From Halomonas campaniensis (GTDB lineage: Bacteria > Pseudomonadota > Gammaproteobacteria > Pseudomonadales > Halomonadaceae): a stretch of 64,000 nt of DNA. A program made the position numbers and the translations under genes. The notes below the pieces were generated by a model. That model searched no databases. It was not told the origin of the DNA and saw nothing but the letters and a program-made list of their open reading frames with translations. Positions 1 to 64,000 of this stretch are shown here, one piece after another. The stretch is taken from contig NZ_JACHZF010000011.1 of assembly GCF_014193375.1 (NCBI RefSeq), positions 1 to 64,000 on the forward strand, read 5' to 3'. Each line of letters begins with the position of its first letter. The first letter of the stretch is position 1.

Positions 1-566
1 GGCAGCTTGGCGTAGCGCGGCTCGTTCAGGCGCAGGTCGGTGGTGACGATGGCGGGCAGGGTCAGCTCGACGGTCTGCAGGCCGCCGTCGACCTCGCGGG
101 TCACCCGGGCCTTGTCGTTCTCGATCACCACCTCGGAGGCGAAGGTGCCCTGGGGCAGGCCGGTGAGGGCGGCGAGCATCTGGCCGGTCTGGTTGTTGTC
201 GGTGTCGATGGCCTGCTTGCCGAGGATCGTAAGACCCGGCTGCTCCTCTTCCACCAGCCTGGCCAGCGCCTTGGCGGCGCCCAGCGACTCGACGCGCTCA
301 TCGGTCTCGACGTGAATGGCGCGGTCGGCGCCCAGCGCCAGCGCGGTGCGCAGCTGCTCCTGGGCGGCCTTGGGGCCGATGGTCACGACGACCACCTCGG
401 TGGCGATGCCCTTTTCCTTCAGGCGCACCGCCTCTTCCACGGCGATCTCGCAGAAGGGGTTCAGGGCCATCTTGACGTTGGTGAGGTCGACGTCGGAGTG
501 ATCCGGCTTGACCCGGATCTTGACGTTGTAATCCAGCACGCGCTTGACCGCGACGAGGACTTTCAT
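1..566 (-). CDS. etfB: Electron transfer flavoprotein beta subunit (3' end cut by window)
   Basis: Translation from the ATG at 566 begins [20 protein letters not shown] and keeps typical EtfB stretches ([21 protein letters not shown]; later [12 protein letters not shown] and [16 protein letters not shown], the AMP/FAD-binding region). EtfB forms a soluble heterodimer with EtfA that takes electrons from acyl-CoA dehydrogenases and passes them to ETF-ubiquinone oxidoreductase. About 188 residues are visible; the C-terminus and presumably etfA lie left of the window. It starts 44 nt after the gcdH stop on the same strand, so the dehydrogenase and its electron acceptor are probably co-transcribed. 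Confidence 0.95.
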
Positions 567-610
567 GGCGTATCTCCCGTGAGTTGTTGTTGGATCCGCC
601 GAGCCGGGGC

Positions 611-1792
611 TCAGCAGAAGGCCTGGATGCCGGTCTGGGCGCGGCCGAGAATCAGGGCGTGGACGTCGTGGGTGCCCTCGTAGGTGTTCACCACCTCGAG
701 GTTGACCAGGTGGCGCGCCACCCCGAACTCGTCGCTGATGCCGTTGCCGCCCAGCATGTCGCGGGCCAGGCGGGCGATATCCAGCGCCTTGCCGCAGCTG
801 TTGCGCTTCATGATCGAGGTGATCTCCACCGCGGCGGTGCCCTCGTCCTTCATACGCCCCAGGCGCAGGCAGCCCTGCAGGGCCAGGCAGATATCGGTCT
901 GCATGTCGGCCAGCTTCTTCTGGATCAGCTGGTTGGCGGCCAGCGGCCGACCGAACTGCTGACGGTCCAGGGTGTACTGGCGCGCGGTGTGCCAGCAGTC
1001 CTCGGCGGCGCCGAGTGCCCCCCAACTGATGCCGTAGCGCGCCGAGTTGAGACAGGTGAAGGGCCCCTTGAGGCCGCGCACCTCGGGGAACAGGTTCTCC
1101 TCCGGCACGAAGACATCATCCATGACGATCTCGCCGGTGATCGAGGCGCGCAGGCCCACCTTGCCGTGGATCGCCGGGGCGGAGAGCCCCTCCCAGCCCT
1201 TCTCCAGCACGAAGCCGCGGATATCGCCCTCGTCGTCCTTGGCCCACACCACGAAGACGTCGGCGATGGGGCTGTTGGTGATCCACATCTTGCTGCCGGT
1301 GAGGCGATAGCCGCCCTCGACCTTGCGGGCGCGGGTCACCATGCCACCGGGGTCGGAGCCGTGGTTGGGCTCGGTGAGGCCGAAGCAGCCGATCCACTCA
1401 CCGCTGGCCAGCTTCGGCAGGTACTTCTGCCTGGTGGCCTCGTTGCCGAACGCGTTGATCGGCACCATCACCAGAGAGGACTGCACGCTCATCATGGAGC
1501 GGTAGCCGGAGTCGACGCGCTCGACCTCCCGGGCGATCAGCCCGTAGCAGACGTAGTTGAGGCCGCTACCGCCATACTCCTCGGGGATGGTGGCGCCGAG
1601 CAGGCCGGTCTCGCCCATCTCGCGGAAGATGGCCGGGTCGGTCTGCTCGTGGCGGAAGGCCTCCAGCACGCGGGGGGCGAGCTTGTCGGCGGCGAACTGG
1701 GCAGCGCTCTGCTGCACCATGCGCTCCTCGTCGGTGAGCTGCTGGTCGAGGAGCAGCGGGTCTTGCCAGTGGAAGGCGGGGTTCTGGGACAT
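611..1792 (-). CDS. gcdH: Glutaryl-CoA dehydrogenase
   Basis: 393-aa FAD acyl-CoA dehydrogenase that oxidises and decarboxylates glutaryl-CoA to crotonyl-CoA (lysine, tryptophan and glutarate breakdown), passing electrons to ETF. The N-terminal helical domain carries [13 protein letters not shown]. The middle domain has [17 protein letters not shown] and [17 protein letters not shown]. The catalytic glutamate is in [15 protein letters not shown] (about E372). The [12 protein letters not shown]-like segment [14 protein letters not shown] and the THDVHALI ending are typical of GcdH rather than of short- or medium-chain dehydrogenases. Length matches the family (about 390). No LysR gcdR or CoA-transferase gene is adjacent. 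etfB follows directly. Confidence 0.93.
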
Positions 1793-1935
1793 GTCGGAGT
1801 TTCCTCTACTTGCCGTTACGGCCTGTCATGACAAATCACTGGGCCTATGACGAACAGTTTTGCCTTGCGGAATTTCATTTCATTTATTTCATGGTGCTGA
1901 ACTGCCACGCCACAGTCAAGCGGCAATTGCCACGC
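1793..1935. other. Intergenic region upstream of gcdH
   Basis: 143 bp between the gcdH start and the stop of the 460-aa membrane protein gene on the same strand. It contains an AT-rich stretch near 1870-1892 with repeated ATTTCATTT-type units, likely part of the gcdH promoter. I could not assign clear -35/-10 boxes or a terminator. Confidence 0.4.
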
Positions 1936-3318
1936 TTAGAAGCGTGCTACCAGAAACCACGCCGCCAATAGCGGCATGGCGAGACAGAGAAAAAGTCCGT
2001 TCCAGCGATAGCCGATCCGCAGCGACGAAACGCCAGTGAACCTGGACAGAATCAGCATCGAGACGGTCATCGGGGATGACATGAGCGCCAGCGTCCATCC
2101 CACCAGCAGTGAGACCGCAAGAATGGGCGGCGACAGTCCATCGATGCCCAACGTCGGCAGGATGCCGACCAGCAAGGTGACGCTGACAATGGGGTTGATG
2201 CCAACCTGGGCCAGCACGGCCACCAGCAGCATGGCGATCACCGCCGTGCCGGCCCCCAGCGATGAGAGGAAGCCGAGACTCCCGGCCAGGGCCGATCCAT
2301 CCACCAGCCCCACACAGAGGTAGCCCAGATAGCCTGCCGCCCCCAGCACCACGATTTCGTTGGACGCCGGCGACACCAGCCTGGGCAACCCGCGATGCAG
2401 GGCAACCGCGGCAGTCGGCACCCCTGCCATACCCCGGCGGCGGAACTGCCAGCAGAGCCACAGGAAAGCTCCCAGGGGCGCCCCCAACAACACGGCGGTG
2501 GGCAAAGGCAGACCGAACCCCCAGGCGAGAGAGAAGATCAATGCCACCAGCGCGAACAGTAACAGGGAGAAATGCCCCAAGGGCCTCAGCGAGGGAACCG
2601 CATGCTCCCTGGTAGACTGCATTCGCGGGCCGGTCACCCGATCGACGCCCCAGCCGATCAGGAACAGCACCAGCGCCGCTCCCAGGGCGTAGGGCGCCAG
2701 CTCGACCCAGCGCAGGCCCTCCATGCTGGAGAGCACCACCGCCATGCCGATGCCCATGGGCGACACCAGTGGCGCCAGGGCAAAGCCGCGCAGCAGCGCC
2801 AGCATCATGCGCCGCTGGCGTGCCTGCTGGACCCAAAGACGCCCCTGCGCTGCCGCCAGGGTATTGCTCTTCTCTATCATAGCGGCCACGAGATTGAGCA
2901 CGCCGATATTGAGAATGATGCCGAACAGCGACGAGCCCAGTGACAGGATCGGATAGCGCCGACTGGGCGGCTGAAGCAGCATGGCATGCCCGCAGCGCTT
3001 CACCAGCCTCGACCGGTAGGCGGGTAGCCGAAGCAGGCCCAGGGCCACCAGAAAGGTCGCGAAGAAGGCAAAGCGTCCCGCCGCCTCGCGCAGCAGCACC
3101 AGTGGTGCGGTGTGATGCCACAGCGCGACCAGACTCAGCAGGACCGCAGCACCCAACAGGGTGAGGGCCATGGTCGAGAGCCCACGCAGGGTGACCAGAT
3201 ACCCCCCTAGGGCGGCCATGGCCAGCCACTGGGCCTGGGCGCTAGCGAACACCAGGTCGACCAGGGTCGCCAGGGTCACGACCAGCAGCAGGGAAGCCCT
3301 GAGGCGATCCCGGCTCAC
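1936..3318 (-). CDS. Polytopic membrane protein, probable transporter
   Basis: 460 aa, almost entirely hydrophobic with roughly 11-13 predicted membrane segments in two similar halves. Each half has a glycine/serine-rich re-entrant-like stretch (LGSSLFGIILNIGVLNLVAA; LAQVGINPIVSVTLLVGILP), an architecture reminiscent of ion-transporter-superfamily carboxylate carriers. I do not recognise the exact family. The GTG start at 3318 overlaps the stop of the thioesterase gene (GTGA), so it is translationally coupled to the acyl-CoA ligase operon. It may carry the acid that the ligase activates (inference from context). Confidence 0.75.
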   Translation of the reverse strand: MSRDRLRASLLLVVTLATLVDLVFASAQAQWLAMAALGGYLVTLRGLSTMALTLLGAAVLLSLVALWHHTAPLVLLREAAGRFAFFATFLVALGLLRLPAYRSRLVKRCGHAMLLQPPSRRYPILSLGSSLFGIILNIGVLNLVAAMIEKSNTLAAAQGRLWVQQARQRRMMLALLRGFALAPLVSPMGIGMAVVLSSMEGLRWVELAPYALGAALVLFLIGWGVDRVTGPRMQSTREHAVPSLRPLGHFSLLLFALVALIFSLAWGFGLPLPTAVLLGAPLGAFLWLCWQFRRRGMAGVPTAAVALHRGLPRLVSPASNEIVVLGAAGYLGYLCVGLVDGSALAGSLGFLSSLGAGTAVIAMLLVAVLAQVGINPIVSVTLLVGILPTLGIDGLSPPILAVSLLVGWTLALMSSPMTVSMLILSRFTGVSSLRIGYRWNGLFLCLAMPLLAAWFLVARF

Positions 3319-3746
3319 TTGCTCGCTCCCTCCTCGGCCTCGCTTCCTCGACGCCGACGGAAGGCCCCTTCCCCCATCGCCACGAGATTGCCGTCGCTGT
3401 CGAATACCTTACCGCTGGCCATGAAGGTACTGCGCCCTCCCCCCTCCAGCCGACCGATAGCGCGCAGCGCCTCTCCCTTGGCCGGTGAGACGAAGGTGGT
3501 GGAGAGCGACAGCGTCATCGCCTTGCGCAGCTGATCCGGTGCCTTGCAGTGCAGGCCCGAAAAGCTCAAGGCCACATCCAGCAAGGTGCTGAGGACGCCG
3601 CCGTGGACGATCCCGCTGCGGTTGAGGTGATGTGGCTCGACCCTCAGTTCGAGCGTGACCTGATCGGGCTCCCAGTCGACGACGCGAATTCCCAGGAGGT
3701 CCTGAAAACCCACCATCCGCCAGGACAATGGCAAGGACTCGCTCAT
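3315..3746 (-). CDS. PaaI/YbdB-type hotdog-fold acyl-CoA thioesterase
   Basis: 143 aa from the ATG at 3746. An upstream in-frame extension exists but lies inside the ligase gene and is not needed. It contains the hotdog signature HHLNRSGIVHGGVLSTLLDVALSFSG, with the HGG motif and the catalytic-position aspartate in LLDVA, then a C-terminal strand FVSPAKGEALRAIGRLEGGGRS. The family hydrolyses aromatic or medium-chain acyl-CoA and often serves a repair or CoA-release role in degradation operons. The start overlaps the ligase stop by 4 nt (ATGA), and the stop overlaps the GTG of the membrane protein gene. Confidence 0.88.
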   Translation of the reverse strand: MSESLPLSWRMVGFQDLLGIRVVDWEPDQVTLELRVEPHHLNRSGIVHGGVLSTLLDVALSFSGLHCKAPDQLRKAMTLSLSTTFVSPAKGEALRAIGRLEGGGRSTFMASGKVFDSDGNLVAMGEGAFRRRRGSEAEEGASK

Positions 3747-5344
3747 GAAGGATCCTTCCCCTGTGCCATGTCGCGAAGACGCCCCTTGAGGATCTTGCCG
3801 CTGGCCGTCGCGGGGAGGCTCTCCACCAGCACGATCTGCGAGGGTCGTTTGTAGGGCGCCAGCCGCTCGGCAATGAACGCCCGAAGTGCCGCTTCCTCGA
3901 GGGACGCCCCCGGCTCGCACTGCACAAAGGCCACCACTTCTTCGTTGCCTGATACCTGACGCCCCACCACGGCCGACAGTGTCACGTCGGGGTGTTCGTT
4001 GATCACCGCCTCCACATCGGGTGGGTAGATGTTGAACCCGGAGCGGATGATGAGCTCCTTGCTTCGCCCGACGATATAAAGCTGGTTGTTCTCGTCGACG
4101 CGTGCGATGTCGCCGGTGTTGAGCCAGCCATCGGCGGTGAGGCAGGCATGCGTCGCGTCGGGCTGGCGGAAGTAGCCCTTCATCACGTTGGGCCCGCGTA
4201 TCCAGAGTTCGCCCACCTCGTCACGGTCATCGGCGGCATCGCCGCTCGCGCCCAAGGGCTCCAGGCGATACTCCAGCAGCGGCAGCACACGCCCCACGGT
4301 ATTGCTGACATGGCGATCATCGATGCGGGTCTGGCTGATGGTCGGACTGGCCTCGGTCAGCCCGTAGCCGTTGTGGAGGGTCAAGCCGAATGCGGCCTCC
4401 ACTCTCCCCTTGATGTCGGCATCCAGTGGCGAACCGCCTGCAGAGATATAGATCAGCGCGGGTACATTCAGGGTCTGCCCCTGCCGGCGCACAAACTCCA
4501 GGGTTCGCGCGTACATGGCCGGAACCCCCTGCAGGACAGTGATGCGCTCCCGCTGCAGGGCGTCCAGCAGCATCGCCGCATCGAAGCGCGGCACCGTATA
4601 GAGGCAGGCACCGTTGTAGAGCGATCCCATGCACACCGAGGAGAGACCGAAGACATGGGACATCGGCAACACCCCGTAGACGCGCTGCCCTTCGCTGAGA
4701 TGGCGCATGCCACCCGAGATCGAGGCGATATAGAGGATGCCGCGGTGGGTGAGCATGACACCCTTGGGCGTGCCGGTGGTCCCGGAGGTGTAGATCATCG
4801 CCGCGACCTGCTCGGCGCCACTGGCCGCGACCGGTTCCGGCTCGCTGTCGGCTAGCGTCCCTACCCGCAGCGCGCCCAGGCTGGGATGCACCAGGGACTC
4901 GGCACCGTGACGACGACCGTGCTCTTCCGCATCGGGGGATGCCTCGCTGGTATAGAAGATGCGCCGCGGCAGACAATTATCACGGATCAGGTCGATTTCC
5001 CGGGTCGGCAGGCGCGAGTTGACGATCGCCACCCAGGCGTCGAGTTCGCTGGCCGCCAGCAACAGTACCACCAGGGCACGACTGTTCTCTCCGACTGTCA
5101 TCAGGCGGTCGCCCGGACGGATCCCCAGCGAGGCCAGCCACTGCCGGGCCTCGAGAATCTCGCGCCCCAGGTCGGCATAGCTCCAGCGGACCTCACCGTC
5201 GACCAGTGCCGCCCGGGCGGGAATCCGCCGGGCATTATCGAGCACCCGGGTGCTCAGGCGTTCTGGGAGCTCCGCCACCAGCTCGCTGGCCAGGCGTCCG
5301 AAGATGCGCTCGTCGGGAGCCCGATGTGTCACGGAAAGAGCCAT
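3743..5344 (-). CDS. AMP-forming acyl-CoA ligase (ANL superfamily)
   Basis: 533 aa. Core motifs in order: the phosphate-binding loop MIYTSGTTGTPKGVMLTH (residues about 183-200), the adenine-binding NGYGLTEASPT, GWLNTGDIARVDENNQLYIVGRSKELI with the hinge, and SGKILKGRL with the catalytic lysine near 517. It activates a carboxylic acid to its CoA thioester using ATP. The sequence does not reveal the substrate; neighbours suggest a fatty, dicarboxylic or aromatic acid. It sits in an overlapping array: the ATG at 5344 shares a base with the stop of the acyl-CoA dehydrogenase gene (TGATG). Confidence 0.92.
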   Translation of the reverse strand: MALSVTHRAPDERIFGRLASELVAELPERLSTRVLDNARRIPARAALVDGEVRWSYADLGREILEARQWLASLGIRPGDRLMTVGENSRALVVLLLAASELDAWVAIVNSRLPTREIDLIRDNCLPRRIFYTSEASPDAEEHGRRHGAESLVHPSLGALRVGTLADSEPEPVAASGAEQVAAMIYTSGTTGTPKGVMLTHRGILYIASISGGMRHLSEGQRVYGVLPMSHVFGLSSVCMGSLYNGACLYTVPRFDAAMLLDALQRERITVLQGVPAMYARTLEFVRRQGQTLNVPALIYISAGGSPLDADIKGRVEAAFGLTLHNGYGLTEASPTISQTRIDDRHVSNTVGRVLPLLEYRLEPLGASGDAADDRDEVGELWIRGPNVMKGYFRQPDATHACLTADGWLNTGDIARVDENNQLYIVGRSKELIIRSGFNIYPPDVEAVINEHPDVTLSAVVGRQVSGNEEVVAFVQCEPGASLEEAALRAFIAERLAPYKRPSQIVLVESLPATASGKILKGRLRDMAQGKDPS

Positions 5345-6495
5345 CAGGATGCCTCCCGTACCATATTACGGGCGATCACCAGCTGCTGGATCTGGGTGGT
5401 GCCCTCATAGATGCGGAACAGCCGCACATCGCGATAGAAACGCTCGACGGCGTACTCCGCCATGTAACCCGCCCCGCCGTGGATCTGGACCGCACGATCG
5501 GCAACACGGCCGACCATCTCGGCACAGAACAGCTTGGCGCACGAGGCCAGGGTCGAGACATCCTCGCCCGCATCCTTGCGACGTGCGGCGTCGAGGACCA
5601 TGGTGCGTCCGGCATAGGCCTCGGTCTTGCTGTCGGCGAGCATCGCTTGGATCAGCTGATGGCTGGAGAGCGGCGTCCCGAACTGCTGGCGCTCCATGGC
5701 ATAGCGGAGCGACTCCTCGACCAGCCGATCGGCGACACCTACACAGACGGCGGAGATATGCAGGCGTCCGCGGTCGAGCACCTTCATCGCTGTCTTGAAG
5801 CCCTGCCCCTCTCGCCCACCAATGATGTTCTCGGCCGGCACCCGGCAGTCGTTGAAGATGATGTCGCAGGTATGGGCGCCCTTCTGCCCCATCTTGTTGT
5901 CGGCAGGCCCGCGCTCAAGTCCGGGAGTGTCGCCCTCGACAATAAAGGCCGAAATGCCACCGGCACCCTTGTTGTCAGGATTCGTTCGTGCCATCACGGT
6001 GAACAGATCCGCCTCGGGGCCATTCGTGATGTAGCGTTTTGTGCCATTGAGGATGTAGTGATCGGCGTCGCGGACGGCCGTGGTGCGCAGGCTGGCAGCG
6101 TCGGAACCAACGTCGGGCTCGGTGAGGCAGAACGAACTCAGGATCTCGCCGGTGGCCAGTGGCGGCACATAGCGTGCTTTCTGCTCCGGGGTACCGTCGA
6201 TCAGGATGCCCTGGGCGCCGATGCCGTTGTTGGTGCCGAAGACCGAGCGGAACGCCGGAGACGTCTTGCCGATCTCCATGGCTACCAGCGCCTCTTCTTC
6301 CATGGTCAGGCCAAGACCGCCGTACTCTTCGGGAATCGACAGGCCGAACAGCCCCATCTCCTTCATCTCCGCGAGCAACTCGGGGGGAACGGCATCTTCC
6401 TCGGCCAGGCGCGCCTCGTTGGGAATCAGTCGTTCGCGCACGAAACGAGAAATGGTATCGAGAAGCTGATTCAGGAGTTCCGGATCGCGAATCAT
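5344..6495 (-). CDS. Acyl-CoA dehydrogenase family protein
   Basis: 383-aa FAD enzyme introducing the 2,3-double bond in acyl-CoA. It shows SIPEEYGGLGLTMEEEALVA, SSFCLTEPDVGSDAASL (FAD contact), YITNGPEADLFTVMART, the C-terminal QIHGGAGYMAEYAVERFYRDVR, and the catalytic glutamate in RIYEGTTQIQQL (about E364). Length fits the short/medium-chain type. It is the first gene of the four-gene operon dehydrogenase - ligase - thioesterase - membrane protein, and is divergent from a hydroxyacyl-CoA dehydrogenase and thiolase. Electrons could go to the EtfB encoded nearby. Chain-length specificity cannot be read from sequence. Confidence 0.93.
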   Translation of the reverse strand: MIRDPELLNQLLDTISRFVRERLIPNEARLAEEDAVPPELLAEMKEMGLFGLSIPEEYGGLGLTMEEEALVAMEIGKTSPAFRSVFGTNNGIGAQGILIDGTPEQKARYVPPLATGEILSSFCLTEPDVGSDAASLRTTAVRDADHYILNGTKRYITNGPEADLFTVMARTNPDNKGAGGISAFIVEGDTPGLERGPADNKMGQKGAHTCDIIFNDCRVPAENIIGGREGQGFKTAMKVLDRGRLHISAVCVGVADRLVEESLRYAMERQQFGTPLSSHQLIQAMLADSKTEAYAGRTMVLDAARRKDAGEDVSTLASCAKLFCAEMVGRVADRAVQIHGGAGYMAEYAVERFYRDVRLFRIYEGTTQIQQLVIARNMVREAS

Positions 6496-6704
6496 GGCGT
6501 GTCCTCACAGGTCGAGTGGCAGGCGGGTCTCAGGATGTCGGCAACGTCAAGAGCACCGATTCTGCATTGTGGAATTGTCGTTCGCATCTATTGTCAGGCA
6601 CTCTTGCATAGCCTAGGATGGGAGTCAATAAACGGAATGCGATTTTGCTAAGCGAGATTGTGTAAATCCCTGTCCCGATACCCAATCGTGAGGAAAAACC
6701 CACC
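6496..6704. promoter_or_regulatory. Divergent promoter region between two beta-oxidation operons
   Basis: 209 bp separating the minus-strand dehydrogenase/ligase operon from the plus-strand hydroxyacyl-CoA dehydrogenase gene. Its AT content is higher than the flanks around 6555-6665. Two related GGAAT-containing stretches (near 6570 and 6635) could belong to operators, perhaps for the IclR-type regulator at 9661, but I could not define a convincing palindrome. Confidence 0.45.
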
Positions 6705-8252
6705 ATGTCCCCCCCCTCCCACCCGGAAGTCACGCCGTCCCTCCCCTTCCATCGCCTGGGCCTCGTCGGTACCGGCGCCATGGGCCGTGGCATCGCCCAG
6801 CTGGCCGCCCAGGCCGGCCTCGAGGTAAGCCTCCTTGATGCCCGCACGGGCGCGGTGGAAGAGGCGAGACACTTCATCACCGGTGTCTGGACACGCGGGG
6901 TGACGAAGGGCCGCCTGAGCGAGGATGACCTGGCGTGCTACCGGGCCCGACTGCACGAGGCCGCCGATCTGACAGACCTGGCGGGCTGCGATATCGTGGT
7001 GGAAGCCATCGCCGAGAACCTCGAGGCCAAGCAGGAACTCTTCATGCGCCTGGAAGGGATTCTGGATGACCAGGCCGTTCTCGCCACCAATACCTCGTCG
7101 CTGTCGGTGACGGCCATCGCCTCCGCCTGCCGGCTGCCGCAACGGGTGATCGGCTTCCACTTCTTCAACCCCGTGCCGCTGATGAAGATCGTGGAGGTCA
7201 TACCGGGCCTGCGGACCACGGCCGATGTCGCCGAGCGCGTCGAGGCGCTGGGACAGGCCATGGGCCACTTCACCGCCCGCGCCACCGATACGCCAGGCTT
7301 CCTGGTCAATCACGCCGGTCGCGCCTATGGGACCGAGGCGCTGCGCCTGCTCGGCGAGGGGGTGGCCGATCACACCACCATCGATCGCCTGCTTGTCGAT
7401 CAGGGCGGGTTTCGCATGGGGCCCTTCAGCCTGCTTGACCTGACCGGTCTCGATGTCTCCCACGCAGTGATGGAATCCATCTATCACCAGTACTACGAGG
7501 AGCCGCGCTTCCGCCCATCACCGATCACCCGTCAGCGCCTCACCGCGGGCCTGCTCGGACGCAAGAGCGGCGAGGGCTTCTATCGCTACGAGGATGGCCA
7601 GCCAGTGGTGGCAGCAGAACCGGCTCCGCCGGAGGCCAATCCCCTGCCCGTGTGGGTCAGTCCCGAAGACTCCGGGGCCGCCCAGGCACTCTCGGCACTC
7701 GTCTCCGCCGCCGGCTGGCCGCTGGACCGGAGCAAGCGGCCCGGTGACGAGTCGCTCTGCCTGCTCACCCCGCTGGGCGAGGACGCCACCACGACCGCCC
7801 TGCGCCAGGGACTCGAGGCCCACCGCTGCGTGGCCGTCGACATGCTGGCCGGCCTCGACCGGCGCCGCAGCCTGATGACCACCCCGGCCACCGAGATCCG
7901 CTACCGGGATGCCGCCTGGGCCCTGCTCGCCGACGATGGCACGCCGGTCAGTCCTATCCATGACAGCAACGGCTTCGTGCTGCAGCGTGTCGTCGCCTGC
8001 ATCGTCAACGTCGGCGCCGAGATCGCCCAGCAGGCCGTGGCCGAGCCCACCACCCTCGACCGCGCCGTGGAACTGGGGCTCGGCTATCCTCGTGGCCCGC
8101 TGGCCATGGGCGACTACTACGGCGGCCGGCGCATCCTCACCATCCTCGACAACCTCTTCGCCGCCACCCGCGACCCCCGCTACCGCCCCAGCCCCTGGCT
8201 GCGCCGACGCGCCGCCCTCGGCCTGCCGCTGACCACAACCCAACCGACCTGA
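6705..8252 (+). CDS. 3-hydroxyacyl-CoA dehydrogenase, long PaaH/DcaH type
   Basis: 515 aa. The N-terminal Rossmann domain has the NAD motif LGLVGTGAMGRGIAQ (residues 18-32) and the catalytic region VIGFHFFNPVPLMKIVEVI with its histidine. A first 3HCDH C-terminal domain (TPGFLVNHAGRAYGTEAL...) is followed by a linker and a second copy (SNGFVLQRVVACIVNVGAEIA...RAVELGLGYPRGPLAMGDYYG). This two-copy layout is that of the phenylacetate (PaaH) and adipate (DcaH) enzymes rather than the short fatty-acid enzyme. It oxidises 3-hydroxyacyl-CoA to 3-ketoacyl-CoA. The thiolase gene follows 13 nt later. No enoyl-CoA hydratase gene is found in the cluster. Confidence 0.9.
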   Translation: MSPPSHPEVTPSLPFHRLGLVGTGAMGRGIAQLAAQAGLEVSLLDARTGAVEEARHFITGVWTRGVTKGRLSEDDLACYRARLHEAADLTDLAGCDIVVEAIAENLEAKQELFMRLEGILDDQAVLATNTSSLSVTAIASACRLPQRVIGFHFFNPVPLMKIVEVIPGLRTTADVAERVEALGQAMGHFTARATDTPGFLVNHAGRAYGTEALRLLGEGVADHTTIDRLLVDQGGFRMGPFSLLDLTGLDVSHAVMESIYHQYYEEPRFRPSPITRQRLTAGLLGRKSGEGFYRYEDGQPVVAAEPAPPEANPLPVWVSPEDSGAAQALSALVSAAGWPLDRSKRPGDESLCLLTPLGEDATTTALRQGLEAHRCVAVDMLAGLDRRRSLMTTPATEIRYRDAAWALLADDGTPVSPIHDSNGFVLQRVVACIVNVGAEIAQQAVAEPTTLDRAVELGLGYPRGPLAMGDYYGGRRILTILDNLFAATRDPRYRPSPWLRRRAALGLPLTTTQPT

Positions 8253-8265
8253 CAGGAGCTTTCCC

Positions 8266-9474
8266 ATGGACGATGCCTTCATCTATGACGGAGTCCGTAC
8301 GCCATTCGGCCGCCACGGCGGCAGCCTCTCCGGTGTGCGCCCCGATGACCTGTTGGGCAGGACCCTGAGGGCCCTGGTCGAGCGCAACGGTTTCGCCCCC
8401 GAAGACTACGAGGAGGTGCTGGCCGGCTGCACCAACCAGGCCGGCGAGGATTCGCGCAACGTGGCCCGCCACGGCGCCCTGCTGGCCGGACTGCCCGTCG
8501 AGGTGGCCGGCCAGACCGTCAACCGCCTTTGCGGCAGCGGCCTGGCCGCGGTGATGGATGCCGCCCGGGCGATCCGCAGCGGCGAGGGGCAGCTGTTCCT
8601 GGCCGGCGGCGTGGAGTCCATGTCCCGTGCTCCCTATGTGCTGGGCAAGGCGGATTCGCCCTTCGCCCGCAACCAGCCGCTCTACGACACCGTGATCGGC
8701 TCGCGCTTCCCCAACCCCTGGATCGCCCAGGCCTATGGCAGCCACAGCATGCCGGAGACCGCCGACAACGTGGCCCACGACCTGGGACTGGGGCGCGCCG
8801 AAGGCGACGCCTTCGCGGCGCGCTCCCAGGCACGCTACGGCGACGCCCAGGCCAGCGGCTTCTATGACGGGGAGATCCTCGGTATCGAGGTATCCCAGGG
8901 TCGCAAGCTGCCCCCGCTGCTGGTCGACCGGGATGAGCACCCGCGACCCGGCACCGATGCCGACAAGCTCGGCCGGCTGTCGCCGCTGTTCGAGGGCGGC
9001 GTGGTCACCGCCGGCAATGCCTCGGGTCTCAACGACGGCGCCGCCGCCCTGATCGTCGGCAACCGGCGAGCCGGCGAGGCGGCCAGCGTCAGGCCACGAG
9101 CACGCATCCTGGCCGGTGCCGTGGCCGGCGTGCCCCCTCGCATCATGGGCCTGGGGCCGGTGCCTGCCTCCCGGAAGGCCTTGGAACGGGCCGGGCTGAG
9201 CCTGGATCAGATGGACGTGATCGAGATCAACGAGGCATTCGCGGTGCAGGTGTTGGGGTGCGTCAAGCAACTCGGGCTTTCCGTCGACGACAGTCGCCTG
9301 AACATCAACGGCGGCGCCATTGCCATCGGCCACCCCCTGGGCGCCTCCGGGGCACGTCTGGCACTGACCGCCCTGCGCCAGCTGGAGGCCTCGGGTGGCC
9401 GTTACGCCCTGGTCACCATGTGCATCGGCGTGGGTCAGGGAATCGCCTGCGTGATCGAGCGCCTGGATGGCTGA
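8266..9474 (+). CDS. Acetyl-CoA acyltransferase (thiolase), PcaF/PaaJ-like
   Basis: 402-aa thiolase that cleaves 3-ketoacyl-CoA with CoA. The nucleophile Cys89 lies in VNRLCGSGLAAV. The C-terminal half has INEAFAVQVLG, NGGAIAIGHPLGASGAR (catalytic His), and the second catalytic cysteine in VTMCIGVGQGIACVIERL. Length is near that of 3-oxoadipyl-CoA thiolases (about 400). A strong ribosome site (GACAGGAGCT) precedes the ATG. It is in an operon with the hydroxyacyl-CoA dehydrogenase and ends at a good intrinsic terminator. Whether the substrate is 3-oxoadipyl-CoA or another ketoacyl-CoA is not decidable here. Confidence 0.93.
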   Translation: MDDAFIYDGVRTPFGRHGGSLSGVRPDDLLGRTLRALVERNGFAPEDYEEVLAGCTNQAGEDSRNVARHGALLAGLPVEVAGQTVNRLCGSGLAAVMDAARAIRSGEGQLFLAGGVESMSRAPYVLGKADSPFARNQPLYDTVIGSRFPNPWIAQAYGSHSMPETADNVAHDLGLGRAEGDAFAARSQARYGDAQASGFYDGEILGIEVSQGRKLPPLLVDRDEHPRPGTDADKLGRLSPLFEGGVVTAGNASGLNDGAAALIVGNRRAGEAASVRPRARILAGAVAGVPPRIMGLGPVPASRKALERAGLSLDQMDVIEINEAFAVQVLGCVKQLGLSVDDSRLNINGGAIAIGHPLGASGARLALTALRQLEASGGRYALVTMCIGVGQGIACVIERLDG

Positions 9475-9514
9475 GCGCCTGAGGGGCCTGTTGGCCCCAT
9501 GCCCCGGCCAGTCG

Positions 9515-9541
9515 CCGCCGCCCCTCGGGCGGCGGTGTCTT
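9515..9541 (+). terminator. Intrinsic terminator after the thiolase gene
   Basis: A perfect 9-bp GC stem (CCGCCGCCC / GGGCGGCGG, arms 9515-9523 and 9527-9535) with a 3-nt loop, followed by TGTCTTTG. It separates the beta-oxidation operon from the IclR gene. The T-run is short. Confidence 0.7.
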
Positions 9542-9660
9542 TGCGAGGCGCCGAATCGCGACCCGCTGGACGATTTCGTAGCGGCTGACGTACAGGCAGG
9601 GGGCGTCTGGTATGCGATACTGGATTTCGGAATGCCTAGCTTGAATCTGGATGATTGACG

Positions 9661-10476
9661 ATGACACAGACAATTCCCCATGAAGACGAGCATGAACAAG
9701 CCGGCAAGGACCGCAACTTCGTGACGGCACTGGCCCGTGGCCTTGAGCTGCTGCGCGCCTTCGGTGCCGGCGAGGAGTACCTGGGTAACGCCGACCTCTC
9801 GAACCGCACCGGCATCCCGCGACCGACGGTCTCGCGGCTCACCTATACCCTGACCCAGCTCGGCTATCTGCAGCGCAACCCCGACATCGAGAAGTATCGT
9901 CTCGGCGCTGGAGTGCTTGCCCTGGGGTACCGCTACCTAGCCAATATGGGTATTCGTGACATCGCTCGACCACATCTGCAGCGTCTCGCCGATGCCACCG
10001 ACTGCAGCGTCAGCCTGGGCACCGCCGACCGTACGTCAATGATGTACCTGGAAACCTGCCATGGTGGCGGCCCTCTGATCATGCGACTGGAAGTGGGAGC
10101 GCGCCTGCCGATGGCGACATCGGCGATCGGGCGGGCCTGGCTCTGTGGCATTTCCACCGAGCGACGCCAGCAAATCATGGAAGAGCTCAGAGACATCCAC
10201 CAAGGTGACTGGGCCAGGGTCGAAGCCGGCCTTGAAAAGAGCCTGGCCGAGTACCGAGAGTTTGGTTTCTGCCTGTCCGAAGGCGATTGGCAACCTGAGG
10301 TCAGTGCCGTCGCGCTACCTCTGGTATTGGAAGGCGGAGCTGAAGTCATGGCACTCAACTGCGGTGGCTCCAGCCTTCGCTTGACTCACGACAAGCTGGT
10401 TAAGAGCCTGGGGCCTAAACTCAGGGGCATAGCCAACGACATTGTTGGCGTTCTGGAACCAAGCCGATCCGGATAA
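9661..10476 (+). CDS. IclR-family transcriptional regulator
   Basis: 271 aa from the ATG at 9661; a TTG two codons upstream is less likely. The N-terminal winged helix-turn-helix is NADLSNRTGIPRPTVSRLTYTLTQLGYL (about residues 39-66). The C-terminal effector domain includes PMATSAIGRAWLCGI and EFGFCLSEGDWQPEVSAVALPL. IclR proteins of this kind control aromatic and dicarboxylic acid breakdown in response to a pathway intermediate. Its position after the hydroxyacyl-CoA dehydrogenase and thiolase genes suggests they are its targets, with binding in the divergent region at 6496-6704 (inference). Confidence 0.92.
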   Translation: MTQTIPHEDEHEQAGKDRNFVTALARGLELLRAFGAGEEYLGNADLSNRTGIPRPTVSRLTYTLTQLGYLQRNPDIEKYRLGAGVLALGYRYLANMGIRDIARPHLQRLADATDCSVSLGTADRTSMMYLETCHGGGPLIMRLEVGARLPMATSAIGRAWLCGISTERRQQIMEELRDIHQGDWARVEAGLEKSLAEYREFGFCLSEGDWQPEVSAVALPLVLEGGAEVMALNCGGSSLRLTHDKLVKSLGPKLRGIANDIVGVLEPSRSG

Positions 10477-10515
10477 ACGGAAGGGAAGCCCATCGTTCGA
10501 GAAGGACACGCCGCC

Positions 10516-11652
10516 ATGGTCTCGACCGACATCCCGCCAGGCCGACTCCGCGTCCAGGCCGGTCGGCTGCAGATCAGCGGAAACTGGACTCTCGAGCACC
10601 ATGCCGCACTCAAGGCAGCGGTGCGCGCCAATCGCGGTGTCACCGAAAGCGCCGACGAGACGCTGGACCTCTCCGACCTAGCAGGCCTGGACACCGCCGG
10701 GGCCAGCCTGCTGGTCGAACTGCTCGGCGCCGAGCGAGTGAAGCGGATCCGTGACTGGGCGCCCGACCTGCCCGCCGAGCGCCAGGCCCTGCTCGAGACC
10801 GTGGCCGGCGCCCTGGAGACGCCGCTGACGCCCGAACGCCGCCGCTCCGCGCCCCTGGCGGACATGCTGGTGGCGCTCGGGGAACGCATCCATGCCCTGT
10901 GGCAGCAGCAGCGACAGCTGCTGGGCTTCATGGGCCTGACCCTGGCCGCCCTCACGGTCTCGCTGCTGCGCCCCTGGCGGTGGCGGATCACCTCGCTGGT
11001 TTCCCATATCCACCAGACCGGCCTCAACGCCGTGCCCATCGTCGCCCTGCTCACCTTCCTGGTGGGCGCCGTGGTGGCCTTCCTGGGTGCCACCGTGCTG
11101 CGCGACTTCGGCGCGACCATCTACACCGTCAACCTGGTGGCCTTCGCCTTCCTGCGCGAGTTCGGGGTGCTGCTGGCCGCCATCCTGCTCGCGGGCCGCA
11201 CCGCCAGCGCCTTCACCGCCCAGATCGGCTCCATGAAGGCCAATGAGGAGGTCGATGCCATCCGCGCCCTGGGACTCGACCCGATCGAGCTGCTGGTACT
11301 GCCGCGCCTGCTGGCCATGATGGTGACCCTGCCGATCCTCACCTTCGTCGGCATGCTCAGCGGCATCCTGGGCGGCGCCATGGTCTGCCAGCTGATGCTC
11401 GATATCCCGATGGTGCAGTTCATCGCCATCCTGCAGCGCGACATCCCCCTCAACCACTTCCTGGTGGGCATCGGCAAGGCGCCGCTGTTCGCCTTCCTGA
11501 TCGCGGTGATCGGCTGCCTGGAGGGCTTCAAGGTCAGCGGCAGCGCCCGCTCGGTGGGCGAGCACACCACCTCCAGCGTGGTGCAGTCGATCTTCATGGT
11601 GATCCTGCTCGACGCCGTGGCTGCGCTGTTCTTCATGGAGATGGGCTGGTGA
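10516..11652 (+). CDS. MlaE-type ABC permease with N-terminal STAS-like domain
   Basis: 378 aa. Residues about 1-100 form a soluble STAS-like domain (LEHHAALKAAVRANRG; TLDLSDLAGLDTAGASLLVEL), the role played by separate MlaB in E. coli. The rest is an MlaE permease with about five membrane segments and the conserved LAGRTASAFTAQIGSMKANEEVDAIRALGLDP motif. It builds the inner-membrane core of an MCE phospholipid or hydrophobic-compound transporter. First of a four-gene operon with 1-4 nt overlaps (permease, ATPase, MCE protein, lipoprotein). The stop overlaps the GTG of the ATPase gene. Confidence 0.92.
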   Translation: MVSTDIPPGRLRVQAGRLQISGNWTLEHHAALKAAVRANRGVTESADETLDLSDLAGLDTAGASLLVELLGAERVKRIRDWAPDLPAERQALLETVAGALETPLTPERRRSAPLADMLVALGERIHALWQQQRQLLGFMGLTLAALTVSLLRPWRWRITSLVSHIHQTGLNAVPIVALLTFLVGAVVAFLGATVLRDFGATIYTVNLVAFAFLREFGVLLAAILLAGRTASAFTAQIGSMKANEEVDAIRALGLDPIELLVLPRLLAMMVTLPILTFVGMLSGILGGAMVCQLMLDIPMVQFIAILQRDIPLNHFLVGIGKAPLFAFLIAVIGCLEGFKVSGSARSVGEHTTSSVVQSIFMVILLDAVAALFFMEMGW

Positions 11653-12440
11653 GCCGCGCCGAGGAAGCCGTGATCCGGGTGCGCGGGCTGGTCAACCGCT
11701 TCGGCAGCCACGTGGTCCACCAGGACCTGGACCTGGATATCCGCCGCGGCGAGATCCTCGGCGTGGTGGGGGGCTCGGGCACCGGCAAGTCGGTCCTGCT
11801 GCGCAGCATCGTGGGGCTGAAGCGACCCGACGGCGGCCGCGTGGAGGTATTCGGCGAGGACCTGCAGCAGCTGCCGAGCCGCCAGCGCTCGCGGCTGGAG
11901 CGCCGCTTCGGCGTGCTTTTCCAGCGCGGGGCGCTCTTCTCCTCGCTCAACCTGCAGGAGAACGTCGCCCTGCCGCTGATCGAGCATGCCAGGCTGCCAC
12001 GCGCCGATGCCGAGGCCCTGGGGCGCCTGAAGCTGGCCCTGGCGGGCCTGCCGCCCGATGCCGCGCTGAAGATGCCCGCGGAGCTCTCCGGGGGCATGAT
12101 CAAGCGGGCCGCCCTGGCCCGGGCCCTGGCACTGGACCCCGAGGTGCTGTTCCTGGATGAGCCCACCGCCGGACTGGACCCGATCGGCGCCGCCGACTTC
12201 GACCGGCTGATCATGACGCTGCGCGATGCCATGGGCCTCAGCGTCTTCCTGGTCACCCACGACCTCGATACGCTCTACACGGCCTGTGATCGGGTGGCCG
12301 TGCTGTCCCAGCGGCGCGTGCTGGTGGCCGACCGCCTCTCAGTCGTCGAGGCCAGCGACGACGCCTGGATCCGCGACTACTTCCACGGCCCGCGCGGCCG
12401 GGCGGCGCACCGTGCCGCTCACCCTTCGGAGGCTGACTGA
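11649..12440 (+). CDS. MlaF-type ABC transporter ATPase
   Basis: 263 aa, GTG start overlapping the permease stop (GTGA). Walker A is GGSGTGKSVLLRSIVGL, the signature is ELSGGMIKRAALARALALDPEVLFLDEPTAGLDP (Walker B included), and the switch histidine is in FLVTHDLDTL. The SGGM signature variant is characteristic of MlaF/MkI ATPases of MCE systems. It powers lipid movement between inner and outer membranes together with the permease and the MCE protein encoded on either side. Confidence 0.94.
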   Translation: MSRAEEAVIRVRGLVNRFGSHVVHQDLDLDIRRGEILGVVGGSGTGKSVLLRSIVGLKRPDGGRVEVFGEDLQQLPSRQRSRLERRFGVLFQRGALFSSLNLQENVALPLIEHARLPRADAEALGRLKLALAGLPPDAALKMPAELSGGMIKRAALARALALDPEVLFLDEPTAGLDPIGAADFDRLIMTLRDAMGLSVFLVTHDLDTLYTACDRVAVLSQRRVLVADRLSVVEASDDAWIRDYFHGPRGRAAHRAAHPSEAD

Positions 12441-13378
12441 TGGAAACCCGAGCCCACCACCTGGTGATCGGCCTGTTCACCGTGATCGCCGTCGCCGCCG
12501 CCCTGCTCTTCGCGCTATGGCTCGGCCGCGCCGACGCCGACCGCCAGTACACCTTCTACGAGGTCGGCTTCGACCGCCCGGTGAGCGGCCTGGACACCGG
12601 CAATGCCGTGCTCTTCAGCGGCATACGGGTCGGCGACGTCGCCGACCTGCACCTCGACCCCGATGACCCGCGCCTGGTCAGGGCGAGGATCCGCATCGAC
12701 GACAGCATCCCCATCCGCGAGGACACCCGCGCCAGCCTGGCCCTGGCCAACATCACCGGCAGCATGAGCATCCAGCTCCAGGGCGGCAGCCCCGAGAGCC
12801 CCCGCCTGCGAGGCGATCGGCAGCACCCGCCGCTGATCATGGCCGAGCCCTCACCGTTCAGCTCGCTGCTGGCCGACGGCGAGACCCTGGTGGGCGGACT
12901 CAACCAGCTGCTGGTCAACGCCAACCGGCTGCTCTCCGAGGAGAACACCCGGCGCATCGACAGTATCCTGGCCAACCTGGACCGGCTCAGCGGCGAACTG
13001 GCGGATCGCAGCGGGGAACTCGGCGAGATCGTCGGGTTCGTCGAGCGGCTGAGCCGCGAGGCCAGCGACCTGCTGCAGGCCCTTACCCGCCTGGGCGAGA
13101 GCGCCGGCAGCCTGGTCGACCAGCAGGGGCGCGAGGCCGTGGACAGCGCCGGCCAGGCGATGACCACCCTGGAAGGCGCCACCCGGCGCCTCGAGCGGCT
13201 CCTCGAGCAGAACCAGGGGGCGCTGGATCGCGGCATGCAGGGCTTCGGCGACCTCGGCCCCGCCATGCGCGAGCTTCGCAGCACCCTGGGCAACCTCAGC
13301 CGCATCACGCGGCGGCTCGAGGAGAGCCCCTCCGACTTCCTGCTGGGCCGTGAACCGATCGAGGAGTTTTCGCCATGA
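12440..13378 (+). CDS. MCE-domain protein (MlaD-like)
   Basis: 312 aa. One N-terminal membrane anchor (HHLVIGLFTVIAVAAALLFALWLG, residues 5-28) is followed by one MCE domain (about 38-115: FYEVGFDRPVSGLDTGNAVLFSGIRVG...). A long helical region rich in leucine heptads (NRLLSEENTRRIDSILANL and onward) would form the periplasmic helical tube. Such proteins are hexameric shuttles linking the inner-membrane ABC complex to the outer membrane. Longer than E. coli MlaD (183 aa), it resembles pseudomonad proteins in four-gene MCE operons. The ATG shares a base with the ATPase stop. Confidence 0.93.
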   Translation: METRAHHLVIGLFTVIAVAAALLFALWLGRADADRQYTFYEVGFDRPVSGLDTGNAVLFSGIRVGDVADLHLDPDDPRLVRARIRIDDSIPIREDTRASLALANITGSMSIQLQGGSPESPRLRGDRQHPPLIMAEPSPFSSLLADGETLVGGLNQLLVNANRLLSEENTRRIDSILANLDRLSGELADRSGELGEIVGFVERLSREASDLLQALTRLGESAGSLVDQQGREAVDSAGQAMTTLEGATRRLERLLEQNQGALDRGMQGFGDLGPAMRELRSTLGNLSRITRRLEESPSDFLLGREPIEEFSP

Positions 13379-13974
13379 TCCGCACGGCCCTGATCGCTGC
13401 CCTGCTCCTTGCCCTGCCGGCATGTTCGATCCTGCCGGAGCGCGCGCCCCTGCAGATCCATGTGCTGCCGGTCACCCCGGCCGAGCCCTCGAGCCACGCC
13501 GCGATCGACGCGACGCTGCGGGTCGAGGCGCCCGAGGCCAACGCCCTCCTCTCGGGATCGCGCATCCTGGTGATGCCCACCCCTAACCGGATGAGCGTCT
13601 ATGAGGGCGCGCGCTGGAGCGACCCGACACCGACGCTGCTGCGTGACCGGGTGATCGAGGCCTTCCTGCAGGCGGGCTACCTGACCGCCGTGCTCGACGA
13701 GAGCGGACGTCTCGAGACGGACGTCGCCCTGGCCAGCGACCTGCGGGCCTTCCACAGCGAGTACGTGGAGGGCCGCCCCGAGGTGGTGATCCGCCTGGAT
13801 GCCCGGCTGGAGGACGAGGCGCAGCGGCGCCTGCTGGCCAGCCGGCGCTTCGAGGTGAGAGAACCCAGCGAGGGAGTGCCGGTCGAGGCCGTGGTCGAGG
13901 CCTTCGGCCGCGCCGCCGACCGTTTGGCCCAGGCGCTGGTCGAGTGGAGTCACGAGGTCATCGACGCCCGCTGA
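13375..13974 (+). CDS. ABC-type transport auxiliary lipoprotein (PqiC-like)
   Basis: 199 aa. The signal peptide ends in a lipobox (ALPAC, Cys17), so it is probably an outer-membrane lipoprotein. The body fits the PqiC/ABC-auxiliary lipoprotein fold: VMPTPNRMSVYEGARWSDPTPTLLRDRVIEAF, then a beta-rich second half. PqiC-type lipoproteins dock MCE tubes at the outer membrane. The start overlaps the MCE gene stop (ATGA), so the four proteins are made together. Confidence 0.88.
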   Translation: MIRTALIAALLLALPACSILPERAPLQIHVLPVTPAEPSSHAAIDATLRVEAPEANALLSGSRILVMPTPNRMSVYEGARWSDPTPTLLRDRVIEAFLQAGYLTAVLDESGRLETDVALASDLRAFHSEYVEGRPEVVIRLDARLEDEAQRRLLASRRFEVREPSEGVPVEAVVEAFGRAADRLAQALVEWSHEVIDAR

Positions 13975-13981
13975 GGCGCCT

Positions 13982-15178
13982 TCAGGCCTCTACCTGCTCC
14001 TGGACCCGGTCGACGATGTGGGCGCCGATCGGCAGGGCCGAGGTGGCGGCCGGCGACGGGGCGTTGCAGACATTCACGGTGCGACGGGTGTTGACGAACA
14101 GGAAGTCGTCGATGAGGCGCCCATCCCGCGATACCGCCTGGGCCCGCACGCCGGCCGGGTACTCCCCCAGGTCCGCAAGGGTCAGGCTCGGGCAGTACTT
14201 GCGAACCTCCTCGAGGTAGCCGGACTTGAACAGCGAATTGCGCAGCTCCCGGAGCCCCGGCCGCAGGTTGGCCCCGAGCACCCTGAGGATGCCGGGGTTG
14301 GTGAACATCCGCGCCATGTCGGGCAGCGAGAGGTCGGTCTTGCGATAGCCCTCGCGCTTGAAGGCCAGCACCGCATTGGGCCCGACCGTCACGCTGCCGT
14401 CGATCATCCGCGTGAGGTGGACGCCCAGGAACGGCATGGCGGGGTCGGGTATCGGGTAGATCAGGTGGTTGACGATATGGTTGTGCTGCGCCGGCAGGCG
14501 GTAGTACTCCCCGCGGAAGGGGCAGATGGTGAAGCCTGGGTCGCGGCCGAGCATCCTCACCACCCGGTCGGCCATCAGGCCCGAGCAGGAGATCAGGTAG
14601 CGGCAGCTGAACTCCCCCGCCGAGGTGGACACCACCACCTCAGCGTGGCGCTCCTCGAGGCCGGTGACCCGGTGGCCGTAGGCCAGCTGGCCGCCGCGAC
14701 GCTCGAACTCCGCCGCCATGGCCTCGGTCACCCGGGCATAGTCGACGATACCGGTGGAGGGCACGAAGATCGCGCCCAGTCCCCGGATGGCGGGCTCGCG
14801 CTCGCGCAGGGCATCGGCCTCGAGCCACTCACGCTCGAGCCCGTTGGCGGCGGTGCGCTCCCATAGCGCGCGCATGCGCTCCATCTCCAGCTCGCTGGTC
14901 GCCACCAGCAGCTTGCCGCACTCGTCGTAGGGAATGGCATGCCGCTCGCAGAAGGCCTTGGTCGCCCGGTTGCCCTCGAGGCAGAAGCGCGCCTTCAGGC
15001 TGCCCGGGGTGTAGTAGACACCGGCGTGGATCACCCCGCTGTTGTGTCCGGTCTGGTGGCGAGCCGGCCCCTCCTCCTTCTCCAGCAGCAGCATCCGTCG
15101 GTCGGGATAGCGCTCGGCCAGCTGCATGGCGGTGGACATGCCCAGGATGCCCCCGCCGATGATGATGAAGTCGTACAC
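13982..15178 (-). CDS. lhgO: L-2-hydroxyglutarate oxidase (dehydrogenase)
   Basis: 398-aa FAD-dependent oxidoreductase of the DAO family. The N-terminal dinucleotide motif is IIGGGILGMSTAMQLAER, followed by RHQTGHNSGVIHAGVYYTPGSLKARFC, which is highly characteristic of LhgO/L2HGDH. Further marks are GIVDYARVTEAMAAEF and GVHLTRMIDGSVTVGPNAVLAF. It oxidises L-2-hydroxyglutarate to 2-oxoglutarate and feeds electrons to the quinone pool. In E. coli lhgO works with the glutarate hydroxylase CsiD. No csiD is adjacent here, but a CsiR-like regulator is divergent. It converges on the MCE operon with a 7-nt gap. Confidence 0.93.
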   Translation of the reverse strand: MYDFIIIGGGILGMSTAMQLAERYPDRRMLLLEKEEGPARHQTGHNSGVIHAGVYYTPGSLKARFCLEGNRATKAFCERHAIPYDECGKLLVATSELEMERMRALWERTAANGLEREWLEADALREREPAIRGLGAIFVPSTGIVDYARVTEAMAAEFERRGGQLAYGHRVTGLEERHAEVVVSTSAGEFSCRYLISCSGLMADRVVRMLGRDPGFTICPFRGEYYRLPAQHNHIVNHLIYPIPDPAMPFLGVHLTRMIDGSVTVGPNAVLAFKREGYRKTDLSLPDMARMFTNPGILRVLGANLRPGLRELRNSLFKSGYLEEVRKYCPSLTLADLGEYPAGVRAQAVSRDGRLIDDFLFVNTRRTVNVCNAPSPAATSALPIGAHIVDRVQEQVEA

Positions 15179-15343
15179 GGCACACCTCGCTGGTCCGTAA
15201 CCGGGATTGAGTCGGGAAGGGAAATCTCGCCAGAATATCCACCACTCAGGACGATTGCCAACATTCCCGCCCTGGACAGCCCCATTATCACGAGTGGCGA
15301 TGTTCGACTATCATGGCAGTCAATCACAGGGAATGATCACCTC
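15179..15343. promoter_or_regulatory. Divergent lhgO / GntR regulator promoter region
   Basis: 165 bp shared by the two divergent genes. It is the expected site for autoregulation and for repression of lhgO by the GntR protein. I saw no strong perfect palindrome, so the operator is not placed. Confidence 0.5.
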
Positions 15344-16030
15344 ATGGACACCACCCCCAAGCAGAACCTCGGCATCAGTGCCTACCACTGGCTCAAGCGC
15401 GACATCATTCGTGGCGCCTTCCAGCCCGGCGAGAAGCTGCTGATGAGCCGCCTCAAGGAGCGCTACGACCTGGGCGTCGGCCCGCTTCGCGAGGCGCTGT
15501 CCCAGCTGGTGGCCGAGCGCCTGGTGGTGGCCATCAGCCAGCGCGGCTATCGGGTGGCCCCGATGTCGCTGGCCGAACTCGCCGACCTCTACGACGCCCG
15601 CGCCCAGATCGAGGGGCTGGTGCTCAAGCTGGCCATCGAGCGCGGCGACGACAGCTGGGAAGCCGAGATCCTGGCCCGCGCCCATACCCTCGCCAAGGTG
15701 ATGGAGGTCAACTCGCCCGACGAGCTGCTGGAGGTGTGGGACACCCGCCACAAGGCCTTCCACACGGCGATCGCCAGCGGTTGCCGCTCGCCCCACCTGC
15801 TCCAGATGCGCGAGAGCCTGTTCGACCAGGTGGAGCGCTATCGCCACCTCTGGCTGCAGGAGACGGTCTTCTCGGAGGAGGCCCTGGCGCGCAAGCGCCA
15901 GGAGCACGCGGCGCTGGTCGAGGTGATCCTGGCCAGGAAGAGCGATGAGGCCACCGAGATGATGCGCGAGCACCTGATGACCCCGGTGCCGATCATCACC
16001 GAGGTGATGAAGCGTCGGGGGCTGGCCTGA
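15344..16030 (+). CDS. csiR: GntR/FadR-family regulator, CsiR (GlaR)-like
   Basis: 228 aa from the ATG at 15344; longer upstream frames are antisense to lhgO. The N-terminal GntR winged helix is YHWLKRDIIRGAFQPGEKLLMSRLKERYDLGVGPLREALSQLVAERLV. The FCD effector domain follows (LADLYDARAQIEGLVLKLAI; metal-binding histidines likely in RHKAFHTAI and near EHLM). The opening QNLGISAYHWLKRDIIRGAF closely resembles E. coli CsiR/GlaR, the glutarate-responsive repressor of csiD-lhgO-gabDTP. Divergence from lhgO supports this. The stop abuts the convergent exporter gene. Confidence 0.87.
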   Translation: MDTTPKQNLGISAYHWLKRDIIRGAFQPGEKLLMSRLKERYDLGVGPLREALSQLVAERLVVAISQRGYRVAPMSLAELADLYDARAQIEGLVLKLAIERGDDSWEAEILARAHTLAKVMEVNSPDELLEVWDTRHKAFHTAIASGCRSPHLLQMRESLFDQVERYRHLWLQETVFSEEALARKRQEHAALVEVILARKSDEATEMMREHLMTPVPIITEVMKRRGLA

Positions 16031-16351
16031 TCAGCCCGCCAGCTTGAGCCCCACCAGCCCCGCCAGGATCAGTACCAGGCTGACCAGGCGAAGCGGCGAG
16101 GCGCTGTCGCCGTAGATCAGCATCCCCAGGAGCACGGTCCCCACGGCCCCGATGCCCACCCAGATCGCATAGGCCGTCCCCACCGCCAGCACCCGCATCG
16201 CCTGGGCCAGGAGATAGAAGCTGGCCACCATGGCCAGCACGGTAAGCACGCTCGGCAGCGGGCGGGTAAAGCCCTGGGAGGCCTTGAGGCCCAGCGCCCA
16301 GGCGACCTCCAGCAGGCCGGCGATCACGAGGTAGGTCCAGGCAAGGGTCAT
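16031..16351 (-). CDS. sugE: Guanidinium exporter, SMR family (SugE/Gdx)
   Basis: 106 aa with four membrane helices. The opening TYLVIAGLLEVAWALGLKAS contains the essential glutamate of TM1, and GTAYAIWVGIGAVGTVLLGM is the SMR signature. The WALGLK and YAIWVGIGAVG forms match the Gdx/SugE branch rather than the EmrE drug exporters. Gdx exchanges guanidinium for protons. I chose the ATG at 16351 (E. coli SugE is 105 aa); an in-frame GTG at 16363 would add four residues. The guanidine-II riboswitch just upstream supports the guanidine role. Confidence 0.93.
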   Translation of the reverse strand: MTLAWTYLVIAGLLEVAWALGLKASQGFTRPLPSVLTVLAMVASFYLLAQAMRVLAVGTAYAIWVGIGAVGTVLLGMLIYGDSASPLRLVSLVLILAGLVGLKLAG

Positions 16352-16365
16352 GGGAACATCCACAC

Positions 16366-16413
16366 CGGGCGGGTCGTCCCGCGGGTCGAAATGCCGGCCG
16401 GGTCGTCCCGGGG
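16366..16413 (-). ncRNA. Guanidine-II (mini-ykkC) riboswitch
   Basis: On the minus strand, two hairpins lie in tandem, each with the same GGGACGACCC core: CCGGGACGACCCGG (16398-16411) and GCGGGACGACCCGC (16369-16382), joined by a 15-nt linker. Paired stems with ACGR loops are the defining structure of mini-ykkC RNAs, which bind guanidinium and release the ribosome-binding site of the exporter gene. The second hairpin ends 17 nt before the ATG at 16351. Sequence, structure and neighbour all agree. Confidence 0.93.
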
Positions 16414-16427
16414 CAGAAGGCTCAGGC

Positions 16428-16455
16428 AGTCTACTGCCTGCCCCGGAAGGGTCAA
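16428..16455 (-). promoter_or_regulatory. Probable sigma-70 promoter of sugE
   Basis: On the minus strand TTGACC (16450-16455), a 16-nt spacer and TAGACT (16428-16433) place the start of transcription just before the riboswitch. A perfect inverted repeat, CAGGCAGT-CT-ACTGCCTG (16423-16440), overlaps the -10 box and could bind a regulator. Confidence 0.55.
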
Positions 16456-16568
16456 GCCATCGTCATGCCGCTGTCATGACCCGGCGACACCATGAGTGAC
16501 AGGCGACGACCGACGCCTTACCTTCTGGAGACAGGTCACCTGCCGACGGCCCCCATGGAGACGACGAC

Positions 16569-16781
16569 ATGCCCCATCTACTGAGACTACCCCGCGACCT
16601 CGAGGAACGCCTCGAGGGGCTGTGCCGGCAGACCGGCCTGGGCAAGGCGGAGCTGATCGAGCGCTGCCTGGCCGAGGGGCTGACCGGGCTGGAGGCCCAG
16701 CTGCTGCTGGAAGGGGCCCACCCGCCTCGCGTCGAACGCACCATCGACCAGCTGCTGCGCGAGAGCGGCCTGGGGGCCTGA
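16569..16781 (+). CDS. Small ribbon-helix-helix (CopG-like) protein
   Basis: 70 aa, starting MPHLLRLPRDLEERLEGLCR, then TGLGKAELIERCLAEGL: a strand followed by two helices as in ribbon-helix-helix DNA-binding or antitoxin proteins. GGAGA sits 8 nt before the ATG. No toxin gene is next to it; the neighbours are a convergent pxpC and a divergent sugE. It could be an orphan antitoxin or a small regulator. Function not assigned. Confidence 0.7.
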   Translation: MPHLLRLPRDLEERLEGLCRQTGLGKAELIERCLAEGLTGLEAQLLLEGAHPPRVERTIDQLLRESGLGA

Positions 16782-16809
16782 TCTCCCTTCCTGAATGAGC
16801 GGTCCGGGG

Positions 16810-17769
16810 TCAGCCCTGGCCGACGCTCGCCAGGAAGTGGCGATGCTCGGCCAGGGCGTGCTCCCGGGAGGCGGCCACCAGGTGGACCTCCTGGCTGGGC
16901 AGGCACTGGGCGAGCCGCGAGGCGGCCAGCGGTGTCAGCGCGCCGAGCCGGGGGTAGCCCCCGATGGTCTGGCGATCATTGAGCAGCGCGATGGGCTGCC
17001 CGTCCGGCGGCACCTGCACCGCCCCCAGGCCGATGCCCTCGGAGATCATCGAGGCGAGGCGACACAGCAGCCTGGGGCCGGTCAGCCGAACGCCCATGCG
17101 GTCGGCACGGTCGTCCACCCGCCAGGCCGCATTGAATGCCCGGTAGAGGCTCTGTCCGGTGAACTCCCCCACCTGGGCACCCGGCAGCAGCGCCAGCCGG
17201 GCCGGTTGCCGATAGTCGATCTCCGCCGTTTCCGGCATGCCGCGTTCGGCCACCGACGCTCCACTCCCCTCCCCGACGGCGAGGCGGTCGCCCTCGGCCA
17301 GCTTGCCGCCCCGGGTGTCGAACCCGCCAAGTCCCTCGCGTACCACGCAGCTGACGCTGCCCAGCACTGGCTCGGCCCGAAAGCCCCCGGCGACCGCCAG
17401 GTAGGCCCTCAGCCCGTTCACCGGCGTGGCGAAGGCGAGGGTCTGGCCCTCGCGAATCCGCACCGGGCGCCACAGCGCCAGCGGCTCGCCCTCCAGGGTC
17501 GCGCCGAGGTCGGCCCCGGCCACCGCCACGGTCAGGTCGCGCTCGGCGACCAGGCGCAGGCCACCGAAGGTGACCTCCAGGGCCGGGGTGCCCCAGGCAT
17601 TGCCCGCGAGGCGGTTGGCCCAGGCCCAGCCGTGCAGGTCCGCCGGCCCGCCCTGGGTCACGCCCAGGCGCCGTACGCCGAAGCGGCCGGCATCCTGCAG
17701 CAGCGCCAGGGGCCCGGCACGAGTCACGCGGAAGCCGATAACGGTATATTTATTACCGACCACAGTCAT
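16810..17769 (-). CDS. pxpC: 5-oxoprolinase subunit C (biotin-dependent carboxyltransferase family)
   Basis: 319 aa of the KipA/PxpC family: FRVTRAGPLALLQDAGRFGVRRLGVTQGGPADLHGWAWANRLAGN, then LEVTFGGLRL, YLAVAGGF, VLGSVSCVVREGLGGF and a C-terminal GAVQVPPDGQPIALLNDRQTIGGYPRLG. With PxpA and PxpB it makes the ATP-dependent 5-oxoprolinase that opens L-pyroglutamate to L-glutamate. Last gene of the long minus-strand cluster. Its ATG overlaps the pxpB stop (ATGA). Urea or allophanate enzymes share this fold, but the PxpA partner points to 5-oxoprolinase. Confidence 0.92.
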   Translation of the reverse strand: MTVVGNKYTVIGFRVTRAGPLALLQDAGRFGVRRLGVTQGGPADLHGWAWANRLAGNAWGTPALEVTFGGLRLVAERDLTVAVAGADLGATLEGEPLALWRPVRIREGQTLAFATPVNGLRAYLAVAGGFRAEPVLGSVSCVVREGLGGFDTRGGKLAEGDRLAVGEGSGASVAERGMPETAEIDYRQPARLALLPGAQVGEFTGQSLYRAFNAAWRVDDRADRMGVRLTGPRLLCRLASMISEGIGLGAVQVPPDGQPIALLNDRQTIGGYPRLGALTPLAASRLAQCLPSQEVHLVAASREHALAEHRHFLASVGQG

Positions 17770-18494
17770 CGACCCGCCTCCATGGGGGTGGCATCGCCCC
17801 CCTGCGACTCGAAGGTCCTCCGGTCCACCGGGACGAACCGCACGCGGTCCCCGACGCGCAGCAGGCTGAAGCCGTCGCGATCACGATCGAACAGCCGCGC
17901 CGAGGTCCGCCCGAGCAGGTTCCAGCCCCCGGGGGTGACCGCCGGATAGGCCGCCGTCTGGCGCCCGGCGATGGCAACGCTGTTCACCGGCACCCGCTGG
18001 CGAGGCGTCTCGAGCCGCGGCACCTCCAGCCGCGCGTCGAGCAGCCCCATGAAGGCGAAGCCGGGGGCAAAGCCCAGGGCGAAGACGCGGTAGTCGGTGC
18101 CGGCGTGGCAGTCGATCACCGCCTCGACGGAGAGCCCGGTGTGCTCCGCCACCCGGGCCAGGTCCGGGCCGACGCTGGCGTCGTACCAAGTCGGCAGCTC
18201 GTGGATCTCCCCCGCCGCCGCGTTCTCGTCCGGCGCCAGGTCCTGGAGCAGCTGCGCCAGCCGGTGTCGCGCCGCTTGCGGGGCCAGGCGAAGCGGATCG
18301 AAGACCACCAGCAGCGTGGTGTAGGACGGCACCAGGTCCACCAGCGCCTCGCCGAACGCCGCCTCGCAGCGCCGGGTCAGGGCGGTGAGCCAGGGCAGGT
18401 TGGCCTCGTCGATGCGGTCGAAGAGCCTCACCAGCCAGGCGTCGAGACCGGCGGATTCGATGCGTGGCAGGCTCATGGCAGCGCCCCGGCTCAT
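17766..18494 (-). CDS. pxpB: 5-oxoprolinase subunit B
   Basis: 242 aa from the ATG at 18494, which overlaps the pxpA stop (ATGA); an internal ATG at 18476 is an alternative. KipI/PxpB features: [34 protein letters not shown], the invariant-looking [57 protein letters not shown]. It works with PxpC as the carboxyltransferase-like part of 5-oxoprolinase. Sandwiched between pxpA and pxpC with overlaps on both sides, so a stoichiometric complex is expected. Confidence 0.93.
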
Positions 18495-19246
18495 GAGGCC
18501 GACTCGAGGTCGCGCAGGGCCTGGCGGATCGCCTTCACCGCGGCGATGGACTCGGGGTTGTCGCCATGCACGCAGAGGGTATCGGCGGACAGCACCAGCT
18601 CGCTGCCGTCGCTGGCGGTCAGGGGAAGCCCCCGGGCGATGCGCGTCGCCTGGTCGACGATGACCTCGGGATCGTGGTGGACCGCCCCCACCTCGCGACG
18701 CGACACCAGCCGCCCCTCGCCGTCGTAGGCGCGGTCGGCGAAGGCCTCGAACCACAGGGTGACGCCGTGCTCGGCCGCCAGCTCGCTCACCGCCGAGGTA
18801 TCCCGGGTGGCCATGGTCATCAGCGGCAGCGCAGGATCGTAGGCCAGGATCGCCCGCATCACCGCCGAGAGGATCTCCGGGTCGCGGGCCATGTCGTTGT
18901 AGAGCGCGCCATGGGGCTTCACGTAGCTGACCGCGAGCCCCTCCGCCCGGCACAGCCCCGCCAGCGCCCCCAGCTGGTAGAGCACCAGGTTCTCGATCTC
19001 CTCGGAGGAGCAGGCCAGCGAGCGGCGCCCGAAGCCCACCATGTCGGGATAGGCCGGATGGGCCCCGACCCTGACCCCGTGCTTGCGGGCCAGGCGCACC
19101 GTCATGCGGATCACGTCGGGGTCCGAGGCGTGGAAGCCGCAGGCAACGTTGGCCAGGTCGACGTGGGGCATCACCTCGTGATCCATCCCCATCACCCAGG
19201 GGCCAAAGCTCTCCCCCATGTCGGCGTTGAGCAGGATAGCTGTCAT
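18491..19246 (-). CDS. pxpA: 5-oxoprolinase subunit A (LamB/YcsF family)
   Basis: 251 aa. It opens [19 protein letters not shown] and continues with [57 protein letters not shown] and [13 protein letters not shown], all characteristic of PxpA. The family is a TIM-barrel-like metal enzyme and, with PxpBC, hydrolyses 5-oxo-L-proline at the cost of ATP. It follows the flavin oxidoreductase gene by 51 nt on the same strand. Confidence 0.94.
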
Positions 19247-19297
19247 GGATGATCTCCTTGCGAGCAGGTTGGGGCCAGGCGAATGGATGCCGGGGCC

Positions 19298-20470
19298 CTA
19301 GAAGATGTTGGACCGTTCGTACTGCTTCGGCCATGCCACGTTGCGCGCCTTCAGCGCGGCGGCGGCCCTCAGCGGCCAGACCGGATCGGCCAGCAGGGCA
19401 CGACCGAGGATCACCAGGTCGGCCTGGCCGTTGGCCACCACCGATTCGGCGAGATCGGGGCTATGGATCAGGCCCACGGCACCGGTGGCGATCCCGGCCC
19501 GATCTCGAACCGCCTGGGACAGGGGTATCTGGTAGCCGGGATGGATGGGGATGGCCTGGCGCGGATCGTTGCCCCCCGATGAGCAGTCGATCAGATCGAC
19601 CTGCCCCCGCTCTCGCAGCAGTGCAGCGAGTCGCACGGTCTGCTCCAGGTCCCAGCCCCCCTCGACCCAGTCGGTACACGACAGGCGCAGGAACAGAGGC
19701 AACTCCTCCGGCCACTCCTCACGGGTCGCGTCGATCGATTCGAGCAGGAAGCGGATGCGATGGTCGAAGCTGCCGCCATAGCCATCATCGCGCCGATTGC
19801 TCAGCGGCGACAGGAACTGGTGGATCAGATAGCCATGGGCGCCGTGCAGTTCCAGGGCCTTGAAGCCCGCCTCCCGGGCGCGGCGCACGCTGGCCTTCAG
19901 GCTGGCGAGGGACGCCTGGATCTGGTCAACCGACATGGCCTCGGGCGTCGCCCAGCCCCTGGCATAGGGAAGCGCAGAGGCCGAGACCAGGTCCGTCCAC
20001 CCGCCCTCGCCGGGCAACAGGGGGTGAGAGCCCTCCCAGGGACGCCCCACCGAGGCCTTGCGTCCGGCATGGCCCAGCTGGATGCCCGGGACGGCGTCCT
20101 GGGACGCGACGAAGGCGGCTATCCGCGCCAGCCGGTCGCGCTGCTCGTCATTCCAGAGGCCGAGGCAATACGGGGTGATCCTGCCCCTGGGCTCGACATG
20201 CACGGCCTCGGTGAAGACCCAGCCGGCCCCTCCGGCCGCTCGGGCGCCCAGGTGCATGAAGTGCCAGTCGTTGGACAGCCCCTCGCGTCCCGAGTACTGG
20301 CACATGGGGGAGAGCATGATCCGGTTGCGCGCCCTGACCGAGCGGAACTGGACAGGCCGAAACAGGTGCGGGTCGGGGTCACGGCGCAGGATCCGGCGCT
20401 CGTCCTCCCCGCCGGAGCGTGAGTCGGTGATGGCGGCGGGATCAGACGGATTCACGTCGTCTTTGGCCAT
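19298..20470 (-). CDS. Old Yellow Enzyme family NADH:flavin oxidoreductase (YqjM-like)
   Basis: 390 aa from the ATG at 20470, preceded by AAGGAG. After an unusual polar N-terminal extension of about 33 residues, the FMN barrel begins LFRPVQFRSVRARNRIMLSPMCQYS; the CQYS motif is typical of YqjM-type ene reductases. Then IQLGHAGRKAS (HxGR), ELHGAHGYLIHQFLSPLSNRRDDGYGGS, and the phosphate-binding LVILGRALLADPVWP. Such enzymes reduce activated C=C bonds using NAD(P)H. The cluster suggests an unsaturated intermediate or lactam as substrate (inference). Confidence 0.92.
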   Translation of the reverse strand: MAKDDVNPSDPAAITDSRSGGEDERRILRRDPDPHLFRPVQFRSVRARNRIMLSPMCQYSGREGLSNDWHFMHLGARAAGGAGWVFTEAVHVEPRGRITPYCLGLWNDEQRDRLARIAAFVASQDAVPGIQLGHAGRKASVGRPWEGSHPLLPGEGGWTDLVSASALPYARGWATPEAMSVDQIQASLASLKASVRRAREAGFKALELHGAHGYLIHQFLSPLSNRRDDGYGGSFDHRIRFLLESIDATREEWPEELPLFLRLSCTDWVEGGWDLEQTVRLAALLRERGQVDLIDCSSGGNDPRQAIPIHPGYQIPLSQAVRDRAGIATGAVGLIHSPDLAESVVANGQADLVILGRALLADPVWPLRAAAALKARNVAWPKQYERSNIF

Positions 20471-20512
20471 TGGCAAGGCTCCTTTGTCATTGTTTTCTCG
20501 ATGATGTGTCCA

Positions 20513-21325
20513 TCAGGGCCCGATGGCGTCGCGCCTGCGCGCCCAGGCGCGCCGGAACTGCCATTGGCTGATCAGGAAGAGCATGGCGCTGACGGCCATG
20601 GAAGCGAGCAACGACAGCAGGAACACCACCATCGGCGGCGCATGCCCCACCAGGGTCGCGGTCACTACCCCGAAGGCCACCAGGCTCAGCATGCCCTTCT
20701 GGGCCATGCTCACCGTGGCCCGTGCCACGTCGGCCCCGTAACGCTCATGCAGGGTCCAGCCGATGGTGAACAGACCCACCGGAAACCCCACCAGCATGCC
20801 GGAGAGCAACGGCCCGGACCTCACCGCCAGGGTGGTTGCCACGCTCACCAGCACCCCGGCCAGCAGCCCCCGCAGCAGCAGGTCGAACCAACCGGAGCGA
20901 GCCACGATGACCGGCTGTGCCAGGCGCAGCGCCCGCCTGACCCCCTCGGCCAGCAGCAGCATGGCGAGGTACATCAGCACCGCCACTCCGACGCCCCCGT
21001 GTACCCGCGAGAACAGCAGCGCCGCGGGGACCCAGCAGAGGGTGGCGATAGCCAGGCTGGCCAGGGCGCTCAGGCGCCCAGCGGTGACCACGAAGCTCAT
21101 GCTGAACAGCAGCGTGGCCACCAGGGCGTGCAGGGTCGAGAGGGCGGCGGCCTGGATGAAGGCCGGCGAGTGCTCCTGGAGCATGAAGAAGTAGCCGGGT
21201 CCGAGGACGATGGGCGTGCCGGCGATGATGCCGCCCAGACGCGGCCCCAGCTTGCCCACCGCCAGGGAGACCCCGACCACCACCGCCGCCGTGGCGAGCA
21301 GCTTGGCCAGCAGCACGCTCAGCAT
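20513..21325 (-). CDS. Integral membrane protein of unknown function
   Basis: 270 aa from the ATG at 21325 (MLSVLLAKLLATAAVVVGVSLAVG...). Roughly eight to nine membrane segments, with conserved-looking KLGPRLGGIIAGTPIVLGPGYFFMLQEHS near the start and SGMLVGFPVGLFTIGWTLHERYG in the second half, which look like two internally related halves. I do not recognise the family. It starts 7 nt after the DUF2848 gene stop, so it belongs to the catabolic cluster and may be an exporter or secondary permease. Confidence 0.75.
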   Translation of the reverse strand: MLSVLLAKLLATAAVVVGVSLAVGKLGPRLGGIIAGTPIVLGPGYFFMLQEHSPAFIQAAALSTLHALVATLLFSMSFVVTAGRLSALASLAIATLCWVPAALLFSRVHGGVGVAVLMYLAMLLLAEGVRRALRLAQPVIVARSGWFDLLLRGLLAGVLVSVATTLAVRSGPLLSGMLVGFPVGLFTIGWTLHERYGADVARATVSMAQKGMLSLVAFGVVTATLVGHAPPMVVFLLSLLASMAVSAMLFLISQWQFRRAWARRRDAIGP

Positions 21326-21332
21326 CGGGGGA

Positions 21333-22010
21333 TCACGCCACCACCGGCAGCACGTCCACTCGATAGCGATGATCGAGCGCACGGTGACGCACCGGGTCCT
21401 CGAGCACCACGCGAAAGGCCTCGGCGGACCGCACACCGCCGATCACCGGCAGGGTGCCGCACAGCATGACCTGGCCGGGCGCCAGTCGCGTCTCCTCGAG
21501 CCCGAAGCGCTGCAGCAGTTCACCCGGGGGCAGCAGCCCGGTCACCCCCCCTTGCTGATAGAGCACCTCGTCCCCCTCGATGGTGGCCCAGGAGGCCATC
21601 GTCAGCTCATCCCAGTGGTCGATGACGTCCTCGAGCCGCCAGACCTGTCGACCCACCGGCTTGGCACAGACCTGCTTGGAGTGCGCCACCGACCAGGCCT
21701 CTGCCTCGCGATCGGTGTGGTCGGAGCCGATGCCTACCAGGGTCCCCGCCGGGGAGCCAATCAGGACGACCTCCACCTCCCCGCTGCTGGCCTTGCCCAG
21801 CACCTGGATGGTGTCGGCGGAGGTCAGCTGGTCGGCGGCGACGCGATAGAAGAGCGGCGTGGTCGAGGGCGGGGTGACGCCGATCGCCTTGAGCTCCTCG
21901 ATATGCTCGTCGATCCCCGCCTGCTCGCGACCGGCCCAGCCGGCGATGATCAGTTCCTGCACCTCGACGTCCACGGCCTCGCCGCTGTCCACCAGTTCAA
22001 ATGTCGTCAT
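21333..22010 (-). CDS. DUF2848 family protein, possible FAH-fold enzyme
   Basis: 225 aa from the ATG at 22010. The order of motifs (VEVVLIGSPAGTLVGIGSDHTDREAEAW; a central WDELTMASWATIEGDEVLYQQGGV; C-terminal PGQVMLCGTLPVIGGVRSAEAFRV) fits DUF2848. Its E.VVLIG and GTLP elements recall the fumarylacetoacetate-hydrolase fold of hydrolases, hydratases and decarboxylases. No member known to me has a proven reaction. It lies between the TRAP permease and a membrane protein gene, so it probably acts on the imported compound. Confidence 0.82.
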   Translation of the reverse strand: MTTFELVDSGEAVDVEVQELIIAGWAGREQAGIDEHIEELKAIGVTPPSTTPLFYRVAADQLTSADTIQVLGKASSGEVEVVLIGSPAGTLVGIGSDHTDREAEAWSVAHSKQVCAKPVGRQVWRLEDVIDHWDELTMASWATIEGDEVLYQQGGVTGLLPPGELLQRFGLEETRLAPGQVMLCGTLPVIGGVRSAEAFRVVLEDPVRHRALDHRYRVDVLPVVA

Positions 22011-22109
22011 ACGCGGGTTCCTGTCATTGAGTGTGACATGGTGATCCGGGGTGGCTCGGCGCGTCATGCCTCGCCGAGACACCCCCGGAATGGATGGATC
22101 GCGTTTCCC

Positions 22110-23393
22110 TCAGCCCAGCATGTTCGGCAGGAACATGGCCAGCGACGGGAAAAGGATCAACAGGATGGCCATGAGGAACATGAAGCCGACATAGGGCATG
22201 GCGCCCACCATCACATCATTGAACGAGCCCCCCTGGCGCACCCCCTGGACCACGTAGAGGTTGAGCCCGACCGGCGGTGTGATCAGCGCCATCTCGATGA
22301 GCAGGATCAGCAGGATGCCGAACCACACCGGGTCGAACCCCATGCCGATGACGATGGGCGCCACGATCGGAATCGTGATCACCATCAGCGACAGCGTCTC
22401 GATGAAGAACCCGAGCACGATGTAGAGCGCGATCACCAGCATCAGCGTGGCATAGGGCCCGAGGCCCGCGGCCTCCAGGAAGGCGGTCAGTTCACGGGTG
22501 ACCCCGGTGGAGGCCAGCACGAAATTGAGAAAGTAGGAGGCGATGATGATCAGCATGATCATACCCGTGGTCCGCATGGTGCCGTCCAGTGCCTCGACGA
22601 TGATGCGCAGCGAGAGCTTGCCCATGAACAGCGCGATGAGCAGCGCGCCGATCACCCCGAGCGAGGCCGCTTCGGTCGGGGTCGCCCACCCGGCGTAGAT
22701 CGACCCGACCACGACGCCGAACAGGATCAGCACCGGCAGGAGATGCCGCAGGCCCGAAATGCGTTCCGACCAGGCATGGGAGCTGCTGGGCCCTCCGAGG
22801 CTCGGTCGCCACATGCAGAGCAGCGCGGTCCCGGCCATGAACAGCAGCGCCAGCAGGAGCCCTGGCACCAGGCCGGCGGCGAACAGCTTGGGGATCGACG
22901 TCTCGGTCAGGAAGCCGTAGACGATCAGGTTGATGGAGGGGGGAATCATGATGCCCAGGGTCCCGCCGGCGGCGATCGACCCGGTGAACAGCCTGGGGTC
23001 GTACTTCATCTCCTTGCCCTGGGGAAGCGCCACGGTACCGATGGTCGCCGCGGTCGCCACGCTGGACCCCGAGGTCGCCGAGAACAGCGTCGCCGTGCCG
23101 ATGTTGGCATGCAGCAGGCCACCCGGCAGCCAGGAGAGCCAGCTTTCCAGGGCCCGATAGGTCCCCTTCGCGATCCCGGTACGCACCAGGATCTCGCCCA
23201 GCAGAATGAACAGCGGAATCGCGATCAGCAGGAAGCTGTCCGACGCCGACCAGATGACATCGCCCATGGCCCGGGACAGCGGGAAGGGAGAAAAGAACTC
23301 GTCGAGGAACAGGCCGAGCATGATCAGGGTGGCGGCCACCGGGATGCTCAACACCAGCAGGACAAGCAGGACCAGCAACGTTATCAGGATCAT
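22110..23393 (-). CDS. TRAP transporter large permease (DctM type)
   Basis: 427 aa with about 12 membrane helices and DctM landmarks: AIPLFILLGEILVRTGIAKGTYRALESWLSWLPGGLLHANI, LFSATSGSSVATAATIGTVALPQ, GIMIPPSINLIVYGFLTETSI, GWATPTEAASLGVIGALLIA, and a C-terminal MALITPPVGLNLYVVQGV. It is the sodium-driven transport subunit of a TRAP importer. The ATG overlaps the DctQ stop (ATGA). Confidence 0.94.
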   Translation of the reverse strand: MILITLLVLLVLLVLSIPVAATLIMLGLFLDEFFSPFPLSRAMGDVIWSASDSFLLIAIPLFILLGEILVRTGIAKGTYRALESWLSWLPGGLLHANIGTATLFSATSGSSVATAATIGTVALPQGKEMKYDPRLFTGSIAAGGTLGIMIPPSINLIVYGFLTETSIPKLFAAGLVPGLLLALLFMAGTALLCMWRPSLGGPSSSHAWSERISGLRHLLPVLILFGVVVGSIYAGWATPTEAASLGVIGALLIALFMGKLSLRIIVEALDGTMRTTGMIMLIIIASYFLNFVLASTGVTRELTAFLEAAGLGPYATLMLVIALYIVLGFFIETLSLMVITIPIVAPIVIGMGFDPVWFGILLILLIEMALITPPVGLNLYVVQGVRQGGSFNDVMVGAMPYVGFMFLMAILLILFPSLAMFLPNMLG

Positions 23394-23986
23394 GAGGTCG
23401 CCTCGTGGTTTTCATCGCTGATCTGCTCGTCGAGTGTCGGGCTGCCGGCGAGCCGCTGTACGCCCTCGACATCGCCCGCCAGCAGCCCGAGCAGCACGCG
23501 AAGTGTCATCAGGCCGACGGCAAGGCTGAACCAGGCGAGTCCCATCACCCACAGGAACTGCGGGATCCACACCGGGGTCCCCAGCGGCGTGTTGGCGCGG
23601 GCACCCCCCATGAACGAATCCTTGGCGACCTCGAAGGCGGCCCCCACCACGAGCACGCAGAACAGCGCCATCGCCAACAGCGCCAGCAGGTCCAGGCCAC
23701 CTCGAATGCGCATGGGAAAGTTGAGATACAGGGCATCGATGCGGATATGCGCCTTGCGCAGCAGGGTGTAGGCAAACGCCCAGCTGGTGCTGATCGCCAT
23801 GACATAGCCGGTCAGCTCGGTGGCGTGGACGGCGGAGCGTCCCATCAGCTGGCGCGAGAACACCTCGGTGGTCACCAGCACCACCGTCATAAGGATCAGC
23901 ACGCCGCCGGCTCGGGCCATCCATAGCGACCCCACCTGCACACCGTTCAGCACCCGGTCGAGAGCGGTATTTACCGTTTGCAACAT
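23390..23986 (-). CDS. TRAP transporter small permease (DctQ type)
   Basis: 198 aa with four membrane segments. It carries the DctQ motif EVFSRQLMGRSAVHATELTGYVMAISTSWAFAYTLLRKAHIRIDALYL, and the FAYTLLRKAHIRID stretch is diagnostic. It pairs with the DctM protein encoded immediately downstream. Slightly longer than the family average (about 170) because of an acidic C-terminal tail. Confidence 0.92.
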   Translation of the reverse strand: MLQTVNTALDRVLNGVQVGSLWMARAGGVLILMTVVLVTTEVFSRQLMGRSAVHATELTGYVMAISTSWAFAYTLLRKAHIRIDALYLNFPMRIRGGLDLLALLAMALFCVLVVGAAFEVAKDSFMGGARANTPLGTPVWIPQFLWVMGLAWFSLAVGLMTLRVLLGLLAGDVEGVQRLAGSPTLDEQISDENHEATS

Positions 23987-24048
23987 GTGACTCTCCAGGG
24001 CGAGGCCGGGCTGCCGTGCAGCCCGGTCGCCAGGGGTTGGTCGGAGGC

Positions 24049-25113
24049 TTACTTGGCAGCGGTCAGCCCGGTGACACTACCGATGGTCTCGTTCCAGCGA
24101 TCCACCCACTCCTGGTCCACACGATTCGCCCAGTTGGGCAGGATGGTCTCTTCCAGGTGGCGGCTCGCCTCCACGAAGTCCTGGTCGGTGGCCTCCACCA
24201 GCACCATGTCGCCGGGGTCACCGCGGGTGCACTCGCCTTCCCCCGTCAGGCAGGCAATCCCCTCACGGGTCTCCTCCACTGCGGACTCCCAGACCGGCTC
24301 CTCGTAGTTCTCCCGGATCTCGGCCATCAACCACTCCTGGGTCTCCGGCGAGAGCGAGGCCCACTTCTTGCCGTTCATGGCGGTCACCACATGATCCCAG
24401 CCGCCCACGGGGAGCGGATAGAGGTGGGTGGACACCTCGTACCAGCCGGAGCTGTAGCCGGACAGCGACCCGGTCACGGCGCAGTCGATGACGCCGCGCT
24501 GCAGGGCACCCGGCACCTCGCTGAAGTTGAGCGTGATGCCCTCGGCTCCCAGCGCCTCGAGGAACTCGGCGGTGGCACGCCCGCTCGCCCGGACCTTCTT
24601 GCCGGCCAGGTCGGAGAGCCCGTCGATCTCGGCATTGCAGAAGACCATCTGCGACGGATAGGGCACCACCGCCAGCAGCTGGGCATCCTGGTAGCGCTTG
24701 GCGAAGGCGTCGGCCAGTACCGGCCGGTAGGCGTCGGCCACCTTCCGCGCCGTCTCGACGTCCGGTGCGATCATCGGCATGTCCAGGCCTTCCAGTTCCG
24801 GTGCATCCTGGACGGCATAGTCGGCCACCGTGGAGGTGACCTCGATGACATCCCGTCCCATCAGGCGATACACCTCCCCGCCGCCGAGGCCCATCTGGTC
24901 GAAGGTCGTGACATCGGTCGAGATCCGGCCGCCGGAGGCCTCCGGCAGATGACGCTCCCAGAACGGCCGTTCGAAGTTCTGGTAGAGCGACAGGCTGCTC
25001 CAGCTGCCGACATAGGCAAAGCTGGTGTCATCGAGGTCCTGTGCCGGGACCTGGGACGCGCCGACCAGCATGCCGGCAGCGACCGAGGCGACGAGACGTT
25101 TTCTTGTAATCAT
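24049..25113 (-). CDS. TRAP transporter substrate-binding protein (DctP type)
   Basis: 354 aa. The N-terminal Sec signal peptide (MITRKRLVASVAAGMLVGASQVPAQ) leads into a DctP-fold protein: GRISTDVTTFDQMGLGGGEVYRLMGRDVIEVTSTVADY, LAVVPYPSQMVFCNAEIDGLSDLAGKKVRASGRATAEFLEALGA (the conserved arginine expected to bind a carboxylate is in VRASGR), and GVIDCAVTGSLSGYSSGW. The ligand is probably a carboxylic acid. AGAGGA precedes the ATG. Cys pairs may form a disulphide (CLTGEGEC). Confidence 0.92.
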   Translation of the reverse strand: MITRKRLVASVAAGMLVGASQVPAQDLDDTSFAYVGSWSSLSLYQNFERPFWERHLPEASGGRISTDVTTFDQMGLGGGEVYRLMGRDVIEVTSTVADYAVQDAPELEGLDMPMIAPDVETARKVADAYRPVLADAFAKRYQDAQLLAVVPYPSQMVFCNAEIDGLSDLAGKKVRASGRATAEFLEALGAEGITLNFSEVPGALQRGVIDCAVTGSLSGYSSGWYEVSTHLYPLPVGGWDHVVTAMNGKKWASLSPETQEWLMAEIRENYEEPVWESAVEETREGIACLTGEGECTRGDPGDMVLVEATDQDFVEASRHLEETILPNWANRVDQEWVDRWNETIGSVTGLTAAK

Positions 25114-25142
25114 CAGAAGTTCCTCTGTTTTTCCAGAAGGGG

Positions 25143-25946
25143 CTACAACAGGGCCACGCGGCTGTCGGGGATATCGGTGATCAGCATGTGGCCCGGACTG
25201 TGGGTGATGGCAAACGCTATGCCGGCGTCCATCAGGACCTGCTGCGGGGTCACGCCGCAGGCCCAGAACACCGGGAGTTCGTCATCGCCCATCGACACTG
25301 CATCACCGTAATCCGGCGAGTGGAGATCGGTGATGCCGATCAGGGCAGGATCGCCAAGGTGGACCGGGGCACCGTGGGTCTGGGGGAAACGGGTGGTGAT
25401 CTGGATGGCGCGGATGGCATCGCTGGCCCGATAGGGGCGCATCGAGACGACCAGGTGGCCAGCGAAGCCACCGGCCGGCACCAGCGGCACGGAGGTCCGG
25501 TACATCGGCACGTTGCGCCCCTCATCGATATGGCGCACCGGCAGGCCGTCCTGGATCAGGGCATGCTCAAAGGTGAAGGAACAACCGAGCGCGAAGGTCA
25601 CCAGGTCATCACGCCAGACGTCGGAGACATCATGGACCGTCTGGTCGAGCCGCCCGTCACGATAGAGGCAGTAGGCGGGCACATCCCGCGCGATATCGAG
25701 ATCATCGGCCAGCGCGGCACAGCCTCGCTCGCCTGGCTCACTGACCGCCAGCAGCGGACAGGGCTTGGGGTTGGACTGGCAGAAACGCAGGAAGCCGTTG
25801 GCCTGGGCTTCGGGAAGGATCACCAGGTTGACCTGGACGAAGCCCTTGGCGAGACCCGCGGTGGGCCCGACCAGGGTGCCATCACGAGCGGCGAGGCGTA
25901 CGGCTCTCGGGTCGTGATCGGCATGGGGGAAAGTGTTGTGGGACAT
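25143..25946 (-). CDS. DUF1445 putative hydro-lyase / D-glutamate cyclase family
   Basis: 267 aa from the ATG at 25946, preceded by GGAGAGG. Family features: [43 protein letters not shown] (the NPKPCPLL element is distinctive), [30 protein letters not shown], and a C-terminal [17 protein letters not shown] followed by [13 protein letters not shown]. The mammalian homologue converts D-glutamate to 5-oxo-D-proline, and in Bacillus the homologue YcsI is encoded with 5-oxoprolinase subunits, as here. First metabolic gene of the cluster, behind a LysR box. Confidence 0.9.
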
Positions 25947-26022
25947 TGTTCTGCCTCTCCATGCGACCCCTTCAAGGTAGGGCAGAACATCTGATTGCAT
26001 CAAATCGATATTCAGGATCACC

Positions 26023-26045
26023 TTTGATCGAATAAGCTGATCAAA
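26023..26045. promoter_or_regulatory. LysR-type box upstream of the DUF1445/TRAP operon
   Basis: Perfect inverted repeat TTTGATC-N9-GATCAAA (arms 26023-26029 and 26039-26045), containing the ATC-N9-GAT pattern of LysR-type recognition sites. It lies about 80-100 bp before the DUF1445 start and touches the end of the LysR gene. A weaker dyad, TGAT-TGC-ATCA (25992-26002), is closer to the start and may be the activation half-site. Confidence 0.65.
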
Positions 26046-26943
26046 CGATCCTTTCACTCTCCCGAGAGTCGTCACTCACCGTACTCAGCGACAGTTCCGC
26101 CACCGCGCGAAGCACCGTGGCCCCGGGTGCCGCACTGTAGGCCACGTTGAAGACCAGGTCGGGCAGCGAGGCCTCGACACGAAACTCGCGAAGGGCCCCG
26201 GACGCCAGCTCCCGGTGCAGGATCTCCCGAGGCAGTGCACTCACCCCGAGCCCATCGACGGTCATGCGAATGATGGTGGAAAGCGAGGAACTCGAATGAA
26301 TCTGGGTGGGGTGATTCATGGGATTGATCAGCGAGCGGATATTGGCATAGGGCTCGCTGCGACGCGGATAGGTGATGATGGGGATTCTTGCCAGATCGGC
26401 AAGGCCGATGGGCTCCGCGGGTAGCTCGACGCCGGGGCTGGCGACCCAGACCAGGGGATAGCGGCAGAAGCGCCGATTGATGATGTCGGGCTGGCTGACC
26501 TCGCCGATCAGGAAGGCGATATCGATCTCTCGACTCACCAGCTTGTCGGCAAGGTTGAGAGAGATATCGACGTCGAGTTCCAGGTTGACCGCCGGATAGG
26601 CCTCGCTGATCTTCTCGATCAGCCGAGGGAGCCAGGTGTAGGCGATGGTCTCGGAGACTCCCAGCCGGATCGTGCCGTGGATGGCATCGGGGCTTGCCAC
26701 CGTCTCCAGCAGTTCGGAGTGGAGCTGCAGGATCTTCTCCGCATAGACCAGCAGCTGTCGCCCCTTGGCGGTCAGGACCGCCTTGCGTCCGGTCCGATCG
26801 AACAGCTCGGTGCGCAGCTCATCCTCGAGACTGGAGATCCTCGCCGATACCGAGGGCTGTGAGGCATAGAGCCGCCGGGCAGCCGCCCGGAAGCTGCCCA
26901 GCCGGGCAATCCACACAAAGGTTTCCAGCGTCCTGATGTTCAT
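26041..26943 (-). CDS. LysR-family transcriptional regulator
   Basis: 300 aa. N-terminal helix-turn-helix: [53 protein letters not shown] (residues 5-58). The effector domain begins about residue 90 ([23 protein letters not shown]). It is directly upstream of the DUF1445/TRAP/5-oxoprolinase cluster on the same strand, and an inverted repeat of LysR type sits at its 3' end, so it is the likely regulator of the cluster. It is also divergent from the second TRAP operon and could act on both. Confidence 0.93.
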
Positions 26944-27210
26944 GGGGCACCCGCAGTGACGACGAGGGGGCGGTCATTCCGAACGATAGTGTCCATCTTC
27001 GGTTCACCGCCCTTGATCATGGGATAAACCTATCACAGCTTCGCGGCCCGAAGTGTCCCGGCTGGCCCGGCAGAAGGCAGGGCCCATTTCACCTCCACGC
27101 CCGGGCTACCGTTTAGACATTGTCCAAACGCCTCGCCAACTGCGGGCAGCTGAGCTGCTAGGCTTCGGAGTGTCCTGCATGACTCAACGCGCATTCCACA
27201 GGAGGTCCTG
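26944..27210. promoter_or_regulatory. Divergent region with a strong palindrome before the second TRAP operon
   Basis: 267 bp between the LysR gene and the plus-strand TRAP binding-protein gene. At 27111-27129 lies GTTTAGACATTGTCCAAAC, two 9-bp arms around one base with a single mismatch, a shape typical of GntR- or IclR-type operators. It ends about 80 bp before the ATG at 27211, which has GGAGG at good spacing. Confidence 0.6.
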
Positions 27211-28200
27211 ATGATGACCCCACGCCCCTTCAAGCCGCTGCTGGTTACTCTCTCCTGCCTCGCCGTCTCCGGCACTGCCCTGGCGGCAGAATGGAACATG
27301 GCGACCCCCTACGGCGATGCCAGCTTCCACACCCAGAACGTCAAGCAGTTTGCCGAGGACGTGGCGGAGGCCACCGACGGCGCCCTGCGCATCAACGTGC
27401 ACAGCGGGGGATCGCTGGTCGCCCACGGCGAGATCAAGCCTTCCGTCCGGCGCGGCACCATCGAGGCGGGCGAGGTCTTCCTGTCGATCCTCTCCAACGA
27501 GGACCCGATCTTCGAGATCGACACCCTGCCGGGGGTGGCGGGCAGCTACGAGGAGGCCATGGCCCTGTGGGAAGCCACACGCCCGATGATCACCGAGCTG
27601 TTCGCCGAGGAGGGACTGGTGCCGCTCTACGCCGTGGCGTGGCCCGCCCAGGGCATCTATACCCGCGATGCCCTTGAGGATCCCGAGCAGTTCGAGGGCC
27701 TGCGGGTGCGAGCGCCCAACATCAACACCCAGCGCTTCGTGCAGAACCTCGGCGGCAACCCCACCGAGACCGAGGAGTCAGACATCCCCACCGCCTTCAG
27801 CACCGGACGGGTGGATGCCATGATCACCTCCAGCGCCACCGGCAATGCCATGACCGCCTGGGACTACATCTCCCACTACACCGACGCCAACCTGTGGCTG
27901 CCCAAGAATATCGTCTTCATCAACAAGCGCGCCTTCGACCGGCTCGACGAGGCCACCCAGGAGGCCCTGCTGGAAGCGGCCGAGCGCGCCGAGACACGCG
28001 GCTGGCAGATGAGCCGCGACAACAACGAGACCAGCCTGCAGGCCCTGCAGGACAACGGAGTCACCGTCTCCACCCCCAACGACGAGGTCGCCGCCGCCCT
28101 GCAGGCCGCCGGTGACCAGCTGTTCGAGGACTGGCAGGCCCGTGCCAGCGAGCCGGCCCTGGAGCTCCTCGAGACCTACCGCGCCGGCCTCGAGGAGTGA
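27211..28200 (+). CDS. TRAP transporter substrate-binding protein (second system)
   Basis: 329 aa with a Sec signal peptide (MMTPRPFKPLLVTLSCLAVSGTALA). DctP-fold features: MATPYGDASFHTQNVKQFAEDVAEATDGALRINVHSGGSLV, GEIKPSVRRGTIEAGEVFLSIL, YTRDALEDPEQFEGLRVRAPNINTQRFVQNLGGNPT, FSTGRVDAMITSSATG. The carboxylate-binding arginine is expected in GLRVRAP. It lacks clear similarity in sequence to the first TRAP binding protein, so the two systems take up different ligands. Confidence 0.93.
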   Translation: MMTPRPFKPLLVTLSCLAVSGTALAAEWNMATPYGDASFHTQNVKQFAEDVAEATDGALRINVHSGGSLVAHGEIKPSVRRGTIEAGEVFLSILSNEDPIFEIDTLPGVAGSYEEAMALWEATRPMITELFAEEGLVPLYAVAWPAQGIYTRDALEDPEQFEGLRVRAPNINTQRFVQNLGGNPTETEESDIPTAFSTGRVDAMITSSATGNAMTAWDYISHYTDANLWLPKNIVFINKRAFDRLDEATQEALLEAAERAETRGWQMSRDNNETSLQALQDNGVTVSTPNDEVAAALQAAGDQLFEDWQARASEPALELLETYRAGLEE

Positions 28201-28258
28201 CCCACCGGCCGGCGCGGTGCCACGCCGCCGCGCCGGCCAGCCATCGGGAATCACCGCC

Positions 28259-28822
28259 ATGACCTTCAAGTTTGCGCTGCTCTACCGCATGGGCGCCTGG
28301 GGAGCGGCGACCTGCATGGTCACGATCTGCGCCCTGGTGGCGCTGCAGGTGACCTTCCGGGTCGTCGATGCCCTGCTGCATCTGGTCGGCATGCCACGCC
28401 TCGGCCTGAGTATCACCGGCGTGTCGGAGATCGCCGCCTACCTGCTGGTCGGTGCCACCTTCCTGGGGCTTGCCTACACCTTCGTGCACCATGCCCACAT
28501 CCGCGTCACCCTGCTGATCTCGCGGCTGCCCTCCCGGATCCGGGTCTGGTTCGAGGTAGCCTGCCTGATCGTGGCACTCGCCCTGAGCCTGCTGCTGGGA
28601 CATGGGCTCATCGAGCTTGCCCGCGAGAGCCTGCAGTTCCGGGACGTCTCCTCCGGGTTTCTGTCGATCCCGCTATGGATTCCACAGACCGTGCTGGCAA
28701 CCGGCGTGGGGCTGCTCTGCCTGGCGCTGGCCGAGGCCCTGGTGATGACGCTGCGCATCGCGGCCAGGGAGCCCGAGCGCTACCGCGAACTCACCGACGG
28801 CGACGACAGCGACCTGCCATGA
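28259..28822 (+). CDS. TRAP transporter small permease (second system)
   Basis: 187 aa from the ATG at 28259, four membrane segments. DctQ motif: GVSEIAAYLLVGATFLGLAYTFVHHAHIRVTLLISRLP. Starts 58 nt after the binding-protein stop and is followed 25 nt later by the large permease gene. Confidence 0.9.
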   Translation: MTFKFALLYRMGAWGAATCMVTICALVALQVTFRVVDALLHLVGMPRLGLSITGVSEIAAYLLVGATFLGLAYTFVHHAHIRVTLLISRLPSRIRVWFEVACLIVALALSLLLGHGLIELARESLQFRDVSSGFLSIPLWIPQTVLATGVGLLCLALAEALVMTLRIAAREPERYRELTDGDDSDLP

Positions 28823-28847
28823 CACCTGCCCAACGGGAGACATCACC

Positions 28848-30152
28848 GTGCTGATCCTCAGCCTGGCCAGCATCCTCACCCTGGCGATCCTGCTCGGCAG
28901 CGGCGTCTGGATCGCCTTCGCCCTGATCGGGACCGCCTGGGTCGCCCTGGCGGTCTTCAGCACCTTATCGCCCGGCCCCATCCTCGCCTCGGACTTCTGG
29001 GGCGCGAGCTATGGCTGGGACCTGACCGCGCTGCCGATGTTCATCTGGATGGGCGAGATCCTGTTCCGCTCGGGGCTGGCCGACAACATGTTCCGCGGCC
29101 TGTCCCCCTGGCTGAACCGCCTGCCGGGACGCCTGCTGCACACCAACATCATCGGCAGCGGCATGTTCGCCGCGGTCTGCGGCTCGTCGGCGGCGACCTG
29201 TGCGACGGTCGGCAAGATGACGCTGCCGGAGCTGGAGCGGCGAGGCTACGATCCGCAGATGGCCATCGGCACCCTGGCCAGCGCCTCCACCCTGGGCCTG
29301 CTGATTCCGCCCTCGATCGTCCTGATCGTCTACGGCGTGGTCACCGAGCAGTCGATCTCCCGCCTGTTCATGGCCGGCGTCGGGCCCGGGCTGCTGATCC
29401 TTTCGCTGTTCATGGTCTACCTGATCGCCTGGGCGCTCCTCAAGGGCAAGCGCAGCGGACTGACCGGCCAGGACGAGTCGTCGCTGCCGCTGGCGCAGAA
29501 GCTGCGCCAGACCTGGTCGCTGCTGCCCATCCTGGCGCTGATCGGCGGGATCATCTTCAGCATCTACGGCGGGCTGGCCTCGCCCACCGAGGCGGCCGCG
29601 GTGGGTGTCGTGCTGTCGATGCTGATTGCCCGCTTGAACGGGCACTTCGGCAAGGCCGTCTTCCAGGAATCGCTGTTCGCGGCCATCCGCACCGCCTGCA
29701 TGATCGCCTTCATCATCGCCGGGGCGTCGTTCCTCACCTCGGCGATGGGGTTCACCCAGGTGCCCATGCAGCTCGCCCGGGCCATCGGCGAGATGGGCCT
29801 CTCGCCGACGATGCTGCTGGTGGCGCTGACCCTGCTGCTGCTGGTGATGGGCTGCTTCCTCGACGGGATCTCGTTGATCCTCCTGGTCACGGCCATCATC
29901 ATGCCGGTGATCAGCGCCGCGGGATTCGACCTGATCTGGTTCGGGATCTATCTGGTGATCGTGGTGGAGATGTCACAGATTACCCCGCCGGTGGGCTTCA
30001 ACCTGTTCGTGATCCAGGGCCTCACCGGCAAGGACATCCTGACCATCACCCGGGCCACCCTGCCCTTCTTCCTGCTGATGCTGGTGGCCATCGCCCTGAT
30101 GCACCTCTTCCCGGAGATTGCGCTCTACCTGCCGCAGGCCATGAACCGCTAA
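28848..30152 (+). CDS. TRAP transporter large permease (second system)
   Basis: 434 aa, GTG start with GGGAGA upstream. DctM landmarks: ALPMFIWMGEILFRSGLADNMFRGLSPWLNRLPGRLLHTNI, FAAVCGSSAATCATVGKMTLPEL, GLLIPPSIVLIVYGVVTEQSI, GGLASPTEAAAVGVV, EMSQITPPVGFNLFVIQGLTGKD. Its stop overlaps the convergent kinase gene stop by a few bases. No catabolic gene accompanies this transporter, so its substrate cannot be inferred. Confidence 0.93.
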   Translation: MLILSLASILTLAILLGSGVWIAFALIGTAWVALAVFSTLSPGPILASDFWGASYGWDLTALPMFIWMGEILFRSGLADNMFRGLSPWLNRLPGRLLHTNIIGSGMFAAVCGSSAATCATVGKMTLPELERRGYDPQMAIGTLASASTLGLLIPPSIVLIVYGVVTEQSISRLFMAGVGPGLLILSLFMVYLIAWALLKGKRSGLTGQDESSLPLAQKLRQTWSLLPILALIGGIIFSIYGGLASPTEAAAVGVVLSMLIARLNGHFGKAVFQESLFAAIRTACMIAFIIAGASFLTSAMGFTQVPMQLARAIGEMGLSPTMLLVALTLLLLVMGCFLDGISLILLVTAIIMPVISAAGFDLIWFGIYLVIVVEMSQITPPVGFNLFVIQGLTGKDILTITRATLPFFLLMLVAIALMHLFPEIALYLPQAMNR

Positions 30153-32005
30153 TCGGCCCGCCCCCTGGCACTCGCGTCCGCCACGGCAAGCGCCGCGCGC
30201 GGGTCCCGCGGATAGAAGCGCTCCGGCTGGCGCTCAACGTGGGGAAAGAAGCGGGTGTCCTTGTAGGGCATCTTCATGAACCCGGAGACCCCGAGCCCCT
30301 CGATCAGCCCGACCGCATCGAGGATATCCTCCAGCCGGCGTCGGAACTCCGCCTCCCGCGAGGGATCGAGCAGCCGATAGTAGGAGTGGATCTTGAGGTG
30401 CTCGGGCAGCGCCTCGAAGATGATCATGCCGGTATGGTGGATCTCGTTGAGCGCCTCCAGCGAGGTGATGATCGCCTCCGGCAGCACCAGGAACTCCTCC
30501 GGGTCGGGGCCATCCTCGAAGTAGCTGTGAAGGCGGCTGCGATCCTCCAGTTCCGGAACCGCACTGACCTCGTAGGCCAGGCGCATGCCCGGCTCGATCA
30601 TGAACGGCTGCTCCTGGCTGTCACGCTCGAGATGCAGGGTGTCGCGGGCGTTGAACAGGCAGCTCTTGAAGATGCCCTGGCGGTAGATGGCCCGGGCCAG
30701 GTGCACCATGTTGTTGACCGCGGCAATGAAGGCCGGCCGCCGCTCGGCATCGTGCAGGTTCAGCGAGGTATCGATGTAGACCCCGTCGGCCTCCCAGCGC
30801 ACCGCCAGGCCGCCCACCACCGGGTACCGGCCGAGGCGGCTGACCGAGGCCAGGAAGGCCTTCTCGGTCTCGCCCATACCCTGCATGAAGTTCTTGTAGT
30901 AGCGGTCGAGCTGCACGTCGTTGACGTCGTTGAGGGTCTCGGCGGCGCCCTCCTCGCGCAGGAAGGCCTTGCGGGAGCTGTAGACCACGGTATCGATCTC
31001 CCGCTCGGCCGGCCGCACCCACACCGGCACCAGCGCATGGGCCGGTGGCTCGGGCAGGTCGATCATCACCAGCCGGGCCAGCCGCGGCATCTCGCGGATG
31101 AAGTGGTCGCCGGCCTTCAGGCGCAGCCGCGGGTCAGGGTCCAGCATGCCGTCGAGCATGCGCGCGAACTCCACCGGCAGGCCCAGGGAGGTCGCGGGAA
31201 TCGCCCGATGGCCGAAGCGGCAGGACTGCGCCGAGGCCAGCGCATAGAGGGTGCCGGCGGCACCCTGCTCGTCGAAGCGCGGCGAGGAGAGCGCGCCATT
31301 GAGCTGCTCCTCGCCGATGAAGTAGACATCGCCCAGGCGGGCGTTGGTCTGCTGCAGGTTGTCTGACATCAGCTCCATGACGTTGGCCGCCACGAACTGC
31401 TGGTTGGCATCGAGCTGGGCGAACACCGAGGAGCCCCAGTCGATCAGCGCGATGTTCTCGGTCTCTCCGTCGAAGACCAGGTTGGAGGGCTTGATGTCGC
31501 CGTGCACGATGGGCCGCCCCGCCGGGCCGGACTCCCGGCGCAGCGCGCGCAGGATGTCGGCCAGCTGGTCGGCGATGTGCATCACCAGGCGCGGTGACAG
31601 GCGACCCTCGCGCAGCGATACCTCCTCGAGGTTGAGCCCCGGGGCCCGCTGCATGACCAGGATCGACTGGTGGCGCACCCGCTGGTAGGCGATCAGCCTG
31701 GGCACCCGCGGATGATCGACCTGCTCCAGCATGAAGGCCTCCTCCTCGAGGCGGTCCTGGAGGTGCTGGGGCAGGTTGACCCGGGTGAACTTGAAGACGT
31801 ACTGGTCACCCAGGGCGGTCAGTCCGGCGAACACGAAGCCGTAGGCGCCCTTGCCGATCAGCTCGATCTCCCGGTAGCCCAGCTGCTCCAGCTGGTCCTG
31901 GCACAGCGACACCCACGCCTTGAGCTTGCGGGCATCGTCGTGGCTGAGCAGATAGACCGACTGCTCCTCCGGAATGTAGAACTGCTGCAGGGGCGCCTGG
32001 GTCAT
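30149..32005 (-). CDS. Hanks-type serine/threonine protein kinase in the branched-chain dehydrogenase operon
   Basis: 618 aa from the ATG at 32005. The kinase domain has the glycine loop GKGAYGFVFAG (51-61), probable ATP lysine K72 in YVFKFTR, a helix-C glutamate near 88, the catalytic loop HGDIKPSN (168-175; HGD instead of HRD, D170, K172, N175) and the metal-binding D189 in LIDWGSS (DWG instead of DFG). An additional C-terminal domain of about 270 residues (from about 350) has no family I recognise. No membrane segment is seen. It starts 4 nt after the E2 stop, so it is co-expressed with the dehydrogenase complex. Confidence 0.88.
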   Translation of the reverse strand: MTQAPLQQFYIPEEQSVYLLSHDDARKLKAWVSLCQDQLEQLGYREIELIGKGAYGFVFAGLTALGDQYVFKFTRVNLPQHLQDRLEEEAFMLEQVDHPRVPRLIAYQRVRHQSILVMQRAPGLNLEEVSLREGRLSPRLVMHIADQLADILRALRRESGPAGRPIVHGDIKPSNLVFDGETENIALIDWGSSVFAQLDANQQFVAANVMELMSDNLQQTNARLGDVYFIGEEQLNGALSSPRFDEQGAAGTLYALASAQSCRFGHRAIPATSLGLPVEFARMLDGMLDPDPRLRLKAGDHFIREMPRLARLVMIDLPEPPAHALVPVWVRPAEREIDTVVYSSRKAFLREEGAAETLNDVNDVQLDRYYKNFMQGMGETEKAFLASVSRLGRYPVVGGLAVRWEADGVYIDTSLNLHDAERRPAFIAAVNNMVHLARAIYRQGIFKSCLFNARDTLHLERDSQEQPFMIEPGMRLAYEVSAVPELEDRSRLHSYFEDGPDPEEFLVLPEAIITSLEALNEIHHTGMIIFEALPEHLKIHSYYRLLDPSREAEFRRRLEDILDAVGLIEGLGVSGFMKMPYKDTRFFPHVERQPERFYPRDPRAALAVADASARGRAD

Positions 32006-32009
32006 GGTG

Positions 32010-33638
32010 TTACGCCAGATGGAGCAGCATGGTCTCCGGCGCCTCGAGGTAGCCCTTCCAGGCGTTGCAGAAGCGGGCAATGGTGCCGCCGTCGATGATC
32101 CGGTGGTCGCCGGCCCAGGTGACGGTCATGATCGCCCGCTTGACTACCCGGTCCTCGGCATCGAAGCGCGGCAGCCACTGGGTCTTGCCGATGGCCACGA
32201 TCGCCACCTCCGGGGCATTGATGATCGGTGCGGCATAGGTACCGCCCATGGCACCGATGTTGGAGATGCTGATGGTGCCGCCCTTGAGGTCTTCCTGGCT
32301 CACCTTGCCGGCACGGGCGGCGTCGGTGAGTCGCTGGACCTCGGCCGCCACGCCGAGCAGGCTCAGCCGCTCCACGCCCTTGACGTTGGGCACGAGCAGC
32401 CCGGCACGACTATCCACCGCCATGCCCACGTTGACCGAGGCGAGGTAGTGGATCTCGCTGGCCTCGTCGTTGAGCCGCGCGTTGAGGATCGGCGCCTCGC
32501 GCACCGCCAGCGCCATGGCCTTCATGAAGAAGGGCATCAGGGTAAGCCGGGTCTCCTCGGCCGCCGCCAGCGGCTTCAGGCGCTCGCGCAGCGCCAGCAG
32601 CTCGGTGACGTCGATCTCCTCGCCATACTGGAAGTGCGGAATGGTGGTGGCCGACTCGACCATGCGCTTCGCCATGACCGCCCGCACGCCACGCAGCGGC
32701 TCCACGCGGACCTCCTGCTCGGCCGGCTGGGGCGCCGGCGTCGGCGACACGGTTTCGGTCGTCGCAGCCGACCGGGCCGTCTCACCCCCGTGCTCAAGGT
32801 GACGCAGCACGTCCTCCTTGAGCACCCGCCCCTGCCTGCCGGAGCCGGCCACCTCGTCCAGCGCCAGGCCGTGCTCGCGCAGCAGCCGGCGGACCGCCGG
32901 TGCCGCGGGAATGCGGCCGTAGGGGCCACGCCCCGGCTCCCCGCCATCACTGACGGGTTGCGGGGCCGTCGTGGGCGCCGCTCGCCGGGCCTCGGCGGGT
33001 GACGCACTGGCCTCCTGCCGCGGGCGAGGCGCCTCCTCGGCGGCCTCGGCCTCGCCTTCCGGTCGATAGGCATAGAGCGGCGCATGCACCCGGGCAATCT
33101 CGCCCTGGGCCACGTGCAGCCGGCTCACCACCCCGGCCTCGGGGGCGGTGATCTCGACCAGTGCCTTGTCGGTCATGACATCGACCACCGGCTGGTCCTC
33201 CTCGATCACCTCGCCCTCGGCCACGCGCCACTCCACCACCTCGCACTCGACGATACCCTCGCCGATATCCGGGAGAATGAAGTCCTTGTCCGGCCTGCCC
33301 TCGGCGGCGCCTCCGCCGGTGGGCCTGGCGGACGGCTCGGGCGGCGCCGACGGTTGCGCCGAGGATGCGGGCGGCTCGGCTGCCGGGCTCGCGGTCTCCT
33401 CCCCCTCGGCCTCGTAGGCAAACAGCGGGGCATGCACCTTGGCGATCTCGCCCTTCTCCACGTAGAGCCGGGTCACCCGGCCCGCCTCGGGCGCGGTGAT
33501 CTCGACCAGCGCCTTGTCGGTCATCACCTCGACCACCGGCTGGTCCTCCTCGATCACGTCGCCCTCGGCCACGCGCCACTCCACCACCTCGCACTCCACG
33601 ATACCTTCACCGATATCGGGCAGCATGAAATCGCTCAT
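32010..33638 (-). CDS. bkdB: Branched-chain 2-oxoacid dehydrogenase E2 (dihydrolipoyl acyltransferase) with two lipoyl domains
   Basis: 542 aa. Two N-terminal lipoyl domains (about 2-77 and 118-193) have lipoylated lysines K42 and K158 in MTDKALVEIT. A proline/alanine linker leads to the E1/E3-binding domain (RIPAAPAVRRLLREHGLALDEVAGSGRQGRVLKEDVLRHL) and the catalytic domain ending DHRIIDGGTIARFCNAW (active-site His and Asp). It transfers the acyl group from E1 to CoA. Bacterial BkdB usually has one lipoyl domain, so two is unusual. No E3 (lpd) gene follows; a kinase gene takes its place. Confidence 0.93.
   Translation of the reverse strand: MSDFMLPDIGEGIVECEVVEWRVAEGDVIEEDQPVVEVMTDKALVEITAPEAGRVTRLYVEKGEIAKVHAPLFAYEAEGEETASPAAEPPASSAQPSAPPEPSARPTGGGAAEGRPDKDFILPDIGEGIVECEVVEWRVAEGEVIEEDQPVVDVMTDKALVEITAPEAGVVSRLHVAQGEIARVHAPLYAYRPEGEAEAAEEAPRPRQEASASPAEARRAAPTTAPQPVSDGGEPGRGPYGRIPAAPAVRRLLREHGLALDEVAGSGRQGRVLKEDVLRHLEHGGETARSAATTETVSPTPAPQPAEQEVRVEPLRGVRAVMAKRMVESATTIPHFQYGEEIDVTELLALRERLKPLAAAEETRLTLMPFFMKAMALAVREAPILNARLNDEASEIHYLASVNVGMAVDSRAGLLVPNVKGVERLSLLGVAAEVQRLTDAARAGKVSQEDLKGGTISISNIGAMGGTYAAPIINAPEVAIVAIGKTQWLPRFDAEDRVVKRAIMTVTWAGDHRIIDGGTIARFCNAWKGYLEAPETMLLHLA
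33059..33290 (-). repeat. Second lipoyl-domain copy within E2
   Basis: Encodes residues about 118-193 of E2. Its first half is almost identical to the copy at 33405-33638 in both protein and DNA (LPDIGEGIVECEVVEWRVAE, then EDQPVVxVMTDKALVEITAPEAG), while the second halves differ more. This points to internal duplication with partial sequence homogenisation. Confidence 0.8.
33405..33638 (-). repeat. First lipoyl-domain copy within E2
   Basis: Encodes residues about 1-77 of E2; partner of the copy at 33059-33290. Both keep the lipoyl-lysine motif MTDKALVEIT. Confidence 0.8.
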
Positions 33639-33687
33639 CTTGCTTACTCCTGTCTGTCCTGGCTCGCTTCCGACGCGCTGTCTGGCA

Positions 33688-34665
33688 TCAGAAGGCCACG
33701 CTGGCCTTGATCGCTTCGAAGATCTTGAGGTGGTCCGGCAGGTACTCCTTCTCCAGCGTCAGCGGGAAAGGCGTATCCAGGCCGGTCACCCGAGCGATGG
33801 GCGATTCCAGGTAGAGGAAGCAGCGTTCCTGGATGGTGGCGGCAATCTCGCCGGCGAAGCCGCCGGTCAGCGGCGCCTCGTGGGTGATCACCAGGCGGCC
33901 GGTCTTGAGCACCGATTCGGCCACGGTGTCCTCGTCCCAGGGCAGGATCGAGCGCAGGTCGACCACCTCGCAGGAGATGCCCTCCTTCTCGGCCAGCTCC
34001 ACGGCCCGCTCGATCACCTCCATCTGCGCGCCCCAGCCGAGCACGGTGATATCGGTCCCCTCGCGGATCACCTCCGCCTCGCCGATGGGCAGCTGGTAGT
34101 CCTCCTCGGGCACCTCCCCGGTAGAGGCACGGTAAAGGCGCTTGGGCTCGAAGAACAGCACCGGGTCGGGGTCGCGGATCGCCGAGAGCAGCAGGCCCTT
34201 GGCCTGGTAGGGGTTACGCGGCACCACGATCTTGAGGCCCGGGGTATGCGCGAAGTAGGCCTCCGGCGACTGGGAGTGGTAAAGCCCGCCGGCAATCCCG
34301 CCGCCATAGGGGGCCCGGATGGTCAGGCCGCCGACGTTGAACAGGTCGCCGGAGCGGAAACGGAACTTGGCCGTCTCGTTGACGATCTGGTCGAAGGCCG
34401 GAAAGATATAGTCGGCGAACTGGATCTCCGCCACCGGCACCGACCCCTGGGCTGCCAGGCCGTTGGCGAAGCCGATGATGCCCTGCTCGACCAGCGGCGT
34501 GTTGAAGCAGCGCGCCCTGCCGTACTTCTCCTGCAGGTGGCTGGTGGCCCGGAAGACGCCACCGAAGACACCCACGTCCTCCCCGAAGCAGAGCACCTTG
34601 TCGTCCTCCGCCATGGCGATGTCCAGGGCGTTGTTGATCGCCTGCAGCATATTCATGGTCGGCAT
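33688..34665 (-). CDS. bkdA2: 2-oxoisovalerate dehydrogenase E1 beta subunit
   Basis: 325 aa from the ATG at 34665. E1beta landmarks: [144 protein letters not shown]. The RYRSG-like F-R-F-R-S-G and [11 protein letters not shown] segments favour the branched-chain over the pyruvate enzyme. It binds thiamine diphosphate at the interface with E1alpha. The ATG follows the E1alpha stop by 1 nt. Confidence 0.94.
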
Positions 34666-34666
34666 G

Positions 34667-35881
34667 TCAGGCCCCTCCCTCGTTGGCGGCATCGTCCTGA
34701 GCGCTCACGTCCGGGTCCAGCGAACGCGCCCCCTTCGGATAGGCATCCGGGTGCTTGCGGATATGGGTCTTCAGCCGGTCCAGCTGACGCTGCAGGGCCG
34801 GGGTCACATCGGCATAGACATCCGTCACCAGGCTGTCGAGCGGGGGTGGGGGCCGCTTCTCGGCACGCTTCATGGTCTCGAGCACCTCGCGGCGCAACGA
34901 CTCCTGTAGCGATTTCTCCTCGTCGTCGTTCCACCAGCCCTGCGCCACCAGCCAGTGCTGCATGCGCAGGATGGGGTCCTTCTCGCGCCAGGCCTCCTCC
35001 TCCTTCTTCGAGCGATAGCCGGAGGGGTCGTCAGAGGAGGAGTGGGCGGCGAGGCGATAGGTCATCGCCTCGATCAGCACCGGCTGGTTCTGCTCCACGG
35101 CGATCCGGCGCGCCTCGCGGGTGGCCGACAGCACCGCCAGGATGTCGTTGCCATCCACCCGGATCACGTGCATCCGGTAGCCGAAGGCCCGCGGCGCCAC
35201 CCCGTCGGCGGCAAACTGCTCGATGGAGGGGGTGGAGATCGCATAGCCGTTGTTGCGGCAGAAGAAGATCACCGGCACCTCGTGCACCGCCGCCATGTTG
35301 AGCGCGGCGTGGAAGTCGCCCTCGGAGGCGGCGCCCTCGCCGAAGAAACACAGGGTGCAGTGGCCGTCACCGGCCATCTTCTGGCCGTAGGCGTAGCCGG
35401 CCGCCTGGGGAATCTGGGTGGCCAGCGGGGAGGAGATGGTCATGTAGTGGAGCTTGCGCGACCCGTAGTGGATCGGCATCTGCCGCCCCTTGCCATAGTC
35501 GAGCTCGTTGCCGAACAGCTGGTTCATGAACTCGTCGTAGCTGAACCCGCGGTAGACCAGCGCGCCCTGCTCGCGGTACTGGGACATGATCATGTCGGCA
35601 TCGTCGAGCGCGGCCGCCGCCCCGATCACCGCGGCCTCTTCCCCCGTACACTGCATGTAGAAGGAGAGCCGGCCTTGCCGCTGGGCGGCCATCATCCGCT
35701 CGTCGAGCACCCGGGTGGCGATCATCGTGCGGTAGATCTTCAGCGCCTGATCGCGCTCGAGCGTCGGCGCCTCGGCCCCCTCGAAGAGGGTGCCGTCCTG
35801 ACGAAGCAGGCGGAAGGTAGGTATCGAGAACTCGTCGCCGGCCAGGAAGTCCGGCGCATGGATATCTTGTGTCGTTGTCAT
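34667..35881 (-). CDS. bkdA1: 2-oxoisovalerate dehydrogenase E1 alpha subunit
   Basis: 404 aa from the ATG at 35881. It decarboxylates branched 2-oxoacids from valine, leucine and isoleucine using thiamine diphosphate. Visible: [46 protein letters not shown], the cofactor motif [31 protein letters not shown], and the loop [15 protein letters not shown] (residues 276-290). In the mammalian enzyme the corresponding loop serine (HHSTSDDSS) is the regulatory phosphorylation site; here S281 aligns with it. First gene of the operon E1alpha - E1beta - E2 - kinase. Confidence 0.95.
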
Positions 35882-35974
35882 CTCAGGATCCTCTACCCCT
35901 TTTGAGGGCAGTGTTGTCGCTTGTATCGCCCTTTGCCAGAAGGATTGCCCCTGGCGGGTCAACGCAACCCAAGG

Positions 35975-35989
35975 TGACGTTAACGTAAA
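35975..35989. promoter_or_regulatory. LiuR-like operator upstream of the branched-chain dehydrogenase operon
   Basis: TGACGTTAACGTAAA, centred on a perfect ACGTTAACGT palindrome, 94 bp before the E1alpha start. It resembles the box I recall for the MerR-type regulator LiuR, which controls branched-chain amino acid catabolism in many proteobacteria. No liuR gene is present in the window. Confidence 0.6.
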
Positions 35990-36056
35990 ATGCAGCCAGG
36001 CGCACCCACCTTGCTACCAAGGCAGCAGATGGCAGTGAATCTTGCTGCAGAAAGCG

Positions 36057-36821
36057 TCAACGGCCGTGACGGCCGAGCAGCCGCTGGCAGCGCTCGAAGG
36101 CGCTGTCGACGGTGAGCGCCAGCAGGCCGATCAGCGCGGCGCCCTGGAGGACATAGGCGGTATTGCCGTTGACGATCCCCGAGATGATCGGCGCGCCGAG
36201 GTTGCTGGCCCCCACCGTGGCCCCCAGGGCGGCGGTGGCGATGTTGATCGTCACCGAGGTGCGGATCCCCGCCAGGATCACTGGCGCCGCCAGGGGGAGC
36301 TCGACCTGCAGCAGTTGCGGGACGCCGCCCATGCCCATGCCGCGCGCCGCCTCCAGCACCGACGGGTCGATGCCCTGCAGGCCGGCCAGGGTGTTGCGGA
36401 CGATGGGCAGCAGGCCATAGAGCAGCAGTGCCACGATGATCGGCCAGGTGCCGAACCCCAGCACCGGCACCGCCAGCGCCAGCACGGCCACCGGCGGGAA
36501 GGTCTGCCCCATGGAAGCGGCCTGGGCCAACAGCGGCAGGAAGTCGCGACCCGCCGGCCGGGTGACCAGCACCGCGGCCCCCACGCCAATGACCACCGCC
36601 AGCAGCGCGGCCACGCCCACCACCAGCAGGTGACGCCCCAGCAGGGTCAGGAACTCGGCATGGGGGTAGATCACCTGGCGGCTGCCCGGCTCGACCGCCC
36701 GGAACAGCGGTTCCAGTGCCGCCATGCCGAAGGCCAGCGCCAGCAGCAGGCCACACCAGATAAGCGGTGCTCGCCACAGGGTCCATGCCGCGGGGCAGCG
36801 GGCAAACGTCGACTCACTCAT
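36057..36821 (-). CDS. yehW: Osmoprotectant ABC importer permease (YehW-like)
   Basis: 254 aa from the ATG at 36821, about six membrane segments. BPD_transp motif: VRNTLAGLQGIDPSVLEAARGMGMGGVPQLLQVELPLAAPVILAGIRTSVTINIATAALGATVGASNLG, typical of OpuC/ProW-like betaine/choline transporters. Length matches E. coli YehW (243 aa). The start overlaps the ATPase gene end by 8 nt. Last gene of yehZ-Y-X-W. Confidence 0.9.
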   Translation of the reverse strand: MSESTFARCPAAWTLWRAPLIWCGLLLALAFGMAALEPLFRAVEPGSRQVIYPHAEFLTLLGRHLLVVGVAALLAVVIGVGAAVLVTRPAGRDFLPLLAQAASMGQTFPPVAVLALAVPVLGFGTWPIIVALLLYGLLPIVRNTLAGLQGIDPSVLEAARGMGMGGVPQLLQVELPLAAPVILAGIRTSVTINIATAALGATVGASNLGAPIISGIVNGNTAYVLQGAALIGLLALTVDSAFERCQRLLGRHGR

Positions 36822-37758
36822 CGCGGCGGGCTCCCACCAGGCGGCGCAGCGAGAGCTCGCCCACCGGCATGTCGTCCTCATCCACCACCGTCAGGCGATC
36901 GGCATGCTCGCGGAACATCACCGCCAGCGCCTGGTGCAGGGTCGCGTCCCGAGGCACCCGAGCACGGGCGATCAGCCGGGGAGACAGCGGCAGCATGCGC
37001 TCGCTGACGCGGGTCAGGGCGGCCTCCTTGAGGCCGCGATCGTCCCCGCCCAGCATCGACGCCACGAAGTCGTCGGCCGGGTCGCGCAGGAGCTCCAGGG
37101 GCGAGCCCTGCTGGACGATGCGCCCGGCCTTCATCACCACCAGCCGGTCGGCCAGGCCGAGGGCCTCATCCATATCGTGGGTGACGAACACGATGGTCTT
37201 GTGCAGCCGTGACTGCAGGTCACGCAGCTCGGCCTGGAGCGACTCGCGGGTGATCGGGTCCAGCGCGCCGAACGGCTCGTCCATCAGCAGGATGTCCGGG
37301 TCGGCGGCCAGCGCCCGGGCGACCCCGACCCGCTGGGCCTGGCCGCCGGAGAGCTGGTGCGGGTACTTGTCGGCGAAGCTATCCACCGGCAGGCCCAGCA
37401 GTGCCATGAGCTCCTCGACCCGCTCCCGGATGCGGGGCGCCGGCCACCTGAGCAGCCGCGGCACCAGGCCGATGTTGCGCGCCACCGTCCAGTGGGGAAA
37501 CAGTCCGGTGCTCTGGATCACGTAGCCGATGCGGCGCCGCAGCGTCTGTTCGTCGAATTCCCGGACCTGGCGCCCCTCCAGGTGGATCTCGCCCTCGCTG
37601 TGCTCGATCAAGCGGTTGATCATGCGCAGGGTGGTGGACTTGCCGCAGCCGGAGGTCCCCACCAGGGCGCAGAGCTCGCCTTTCTCCACCCGCAGCGAGA
37701 GTCGATCCACGGCGGTCTCGCTGCCGAACCGCTTGGTGACCTCGATGAGTTCGATCAT
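36814..37758 (-). CDS. yehX: Osmoprotectant ABC importer ATPase (YehX-like)
   Basis: 314 aa. Walker A GTSGCGKSTTLRMINRLI, Q-loop YVIQSTGLFPHWTVARNIGLVP, signature LSGGQAQRVGVARALAADPDILLMDEPFGALDP, switch FVTHDMDEALGLADRLVVM. The C-terminal part (about 255-310) contains one CBS-like unit (RVPRDATLHQALAVMFREHADRLTVVDEDDMPVGELSLRRLV), as in OpuA/ProV-type ATPases where it senses ionic strength. The ATG overlaps the YehY gene stop (ATGA). Confidence 0.93.
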   Translation of the reverse strand: MIELIEVTKRFGSETAVDRLSLRVEKGELCALVGTSGCGKSTTLRMINRLIEHSEGEIHLEGRQVREFDEQTLRRRIGYVIQSTGLFPHWTVARNIGLVPRLLRWPAPRIRERVEELMALLGLPVDSFADKYPHQLSGGQAQRVGVARALAADPDILLMDEPFGALDPITRESLQAELRDLQSRLHKTIVFVTHDMDEALGLADRLVVMKAGRIVQQGSPLELLRDPADDFVASMLGGDDRGLKEAALTRVSERMLPLSPRLIARARVPRDATLHQALAVMFREHADRLTVVDEDDMPVGELSLRRLVGARRDE

Positions 37759-38945
37759 GACGTGGCCTCCTGACCCGCTGATGGCAACTGCCGGGGGTCC
37801 AGCCGCCGGGCCAGGGCGCCAAGCAGGCCATCGGCGACCAGCGCCATGGCCAGGATCGGCAAGGCCCCCAGCAGCACCAGGTCCATGGCGGCCTGGCCGA
37901 GCCCCTGGAAGATGAAGGTGCCGAGCCCCCCGGCACCGATCAGTGCCGCCACCGCGGTCAGGCCGATCGCCTGGACCGTGGTGATGCGCACGCCCTCGAT
38001 CATTACCGGCAGCGCCAGCGGCAGGCGCACCTGCAGGAACACCTGGGTGCGGCTCATGCCCATGCCCCGCGCCGACTCCAGCACCTGCGGCGACACCCCC
38101 TCCAGCGCCACGAAGGTGTTGCGGACCATGGGCAGCAGGCTGTAGCCGAGCAGGGCCAGGAAAGCCGGTGCCCAGCCGATCCCCCTCACCCCCATGGCAT
38201 TCAGCCAGGCCACGTTGGCGGCGAGCCAGGCGAGCGGGGCCAGCAGCAGGCCGAACAGCGCCAGGCTGGGAATGGTCTGGAGGAAGTTGAGCACTCCGAA
38301 ACCGACCCGTTCGAGGCCGGCATGGCGGCGCATGGCCAGGGCCAGGCCCGCGCCCAGCACCAGGCTGGCGCCGACGGCGCCGGCCACCAGCCGCAGGTGC
38401 TGGATCACCGCCGCGGTGAACTGGTCACTGCGCCCCCGGTACTCCTGTACCAGCGCCAGCGACTCGAGACCGTGGGACGAGGCCAGCCACCAGACCAGCG
38501 CCACCGGCGCCAGCAGCAGCCAGACGGCAAGCCGCGGCAAGGCCAGGCGCCCGCGCAGCTCGATCAGCACCAGGCCGAGCAGGAACAGCAGCAGCCACAC
38601 CGCGGCACCGACCCCCAGACGCGCCTGCGGCGTGGTCGGGTCGATCATCAGGGCGGCCGCCCCCGCCAGCCAGGCCGGCAGGGCCGCCAGCAGCAGCACG
38701 GCGAGCCCCAGCGCGACGCGGTACCGGGTGGGCGTGGGTCGCCAGGCCAGGGCCACCATGGCTAGCCACGGCAGGCAGCCCGCCAGGGCGCCGGCCCAGC
38801 CGACGATCTCGTAGGCATGGAACGGGGTACCGGGGACGATGCGGTTGGGGGCGACGCTCACCGACGGCAGCGCCAGCCAGGCCACGGCGGCGGCCAGCAT
38901 CAGCGCGGTCAGCACGCGGTTGGGGAGTGGCGCTTCCCTGCGCAC
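37755..38945 (-). CDS. yehY: Osmoprotectant ABC importer permease (YehY-like)
   Basis: 396 aa using the GTG at 38945, 7 nt after the yehZ stop. The open frame extends further upstream only inside yehZ. N-terminal hydrophobic extension with about five helices, then the transporter core (FGVLNFLQTIPSLALFGLLL; MVRNTFVALEGVSPQVLESARGMGMSRTQVFLQVRLPLALPVMIEGVRITTVQAIGLTAVAALIGAGGLG). E. coli YehY is 385 aa with the same N-terminal extension, which supports the assignment. Confidence 0.88.
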   Translation of the reverse strand: MRREAPLPNRVLTALMLAAAVAWLALPSVSVAPNRIVPGTPFHAYEIVGWAGALAGCLPWLAMVALAWRPTPTRYRVALGLAVLLLAALPAWLAGAAALMIDPTTPQARLGVGAAVWLLLFLLGLVLIELRGRLALPRLAVWLLLAPVALVWWLASSHGLESLALVQEYRGRSDQFTAAVIQHLRLVAGAVGASLVLGAGLALAMRRHAGLERVGFGVLNFLQTIPSLALFGLLLAPLAWLAANVAWLNAMGVRGIGWAPAFLALLGYSLLPMVRNTFVALEGVSPQVLESARGMGMSRTQVFLQVRLPLALPVMIEGVRITTVQAIGLTAVAALIGAGGLGTFIFQGLGQAAMDLVLLGALPILAMALVADGLLGALARRLDPRQLPSAGQEATS

Positions 38946-38952
38946 GGCGGGC

Positions 38953-39864
38953 TCAGTCGTCCAGGCCGTCGAGGAAGTCCGCCGCGACCTGGCGAGGGTC
39001 AAGCCCGTTGACGGCCACGTCGCCATTGAGACGCTGCAGGGTCTCCAGATCCAGGGCCTGGAACAGCGGCGTCAGCAGCGACTCGATCTCGGGATAGGCC
39101 TCGAGCACCTCGGCGCGCACCACCGGCGCCGGCTGGTAGACCGGCTGCACCCCCAGGGTGTCCTCCAGGACGACCAGGTCCAGCGCATTGAGGCCGCCGT
39201 CGGTACCGTAGGTCATGGCGGCGTTGACGCCGCTGGTCTGCTGGGCCGCGGCGCGCATCGTGGAGGCGGTGTTGCCGCCGGAGAGCACCAGCAGCTGGTC
39301 ATCGCCGAGCGTGAAGCCGTAGGCCTCCTGGAACGCCGGCAGCGCCTGCTCGGACTCCACGAACTCGGCGCTGGCCGCGAATTTGAACTCGCCGCCTGCC
39401 TCCAGGTAGCTCGCCAGGTCCTCGAGGCTCGCCAGGCCGTGCTCGCGGGCCAGGTCACCGCGCACGCTCATCGCCCAGGTATTGTTGGCCGAGGCCGGCG
39501 TCAGCCATGCCAGGTCGTTCTCGGCGTCCCTCTCCCGAACCGTCTCGAAGGCCGCCTCGGCATCGTGCCAGACGTCGCTGTCGGTCATGTCGAAGAAGAA
39601 GGCGCCGTTGCCGGTGTACTCCGGATAGAGATCGATCTCGCCGGTCAGCAGGGCCTCGCGCACGATGCTGGTGCCGCCCAGCTGCAGCCGGTCCTGCACC
39701 TCGATGCCGCCGGCCTCGAGCCGCTGGAGGATCAGCTGGCCGAGCACCGAGCCCTCGGTGTCGATCTTCGAGGAGACCACCACCGGGTCATCGGCCTGGA
39801 CGGAGGAGAGGCCCAGCACGGAGACGGCAGCGACCAGGGTCAGGCGAGCAAAGGGGATACGCAT
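38953..39864 (-). CDS. yehZ: Osmoprotectant-binding periplasmic protein (OsmF/YehZ-like)
   Basis: 303 aa with a Sec signal peptide (MRIPFARLTLVAAVSVLGLSSVQA). OpuAC-family features: VVVSSKIDTEGSVLGQLILQRLEAGGIEVQDRLQLGGTSIVREALLTGEIDLYPEYTGNGAFFF, and GVNAAMTYGTDGGLNALDLVVLEDTLGVQPVYQPAPVVR. E. coli YehZ is 305 aa, and the gene order yehZ-Y-X-W is preserved. The E. coli system is a low-affinity betaine importer. A promoter with an extended, RpoS-compatible -10 lies upstream. Confidence 0.92.
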   Translation of the reverse strand: MRIPFARLTLVAAVSVLGLSSVQADDPVVVSSKIDTEGSVLGQLILQRLEAGGIEVQDRLQLGGTSIVREALLTGEIDLYPEYTGNGAFFFDMTDSDVWHDAEAAFETVRERDAENDLAWLTPASANNTWAMSVRGDLAREHGLASLEDLASYLEAGGEFKFAASAEFVESEQALPAFQEAYGFTLGDDQLLVLSGGNTASTMRAAAQQTSGVNAAMTYGTDGGLNALDLVVLEDTLGVQPVYQPAPVVRAEVLEAYPEIESLLTPLFQALDLETLQRLNGDVAVNGLDPRQVAADFLDGLDD

Positions 39865-39901
39865 GGCGGAATACCACCCAGAGGGTCAGGAATGTACCCT
39901 G

Positions 39902-39929
39902 AGTATAAGGATTCGACGGTGTCGTTGCA
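39902..39929 (-). promoter_or_regulatory. Probable promoter of yehZYXW
   Basis: On the minus strand TGCAAC (39924-39929), a 16-nt spacer and TATACT (39902-39907), about 37 bp before the yehZ start. The sequence CTTATACT is close to the sigma-S -10 consensus, consistent with RpoS control of the E. coli operon. Confidence 0.45.
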
Positions 39930-39962
39930 GACCCCGCCGCCAACGCACAGGACGCCCGACCC

Positions 39963-40940
39963 ATGCCTCACGCCCCGCCACCCCTGCTCGACCGCTGCCA
40001 CCATCCGCTGGTCCGCGACCTGGCGTGGCTGCTGCTGGTGCCCGACCTGCTCACCATGCCCTGGCCGGGACGCCCCAGCCGCGAGGCGCTGGGGCTTGAC
40101 GACGACGCCCGCCTGGCCGCCTGGCTGGATGACCTGGAAGCCACCCCCGAGGCGCTGGAGGCGTGCGTGGGCGACACCCTGACGGGCCGCATGGGGCTCT
40201 ACCACGAGCGGCTCTGGCAGTTCCTGCTGGCGGCCGCCCCCGGCACCGAGCTGCTGGCCCACAACCTGCGCATCCTCCGCGGCAAGCAGACCCTCGGCGA
40301 GCTCGACCTGCTCTACCGGCGGGTCGGCGCGCCCGAGCCCATCCACCTGGAGGTGGCAATCAAGTTCTACCTCGGCCTGACCGAAGGGCCCGGCGACGAT
40401 ACCTCCCAGGCGCGCTGGATCGGCCCCGGCGGGGCGGACAGCCTGGCCGGCAAGCGCGAGCACCTCCACCAGCGCCAGCTGCGCCTGACCGAGACCCCCG
40501 AGGCCCGCGAGGTCATCCAGGTGCTGCTGGCCCCGCAGGCCATGGGGATTGATCGTCCCCTGGCGATCCGGCGGCAGCTGGCCATGCCGGGAGTGCTCTT
40601 CACGCCCTGGCACCGGCCGCTGCCCCCGCCCCGGGAAGCGAACCCGGCACACCTGCGAGGCACCTGGCTGTTCTGGGGGGCATGGCGGGACTACCGCGAC
40701 GGCCTGCCGCCAGGCACCCGGGGGGCCTGGCTGCACAAGCCCCACTGGCTCGCCCTGCCTCGCCGGGAGCACCTGCTGCCACTGGGCGAGCTCGAGTCCC
40801 AGCTGGCCCAGCACTTCCAGGCCACCGCGTCTCCCATCCAGCTGGCAGTGTGGCAGGAGGCGATGGGCTGGCAGCGGCTGTTCCTGGTCGCCGACGACTG
40901 GCCGCGGCAGATCCCGCTGCCGCCCGTTCCGAATCAATGA
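39963..40940 (+). CDS. DUF1853 family protein
   Basis: 325 aa, soluble. It matches DUF1853 in the combination LLVPDLLT, GRMGLYHERLWQFLLA, LRILRGKQTLGELDLLYRR, HLEVAIKFYLG, HLRGTWLFWGAWRDY and WLHKPHWLALP. The G-E-L-D plus L-E-V-A-I-K arrangement resembles a PD-(D/E)xK nuclease core (E-x-K), so a nuclease-like role is possible but unproven. Divergent from yehZ with a 98-bp shared promoter region. Confidence 0.82.
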   Translation: MPHAPPPLLDRCHHPLVRDLAWLLLVPDLLTMPWPGRPSREALGLDDDARLAAWLDDLEATPEALEACVGDTLTGRMGLYHERLWQFLLAAAPGTELLAHNLRILRGKQTLGELDLLYRRVGAPEPIHLEVAIKFYLGLTEGPGDDTSQARWIGPGGADSLAGKREHLHQRQLRLTETPEAREVIQVLLAPQAMGIDRPLAIRRQLAMPGVLFTPWHRPLPPPREANPAHLRGTWLFWGAWRDYRDGLPPGTRGAWLHKPHWLALPRREHLLPLGELESQLAQHFQATASPIQLAVWQEAMGWQRLFLVADDWPRQIPLPPVPNQ

Positions 40941-40942
40941 TG

Positions 40943-41034
40943 CTCGACGGACAGCGCCGGCGGCCTCGGCCAGCACCGCCGAGTCATCGCGGAAGAAGGC
41001 GATGCGGCCATCGAGAAAGGAGGGATGAGTCCAA
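40943..41034 (-). pseudogene. Possible remnant of a coding sequence
   Basis: Between DUF1853 and hipB, the minus strand encodes an uninterrupted protein-like stretch (LDWTHPSFLDGRIAFFRDDS followed by AVLAEAAG) that has no start codon of its own and runs into the antisense of DUF1853. It may be the tail of a gene lost when the toxin-antitoxin pair arrived, or chance in GC-rich DNA. No family recognised. Confidence 0.25.
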
Positions 41035-41046
41035 TCCAGCTTTCGT

Positions 41047-41352
41047 TTACTCAGTGGAGTCCAGGGCCTGCGCCAGCAGGGAACGCTTGCGCGGCAGCAG
41101 ACTCACCTCCAGCCCCAGGGGCCGGAAGACGCGGTTCTTCATCTCCAGGGTGACATTGCCCTTGTCACCCTCCAGATCCGACAGGGTACGCCGGCTGATG
41201 CCGACCAGCGCCGCGTAGCGGGTCTGGGAGAGCCCCAGCACATCACGACGCAGGGCCCTCAGGAGCTGGCCATCGGTAAGCTCACCCGCATAGAAACGCC
41301 TCAGCAGCGTCACCAGCGCCCCTTCTCGGTCATCGACATTGCGAGGTTTCAT
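41047..41352 (-). CDS. hipB: HipB-like antitoxin (XRE helix-turn-helix)
   Basis: 101 aa. A helix-turn-helix in the middle, LSQTRYAALVGISRRTLSDLEGDKGNVTLEMKNRVFRPLG, resembles HipB-type Cro/CI antitoxins. It neutralises HipA and represses the operon through upstream repeats. The ATG overlaps the hipA stop (ATGA), so it is the second gene of the pair; hipB usually comes first. Confidence 0.88.
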   Translation of the reverse strand: MKPRNVDDREGALVTLLRRFYAGELTDGQLLRALRRDVLGLSQTRYAALVGISRRTLSDLEGDKGNVTLEMKNRVFRPLGLEVSLLPRKRSLLAQALDSTE

Positions 41353-42695
41353 AGCAGCCCCCAGCGCTTGAGTCGGGTGCCAAGCGTGCGCAAGCCTACG
41401 GACGGCATATCCAGAATGCGAGTGGGAACGCCTCGCCCGGCCAGGCGTTCATCCAGCCCATTGAGGTCGACGGCCAGCCGCCGCAGCGCCTCCATCAACT
41501 GATCGGGGTCCACGAGGTCCGACAGGGATTCCGCAATGGCGTACCAGTCGTATTCGCCCCCAGCCTCGAGCGGCGGGCCCCACTGGGTGGTTCGTGTCAC
41601 TCCCTCGGGATCGGCTCGCATCGGGGCGAAATCGTAGACCGGTGAGAGCCAGATTCCCTCGGGGCGCTTCAGCAGCGCCGTATTGCGACCGTGGTTGTCG
41701 GAGTTGCCAAACGCGATGTTGAGCAGATCGCGCCGCACCCATTCGATGACGAAAGCCGACGCTTCAAAGGGTTCGCCGAGCTCACGGACACGATACTGCG
41801 CCTGCAGCAGGCCCACTAACCGGCGAAGCGTCTCACCGTGGCGAAGGAAGGTGCCGGGCGCCGCCCCCATCAGTGAATAGACGGACTCCAGGCCGTAGCG
41901 AATCCAGACGCCGTCGTGATGGTGCATATCGAAGCGAGGCAGCCAAAGCGAGGGATAGCGCTCTCCCTCCATCAGTCTCATGGCCCCTGTCTCGATGGTA
42001 TCGATTCCCAGAAACGCCAGTTCCTGGTAGTAGTGATATTCGGCACGAAGAATATCGCAGTCATCGTCGGTACGCCGGCCGCGGGGAAACTTGACCAGCA
42101 TCGGCAGATCCGGGCGGTGAACCTCTTCCTGCCAGGTATCGATCCAGACCTGCTCATCTTCGGCGAGCCTGAGCAGCAACTTGGGGGCCTCGCCACCGGC
42201 CCCGGTCGCCCCCCCGCTGGCTGCTCCCATCTGCTGGGCATACTCCAGAAAGTCGACATCTCGCTCCACCACGTTTCTTACTGGAAAGCGTCGCTCTCCA
42301 AGGCTATCCCTGAGGCTGTTGTCGGGCACCGCCTCCTTGATGCGCAGGTTACCGACCGGCGCGATAGTCCCGCGGGCCAGAAGCTCCGCGTCCTGGCGCC
42401 CGGTCGAAAGGTGATGGATACCGAGAAAGTCCACCCAGAAGCGGCGGCTGGCTCCCGCCGGCATGATGTCCTCCAGAAAACCGAACCAGCGCGGGGACTC
42501 GTGTGTCAGCATCAGCTCCACAGGCAGCACCAGGCTGGCTGCATGCCGGTCGTCGTGGAACATCCACTCGACGGCATAGTCGGTTGCATAACGCAGGCGA
42601 GACGGGCCATGCACGCCTCGCTCCGGGTCTGGCAAGGAGATCTCGGCGGCATCTTGCCAGACCCGGCCGAAGTGGATTTGTAGCGTCAGCCTCAT
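41349..42695 (-). CDS. hipA: HipA-like serine/threonine kinase toxin
   Basis: 448 aa. HipA layout: N-terminal subdomain 1 (LPVELMLTHESPRWFGFLEDIMP), a flexible phospho-loop region (GGATGAGGEAPKLLLRL) where HipA autophosphorylates, a kinase core with the catalytic loop NIAFGNSDNHGRNTALL (D, N) and the metal-binding SPVYDFAPM. E. coli HipA phosphorylates glutamyl-tRNA synthetase; the target here is unknown. First gene of a reversed HipA-HipB pair, with the operator at 42713-42796. Adjacent to cysS and glnS, which may be coincidence. Confidence 0.88.
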   Translation of the reverse strand: MRLTLQIHFGRVWQDAAEISLPDPERGVHGPSRLRYATDYAVEWMFHDDRHAASLVLPVELMLTHESPRWFGFLEDIMPAGASRRFWVDFLGIHHLSTGRQDAELLARGTIAPVGNLRIKEAVPDNSLRDSLGERRFPVRNVVERDVDFLEYAQQMGAASGGATGAGGEAPKLLLRLAEDEQVWIDTWQEEVHRPDLPMLVKFPRGRRTDDDCDILRAEYHYYQELAFLGIDTIETGAMRLMEGERYPSLWLPRFDMHHHDGVWIRYGLESVYSLMGAAPGTFLRHGETLRRLVGLLQAQYRVRELGEPFEASAFVIEWVRRDLLNIAFGNSDNHGRNTALLKRPEGIWLSPVYDFAPMRADPEGVTRTTQWGPPLEAGGEYDWYAIAESLSDLVDPDQLMEALRRLAVDLNGLDERLAGRGVPTRILDMPSVGLRTLGTRLKRWGLL

Positions 42696-42709
42696 GGCTC
42701 CACCTGTGA

Positions 42710-42737
42710 ACGATACTGCTCAATAATGGCCATTCAA
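42710..42737 (-). promoter_or_regulatory. Probable hipA promoter
   Basis: On the minus strand TTGAAT (42732-42737), 16 nt, TATCGT (42710-42715), about 15-20 bp before the hipA start. It lies inside the long inverted repeat, so a bound antitoxin would cover both boxes. Confidence 0.5.
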
Positions 42738-42796
42738 CACATTATTTGCGCAGTATAGCGCACAGATTGGCAAGGACACGGAAATTATTGAGCAGC
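42713..42796. promoter_or_regulatory. hipAB operator repeats
   Basis: A long imperfect inverted repeat: left arm ATACTGCTCAATAATG (42713-42728) and right arm CATTATTTGCGCAGTAT (42740-42756), 11-nt spacer. A third copy of one half, ATTATTGAGCAG (42785-42796), lies 30 bp further out. Multiple half-sites of this kind are typical of HipB autoregulation. Confidence 0.7.
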
Positions 42797-42894
42797 ATGG
42801 CACACAACCAAGAAGGACCGAAGCGCAGGACGCCCTGCTCCCTCGCAGGGCAGAGCATCCAACTTCTCTGAGCGCCACGCTTCTCGCTTGCCGC

Positions 42895-44334
42895 TCAGCC
42901 TTCGGGCCTCTCGAAGACCCAGGTGGTGCCTTCCCGGGAGTCCTTGAGGATGATCCCCAGGGCGGCGAGCTCATCGCGGATGGCGTCGGCGGCGGCGAAG
43001 TCCTTCGCCTTCTTGGCCGCGGCGCGCGCGTCGATCCTTTCCTGGATCTCCTCCTCGGAGAGCGGCAGCTCAGAGGCACCCGCCTTGAGGAAGGTCGCCG
43101 GATCCTGCTGCAGCAGCCCCAGGACGGCCCCCAGGCGCCTGAGCTCCGCCGCCAGGGTCGGCGCCTGCTCCGGGGACTCCTTCTTGGCCCGATTGAGTTC
43201 GCGGGCCAGGTCGAAGAGTACCGAGAGCGCCTCGGGGGTGTTGAAGTCGTCGTCCATGGCGGCGACAAAGCGCGCCTCGAAACGGCCATCTACCTCGTCG
43301 GCCTTCACCGCAACGTCCTTCAGGACCGGCCCTTCGAGCGAAAGCCCTTCAAGAGAGTTGTAGAAGCGCTCCAAGGACTTGCGGGCGTCGGCCAGGGACT
43401 CCGGCGCATAGTTGATCGCGCTGCGGTAGTGGCTGGCCACCAGCAGGTAGCGCACCACCTCCGGATCGTGGTGCTCGAGCACCTCGCGGATGGTGAAGAA
43501 GTTGCCCAGCGACTTGGACATCTTCTCGTGGTTCACCCGCACCGCCCCGGCGTGCATCCAGGTGTTGACGAAAGGCTTGCCGTTGGCCGCCTCGGACTGG
43601 GCGATCTCGTTCTCGTGATGGGGGAAGGTCAGGTCCGGCCCGCCACCGTGGATGTCGAAGGTGTCGCCCAGGCAGCACCTGGACATCGCCGAGCACTCGA
43701 TATGCCAGCCGGGGCGCCCCTCGCCCCAGGGCGATGGCCAGCTCGCCTCACCGGGCTTGGCCGCCTTCCAGAGCACGAAGTCGAGCGGATCCTCCTTGTG
43801 CTCGTCCACCTCGACCCGCGCTCCCGAGCGCATCTCGTCGAGGTCGCGGTTGTTGAGCTTGCCGTAGCCCTCGAACTTGCGCACTCGGTAGTAGACGTCG
43901 CCGTTGTCCGCCGCGTAGGCGTAGCCCTTGGTGATCAGCGTCTCGATCATCGCGATGATGTCGTCGATATGGCGGGTCGCCCGCGGTTCCTGGTCCGGCG
44001 GCAGCACAGAGAGGCGCGCCTCGTCCTCGTGCATCGCCGCGATCATGCGCTCGGTCAGCGACGAGATGGTCTCGCCATTCTCGTCGGCGCGGCGCAGGAT
44101 CTTGTCGTCGATGTCGGTGACGTTGCGCACATAGGTGACGTCATAGCCCCGGTAGCGCAGATAGCGGGTGATGACGTCGAAGGCCACCATCACCCGGGCG
44201 TGGCCCAGGTGGCAGTAGTCGTAGACCGTCATGCCGCACACGTACATGCGCACCCGGCCCGGCTCGATGGGCGTGAAGGCTTCCTTGCGGCGGGTCAGCG
44301 TGTTGTAGATCTGCAGCGCGTTGCTCACGGTCAC
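42895..44334 (-). CDS. cysS: Cysteinyl-tRNA synthetase
   Basis: 479-aa class I synthetase. [25 protein letters not shown] holds the zinc cysteine and the HLGH (HIGH) motif; [15 protein letters not shown] and [11 protein letters not shown] supply the remaining zinc ligands; [19 protein letters not shown] is the KMSKS loop. Charges tRNA-Cys. Length is near E. coli CysS (461). The GTG start at 44334 overlaps the glnS stop (GTGA); a second GTG at 44328 is possible. In many relatives glnS and cysS are likewise paired. Confidence 0.96.
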
Positions 44335-46025
44335 CCCTTCTTCTGCGCGTCTTTTTTCAGGGCCTTGGCCCAGCTGTCCTTGAGGCCCACGGTGCGGTTG
44401 AACACCAGGTGCCCCTCGCGGCTGGCGTGACGGTCGGCGCAGAAGTACCCCACCCGCTCGAACTGGAAGCGGCTCTCCGGGGCGGCCTGGGCCAGGCTCG
44501 GCTCGCCGATCGCCTGGCAGACCACCAGCGACTCCGGATTCAGATGCTCCAGGAAGTCGGCGTCCTTGTCCCGGTCCGGCTGCTCCTCGAGGAAGAGGTT
44601 GTCATAGAGCCGCACCTCCATGGGCACGCCGTGGGCGGCGCTGACCCAGTGGATCACGCCCTTGACCTTGCGTCCCTCCGGGTTCCTGCCTAGGGTGTCG
44701 AAGTCCACCGAGCAGTGCAGTTCGGTGATCTCGCCGGCGTCGTCCTTGATCACCTCGTCGCAGCGGATCACGTAGCTGTTGCGCAGGCGCACCTCCTTGC
44801 CCGGCGCCAGACGGAAGAACTTCTTGGGCGGCTCCTCCATGAAGTCGTCGCGGTCGATGACGATCTCCCGGGAGAACGGCACCTGGCGCACGCCCAGGTC
44901 GTCCCGCGCCGGGTGGCCAGGCACTTCGTAGGTCTCCTCATGGCCTTCCGGCACGTTGGTCAGTACCACCTTGAGGGGCTTGAGCACGGCCATGGCCCGC
45001 GGTGCGTTGTCCTCGAGGTCCGCGCGGATGGCATGGTAGAGCATGGCGATGTCCACCAGGCCGCCGTCGGCACGGGTCACGCCGATCATCTCGCAGAACT
45101 TGCGGATCGACGCCGGGGTATAGCCGCGGCGGCGCATGCCGGAAATGGTCGGCAGGCGCGGGTCGTCCCAGCCATCGACGATGCCCTGGTCCACCAGCAG
45201 CTTGAGCTTGCGCTTGGAGGTCAGGGTGTAGTTCATGTTCAGCCGCGCGAACTCGATCTGGCGCGGCCTGGCCGGCACCGGCAGGTTGTCGAGGAACCAC
45301 TCGTAGAGCGGCCGATGGTCCTCGAACTCCAGGGTACAGATGGAGTGGGTGATCCCCTCGATGGCATCGGACTGCCCGTGGGTGAAATCGTAGGAGGGGT
45401 AGATCTTCCACCTGTCGCCGGTCTGGTGATGGTGGGCGTGGCGGATCCGGTAGAGGATCGGGTCGCGCAGGTTGATGTTGGGCGAGGCCATGTCGATCTT
45501 GGCCCGCAGCACCTTCTCGCCCTCGGCGAACTCGCCGGTGCGCATGCGCTCCAGCAGGTCGAGGTTTTCCTCCACGCTGCGCTCGCGATAGGGGCTCGGA
45601 CGGCCCGGCTCGGTCAGGGTGCCACGATATTCGCGGATCTCGTCGGGCGAGAGGTCATCCACGTAGGCCTTGTCCTCGCGGATCAGGTGCTGGGCCCAGG
45701 CGTAGAGCTGGTCGAAGTAGTCGGAGGCGAAGCGCACCGGACCGGCCCACTCGAACCCCAGCCAGCTGACGTCTTCCTTGATGGCGTCGATGTAGGCCTG
45801 CTCTTCCTTGGCCGGGTTGGTGTCGTCAAAGCGCAGGTGACAGTCGCCACCGAACTGCTCGGCCAGCCCGAAGTTCAGACAGATCGACTTGGCATGCCCG
45901 ATGTGCAGGAAGCCGTTGGGCTCCGGCGGGAAGCGAGTCACGATCTTGCCGGTGCGACCGGCCTCGCGTTCGTCGCGAATCTGGTTGCGAATGAAATTCG
46001 GCGCGCTGGTGGTGTCGGTGGACAT
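44331..46025 (-). CDS. glnS: Glutaminyl-tRNA synthetase
   Basis: 564 aa from the ATG at 46025. The opening [44 protein letters not shown] has the HIGH motif; [37 protein letters not shown] and the KMSKS-equivalent [11 protein letters not shown] follow, then the beta-barrel anticodon-binding half ([39 protein letters not shown]). Length matches E. coli GlnS (554). Forms an operon with cysS. Presence of GlnS means Gln-tRNA is made directly, as in other gammaproteobacteria. Confidence 0.97.
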
Positions 46026-46091
46026 AGTGGAAGAATCGACCTCTGGGTGTAAGGTGCGGGCGCTCACTTCGCGCCTCGAGGCAAAACCGGT

Positions 46092-46097
46092 ATTATA
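46092..46097 (-). promoter_or_regulatory. Probable -10 box of the glnS promoter
   Basis: A perfect TATAAT on the minus strand 67 bp before the glnS start; no matching -35 at normal spacing. The 130-bp region 46026-46155 also serves the divergent ppiB gene. Confidence 0.4.
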
Positions 46098-46155
46098 GCG
46101 CCACGTCCATGGGCAACGCCAAGGCAAGGCCCCTTTACCGCACAGGAACTTATCG

Positions 46156-46653
46156 ATGATCGTTCTGCAGACCAACTTCGGTGACATCACCGTCGAGCTC
46201 GACCACGAGAAGGCCCCGAAGACCGCCGCCAACTTCGAGCAGTACGTGCGCGACGGCTTCTACGACAACACCCTCTTTCACCGCGTGATCGACGGCTTCA
46301 TGGTGCAGGGCGGCGGCTTCGATCTGGAGTTCAACCAGAAGCCCACTGGCGACCCGATCGAGAACGAGGCCGATAACGGCCTGACCAACGCCACCGGCAC
46401 CCTGGCCATGGCCCGCACCCAGGACCCGCACTCCGCCACGGCACAGTTCTTCATCAACGTGTCGGACAACGACTTCCTGAACCACAGTGGCAAGTCCATC
46501 CAGGGCTGGGGCTACTGCGTGTTCGGACGCGTGGCCGAGGGCATGGAGGTGGTCGAGAAGATCAAGGCCGTGGCCACCACCCGGCGCGGCATGCATGCCG
46601 ACGTGCCGGCCGAGGACGTGGTGATCCAGAAGGCCTACGTCAAGGAGGCCTGA
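46156..46653 (+). CDS. ppiB: Cytoplasmic peptidyl-prolyl cis-trans isomerase (cyclophilin)
   Basis: 165 aa, no signal peptide. Cyclophilin core: [61 protein letters not shown] and [20 protein letters not shown]. The active-site arginine is in [14 protein letters not shown]. Length equals E. coli PpiB (164). Divergent from glnS; lpxH follows 87 nt downstream, a pairing seen in related bacteria. Confidence 0.96.
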
Positions 46654-46740
46654 GTCCCGCGGCTACCCGCCCCACGCCCGCCTCGCGCGGGCGTGTTGCC
46701 TTTCCTTCCGTAGATGCCCGCCAGACCACAAGAGCCGACC

Positions 46741-47505
46741 ATGACGACCCTGCTGATTTCCGACCTACACCTGCACCCCGGCGCCCCCGAGATCACCGAA
46801 GGGTTCCTGCGCTGGCTCGAGGAGCGTGCCTGCGGCAGCGACGCCCTCTATATCCTCGGCGACTTCTTCGAGGCGTGGATCGGCGATGACCTGCTCGACC
46901 TGGCGGGCCACGACCCCACCGGCAACGCCGACCTGGCCGTGCGGATCGCCCGGGCGCTGAAGCGCCTGGCAGACGATGGCACCGCCCTCTACCTGATGCA
47001 CGGCAACCGCGACTTCCTGCTGGGAGAGCGCTTCGCCGAGCAGGCCGGTGCCACCCTGCTACCCGATCCCAGCCTCGTCGAACTCGGCGGCAGGCCCGTC
47101 CTGCTGATGCATGGCGACAGCCTCTGCACCCGCGACGAGGCCTACCAGGCCTTCCGCGCCCAGGCCCGCCACCCGCTCTGGCAGGAGCAGGTGCTGTCGA
47201 TGCCGATCGACCAGCGCATCGCCCTGGCCAGGCAGCTGCGCGAGCAGTCCGGGGAGGCCAACTCCAACAAGGCCGAGGACATCATGGACGTGACCCCGGA
47301 CGAAGTGGTGAAGGTGATGGCCAAGCACGGCGTGACGACCCTCATTCACGGCCACACCCATCGCCCCGCGGTGCATGAACTGACCGTCGGTGACGTCCCC
47401 GCCAGGCGCTATGTGCTGGGCGACTGGCAGCCGGGGCGAGGCTGGGAGATCGTCATCGACGACCATGGCGAGCCTCGACTGCAGGAGTTTCCGCTAGGCG
47501 GTTGA
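46741..47505 (+). CDS. lpxH: UDP-2,3-diacylglucosamine diphosphatase
   Basis: 254 aa from the ATG at 46741 (MTTLLISDLHLHPG). Metallophosphatase motifs: DLHL, GDFFEAWIGDD, MHGNRDFLLGERF, LMHGDSLCTRDEAYQ, HGHTHRPAVH. LpxH cleaves UDP-2,3-diacylglucosamine to lipid X and UMP in lipid A synthesis at the inner membrane. Its last 12 bases overlap the convergent COG0523 gene. Confidence 0.95.
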   Translation: MTTLLISDLHLHPGAPEITEGFLRWLEERACGSDALYILGDFFEAWIGDDLLDLAGHDPTGNADLAVRIARALKRLADDGTALYLMHGNRDFLLGERFAEQAGATLLPDPSLVELGGRPVLLMHGDSLCTRDEAYQAFRAQARHPLWQEQVLSMPIDQRIALARQLREQSGEANSNKAEDIMDVTPDEVVKVMAKHGVTTLIHGHTHRPAVHELTVGDVPARRYVLGDWQPGRGWEIVIDDHGEPRLQEFPLGG

Positions 47506-48537
47506 GGATGGCGTCGCCCGGCAGGCCTCCAGCGACGCCTCCAGGGCGTCGGCATCCGGGAGGCGCCCTGCCTCGCCGATCAGCTCCAGCCGCGAGTCGC
47601 GTCGCCAGGCGCTGTCGGTCAGGCTGACGGCGCCTGCGGCGCGGTTATAGAGCTTCCAGCCGGCGTCGGTATGCAGCACGCCCTTGACCCGCAGCCCGGC
47701 GGGCAGCTCGCCCAGCACCAGGGCCAGCCGATCCAGATCGAAGGTATCGCTCGGATGCCAGCGCCACCCCAGGGTGGCATGGCCGAGCGCCTCCCCCTGC
47801 TCCCGGGCTGGGCGGCCCGGCTGTGGCGCCACCACGGCGAAGTCGTCCAGCACCACGCTGCCGGCCGCCGCCTGGCGCAGCTGCCGGTGAGCATCGCTGT
47901 CGCCCGCGACCCCGCCCGGGGGGAGCTCGCCAGATACCATCAGCCGCGCCAGCGGCAGCGCCCCATGGGGCGCCTCGGCCACCCAGCGCTTGGCAGGCCA
48001 TAGCTCACCGAGCCACGCCCGCGCCGCCGCCCGCTGCGCGGGCGTTGCCAGGTCGGTCATGGTCAGCGCCACGCCATCGGCCAGGGTCAGCTGGTCGCGG
48101 AAGGTCTCGTGCTCGCATACGCGCGGGTCGTCCAACCGCCTCGGGTCGAGCACCGCAACGATCTCCTGGAGCGACAGCACCCCGGCAAAGGCCTCGCCGC
48201 GCAGCACCTCGAGGAGTCCGGCGGGATGCCCCAGCCCCGAGGGTTCGATGATCAGCCGGTCCGGACGATGGCGATGCAGCAGGTTGACCAGGGTCGCCTG
48301 CATCACGAAGGCCAGCTGACAGCAGAGACAGCCGCCCGGCAGCCCCTTGACCACCAGATCCTCGCGTTCGGCAAACATCGCCTGATCGATCCCCACCTGG
48401 CCGAACTCGTTGATCACCACCACCCAGCGCTCACCCTCCGGCTTCTGTTCGATCAGGCGATGGATCAGGGTACTTTTCCCGCTGCCGAGAAAGCCGGTGA
48501 TCAGGTGGACGGGGATATTGGCCAGGGGGGCGGGCAT
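47494..48537 (-). CDS. COG0523 (CobW/YjiA/ZigA) G3E GTPase, probable zinc metallochaperone
   Basis: 347 aa. P-loop ITGFLGSGKSTLIHRL (GxxGxGKS), switch INEFGQVGID, the metal-binding CxCC motif in GGCLCCQLAF, the Walker B-like IIEPSGLGHPAGLL, and a C-terminal CobW_C domain (VKGVLHTDAGWKLYNRA). The nucleotide-specificity motif expected as NKxD is read as MTDLATP, so it is degenerate. A Zur-like box just upstream suggests expression under zinc starvation, as for ZigA/ZagA proteins. Product may deliver zinc to essential enzymes. Confidence 0.9.
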   Translation of the reverse strand: MPAPLANIPVHLITGFLGSGKSTLIHRLIEQKPEGERWVVVINEFGQVGIDQAMFAEREDLVVKGLPGGCLCCQLAFVMQATLVNLLHRHRPDRLIIEPSGLGHPAGLLEVLRGEAFAGVLSLQEIVAVLDPRRLDDPRVCEHETFRDQLTLADGVALTMTDLATPAQRAAARAWLGELWPAKRWVAEAPHGALPLARLMVSGELPPGGVAGDSDAHRQLRQAAAGSVVLDDFAVVAPQPGRPAREQGEALGHATLGWRWHPSDTFDLDRLALVLGELPAGLRVKGVLHTDAGWKLYNRAAGAVSLTDSAWRRDSRLELIGEAGRLPDADALEASLEACRATPSSTA

Positions 48538-48560
48538 GGGGAGTCCTCTCGAAAGCCGGG

Positions 48561-48579
48561 AATGTTACACCATAACATA
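48561..48579. promoter_or_regulatory. Zur-like operator upstream of the COG0523 gene
   Basis: AATGTTACACCATAACATA: ATGTTA-N5-TAACAT dyad 24 bp before the start codon, matching the gammaproteobacterial Zur pattern GTTATA-NN-ATAAC-type except for one base. Position fits repression by zinc-loaded Zur. Confidence 0.65.
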
Positions 48580-48633
48580 AGGGCCAAGGCCGAGCGCCGC
48601 AGGATGATGTCATGGCCATGACTGGCGTCAATA

Positions 48634-48668
48634 AAGAAACCCCGCCGATTTGAACCGACGGGGTTTCC
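48634..48668 (-). terminator. Intrinsic terminator after ppiD
   Basis: On the minus strand a GAAACCCCGTCGG / CGGCGGGGTTTC-type stem of about 12 bp with a short AT loop, followed by TTTATT. It ends ppiD transcription before the COG0523 gene. Confidence 0.85.
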
Positions 48669-48731
48669 CGTTTTCATCCTCGACACCTGCCGCCCGTCAC
48701 CGAGCAGCTGGGCGCCGGGCGCTAGGCGCTA

Positions 48732-50549
48732 TCACCGCTGGATATCGGCCTTCTCGCGCAGGTCGTCCAGCAGCCCCCGGATGGCGGCCTGGGCACGCAG
48801 TCGCTCGGCCATGCTGGCGACGAACTGCTCCACCTGGGCGTCGACCTCGCCCTCCTCGACGCGCTCCAGGGCGATCAGCACCACCTCGTCACCGTCGACT
48901 GCGTGGCCATAGACCGGCGCCTCCCCCTCGGGTGCCGGCAGGCGGAAGGCCGCCTCCACCAGGGCGTTGGAGAGTCCCCGGGATTGCTGGCGAGCCACGC
49001 CCTCGGCCTGCTGCCAATCGATGTCGAGCGACTCGCCGGCACGCAGCGCCTCGACGCGCTCGGCCGCCAGCGCCACCAGGGCATCCCGGCGCAGGGAGGC
49101 CTCGACGCTGGCCTCGACGCGCTCCCGCACCTCCTCGAGAGGCAGGGTCGTGGCGTCACGATGGTCGGCGACACGCAGCACCATGCGCCGATCGTTGTCG
49201 AGCTCGATCACCTCGCTGTTGAAGCCCTCCTCCAGCACGTCGGCACTGAAGGCTTGCGACATCACGCCCGGCTCCGAGAGCACCCCGTCGGCCCCGTCTC
49301 GGGAGACCCAGTCGCTGGTCTGCAGCTCCAGGCCGATGTCATCGGCCACGCTCTGCAGGTCGTCGGCGGCGAAACTCTCGTCGATCAGTCGCTGAACACG
49401 CTCGTTGAACTCGCCGCTCACCCGCGACACGGCCAGTTCGCGGCGCAGCTCGTCGCGCATGGCCTCGAAGGGCTCCCGCTGCAGACTGGTGACCTGGAGC
49501 AGGTGAAGGCCGTTGTCCGTCTCGACGATATCGGAGACCTGCCCCTCGTCCAGGGAGAAGGCGGCATCGTCGAAGGCATCGCCGAAGAAGCCCGGGCTGA
49601 TCACGCCCAGGTCACCGCCCTGTTCCGCCGAGACGGCGTCATCCGACACCTCGGCCGCCAGCTCGGCGAAGGACTCGCCGTCATCGAGACGCCCACGCAC
49701 GGCCTCCAGCTCGGCCACGGCCTCATCACGGCTGCGCTCGCCGTTGAAGGTCAGCATGATGTGGGAGATGCGACGATCGGCGTCGCGAGTCCGCTCCTGC
49801 CAGGCGTCGTGCAGGGCCGACTCGTCGATCTCGACCTGCTCGGCCATGGCCTGGCGATCGATGATCACGTACTCGAGGCGGACCTGCTCGGGGCGACGGT
49901 AGCTGTCGGCGTTGGCCTCGTAATAGCGCTGCAGCGCCTCCTCGGACGCCTGGACCTCCGCCTCGAGGTCATCCGCGCCGAGCGTATGGTGGCGGAAGCT
50001 TCGGGCCTGGCGCTGCAGGGCCGCCAGGGTCTCCTGCTCGCTGGGCAGGGTGAAGTCGCTGAAGGCCAGGCCCTGCTGCAGCTGCTGGCGCTTCATGTCG
50101 ACGCGCAGCTCCTCGCGGAAGGCCACCGGCGTGTAGCCGGCACTGGCCAGGCGGTTGCGAAAGAGCTCGCTGTCGAAGCGGCCATCCTGATCCTGGAACT
50201 CCGGCAGCGAGACGATGATCTGGTCGAGCTGCTCCTCGGAGAGATGCAGGCCGCCCTCCTCCGCATACTGGGTGAGCAGCCGGTCGGTGATCAGCTGGTC
50301 GAGCATCTGGGCACGCAGGGCGCGCTCCTGCTCGGGCGGCACCTGGCCGCTGCGGATCGCGCGCTGGACCTCGAGCTCCAGCTGCTGGCGGGTGATGGGC
50401 TCGCCATTCACCTTGGCAATGTCATCACCACCGCCGCCGAACAGTCCCACCAGGGACTCGACGCCGAACAGCGCCATGGTGACGACCACGGCCCCGACGA
50501 TGATCTTGGCGCCCCAGCTCCGGGAGCGGTCTCGAATACTTTGCAGCAT
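48732..50549 (-). CDS. ppiD: Periplasmic folding chaperone PpiD (parvulin family)
   Basis: 605 aa. Short cytoplasmic N-terminus and one membrane anchor (IIVGAVVVTMALFGVESLVGLFGG, about 16-39), then a SurA-like chaperone region (GEPITRQQLELEVQRAIRSG), a central parvulin domain (RRISHIMLTFNGERSRDEAVAELEAV...GGDLGVISPGFFGDAFDDAAFSL, about 255-350) and a second SurA-like part. PpiD helps newly secreted proteins leave the Sec translocon. Length fits E. coli PpiD (623). It follows hupB, as in most gammaproteobacteria. Confidence 0.93.
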   Translation of the reverse strand: MLQSIRDRSRSWGAKIIVGAVVVTMALFGVESLVGLFGGGGDDIAKVNGEPITRQQLELEVQRAIRSGQVPPEQERALRAQMLDQLITDRLLTQYAEEGGLHLSEEQLDQIIVSLPEFQDQDGRFDSELFRNRLASAGYTPVAFREELRVDMKRQQLQQGLAFSDFTLPSEQETLAALQRQARSFRHHTLGADDLEAEVQASEEALQRYYEANADSYRRPEQVRLEYVIIDRQAMAEQVEIDESALHDAWQERTRDADRRISHIMLTFNGERSRDEAVAELEAVRGRLDDGESFAELAAEVSDDAVSAEQGGDLGVISPGFFGDAFDDAAFSLDEGQVSDIVETDNGLHLLQVTSLQREPFEAMRDELRRELAVSRVSGEFNERVQRLIDESFAADDLQSVADDIGLELQTSDWVSRDGADGVLSEPGVMSQAFSADVLEEGFNSEVIELDNDRRMVLRVADHRDATTLPLEEVRERVEASVEASLRRDALVALAAERVEALRAGESLDIDWQQAEGVARQQSRGLSNALVEAAFRLPAPEGEAPVYGHAVDGDEVVLIALERVEEGEVDAQVEQFVASMAERLRAQAAIRGLLDDLREKADIQR

Positions 50550-50667
50550 GCAGGCCTCGGCAGATGAAAGTGGCGACTGTGATTTCGGGAACGCGCCACA
50601 TTATACGCGTCACGCGCCTGCTGGCGACCACCGGCGGATGGCAGTGGCCGCCTCCATGGCGCACGAC

Positions 50668-50706
50668 AAACGAAGACAGGCGCACCGCCGGGGGCGATGC
50701 GCCTGT
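50668..50706 (-). terminator. Intrinsic terminator after hupB
   Basis: On the minus strand ACAGGCGCA ... TGCGCCTGT (9-bp arms at 50698-50706 and 50676-50684) with an inner CGCC/GGCG pairing, followed by CTTCGTTTGTC. Confidence 0.8.
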
Positions 50707-50747
50707 AGGAAGATCAAGCGTCGGATCGGCGAACGGGTCGCGTCACT

Positions 50748-51020
50748 TCAATTGACGGAGTCCTTGAGCGCCTTGCCGGCCTTGAAGCTCGGCACCTTGG
50801 CAGCGCTGATCTCGATCGGCTGGCCGGTCTGCGGGTTGCGGCCGGTGCGCGCAGCGCGCTCCTTGACGGCGAAGGTACCGAAGCCCACCAGCGACACGCT
50901 CTCGCCCTTCTTCAGGCTATCGGTGACGGTGTCGACCATGGCGTCCAGGGCACGGGCAGCGGCTGCCTTGGGAATGTCGGCAGACGCAGCGATGGCTTCG
51001 ATCAGCTCGGATTTGTTCAC
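50748..51020 (-). CDS. hupB: DNA-binding protein HU-beta
   Basis: 90 aa, GTG start. [79 protein letters not shown] is textbook HU, with the GRNPQTG arm that inserts the proline between DNA base pairs. Nucleoid architecture and DNA bending. Expressed from its own strong promoter and closed by an intrinsic terminator, so largely independent of lon and ppiD. Confidence 0.97.
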
Positions 51021-51102
51021 ACTTCACCCCTTGACTATTTCGGAATTTGGCTCTAATCGGCGCAGCTTTTCAACCGGCAGACGCGATCACAGCATGGCGC
51101 AA

Positions 51103-51132
51103 TTTATAGCAATGCGATGAAAGGACTGTCAA
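51103..51132 (-). promoter_or_regulatory. Strong sigma-70 promoter of hupB
   Basis: Minus strand TTGACA (51127-51132), 18-nt spacer, TATAAA (51103-51108), about 85 bp before the GTG start. Confidence 0.7.
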
Positions 51133-51197
51133 GCAACCTGCGGCGCCAGCCCCCACCATGACGGGCTTCTGGCACCGACATGGTGGAGAAATTATCG

Positions 51198-53603
51198 TTA
51201 GTGCGTGCTGATCATCGACGGTGAGGAGGTGGTATCGTCCGGGCGGGATTCCTCGCTGGGCTCTTCCGCTCTCTTCGCCAGCGCCACATCCAGCACCTCA
51301 TCGATCCAGCGTACCGGCCTGATGTCGAGGGCATCCTTGATGTTGTCCGGTACCTCCTTGAGGTCACGGCGATTTTCCTCGGGCACCAGCACGGTCTTTA
51401 TACCACCGCGCCGTGCGGCCAGCAATTTCTCCTTCAGCCCGCCGATCGGCATCACCTCTCCGCGCAGGTTGACCTCGCCGGTCATGGCCACGTCGCAACG
51501 CACCGGGCGGCCAGTATAGGCCGAGACCATCGCGGTCACCATGGCGATGCCCGCGCTGGGGCCGTCCTTGGGCGTCGCGCCCTCCGGGACGTGGATGTGC
51601 AGGTCCTCCTTCTCGAAGCGCTCGGGATCGATGCCTAGCGACAGGGCGCGGGCGCGCACCACGGTATGGGCCGCACTCACTGACTCCTTCATGACATCGC
51701 CCAGCGAGCCGGTCTTGTTGATGCGCCCCTTGCCCGGGGTCACCACCGACTCGATGTTGAGCAGCTCGCCCCCCACCGACGTCCAGGCGAGACCGGTGAC
51801 ACGACCCACCTGGTCCTGCTGGTCGGCCAGCCCATAGCTGTAGCGACGCACGCCGGCATAGGCCTCGATGTCGGCCGCGGCCAGCAGCTGGGGCGCCTGG
51901 GCGCCCTCCTTGCCCTCCTTCTCGAGGCGCTCGCGCAGCACCTTGCGGCATACCTTGGCGATCTGGCGCTCCAGCTCCCGCACCCCCGCCTCGCGGCTGT
52001 AGTAGCGGATCAGCTCAAGCAGCGCCTCGTCGGAGAACTCGAGCTCCTCCTCCTTGAAGCCGTTGGCCTTGAGCTGCTTGGGTACCAGGTAGCGCCGGGC
52101 AATGGCCAGCTTCTCGTCTTCGGTATAGCCGGGGAGCCGGATCACTTCCATCCGGTCGAGCAGCGGGCCGGGAATGTTCATCGAGTTGGCGGTGCAGATG
52201 AACAGCGTCTCGGAGAGATCGTAGTCCAGCTCCAGGTAGTGGTCGCTGAAGGTATCGTTCTGCTCTGGGTCCAGCACCTCGAGCAGCGCCGAGGCCGGAT
52301 CGCCACGGTGGTCCATGCCGATCTTGTCGACCTCGTCGAGCAGGAACAGCGGGTTCTTGACGCCGGCCTTGGCCATGCGCTGGATCATCTTGCCCGGCAG
52401 CGAGCCGATATAGGTGCGACGGTGGCCGCGGATCTCCGACTCGTCGCGCACGCCGCCCAGTGCCAGGCGCACGTACTTGCGGTTGGTCGCCCGGGCGATG
52501 GACTGTCCCAGCGAGGTCTTGCCGACACCGGGTGGCCCCACCAGGCAGAGCACCGGCCCCTTGAGCTTCTTGACCCGCTTGTGCACGGCCAGGTACTCGA
52601 GGATGCGCGCCTTGACCTCGTCGAGGCCATAGTGATCCTCGTCGAGGACCTTCTGGGCATGCACCAGGTCATGCCGTACCCGAGTCCGCTTCTTCCACGG
52701 CACCGACACCAGCCAGTCCAGGTAGGAGCGCACCACCGTGGCCTCGGCGGAGTTCGGCGACATCATCTTCAGCTTGCCGAGCTCCTGGGTGGCCTTGTCG
52801 CGAGCCTCCTTGGGCATCCCGGACTCCTCGATGGCCTGCTCGTACTTCTCGGCCTCGTTGGGCACGTTCTCGAGCTCGCCCATCTCCTTCTGGATGGCCT
52901 TCATCTGCTCGTTGAGATAGTACTCGCGCTGGGACTTCTCCATCTGGTCCTTGACCCGCGAGCGGATGCGCTTCTCCACCTGGAGCAGGTCGATCTCCGA
53001 CTCGATCAGCGCCATCAGGTGCTCGATACGATCGCGCACCCGGTCCATCTCCAGCAGCTGCTGCTTGTCGTCGATCTTCAGCGACAGGTGGGCGCAGATG
53101 GTGTCCACCAGCCGGCTGGGGTCCTCGATGCCCGACAGCGAGTTGAGCACCTCGTTGGGGACCTTCTTGGACATCTTGACGTACTGCTCGAACTGGTTGA
53201 GCAGCACGCGGACCAGGGCCTCCTGCTCGCGCTCGCTGAGAGGCTCACTCTCGCGCAGCACGGCATCGGCGCGGCTGTATTCCGCGTCCTGGTGAATCTC
53301 GCCCACGTCGGCGCGGGAGACCCCCTCGATCAGCACCTTGACGGTCCCGTCGGGAAGTTTCAGCAGCTGCATGATCTCGGCCACGGTGCCGATGGCAAAC
53401 AGGTCCTCGCTGTCCGGATCATCCTTGCTGGCCTCGCGCTGGGCGACCAGCAGCACCCGCTTGTCGGCGCTCATGGCCGCCTCGAGGGCCTGGATCGACT
53501 TCTCCCGGCCGACGAACAGCGGAATGACCATCTGCGGGTAGACGACCACATCCCGCAGCGGCAAAAGGGGCAGACTCAGGGTCTGTTCGGCGTTCTGCTG
53601 CAT
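51198..53603 (-). CDS. lon: ATP-dependent protease Lon
   Basis: 801 aa. N-terminal substrate-recognition domain ([26 protein letters not shown]), coiled-coil region, AAA+ module with Walker [16 protein letters not shown] and Walker [12 protein letters not shown], and the C-terminal protease domain with the Ser/Lys dyad ([17 protein letters not shown]; catalytic Ser in DGPSAG; Lys in [17 protein letters not shown]). Cytoplasmic quality control. Length close to E. coli Lon (784). Lies between clpX and hupB; a heat-shock promoter precedes it. Confidence 0.97.
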
Positions 53604-53641
53604 CGCAGACGTTCCTCAACAAAAACGGATGGATATCGTTG

Positions 53642-53670
53642 GAATGGGGGCAGCAAGGCGTCTTTGCAAG
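53642..53670 (-). promoter_or_regulatory. Heat-shock (sigma-32) promoter of lon
   Basis: On the minus strand CTTGCAA (53664-53670), 14 nt, CCCCATTC (53642-53649), matching the sigma-32 pattern CTTGAA - 13-15 nt - CCCCATnT, about 40 bp before the lon start. Confidence 0.7.
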
Positions 53671-53700
53671 GCGCCTGGAGCGCGAAGGCGGGCCGGGCCC

Positions 53701-53777
53701 AAAAAAAAGCGGGAGCGGTTCCACCGCCATGCGCCACTCCATCCGGGACGGCACATGGTCAAGGGAGTCGCTCCCGC
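53701..53777 (-). terminator. Intrinsic terminator after clpX
   Basis: Minus strand: GCGGGAGCG (53769-53777) pairs with CGCTCCCGC (53709-53717), followed at once by eight T residues. The long loop can form an inner hairpin, giving a branched terminator between clpX and the lon promoter. Confidence 0.8.
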
Positions 53778-53805
53778 GTCGGGGCCTCTGCCCCGGGGCT
53801 CTGGC

Positions 53806-55089
53806 TCAGCCGTCGGTGCCGTCGACCCGGGCCGCTTCCTGCTGCTGAGAGTAGATCAGCAGCGGCTCGCTCTCGCCGGCGATCACCGAGGCATCGATCA
53901 CCACCTTGCTCACCCCCTCCAGGGAGGGAATCTCGTACATGGTATCGAGCAGCACCGATTCCAGGATCGAGCGCAGCCCGCGGGCGCCGGTCTTGCGGGC
54001 CATGGCCTTGCCGGCAACGGCCCGCAGGGCATCCTCGCGAAACTCGAGCTCGACGCCCTCCATCTCGAACAGCTTGGCATACTGCTTGATCAGGGAGTTC
54101 TTGGGCTCGGTGAGGATCTGGATCAGCGCATCCTCGGTGAGCTCGGTCAGGGTGGCAATGACCGGCAGGCGCCCGACGAACTCGGGAATCAGGCCGAACT
54201 TCACCAGGTCCTCGGGCTCCACGTCGGCCAGCAGCTCGCCCACGCCGCGCGACTCGTCCTTGCTCTTCACCTCGGCACTGAAGCCGATGCCACCCTTCTC
54301 GGCACGGTCACGGATCACCTTGTCCAGGCCGGCGAAGGCACCGCCGACGATGAACAGGATGTTGCCGGTGTCGACCTGCAGGAACTCCTGCTGCGGGTGC
54401 TTGCGGCCGCCCTGGGGCGGCACCGAGGCAGTGGTGCCCTCGATCAGCTTCAGCAGCGCCTGCTGCACGCCCTCGCCCGACACGTCGCGGGTGATCGAGG
54501 GGTTGTCCGACTTGCGCGAGATCTTGTCGATCTCGTCGATGTAGACGATGCCGCGCTGGGCCTTCTCCACGTCGTAGTCGCACTTCTGCAGCAGCTTCTG
54601 GATGATGTTCTCGACATCCTCGCCCACGTAGCCCGCCTCGGTGAGGGTGGTCGCGTCGGCGATGGTGAACGGAACGTTCAACAGGCGCGCCAGGGTCTCG
54701 GCCAGCAGGGTCTTGCCGCTGCCGGTCGGTCCGATCAAGAGGATGTTCGACTTGCCGAGCTCGACATCGTCGTTCTTCACCTCGGACCGCAGGCGCTTGT
54801 AGTGGTTGTAGACCGCCACCGACAGCACCATCTTGGCGCGGTCCTGGCCGATCACATAGTCGTCGAGGGTGTGACGAATCTCGCGGGGAACGGGCAGGCG
54901 CTCCTCGTCGCTCTCGGCATCGGCATCGAGCACCTCCTCGCGAATGATGTCGTTGCAGAGGTCGACACACTCATCGCAGATATAGACGGACGGGCCGGCA
55001 ATCAGCTTGCGCACCTCGTTCTGGTTCTTGCCACAGAACGAGCAGTAGAGCAGCTTGCCGCCTTCGTCCTTGCCTTTGCCGTCGGCCAT
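53806..55089 (-). CDS. clpX: ATP-dependent Clp protease ATP-binding subunit ClpX
   Basis: 427 aa from the ATG at 55089 (AGAGG upstream; an ATG 6 nt earlier is too close to it). N-terminal zinc finger with paired cysteines (YCSFCGKNQ ... [11 protein letters not shown]), Walker [16 protein letters not shown], pore loop region, and the ClpP-docking loop [10 protein letters not shown] (IGF). Unfolds tagged substrates and feeds ClpP. Length matches E. coli ClpX (424). 125 nt downstream of clpP on the same strand. Confidence 0.97.
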
Positions 55090-55121
55090 TCGCATACCTC
55101 TTCTCAAGTTGGCGATGGCGC

Positions 55122-55211
55122 CACCCGGCCAGACCGGGTGACCCACCGCCGAGCTCACAACGGCGGCGCGGGGCCGCCGGGAACGGTGTCAGGGCGTGAT
55201 AGGAATCACGC
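55122..55211 (-). promoter_or_regulatory. clpP-clpX intergenic hairpins
   Basis: Two perfect dyads lie between clpP and clpX: GCGTGAT-N4-ATCACGC (55194-55211), right after the clpP stop, and CACCCGG-N5-CCGGGTG (55122-55140) just before clpX. Neither has a T-run, so they are more likely RNA processing, stability or partial-attenuation elements than full terminators. Confidence 0.45.
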
Positions 55212-55213
55212 TA

Positions 55214-55834
55214 TCAGGATGTCGGCCGCTTATCCAGCACGGCATCGATCAGGCCATACTCGGCGGCCTGGCTGCCGTTCATGAAGTTGTCGCGGTCGGT
55301 ATCCCGGGCGATGGTCTCGATGTCCTGGCCGGTGTGGTGAGCCAGGATCTGGTTGAGCTTGTCACGGATGCCGAGGATCTCGCGGGTGTGGATCTCGATG
55401 TCCGAGGCCTGCCCCTGGTAACCCCCCAGCGGCTGGTGGATCATCATCCGCGAATTGGGCAGGCAGAAGCGCTTGCCCGCCGCCCCGCCGGCCAGCAGCA
55501 GGGCTCCCATGCTCGCCGCCTGGCCGATGCACACGGTGGAGACGTCGGGCTTGATGAACTGCATGGTGTCGTAGATCGACATGCCGGCGGTGACCGAGCC
55601 CCCCGGCGAGTTGATGTACAGGTGTACATCCTTGTCGGGGTTCTCGGACTCCAGGAACAGCAGCTGCGCCACCACCAGATTGGCCATATAGTCTTCCACC
55701 GGCCCCACCAGGAAGATCACACGCTCCTTGAGCAGGCGGGAATAGATGTCGTAGGCGCGTTCGCCGCGGGCGCTCTGCTCGACCACCATCGGCACCAGGC
55801 CGCCGGCGTTCTGAATATCGAACTCGTTGCTCAT
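55214..55834 (-). CDS. clpP: ATP-dependent Clp protease proteolytic subunit ClpP
   Basis: 206 aa. Catalytic triad: Ser in [14 protein letters not shown], His in [22 protein letters not shown], Asp in [10 protein letters not shown]. Oxyanion strand [20 protein letters not shown]. Forms a 14-mer chamber with ClpX. Length equals E. coli ClpP (207). 88 nt after tig, upstream of clpX. Confidence 0.97.
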
Positions 55835-55922
55835 CTGTGTGATGTCCTTGCATCCGATGAATGGAAGCGTGGGGCGCCAAGGGCACGGCTCACGGCGCGC
55901 CCTCGGCGAAGGGAGGGGCCGA

Positions 55923-57275
55923 TCAGGCCTTGCTCTCTTCCTCGGCGTTCTCTTCCTCGTCGGCCTCGGCCTGCTGCTGGGCAGCCGCCAGGACCTCCTG
56001 GTAGGTCATGGTCACGTCCTTGACGCTGGCCTGCTCGAGCAGCTTGTCGACGGCCTTCTCCTCGAGGATCGCGGACTTGACCTGGGTCTTCATCTGCTCG
56101 TTGCCCATGTAGTACTCGACCACCTGGGAGGGCTCCTGATACTGCTCGGCCAGCTCCTCGACCTTGGCCCGGATCTCGTCGTCGGTGGCATCGAGCTCAT
56201 TCGACTTGATCACCTCGGCCAGCAGCAGGCCGACCTGGACACGGCTCTTGGCCTGCTCGGCGAACAGCTCGTTGGGCAGCTGGGAGACATCGAAGTCCTC
56301 GCCCAGGCCGAACTGCTGGGCCGCCTGGCGCTTCAGGCCGTCGGTTTCCTGCTGGATCAGCGCCTGGGGCACGGGAATCTCGTTGGCCTTCTGCAGCGCC
56401 GTCAGCACCTGCTGCTTGACGCGGTTGTCGACGGCCTGGCTCGCCTCGCGAGTCATGTTACGGGTGACCTCGGCGCGGAACTTCTCCAGATCGCCATCCT
56501 CGACGCCAAACTTTGTCACGAAATCGGCATCCACCTCGGGCAGGGCCTGGCCGCTGACCTTGTGCACGGTCACCTTGAAGGTCGCTTCCTGGCCCGCCAG
56601 GTGCTCGGCCTGGTAGTCCTCGGGGAAGGTGACCTTGATCTCCTTCTCCTCACCGGCCTTGGCACCAACCAGCTGCTCCTCGAAGCCGGGGATGAAGCTG
56701 CCGGAGCCGATCACCAGGTTGTGGCCTTCGGCACTGCCGCCCTCGAAGGGCTCGTCGCCCAGGAAGCCCTGGAAGTCGATGGTCAGCTGGTCGCCATCAT
56801 CGGCGGCACGCTCGACTTCTTCCCAGTCGGCGTTCTGCTTGCGCAGGGTCTCGATCATCTCGTCGACATCGGACTCGGAAACCTCGACCACCGGGCGCTC
56901 GACCTCGGTGCCCTCGATGGAGGCGAGCTCGATCTCGGGGTAGATCTCCAGGGTCGCGACGAACTCGAGGTCCTTGCCGGACTCGTTGACGGTCGCCTCG
57001 ATCTGGGGGAAGCCGGCCGGGTTCAGCTCGTTCTCGGAGATGGCGCGCACGTAGCGCTCGCGCATCACTTCGCCCACGACCTCATTGCGCACGTCGCGGC
57101 CATAACGCTGACGGATCACCGACATCGGCACCCTGCCCTTGCGGAAGCCGTCCATGCGAACGTTCTTGGCGGCATCCTTGAGACGGGCGGCGACGGCCTC
57201 GTCGACCTCGGCGGCCGGCACCTGGACGGTGATGCGGCGTTCGATCTGGGAGGTCGTATCGACGGAAACTTGCAT
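55923..57275 (-). CDS. tig: Trigger factor
   Basis: 450 aa. N-terminal ribosome-binding domain with the signature [16 protein letters not shown] (ribosome contact), a central FKBP-type isomerase domain ([42 protein letters not shown]) and a helical C-terminal chaperone domain, ending in an acidic tail ([14 protein letters not shown]) that is richer in glutamate than in E. coli, in keeping with a halophile. First gene of tig-clpP-clpX. Confidence 0.96.
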
Positions 57276-57334
57276 GAATTGTCCTCTACCGACTGGGGCG
57301 TTCTGTTGAATGCGTGGAAAAGATCAAGGGGGTG

Positions 57335-57363
57335 ATTTTATGAATCCCGCCCGGCACTGGCAA
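57335..57363 (-). promoter_or_regulatory. Probable promoter of tig
   Basis: Minus strand TTGCCA (57358-57363), 17-nt spacer, TAAAAT (57335-57340), about 60 bp before the tig start. The rest of the 279-bp gap to the tRNAs (57364-57554) shows no gene. Confidence 0.6.
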
Positions 57364-57554
57364 GCGCCATGCCCATCAGATGGGGGCGGCGCGCCACATT
57401 ACAAGCCCTGCCCCGGAAGAATGCCGACGGAGCGACGCCGCCCGGGGCCGCATCGCGGACGGCGGGCACGGGAAAGGGCGACTCGCCGGATAAGGCAGCC
57501 TGGACGAGACGAAATGAGAAGAAAGACAAGGAAAGAGTGTCGGGCACAAGGGAG

Positions 57555-57630
57555 TGGGGTGGATGATGGGGATCGAACCCACGACCACCGGAGCCACAAT
57601 CCGGGGCTCTACCACTGAGCTACATCCACC
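57555..57630 (-). tRNA. tRNA-His (GTG), copy 1
   Basis: Minus strand begins GGTGGATGTAGCTCAGTGG; anticodon loop TTGTGGC reads GTG. The extra 5' G (G-1) pairs with C73 as required for histidine tRNA, and CCA is encoded (57555-57557). Body identical to copy 2. Last in the Pro-Arg-His-His transcript. Confidence 0.97.
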
Positions 57631-57660
57631 ACTGCCTTGAACAACTGACGGATATCGAAA

Positions 57661-57736
57661 TGGGGTGGATGATGGGGATCGAACCCACGACCACCGGAGC
57701 CACAATCCGGGGCTCTACCACTGAGCTACATCCACC
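57661..57736 (-). tRNA. tRNA-His (GTG), copy 2
   Basis: Identical to copy 1 over the whole tRNA including encoded CCA (57661-57663). Flanked by an 11-bp perfect inverted repeat (57653-57663 and 57735-57745) that lengthens the acceptor stem in the precursor RNA. Confidence 0.97.
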
Positions 57737-57778
57737 ATTTCGATACTCGCTCTACCGACCGGCGCCCCTCTGGCGAGA

Positions 57779-57855
57779 TGGCGCGCCCAGCAGGACTCGA
57801 ACCTGCAACCTACGGCTTAGAAGGCCGTTGCTCTATCCGGTTGAGCTATGGGCGC
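57779..57855 (-). tRNA. tRNA-Arg (TCT)
   Basis: Minus strand begins GCGCCCATAGCTCAACCGG; anticodon stem ACGGC/GCCGT encloses CTTCTAA, anticodon TCT (AGA/AGG codons). Discriminator G and encoded CCA at 57779-57781. Confidence 0.97.
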
Positions 57856-57923
57856 ATTCTACGTCCCAGGTCGCCGGACCGCAACCCTTAGATCGAATTT
57901 TTCGCACTTCAATCAACAGGTTG

Positions 57924-58000
57924 TGGTCGGAGTGGAGGGATTCGAACCCCCGACATCCTGCTCCCAAAGCAGGCGCGCTACCAGGCTGCGCTACACTCCG
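57924..58000 (-). tRNA. tRNA-Pro (TGG)
   Basis: Minus strand begins CGGAGTGTAGCGCAGCCTGG; anticodon stem CCTGC/GCAGG encloses TTTGGGA, anticodon TGG. Discriminator A and encoded CCA at 57924-57926. First tRNA of the transcript. Confidence 0.97.
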
Positions 58001-58053
58001 CCGGTCATCAGGCGGCCCTGACGCCACCGCAGGGGCCTCGTCGAGCGCTGCGT

Positions 58054-58081
58054 ATTCTACGTGACTTTCCTCCCGGGTCAA
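58054..58081 (-). promoter_or_regulatory. Promoter of the tRNA operon
   Basis: Minus strand TTGACC (58076-58081), 16-nt spacer, TAGAAT (58054-58059), followed by a GC-rich discriminator (ACGCAGCGC), typical of stable-RNA promoters under stringent control. It lies 54 bp before tRNA-Pro. Confidence 0.7.
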
Positions 58082-58214
58082 GCGTGAAGGCCGCCACGGC
58101 GCCCGCCGAGCGCTTTGTTTCGGCGCCCCGGCATGCGAAAATTGCCCACCGCAGTGTCGCCACGCGGACGCGTCCCGTGCCCGCGCCATCCACCCTACCG
58201 TCAGAGGAAGCTCG

Positions 58215-59078
58215 ATGACCGCCCAACTGATCGATGGCAAGTCCATAGCCGCCCGAGTCCGCCAGCAGGTTGCCCGCCAGGTGCAGGCGCGCCGCGACAA
58301 CGGGGGCCGAGCACCGGGACTTGCCGTGGTGCTGGTGGGCGAGGATCCCGCTTCTGCCGTCTATGTGCGCAACAAGCACAACGCCTGCGTCGAGGCCTGC
58401 ATCGAGTCCTTTCGTCACACGCTGCCTGCCGATGCCACCCAGGCCGAGCTGGAGTCCCTGGTCGATCAGCTCAACGCCGATCCGCGCGTCGACGGCATCC
58501 TGGTGCAGTTGCCGCTCCCGGCCCACCTCGATGCACGCCCGATCCTCGAGCGGATCCGCCCGGACAAGGACGTCGATGGCTTTCATCCCTACAACCTCGG
58601 CCGCCTGGCGCAGCGCCTGCCGCTGCTGCGCCCCTGCACGCCCAAGGGCGTGATGACCCTGCTGGAGCAGAGTGGCCTGGCGGTGCGCGGCCTGGACGCT
58701 ACCGTGGTCGGCGCCTCGAACATCGTCGGCCGCCCCATGGCGCTCGAGCTGATGCTGGCCGGCTGCACCACCACCGTCTGCCATCGTTTTACCCGCAACC
58801 TCGAGGAGCACGTCCGCCGCGCCGAGCTGCTGGTCGTGGCGGTCGGCAAGCCCGGACTGGTCAAGGGCGAGTGGGTCAAGGAGGGGGCCATCGTCATCGA
58901 CGTGGGGATCAACCGTCAGGATGATGGTCGCCTGGTCGGTGACGTGGACTTCGCGACCGCCGCCGAGCGGGCCGGCTGGATCACCCCGGTCCCCGGCGGC
59001 GTCGGCCCGATGACCGTGGCGACCCTGCTCGAGAACACGCTGCAGGCCGCTGACCTGCACGATGCGGGGGAGCGATAA
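58215..59078 (+). CDS. folD: Bifunctional methylenetetrahydrofolate dehydrogenase/cyclohydrolase
   Basis: 287 aa. [31 protein letters not shown] holds the catalytic lysine (YVRNKHNAC); [33 protein letters not shown]; the Rossmann segment [18 protein letters not shown]; and the C-terminal [18 protein letters not shown]. Interconverts methylene-, methenyl- and formyl-tetrahydrofolate. GAGGAAG precedes the ATG. Divergent from the tRNA operon, the usual gammaproteobacterial arrangement. Confidence 0.97.
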
Positions 59079-59223
59079 CGGGAACCGGGTGACCCTCCGA
59101 GGGTCCGAGAGTGCGTCAGGGGTGGTCAGGCGAGTCCTGCGCGGGGCAGCGCAATGGCTGTCTCCGGGTGTTTTCGCTAGAATGCGCGCCCTTCCCCACC
59201 TTCACCGATTCGCGAGGTCATGC

Positions 59224-59340
59224 ATGAGCGATAGGACGATGAATGTCGAGAGCTTCAACCTGGACCACGCCAGGGGCGCCAAGGCGGTTGCCCGCGGCTT
59301 CCTCGCCAAACGCAACGAATGGACGGAAATCTTCGCATGA
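59224..59340 (+). CDS. Possible 38-aa peptide coupled to mtnN
   Basis: Open frame starting at the ATG 59224, with a GAGGT-type site upstream, GC-rich third positions, and a stop overlapping the mtnN start (ATGA at 59337-59340). The segment MNVESFNLDH looks like the first residues of LuxS, but nothing else of LuxS follows. It may be a translated leader that couples to mtnN. Function unknown. Confidence 0.35.
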   Translation: MSDRTMNVESFNLDHARGAKAVARGFLAKRNEWTEIFA

Positions 59341-60083
59341 AGCGCATCGGCATCATCGGCGCCATGACCCAGGAGGTCGAGCACCTGGCTTCCCTGCTGG
59401 ACGAGCGCAGGACCCGCACCCACGTGGGCTCCACCTTCCACAGCGGCCTGCTGCATGGCATCGAGGTGGTGATCCTGCAGTCAGGCATCGGCAAGGTGAA
59501 CGCCGCCGTGGGCACGACCCTGCTGCTCGACATGTACCGTCCCGAGGCGGTGATCAACACGGGGTCGGCCGGCGGGTTCGGTGAGGGGCTGGAGATCGGC
59601 GACATCGTGGTCTCCAGCGAGGTGCGCCACCACGACGTGGATGCGGTGGTCTTCGGCTACGAGCACGGCCAGGTGCCCGACATGCCGGCGGCCTATCGGC
59701 CCGACCCGCGCCTGGTGACGATCGCCCGCGAGTGCGTCGAGTCCCTCGGCGAGGTTCGCGTGGTGGAGGGGCTGATCGCCACCGGTGACGTCTTCATGGC
59801 CTGCCCCGACCTGGTGTCGAAGACCCGCACGCGCTTCCCGACCATGCTCGCCGCCGAGATGGAGGCCGCCGCCATCGCCCAGACCTGCCACCTCTACGGC
59901 TGCCCCTTCGTGGTCATCCGCGCCCTTTCCGACATCGCCGGCGGCGGCGACAACCACCTCTCCTTCGAGCAGTTCCTGACCCAGGCCGCCACCCATTCGG
60001 CCCACATGGTCGAGGCGATGGTGGCCAGGCTGGCGAGGCTGAACGCCGATGCACCGGCCGACACGCTCACCGAACGCGCCTGA
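59337..60083 (+). CDS. mtnN: 5'-methylthioadenosine/S-adenosylhomocysteine nucleosidase
   Basis: 248 aa from the ATG at 59337. MTA/SAH nucleosidase family: RIGIIGAMTQEVEHL (catalytic Glu), VILQSGIGKVNAAVGTTLLLD, NTGSAGGFGEGLEIGDIVVSSEVRHHDVDAVVFGYEHGQVP, MLAAEMEAAAIAQTCHLYGCPFVVIRALSDIAGG (purine and ribose contacts, catalytic Asp in LSDIAG). Splits MTA and SAH to adenine plus methylthioribose or S-ribosylhomocysteine. Confidence 0.95.
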   Translation: MKRIGIIGAMTQEVEHLASLLDERRTRTHVGSTFHSGLLHGIEVVILQSGIGKVNAAVGTTLLLDMYRPEAVINTGSAGGFGEGLEIGDIVVSSEVRHHDVDAVVFGYEHGQVPDMPAAYRPDPRLVTIARECVESLGEVRVVEGLIATGDVFMACPDLVSKTRTRFPTMLAAEMEAAAIAQTCHLYGCPFVVIRALSDIAGGGDNHLSFEQFLTQAATHSAHMVEAMVARLARLNADAPADTLTERA

Positions 60084-60114
60084 GCGCATCGCCAGGGCAG
60101 GCGGTGCGCCGCGG

Positions 60115-61026
60115 ATGAAGGGCGTGGCGCTGGCCCTGGCGATGGGCATTGCCCTGCTGGCAGGGGGTTGCGGCACCACTCACCTGGCAGCGCCTGCCGA
60201 CAGCGGATCGATCGGCGCGGAGCAGCAGCCCCCGGCGCTGCCCTTCCGATCGCTGCCGCGCCAGGCCTACACCCCAAACGACTGGCCCGAGACGCTCGAG
60301 GCCGAGGTCAACCTGCCGGAAACTCGGGGCAACGGGCTGCGGCCGGCCGCCCTGATCGTCCACGGCGGAGGATGGCAGAATCGCGGGCCGGAGGACATGG
60401 GCGGCATCGCCGAACAGCTGGCCAGCCGCGGCTTCGTGACCCTCAACATCGAGCACCGCTTCGCCCCGGAATACCGCTTCCCCGCCCAACTGCACGACCT
60501 TCAGCGGGCCATGGCCTGGCTGCATGACAACGCCGAGGCATGGCGGGTCGACACCGACCGCATCGTCGGCGTGGGCTTCTCCTCGGGCGCCCACCTGGTC
60601 AGCCTGCTGGCCCTGTCCGGCAGCGCTGGCGAGCTGGCCGCGCCCCATGGCGGCGACCATGCGCGCCTCGCCGCCGTGCTGGCAGGTGGCCTCCCCAGCG
60701 ATCTGTTCAAGTTCCCCGACGGTCGCCTGGTGGTGGAGTTCCTCGGCGGCACCCGCGCCGAGGTGCCCGAGCAGTATGCCCTCGCCTCCCCGGCCCGGCA
60801 GGTCCGCCCCGGCGCCCCGCCCTTCTTCCTGTTCCACGGCACCTGGGACCGCCTGGTCCCGCTCGACCATGCCACCGACTTTCGCGCCGAGCTCGAGGCC
60901 CGGGGCGTGGAGAACGAACTCTACCTGCAGCATGGGCGCGGCCACTTCCTCAGCTTCCTGACCCGGGGCAGCGCCATCGAGGCCGGCATCGCCTTCCTGG
61001 AGCGCCAGGTCAACGGCACTGATTGA
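60115..61026 (+). CDS. Alpha/beta hydrolase lipoprotein (esterase, hormone-sensitive-lipase-like)
   Basis: 303 aa from the ATG at 60115. The signal peptide ends in a lipobox (LAGGC), so it is probably membrane-anchored. Hydrolase core: oxyanion motif LIVHGGGW, IEHRFAPEYRFPAQLHD, nucleophile motif GVGFSSGAH (Ser in GxSxG), likely acid in FHGTWDRLVPLDHA and the final His in GRGHFLSF. Predicted carboxylesterase acting in the periplasm; substrate unknown. Downstream of mtnN (31 nt) and convergent with a DMT transporter gene. Confidence 0.87.
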   Translation: MKGVALALAMGIALLAGGCGTTHLAAPADSGSIGAEQQPPALPFRSLPRQAYTPNDWPETLEAEVNLPETRGNGLRPAALIVHGGGWQNRGPEDMGGIAEQLASRGFVTLNIEHRFAPEYRFPAQLHDLQRAMAWLHDNAEAWRVDTDRIVGVGFSSGAHLVSLLALSGSAGELAAPHGGDHARLAAVLAGGLPSDLFKFPDGRLVVEFLGGTRAEVPEQYALASPARQVRPGAPPFFLFHGTWDRLVPLDHATDFRAELEARGVENELYLQHGRGHFLSFLTRGSAIEAGIAFLERQVNGTD

Positions 61027-61032
61027 CAGGCG

Positions 61033-61950
61033 TCAGGAGCCTTCCAGCCCCCGCGACGGGCGACGCAGCTCCAGGCGGCGCTCGTAGAGCCCCTTGGTGA
61101 CCAGCGTCCCCAGCACCAGCACGCCGCCCACCAGGGCCAGGGGCGCCGGCTGCTCGGCGATGATCCACCAGGCCAGGAAGGTCCCCACCACCACCTCCAG
61201 CAGCAGCAGCAGACCGACCTCGGCGGCGGGCAGGTAGAGCGGTCCCCGCTGCAGCAGCGTCACGCCGCTGGGCACGATGACCAGGCAGAGCAGCAGCACG
61301 ATGGCCAGGGTGCTGGCGGGAGGCATGGCCACGCCTCCGCCACCCGCCACCAGCACCAGCAGCGCCCCGCTGCCGACGATCACCCCGTTGAAGGTCAGCA
61401 TCGGGCTCATGTCGATGCCCGGACGCCGCCGGCACAGGGTGAAGTTCAGCGCCAGGGTCGTGGCCGCCAGCAGCGCGAATCCGTTACCCACCCAGGAGCC
61501 GGCCCCCACGTCATCCACCACGATCATGGCGATACCGGCCATGCAGACCCAGATCGCCAGCCAGGTTCGCCTGGGCAGGCGCTCCTTGAGAATCAGCCGG
61601 GAGAGCCCGGCGGCAATCAGCGGCGCACTGGCCAGGATCAGCAGCACATTACCCGCGCGGGTGTACTGGTTGCCCAGCACGAAGCCGCAGGTGGTCAGGC
61701 TGAACAGCAGCGCCACCGCGATACCGGTTCCCCCGCAGCGCCGATAGGCCGCCAGCAGCCCGCGCCCGTGGCGTGCCAGGGCGATCAGCAGAAAGCCCAG
61801 CGCCGAGAGGTAGCCTCGCCACATCAGGATCTCGGCATCGGGCAGGTCGGCCAGCTTGATCAGCAGCGCGTCCGGGGCCATGATCAGCGCCCCGCCTCCG
61901 GTCAGCAGCAGCCCCTGCTGCCGGTGGGAAAGACTTGGCAACACACTCAT
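61033..61950 (-). CDS. EamA/DMT-superfamily transporter
   Basis: 305 aa, about ten membrane segments in two EamA repeats: LLTGGALIMAPDALLIKLADLPDAEILMWRGYLSALGFLLIAL and, in repeat 2, NGVIVGSGALLVLVAGGGGVAMPP onward to SGVTLLQRGPLYLPAAEVGLLLLLEVVVGTFLAWWIIAEQPA. The GPLYLPAAEV..LLEVV motif is the usual EamA pre-helix-9 signature. Probable metabolite exporter. Length typical. Confidence 0.88.
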   Translation of the reverse strand: MSVLPSLSHRQQGLLLTGGGALIMAPDALLIKLADLPDAEILMWRGYLSALGFLLIALARHGRGLLAAYRRCGGTGIAVALLFSLTTCGFVLGNQYTRAGNVLLILASAPLIAAGLSRLILKERLPRRTWLAIWVCMAGIAMIVVDDVGAGSWVGNGFALLAATTLALNFTLCRRRPGIDMSPMLTFNGVIVGSGALLVLVAGGGGVAMPPASTLAIVLLLCLVIVPSGVTLLQRGPLYLPAAEVGLLLLLEVVVGTFLAWWIIAEQPAPLALVGGVLVLGTLVTKGLYERRLELRRPSRGLEGS

Positions 61951-62022
61951 GGCGTCTCTCGTTCTGGCAGCCCGGGTGAAGGTAACGGTATAAGAAGTGG
62001 TGCCCTGACAGGGCAGCAGCGC

Positions 62023-63063
62023 CTAGCCCTCGACCAGCTTCCACTCCAGGGTCTCGCCGGACATCAGCGGCACGATGCGCTGGCCACCGGCATAGGGCAG
62101 CGACTTGGGCAGCTGCCAGGGCTCGCGGACCAGGGTGACGCTGTCGGCGTTGCGCGGCAGGCCATAGAAGTCGGCCCCGAAGTGGCTGGCGAAGCCTTCC
62201 AGGCGATCCAGGGCGCCCGCCTGTTCGAACGCCGTGGCATAGAGCTCGATGGCGGCCGGTGCGGTGTAGGCTCCGGCGCAGCCGCAGGCGCTCTCCTTGT
62301 CACCCTGGGCGTGGGGCGCGCTGTCGGTGCCGAGGAAGAACTTCGGGCTGCCGGAGGTGGCCGCGGCCAGCAGCGCCTGGCGGTGCCGCTCGCGCTTGAG
62401 GATCGGCAGGCAGTAGTAGTGGGGACGGATGCCGCCCACCAGCATATGGTTGCGGTTGAACAGCAGGTGGTGAACGGTGATGGTCGCCGCCACGTTGGCG
62501 GGCGCGGCGGCCACGAACTCGGCGGCATCGGCGGTGGTGATGTGCTCGAACACCACCTTGAGGTCCGGATGCCGCTCCAGCAGCGGCTTCATGACCCGCT
62601 CGATGAACACCGCCTCGCGGTCGAAGATATCGATGTCGGCACTGGTCACCTCGCCATGCACCAGCAGCGGGATACCCAGCCGCGCCATGGCGCCGATCGC
62701 GCCGTCACAAAGCGAAAGATCGGTCACCCCGGAGTCGGAGTTGGTGGTGGCCCCGGCCGGATAGAGCTTCACGGCGTGGACCAGGCCGCTGGCGTGGGCG
62801 CGCTCGATCTCCTCGGCGGGGGTGTTGTCGGTGAGGTAGAGGGTCATCAGCGGCTCGAAGGCGCTGCCCTCGGGCAGCGCCGCCAGGATACGCTGGCGGT
62901 AGGCCAGCGCCTGCTCGGTGGTGGTCACCGGCGGCCGCAGGTTGGGCATGATGATGGCGCGCCCCATCTGGCGGGCCGAGGCGCCGACCACGGCGGCCAG
63001 GGCCTCGTCGTCGCGCAGGTGGAGGTGCCAGTCATCGGGGCGGGTCAGGGTCAGTGAGGTCAC
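62023..63063 (-). CDS. pyrC: Dihydroorotase
   Basis: 346 aa using the GTG at 63063 ([19 protein letters not shown]); E. coli PyrC is 348 aa. Zinc-binding HLH in DWHLHLRD, the carbamylated lysine in [18 protein letters not shown], further ligands in LLVHGEV and VFEHITT, and [26 protein letters not shown] with the catalytic Asp. Closes carbamoyl-aspartate to dihydroorotate in pyrimidine synthesis. Single-gene unit divergent from a DMT transporter gene. Confidence 0.96.
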
Positions 63064-63205
63064 GGCGGGTCCTGTCTCGGCTGGAACGTTCTCGGGCGTC
63101 TGCCCAGTATACCGGAAGCCCCCGGCCAAGGCTGCCGGACGGCGCAGACGGCAGGCCCTTTGCCTGCTAACATTGTCGTCCCCATCTCCCGTCGCCCGGT
63201 GCCCC

Positions 63206-64000
63206 ATGTCCGACCCCATCGTTCGCGCCCCGCTGCGCGCCGACCTGCTCCTGCTGCTGGTGACGCTGCTGGCGGCCTCGGGCTGGATCTTCTCCAAGGA
63301 AGCGCTCAACGGCCTGCCGCCGCTGCTGTTCATCGGCAGCCGTTTCCTGCTTGCCGGCCTGGTCCTCGCCGCCTTCGCCGGGCCTGCCCTGAGGCGCCTT
63401 TCGTGGCGCAACCTCCTGGCCGGGGCCGGCGTCGGCGTGCTGTTCAGCGGGGCGCTGACGCTGTGGATCCTGGGCCTCTACCACTCACACCACCTCGGCG
63501 AGAGCGCCTTCATCAACAGCCTCGGCATCCTGCTGGTGCCGGTGATGGCGAGGCTGCTGTTCGGTGACCGGCCGCCGCGCACCACCTGGATCGCGCTTCC
63601 CGTGGCCCTGATCGGCTTCGGCCTGCTCTCGCTCAACGCCGGCTTTCGCATCGAGCCGGGCCAGTGGCTGATCGCCGGCTCGGCGGTGCTCTTCTCGCTG
63701 CTGATCAACACCAACTCGCGCGTGGTGCGTCGGCTGCCGGCCCTGCCCCTGACGGTGCTGCAGCTGGTCACGGTGGGCCTCGTCCTGGGCCTGGCGTCGC
63801 TGGCCGTGGAGCCCTGGCCATCGCGCGTCGACGGGATCACCCTCGGCTGGCTGGCCGCCAGCGTCCTGCTGGCCAGCACCCTGCGCTTCTTCCTGCAGGT
63901 GCACGCCCAGGGGCTCACCACGCCCAGCCACGCCGCCGTGATCCTGATGCTCGAGGCGGTCTGGACGGCCCTGCTGGCCGCCGCCTGGTATGGTGAGACC
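63206..64000 (+). CDS. EamA/DMT-superfamily transporter (3' end cut by window)
   Basis: 265 residues visible, about eight membrane segments so far. EamA features: [87 protein letters not shown], and in repeat 2 [31 protein letters not shown]. Different from the 61033-61950 protein in motif detail, so not a recent duplicate. Confidence 0.88.

Follow-up and report, generated by a model that had tools for sequence, protein, structure and literature searches.

A Hanks-type kinase that probably controls the mitochondrial-type branched-chain oxoacid dehydrogenase of many marine and salt-loving bacteria

That a dedicated kinase controls a 2-oxoacid dehydrogenase is, to our knowledge, known mainly from mitochondria, and a locus of Halomonas campaniensis, in which a protein kinase gene stands at the end of a branched-chain oxoacid dehydrogenase (BCKDH) operon, raises the question of whether bacteria regulate this complex in a similar way with a kinase of their own. 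The locus lies in a window of 64,000 nucleotides, by which we mean the whole stretch of DNA that was analyzed, and an earlier note on this DNA had proposed that the kinase phosphorylates E1alpha or E2. Our analyses suggest that the kinase probably controls BCKDH, as an unrelated kinase does in mitochondria, and that this applies to many marine and salt-loving bacteria.

The operon and the type of its dehydrogenase

Four genes stand in series on the minus strand, and the rechecked coordinates confirm the order and the gaps of 1, 49, and 4 nt given by the earlier note: E1alpha (34667-35881; 404 residues, PF00676 with 341 bits), E1beta (33688-34665; 325 residues, PF02779 and PF02780), the E2 acyltransferase (32010-33638; 542 residues, with two lipoyl domains, an E3-binding domain, and a catalytic domain), and the Hanks-type protein kinase (30149-32005; 618 residues, PF00069). 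The operon ends with the kinase gene, and the next gene, encoding the TRAP-transporter protein DctM, is convergent, with the ends of both genes overlapping by 4 nt. The TRAP transporter genes DctP and DctM (27211-30152, plus strand) converge on the kinase gene, and at one related locus (L048) a similar transporter gene comes after the kinase as well, in opposite orientation to it. Glycine-betaine-type ABC transporter genes (OpuAC, ABC_tran, and two BPD_transp_1; 36060-39864, minus strand) immediately precede the BCKDH operon and share its strand. Farther on, the window contains a gene for a DUF1853 protein with no assigned function (39963-40937, plus strand) and a HipBA-type toxin–antitoxin pair (41050-42695, minus strand), in which the gene for a HipA-like kinase (PF07804) overlaps a small helix-turn-helix gene.

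An E3 gene is indeed absent from the operon, as had been claimed, and the sole lipoamide dehydrogenase above the curated cut-off in the genome is encoded on another contig (C7:79819-81225). This E3 gene is located directly downstream of an E1/E2 pair that gives only 28% matches to the E1 and E2 of the operon, and sdhB, recognized by eye, lies upstream of these C7 genes. The bkd operon of Pseudomonas resembles the window operon in having the E1alpha, E1beta, and E2 genes in series, and it has its own E3 gene. However, the E1alpha of Pseudomonas-type genomes is only 35-42% identical to that of the window, and these genomes have no such kinase, with the exception of G603.

In comparisons with solved structures, the window E1alpha reached 417.7 bits with human BCKDH E1alpha, versus 242 bits with the E1alpha of 1um9, 215.9 bits with the best Pseudomonas-type chain, and 153.5 bits with human PDH, and its matches to the PDH models of NCBIfam stayed below the cut-off. 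With the domains of E1alpha, E1beta, and E2 all present, and with an E1alpha whose closest match among solved structures is that of BCKDH, the complex can be assigned to the mitochondrial (BCKDHA) type. An HMG-CoA lyase gene adjoins the BCKDH operon at one related locus (L190), and an amino-acid dehydrogenase gene (glutamate/leucine-type, under the cut-off of every model) adjoins it at another (L199), which fits branched-chain amino acid breakdown. For the substrate specificity of the complex, these neighbors are no more than hints.

Linkage and co-occurrence of kinase and dehydrogenase

The proposal would have lost its ground if the kinase gene were found mostly away from dehydrogenase genes in relatives, and linkage turned out to prevail. 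In the named genomes, the best 80 of at least 479 relatives at E up to 1e-3 come from Halomonas, Billgrantia, Vreelandella, Marinobacter, and a few others, and represent nearest relatives, not a random sample. E2 is encoded upstream of the kinase on the same strand in all 80, at a distance of up to 20 nt in 44 loci, 21-300 nt in 33 loci, and 860, 2095, and 7641 nt in one locus each, and all three E genes are within the locus in 76 of these best 80; of the remaining four loci, three are truncated at the end of a contig. The 7.6 kb insert between E2 and kinase (L056) contains SAM-cycle, methylenetetrahydrofolate-reductase-like, and ATPase-like genes, as judged by eye. In the order sample, 49 genomes have both genes, with E1alpha and kinase 2.2-2.9 kb apart in 41 genomes and, in seven, either separated by 49-246 kb or located on other contigs; in G704, E1alpha is on another contig, but the end of E2 adjoins the kinase. 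More distant kinase loci from the phylum sample, 15 in number, are linked to BCKDH in nine cases, and in the other six there are no BCKDH genes within the fetched stretch around the kinase, on which alone these loci were judged. One of these six (L260) has only 3.5 kb upstream before the contig end, and four belong to a single family (f234), which we tentatively take for Shewanella by eye from its gene content.

Kinase and mitochondrial-type E1alpha also occur together on the level of genomes. Among the 390 genomes of the order sample, where E1alpha was counted as mitochondrial-type at 60% identity or more, 53 contain E1alpha and 50 contain the kinase: four genomes have E1alpha only (G564, G775, G795, and G807), one has the kinase without a found E1alpha (G625), and 336 have neither. 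Either gene occurs in 22 genera, of which 21 include a genome with both. The corresponding Fisher value of 2e-56 is only descriptive, as the genomes are related. The kinase is absent in 15 of the 16 genomes of this sample with a Pseudomonas-type E1alpha, and the exception, G603, has both E1alpha types. The class sample (369 genomes) contains five genomes with both genes, none with a mitochondrial-type E1alpha only, and one with a kinase fragment only (G456, at a contig end), and all 11 genomes with a Pseudomonas-type E1alpha are without the kinase. In the phylum sample (359 genomes), the kinase was detected in 25 genomes, all inside the class; it should be noted that the three samples overlap. 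A set of 97 related genomes had the kinase with more than 180 bits in 63, comprising 60 of the 61 genomes of the genus (our own included) and three of other families, and 14 further genomes of this set showed only matches below 45 bits, to other kinases. Within the own family, neither kinase nor E1alpha was found in G366, G599, G660, and G680. No tblastn match was detected in plasmids at E up to 1e-20, and matches in PHROGs and PADLOC were to the kinase part alone.

Family f6 is split in the kinase tree and in the E1alpha tree alike: its linked members join f37, and its unlinked members stand apart. The distances of kinase and E1alpha correlate across 33 genomes with a coefficient of 0.87, a value not reached in any of 2000 permutations, although common descent alone would raise it too. 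In the E1alpha tree, which was calculated with 45 of 137 rows, three of the four genomes that have E1alpha only nest among kinase bearers, and therefore the kinase can be lost, while G795 has an unresolved position at the base. The fetched stretches of the four genomes contained no kinase remnant. At a locus of G795 (L198:208-951), which is without this kinase, a different Pkinase protein (77 bits) is encoded, with some 3 kb between it and the BCKDH operon.

A chance adjacency is disfavored by the linkage and by the co-occurrence in unlinked genomes. Taken together, the linkage, the co-occurrence that includes the seven unlinked genomes, the similar trees, and the invariant active site described below make us rather confident that the kinase is functionally tied to the mitochondrial-type BCKDH. 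This tie would not by itself make the complex the substrate: the kinase could belong to branched-chain amino acid catabolism and act on another protein, such as a regulator or an acyl-CoA enzyme. In G625, the genome without a found E1alpha (L202:3663-6766, where the match to the kinase starts only at query residue 35), the kinase is followed by an acyl-CoA dehydrogenase-like gene, and such a gene was also seen by eye beside the G456 fragment; moreover, the kinase can exist unlinked from BCKDH. However, no other neighbor recurs in the unlinked loci that we inspected by eye, and the E2 linkage is common to distant groups, so that we regard another substrate as the strongest alternative and yet as rather unlikely.

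An intact kinase with a conserved C-terminal domain

The kinase domain comprises residues 44 to about 310 (31076-31876, minus strand), with the PF00069 match spanning residues 44-203 and the end of the domain estimated from the structure model. The Pkinase profile PF00069 matched with 66.3 bits (cut-off 31.7 bits, E 3.6e-18), and a weaker APH match reached 35 bits; no NCBIfam model came up to its cut-off. The glycine loop, the subdomain II lysine K72, the helix C glutamate E89, the catalytic Asp and Asn in the HGDIKPSN motif (residues 168-175), and the Asp of the DFG position, here D189-W-G, were all found, as is expected for a Hanks-type kinase. K72, E89, H168-G-D170, N175, and D189-W-G are kept in all 164 distinct full-length relatives (sequences that span residues 45-590, which excludes shorter and split rows such as L047), and the glycine loop, K72, E89, HGDIKPSN, DWG, and R295 show little or no variation in 32 aligned relatives that were picked from 138 at 87% identity. 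Identity to the window kinase is 0.99 in the catalytic loop, 0.90 from DWG to the APE-like site, and 0.76 in the N-lobe. All 164 sequences have HGD instead of HRD, and the kinase is therefore of the non-RD type; the Hanks superfamily does not require RD. The AlphaFold model (pLDDT 74, pTM 0.78; residues 192-200 and 202-244 below 50) retrieved solved protein kinases by Foldseek with a best E of 7.1e-10, residues 192-244 of the model being unreliable. Judging from the invariant residues of its active site, the kinase looks active, that is, catalytically intact. At locus L047:7174-8981 (genome G032), the kinase gene is split into two reading frames, and the adjoining BCKDH operon looks intact.

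The kinase was said to be of a type unrelated to the mitochondrial one, and this was borne out, as PF10436 (BCDHK_Adom3) had no match in it at E up to 1, and this domain did not reach its cut-off anywhere in the genome. The search for a BCKDK-type kinase in the genome gave a single weak PF10436 match of 18.2 bits (cut-off 24 bits). A second Pkinase is encoded on contig C26. As for a phosphatase gene elsewhere, which had been named as something to look for, none of the PP2C type (PF13672, PF00481) was found at E up to 1, but the SpoIIE type (PF07228) is represented by two matches above the cut-off (contigs C17 and C7).

About 300 residues past the kinase domain have no Pfam match in the window protein, and they include a conserved C-terminal domain of no recognized family (residues 336 to about 605; 30191-31000, minus strand). 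Modeled alone, with 43 sequences thinned from 185 at 85% identity as input, this domain forms two beta-beta-alpha-beta units (pLDDT 83). No Pfam family matched in more than two of the 43 members, the best being DUF4417 in one member (E 0.0007), and a comparison with PDB sequences gave nothing at E up to 10. Foldseek found no match below 0.001 with the domain alone, whereas the model of the whole kinase retrieves kinases, and the best VIA-align Z among 1000 chains was 3.8. This value does not establish a new fold, and a known fold may have escaped the searches.

With 0.78 identity to the window protein in residues 336-605, the C-terminal domain is about as conserved as the N-lobe. This conservation, together with the APH match and the HGD in place of the usual HRD, would also suit a protein that mainly helps the complex to assemble or to dock, or a kinase that acts on a small molecule. 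We consider this improbable, as the catalytic residues are invariant, the region from DWG to the APE-like site is highly conserved, and PF00069 exceeds APH in score. A kinase that phosphorylates a subunit of BCKDH remains the reading to which we lean, with modest confidence.

A possible target and comparison with known systems

In mammals, BCKDK inactivates BCKDH at Ser292 of E1alpha, as reported in PMC8872256. The earlier note had pointed to a serine-rich loop in E1alpha as the equivalent of the phosphorylated mitochondrial loop. This loop is present (H280-S291; 35009-35044, minus strand), and S281 aligns with human residue 292, which differs among the printed chains of 1x7w, 1x7y, and 1x7z. 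As evidence, however, the loop fails: in an alignment of 137 E1alpha rows (125 of them distinct), the serine is found in 136, including 127 of 127 mitochondrial-type rows, four of which are from kinase-less genomes, and 9 of 10 Pseudomonas-type rows. S281 is thus equally present without the kinase and is compatible with phosphorylation without being evidence for it. At position S291, a serine is found in 98 of 115 distinct mitochondrial-type sequences, in 1 of 10 Pseudomonas-type sequences, and in 1 of 4 mitochondrial-type rows without the kinase, and kinase-bearing Vreelandella have Ala or Leu. Given these small numbers of related rows, the pattern may be a faint hint at best. As the likeliest site, we tentatively name S281 or S291 in this thiamine-diphosphate loop, a candidate that is possible rather than probable, and E2 or E1beta, which we regard as unlikely, would come next.

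That the kinase is a passenger gene held in the operon by descent, with no tie to BCKDH, is suggested by the fact that the linked loci are mostly from closely related genomes and that four genomes manage without the kinase, but this is very improbable and already disfavored, as seven genomes retain both genes unlinked, the linkage outlasts inserts of 0.9-7.6 kb in three of the best 80 of at least 479 named loci, and the four own-family genomes named above lack a match to either gene.

We therefore return to the kinase as a regulator of the complex. Our best reading, which we favor by a narrow margin, is that of a dedicated, catalytically intact, non-RD Hanks-type kinase that serves one complex, the mitochondrial-type BCKDH. 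The kinase would be made together with the BCKDH complex, its C-terminal domain would recognize the complex or sense a branched-chain metabolite, and phosphorylation of a subunit would set the flux through branched-chain oxoacid oxidation. By analogy with mitochondrial BCKDK, this phosphorylation may be inhibitory. Several results count against this reading: the kinases without a found E1alpha in G625 and G456, the four genomes with E1alpha only, the six phylum-sample loci that show no BCKDH genes, the equal conservation of S281 where the kinase is absent, and the lack of a PP2C-type match in the genome. Like BCKDK, the kinase appears tied to a BCKDH whose E1alpha is of this type, with S281 as the counterpart of the target residue, but BCKDK belongs to the PDK/BCKDK family with its GHKL fold, and the window kinase has another fold and lacks PF10436.

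A parallel in kind is known from Corynebacterium, where PknG, a bacterial Ser/Thr kinase, controls 2-oxoglutarate dehydrogenase via OdhI, according to PMC9769921. PknG acts through this inhibitor and on another complex, whereas the window kinase is encoded in the operon of its complex and has a different C-terminal domain: PknG is described as having a TPR scaffold (PMC8546545), and the window kinase had no TPR match in Pfam at E up to 1. A classification from 2010 contains a Gammaproteobacteria-specific kinase cluster 5 with Shewanella, Marinobacter, Pseudoalteromonas, and Alteromonas, and its main text uses neither the word "dehydrogenase" nor the word "operon" (PMC2877116). Judging from these genera, the window kinase probably belongs to this cluster, to which that text gives no function. 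Among the matches listed in a search of the open-access literature, none tied such a kinase to BCKDH.

More specifically, it is conceivable, though just short of what we would call likely, that in Gammaproteobacteria whose BCKDH is of the mitochondrial type, a dedicated BCKDH kinase of their own arose from the Hanks fold, and that its C-terminal domain represents an undescribed family and serves to dock on the complex or to sense branched-chain metabolites. Such a kinase would be convergent with BCKDK, and it would act directly on a subunit, in contrast to the PknG–OdhI system. The earlier note had already spoken of convergent regulation with mitochondria, and for us, too, it stays an inference. 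If this is true, the mitochondrial-type BCKDH would cleanly exemplify the convergent control of one enzyme, with a kinase in bacteria that differs in fold from that of mitochondria, and an unexplained kinase family of marine bacteria would obtain a role and a directly testable substrate.
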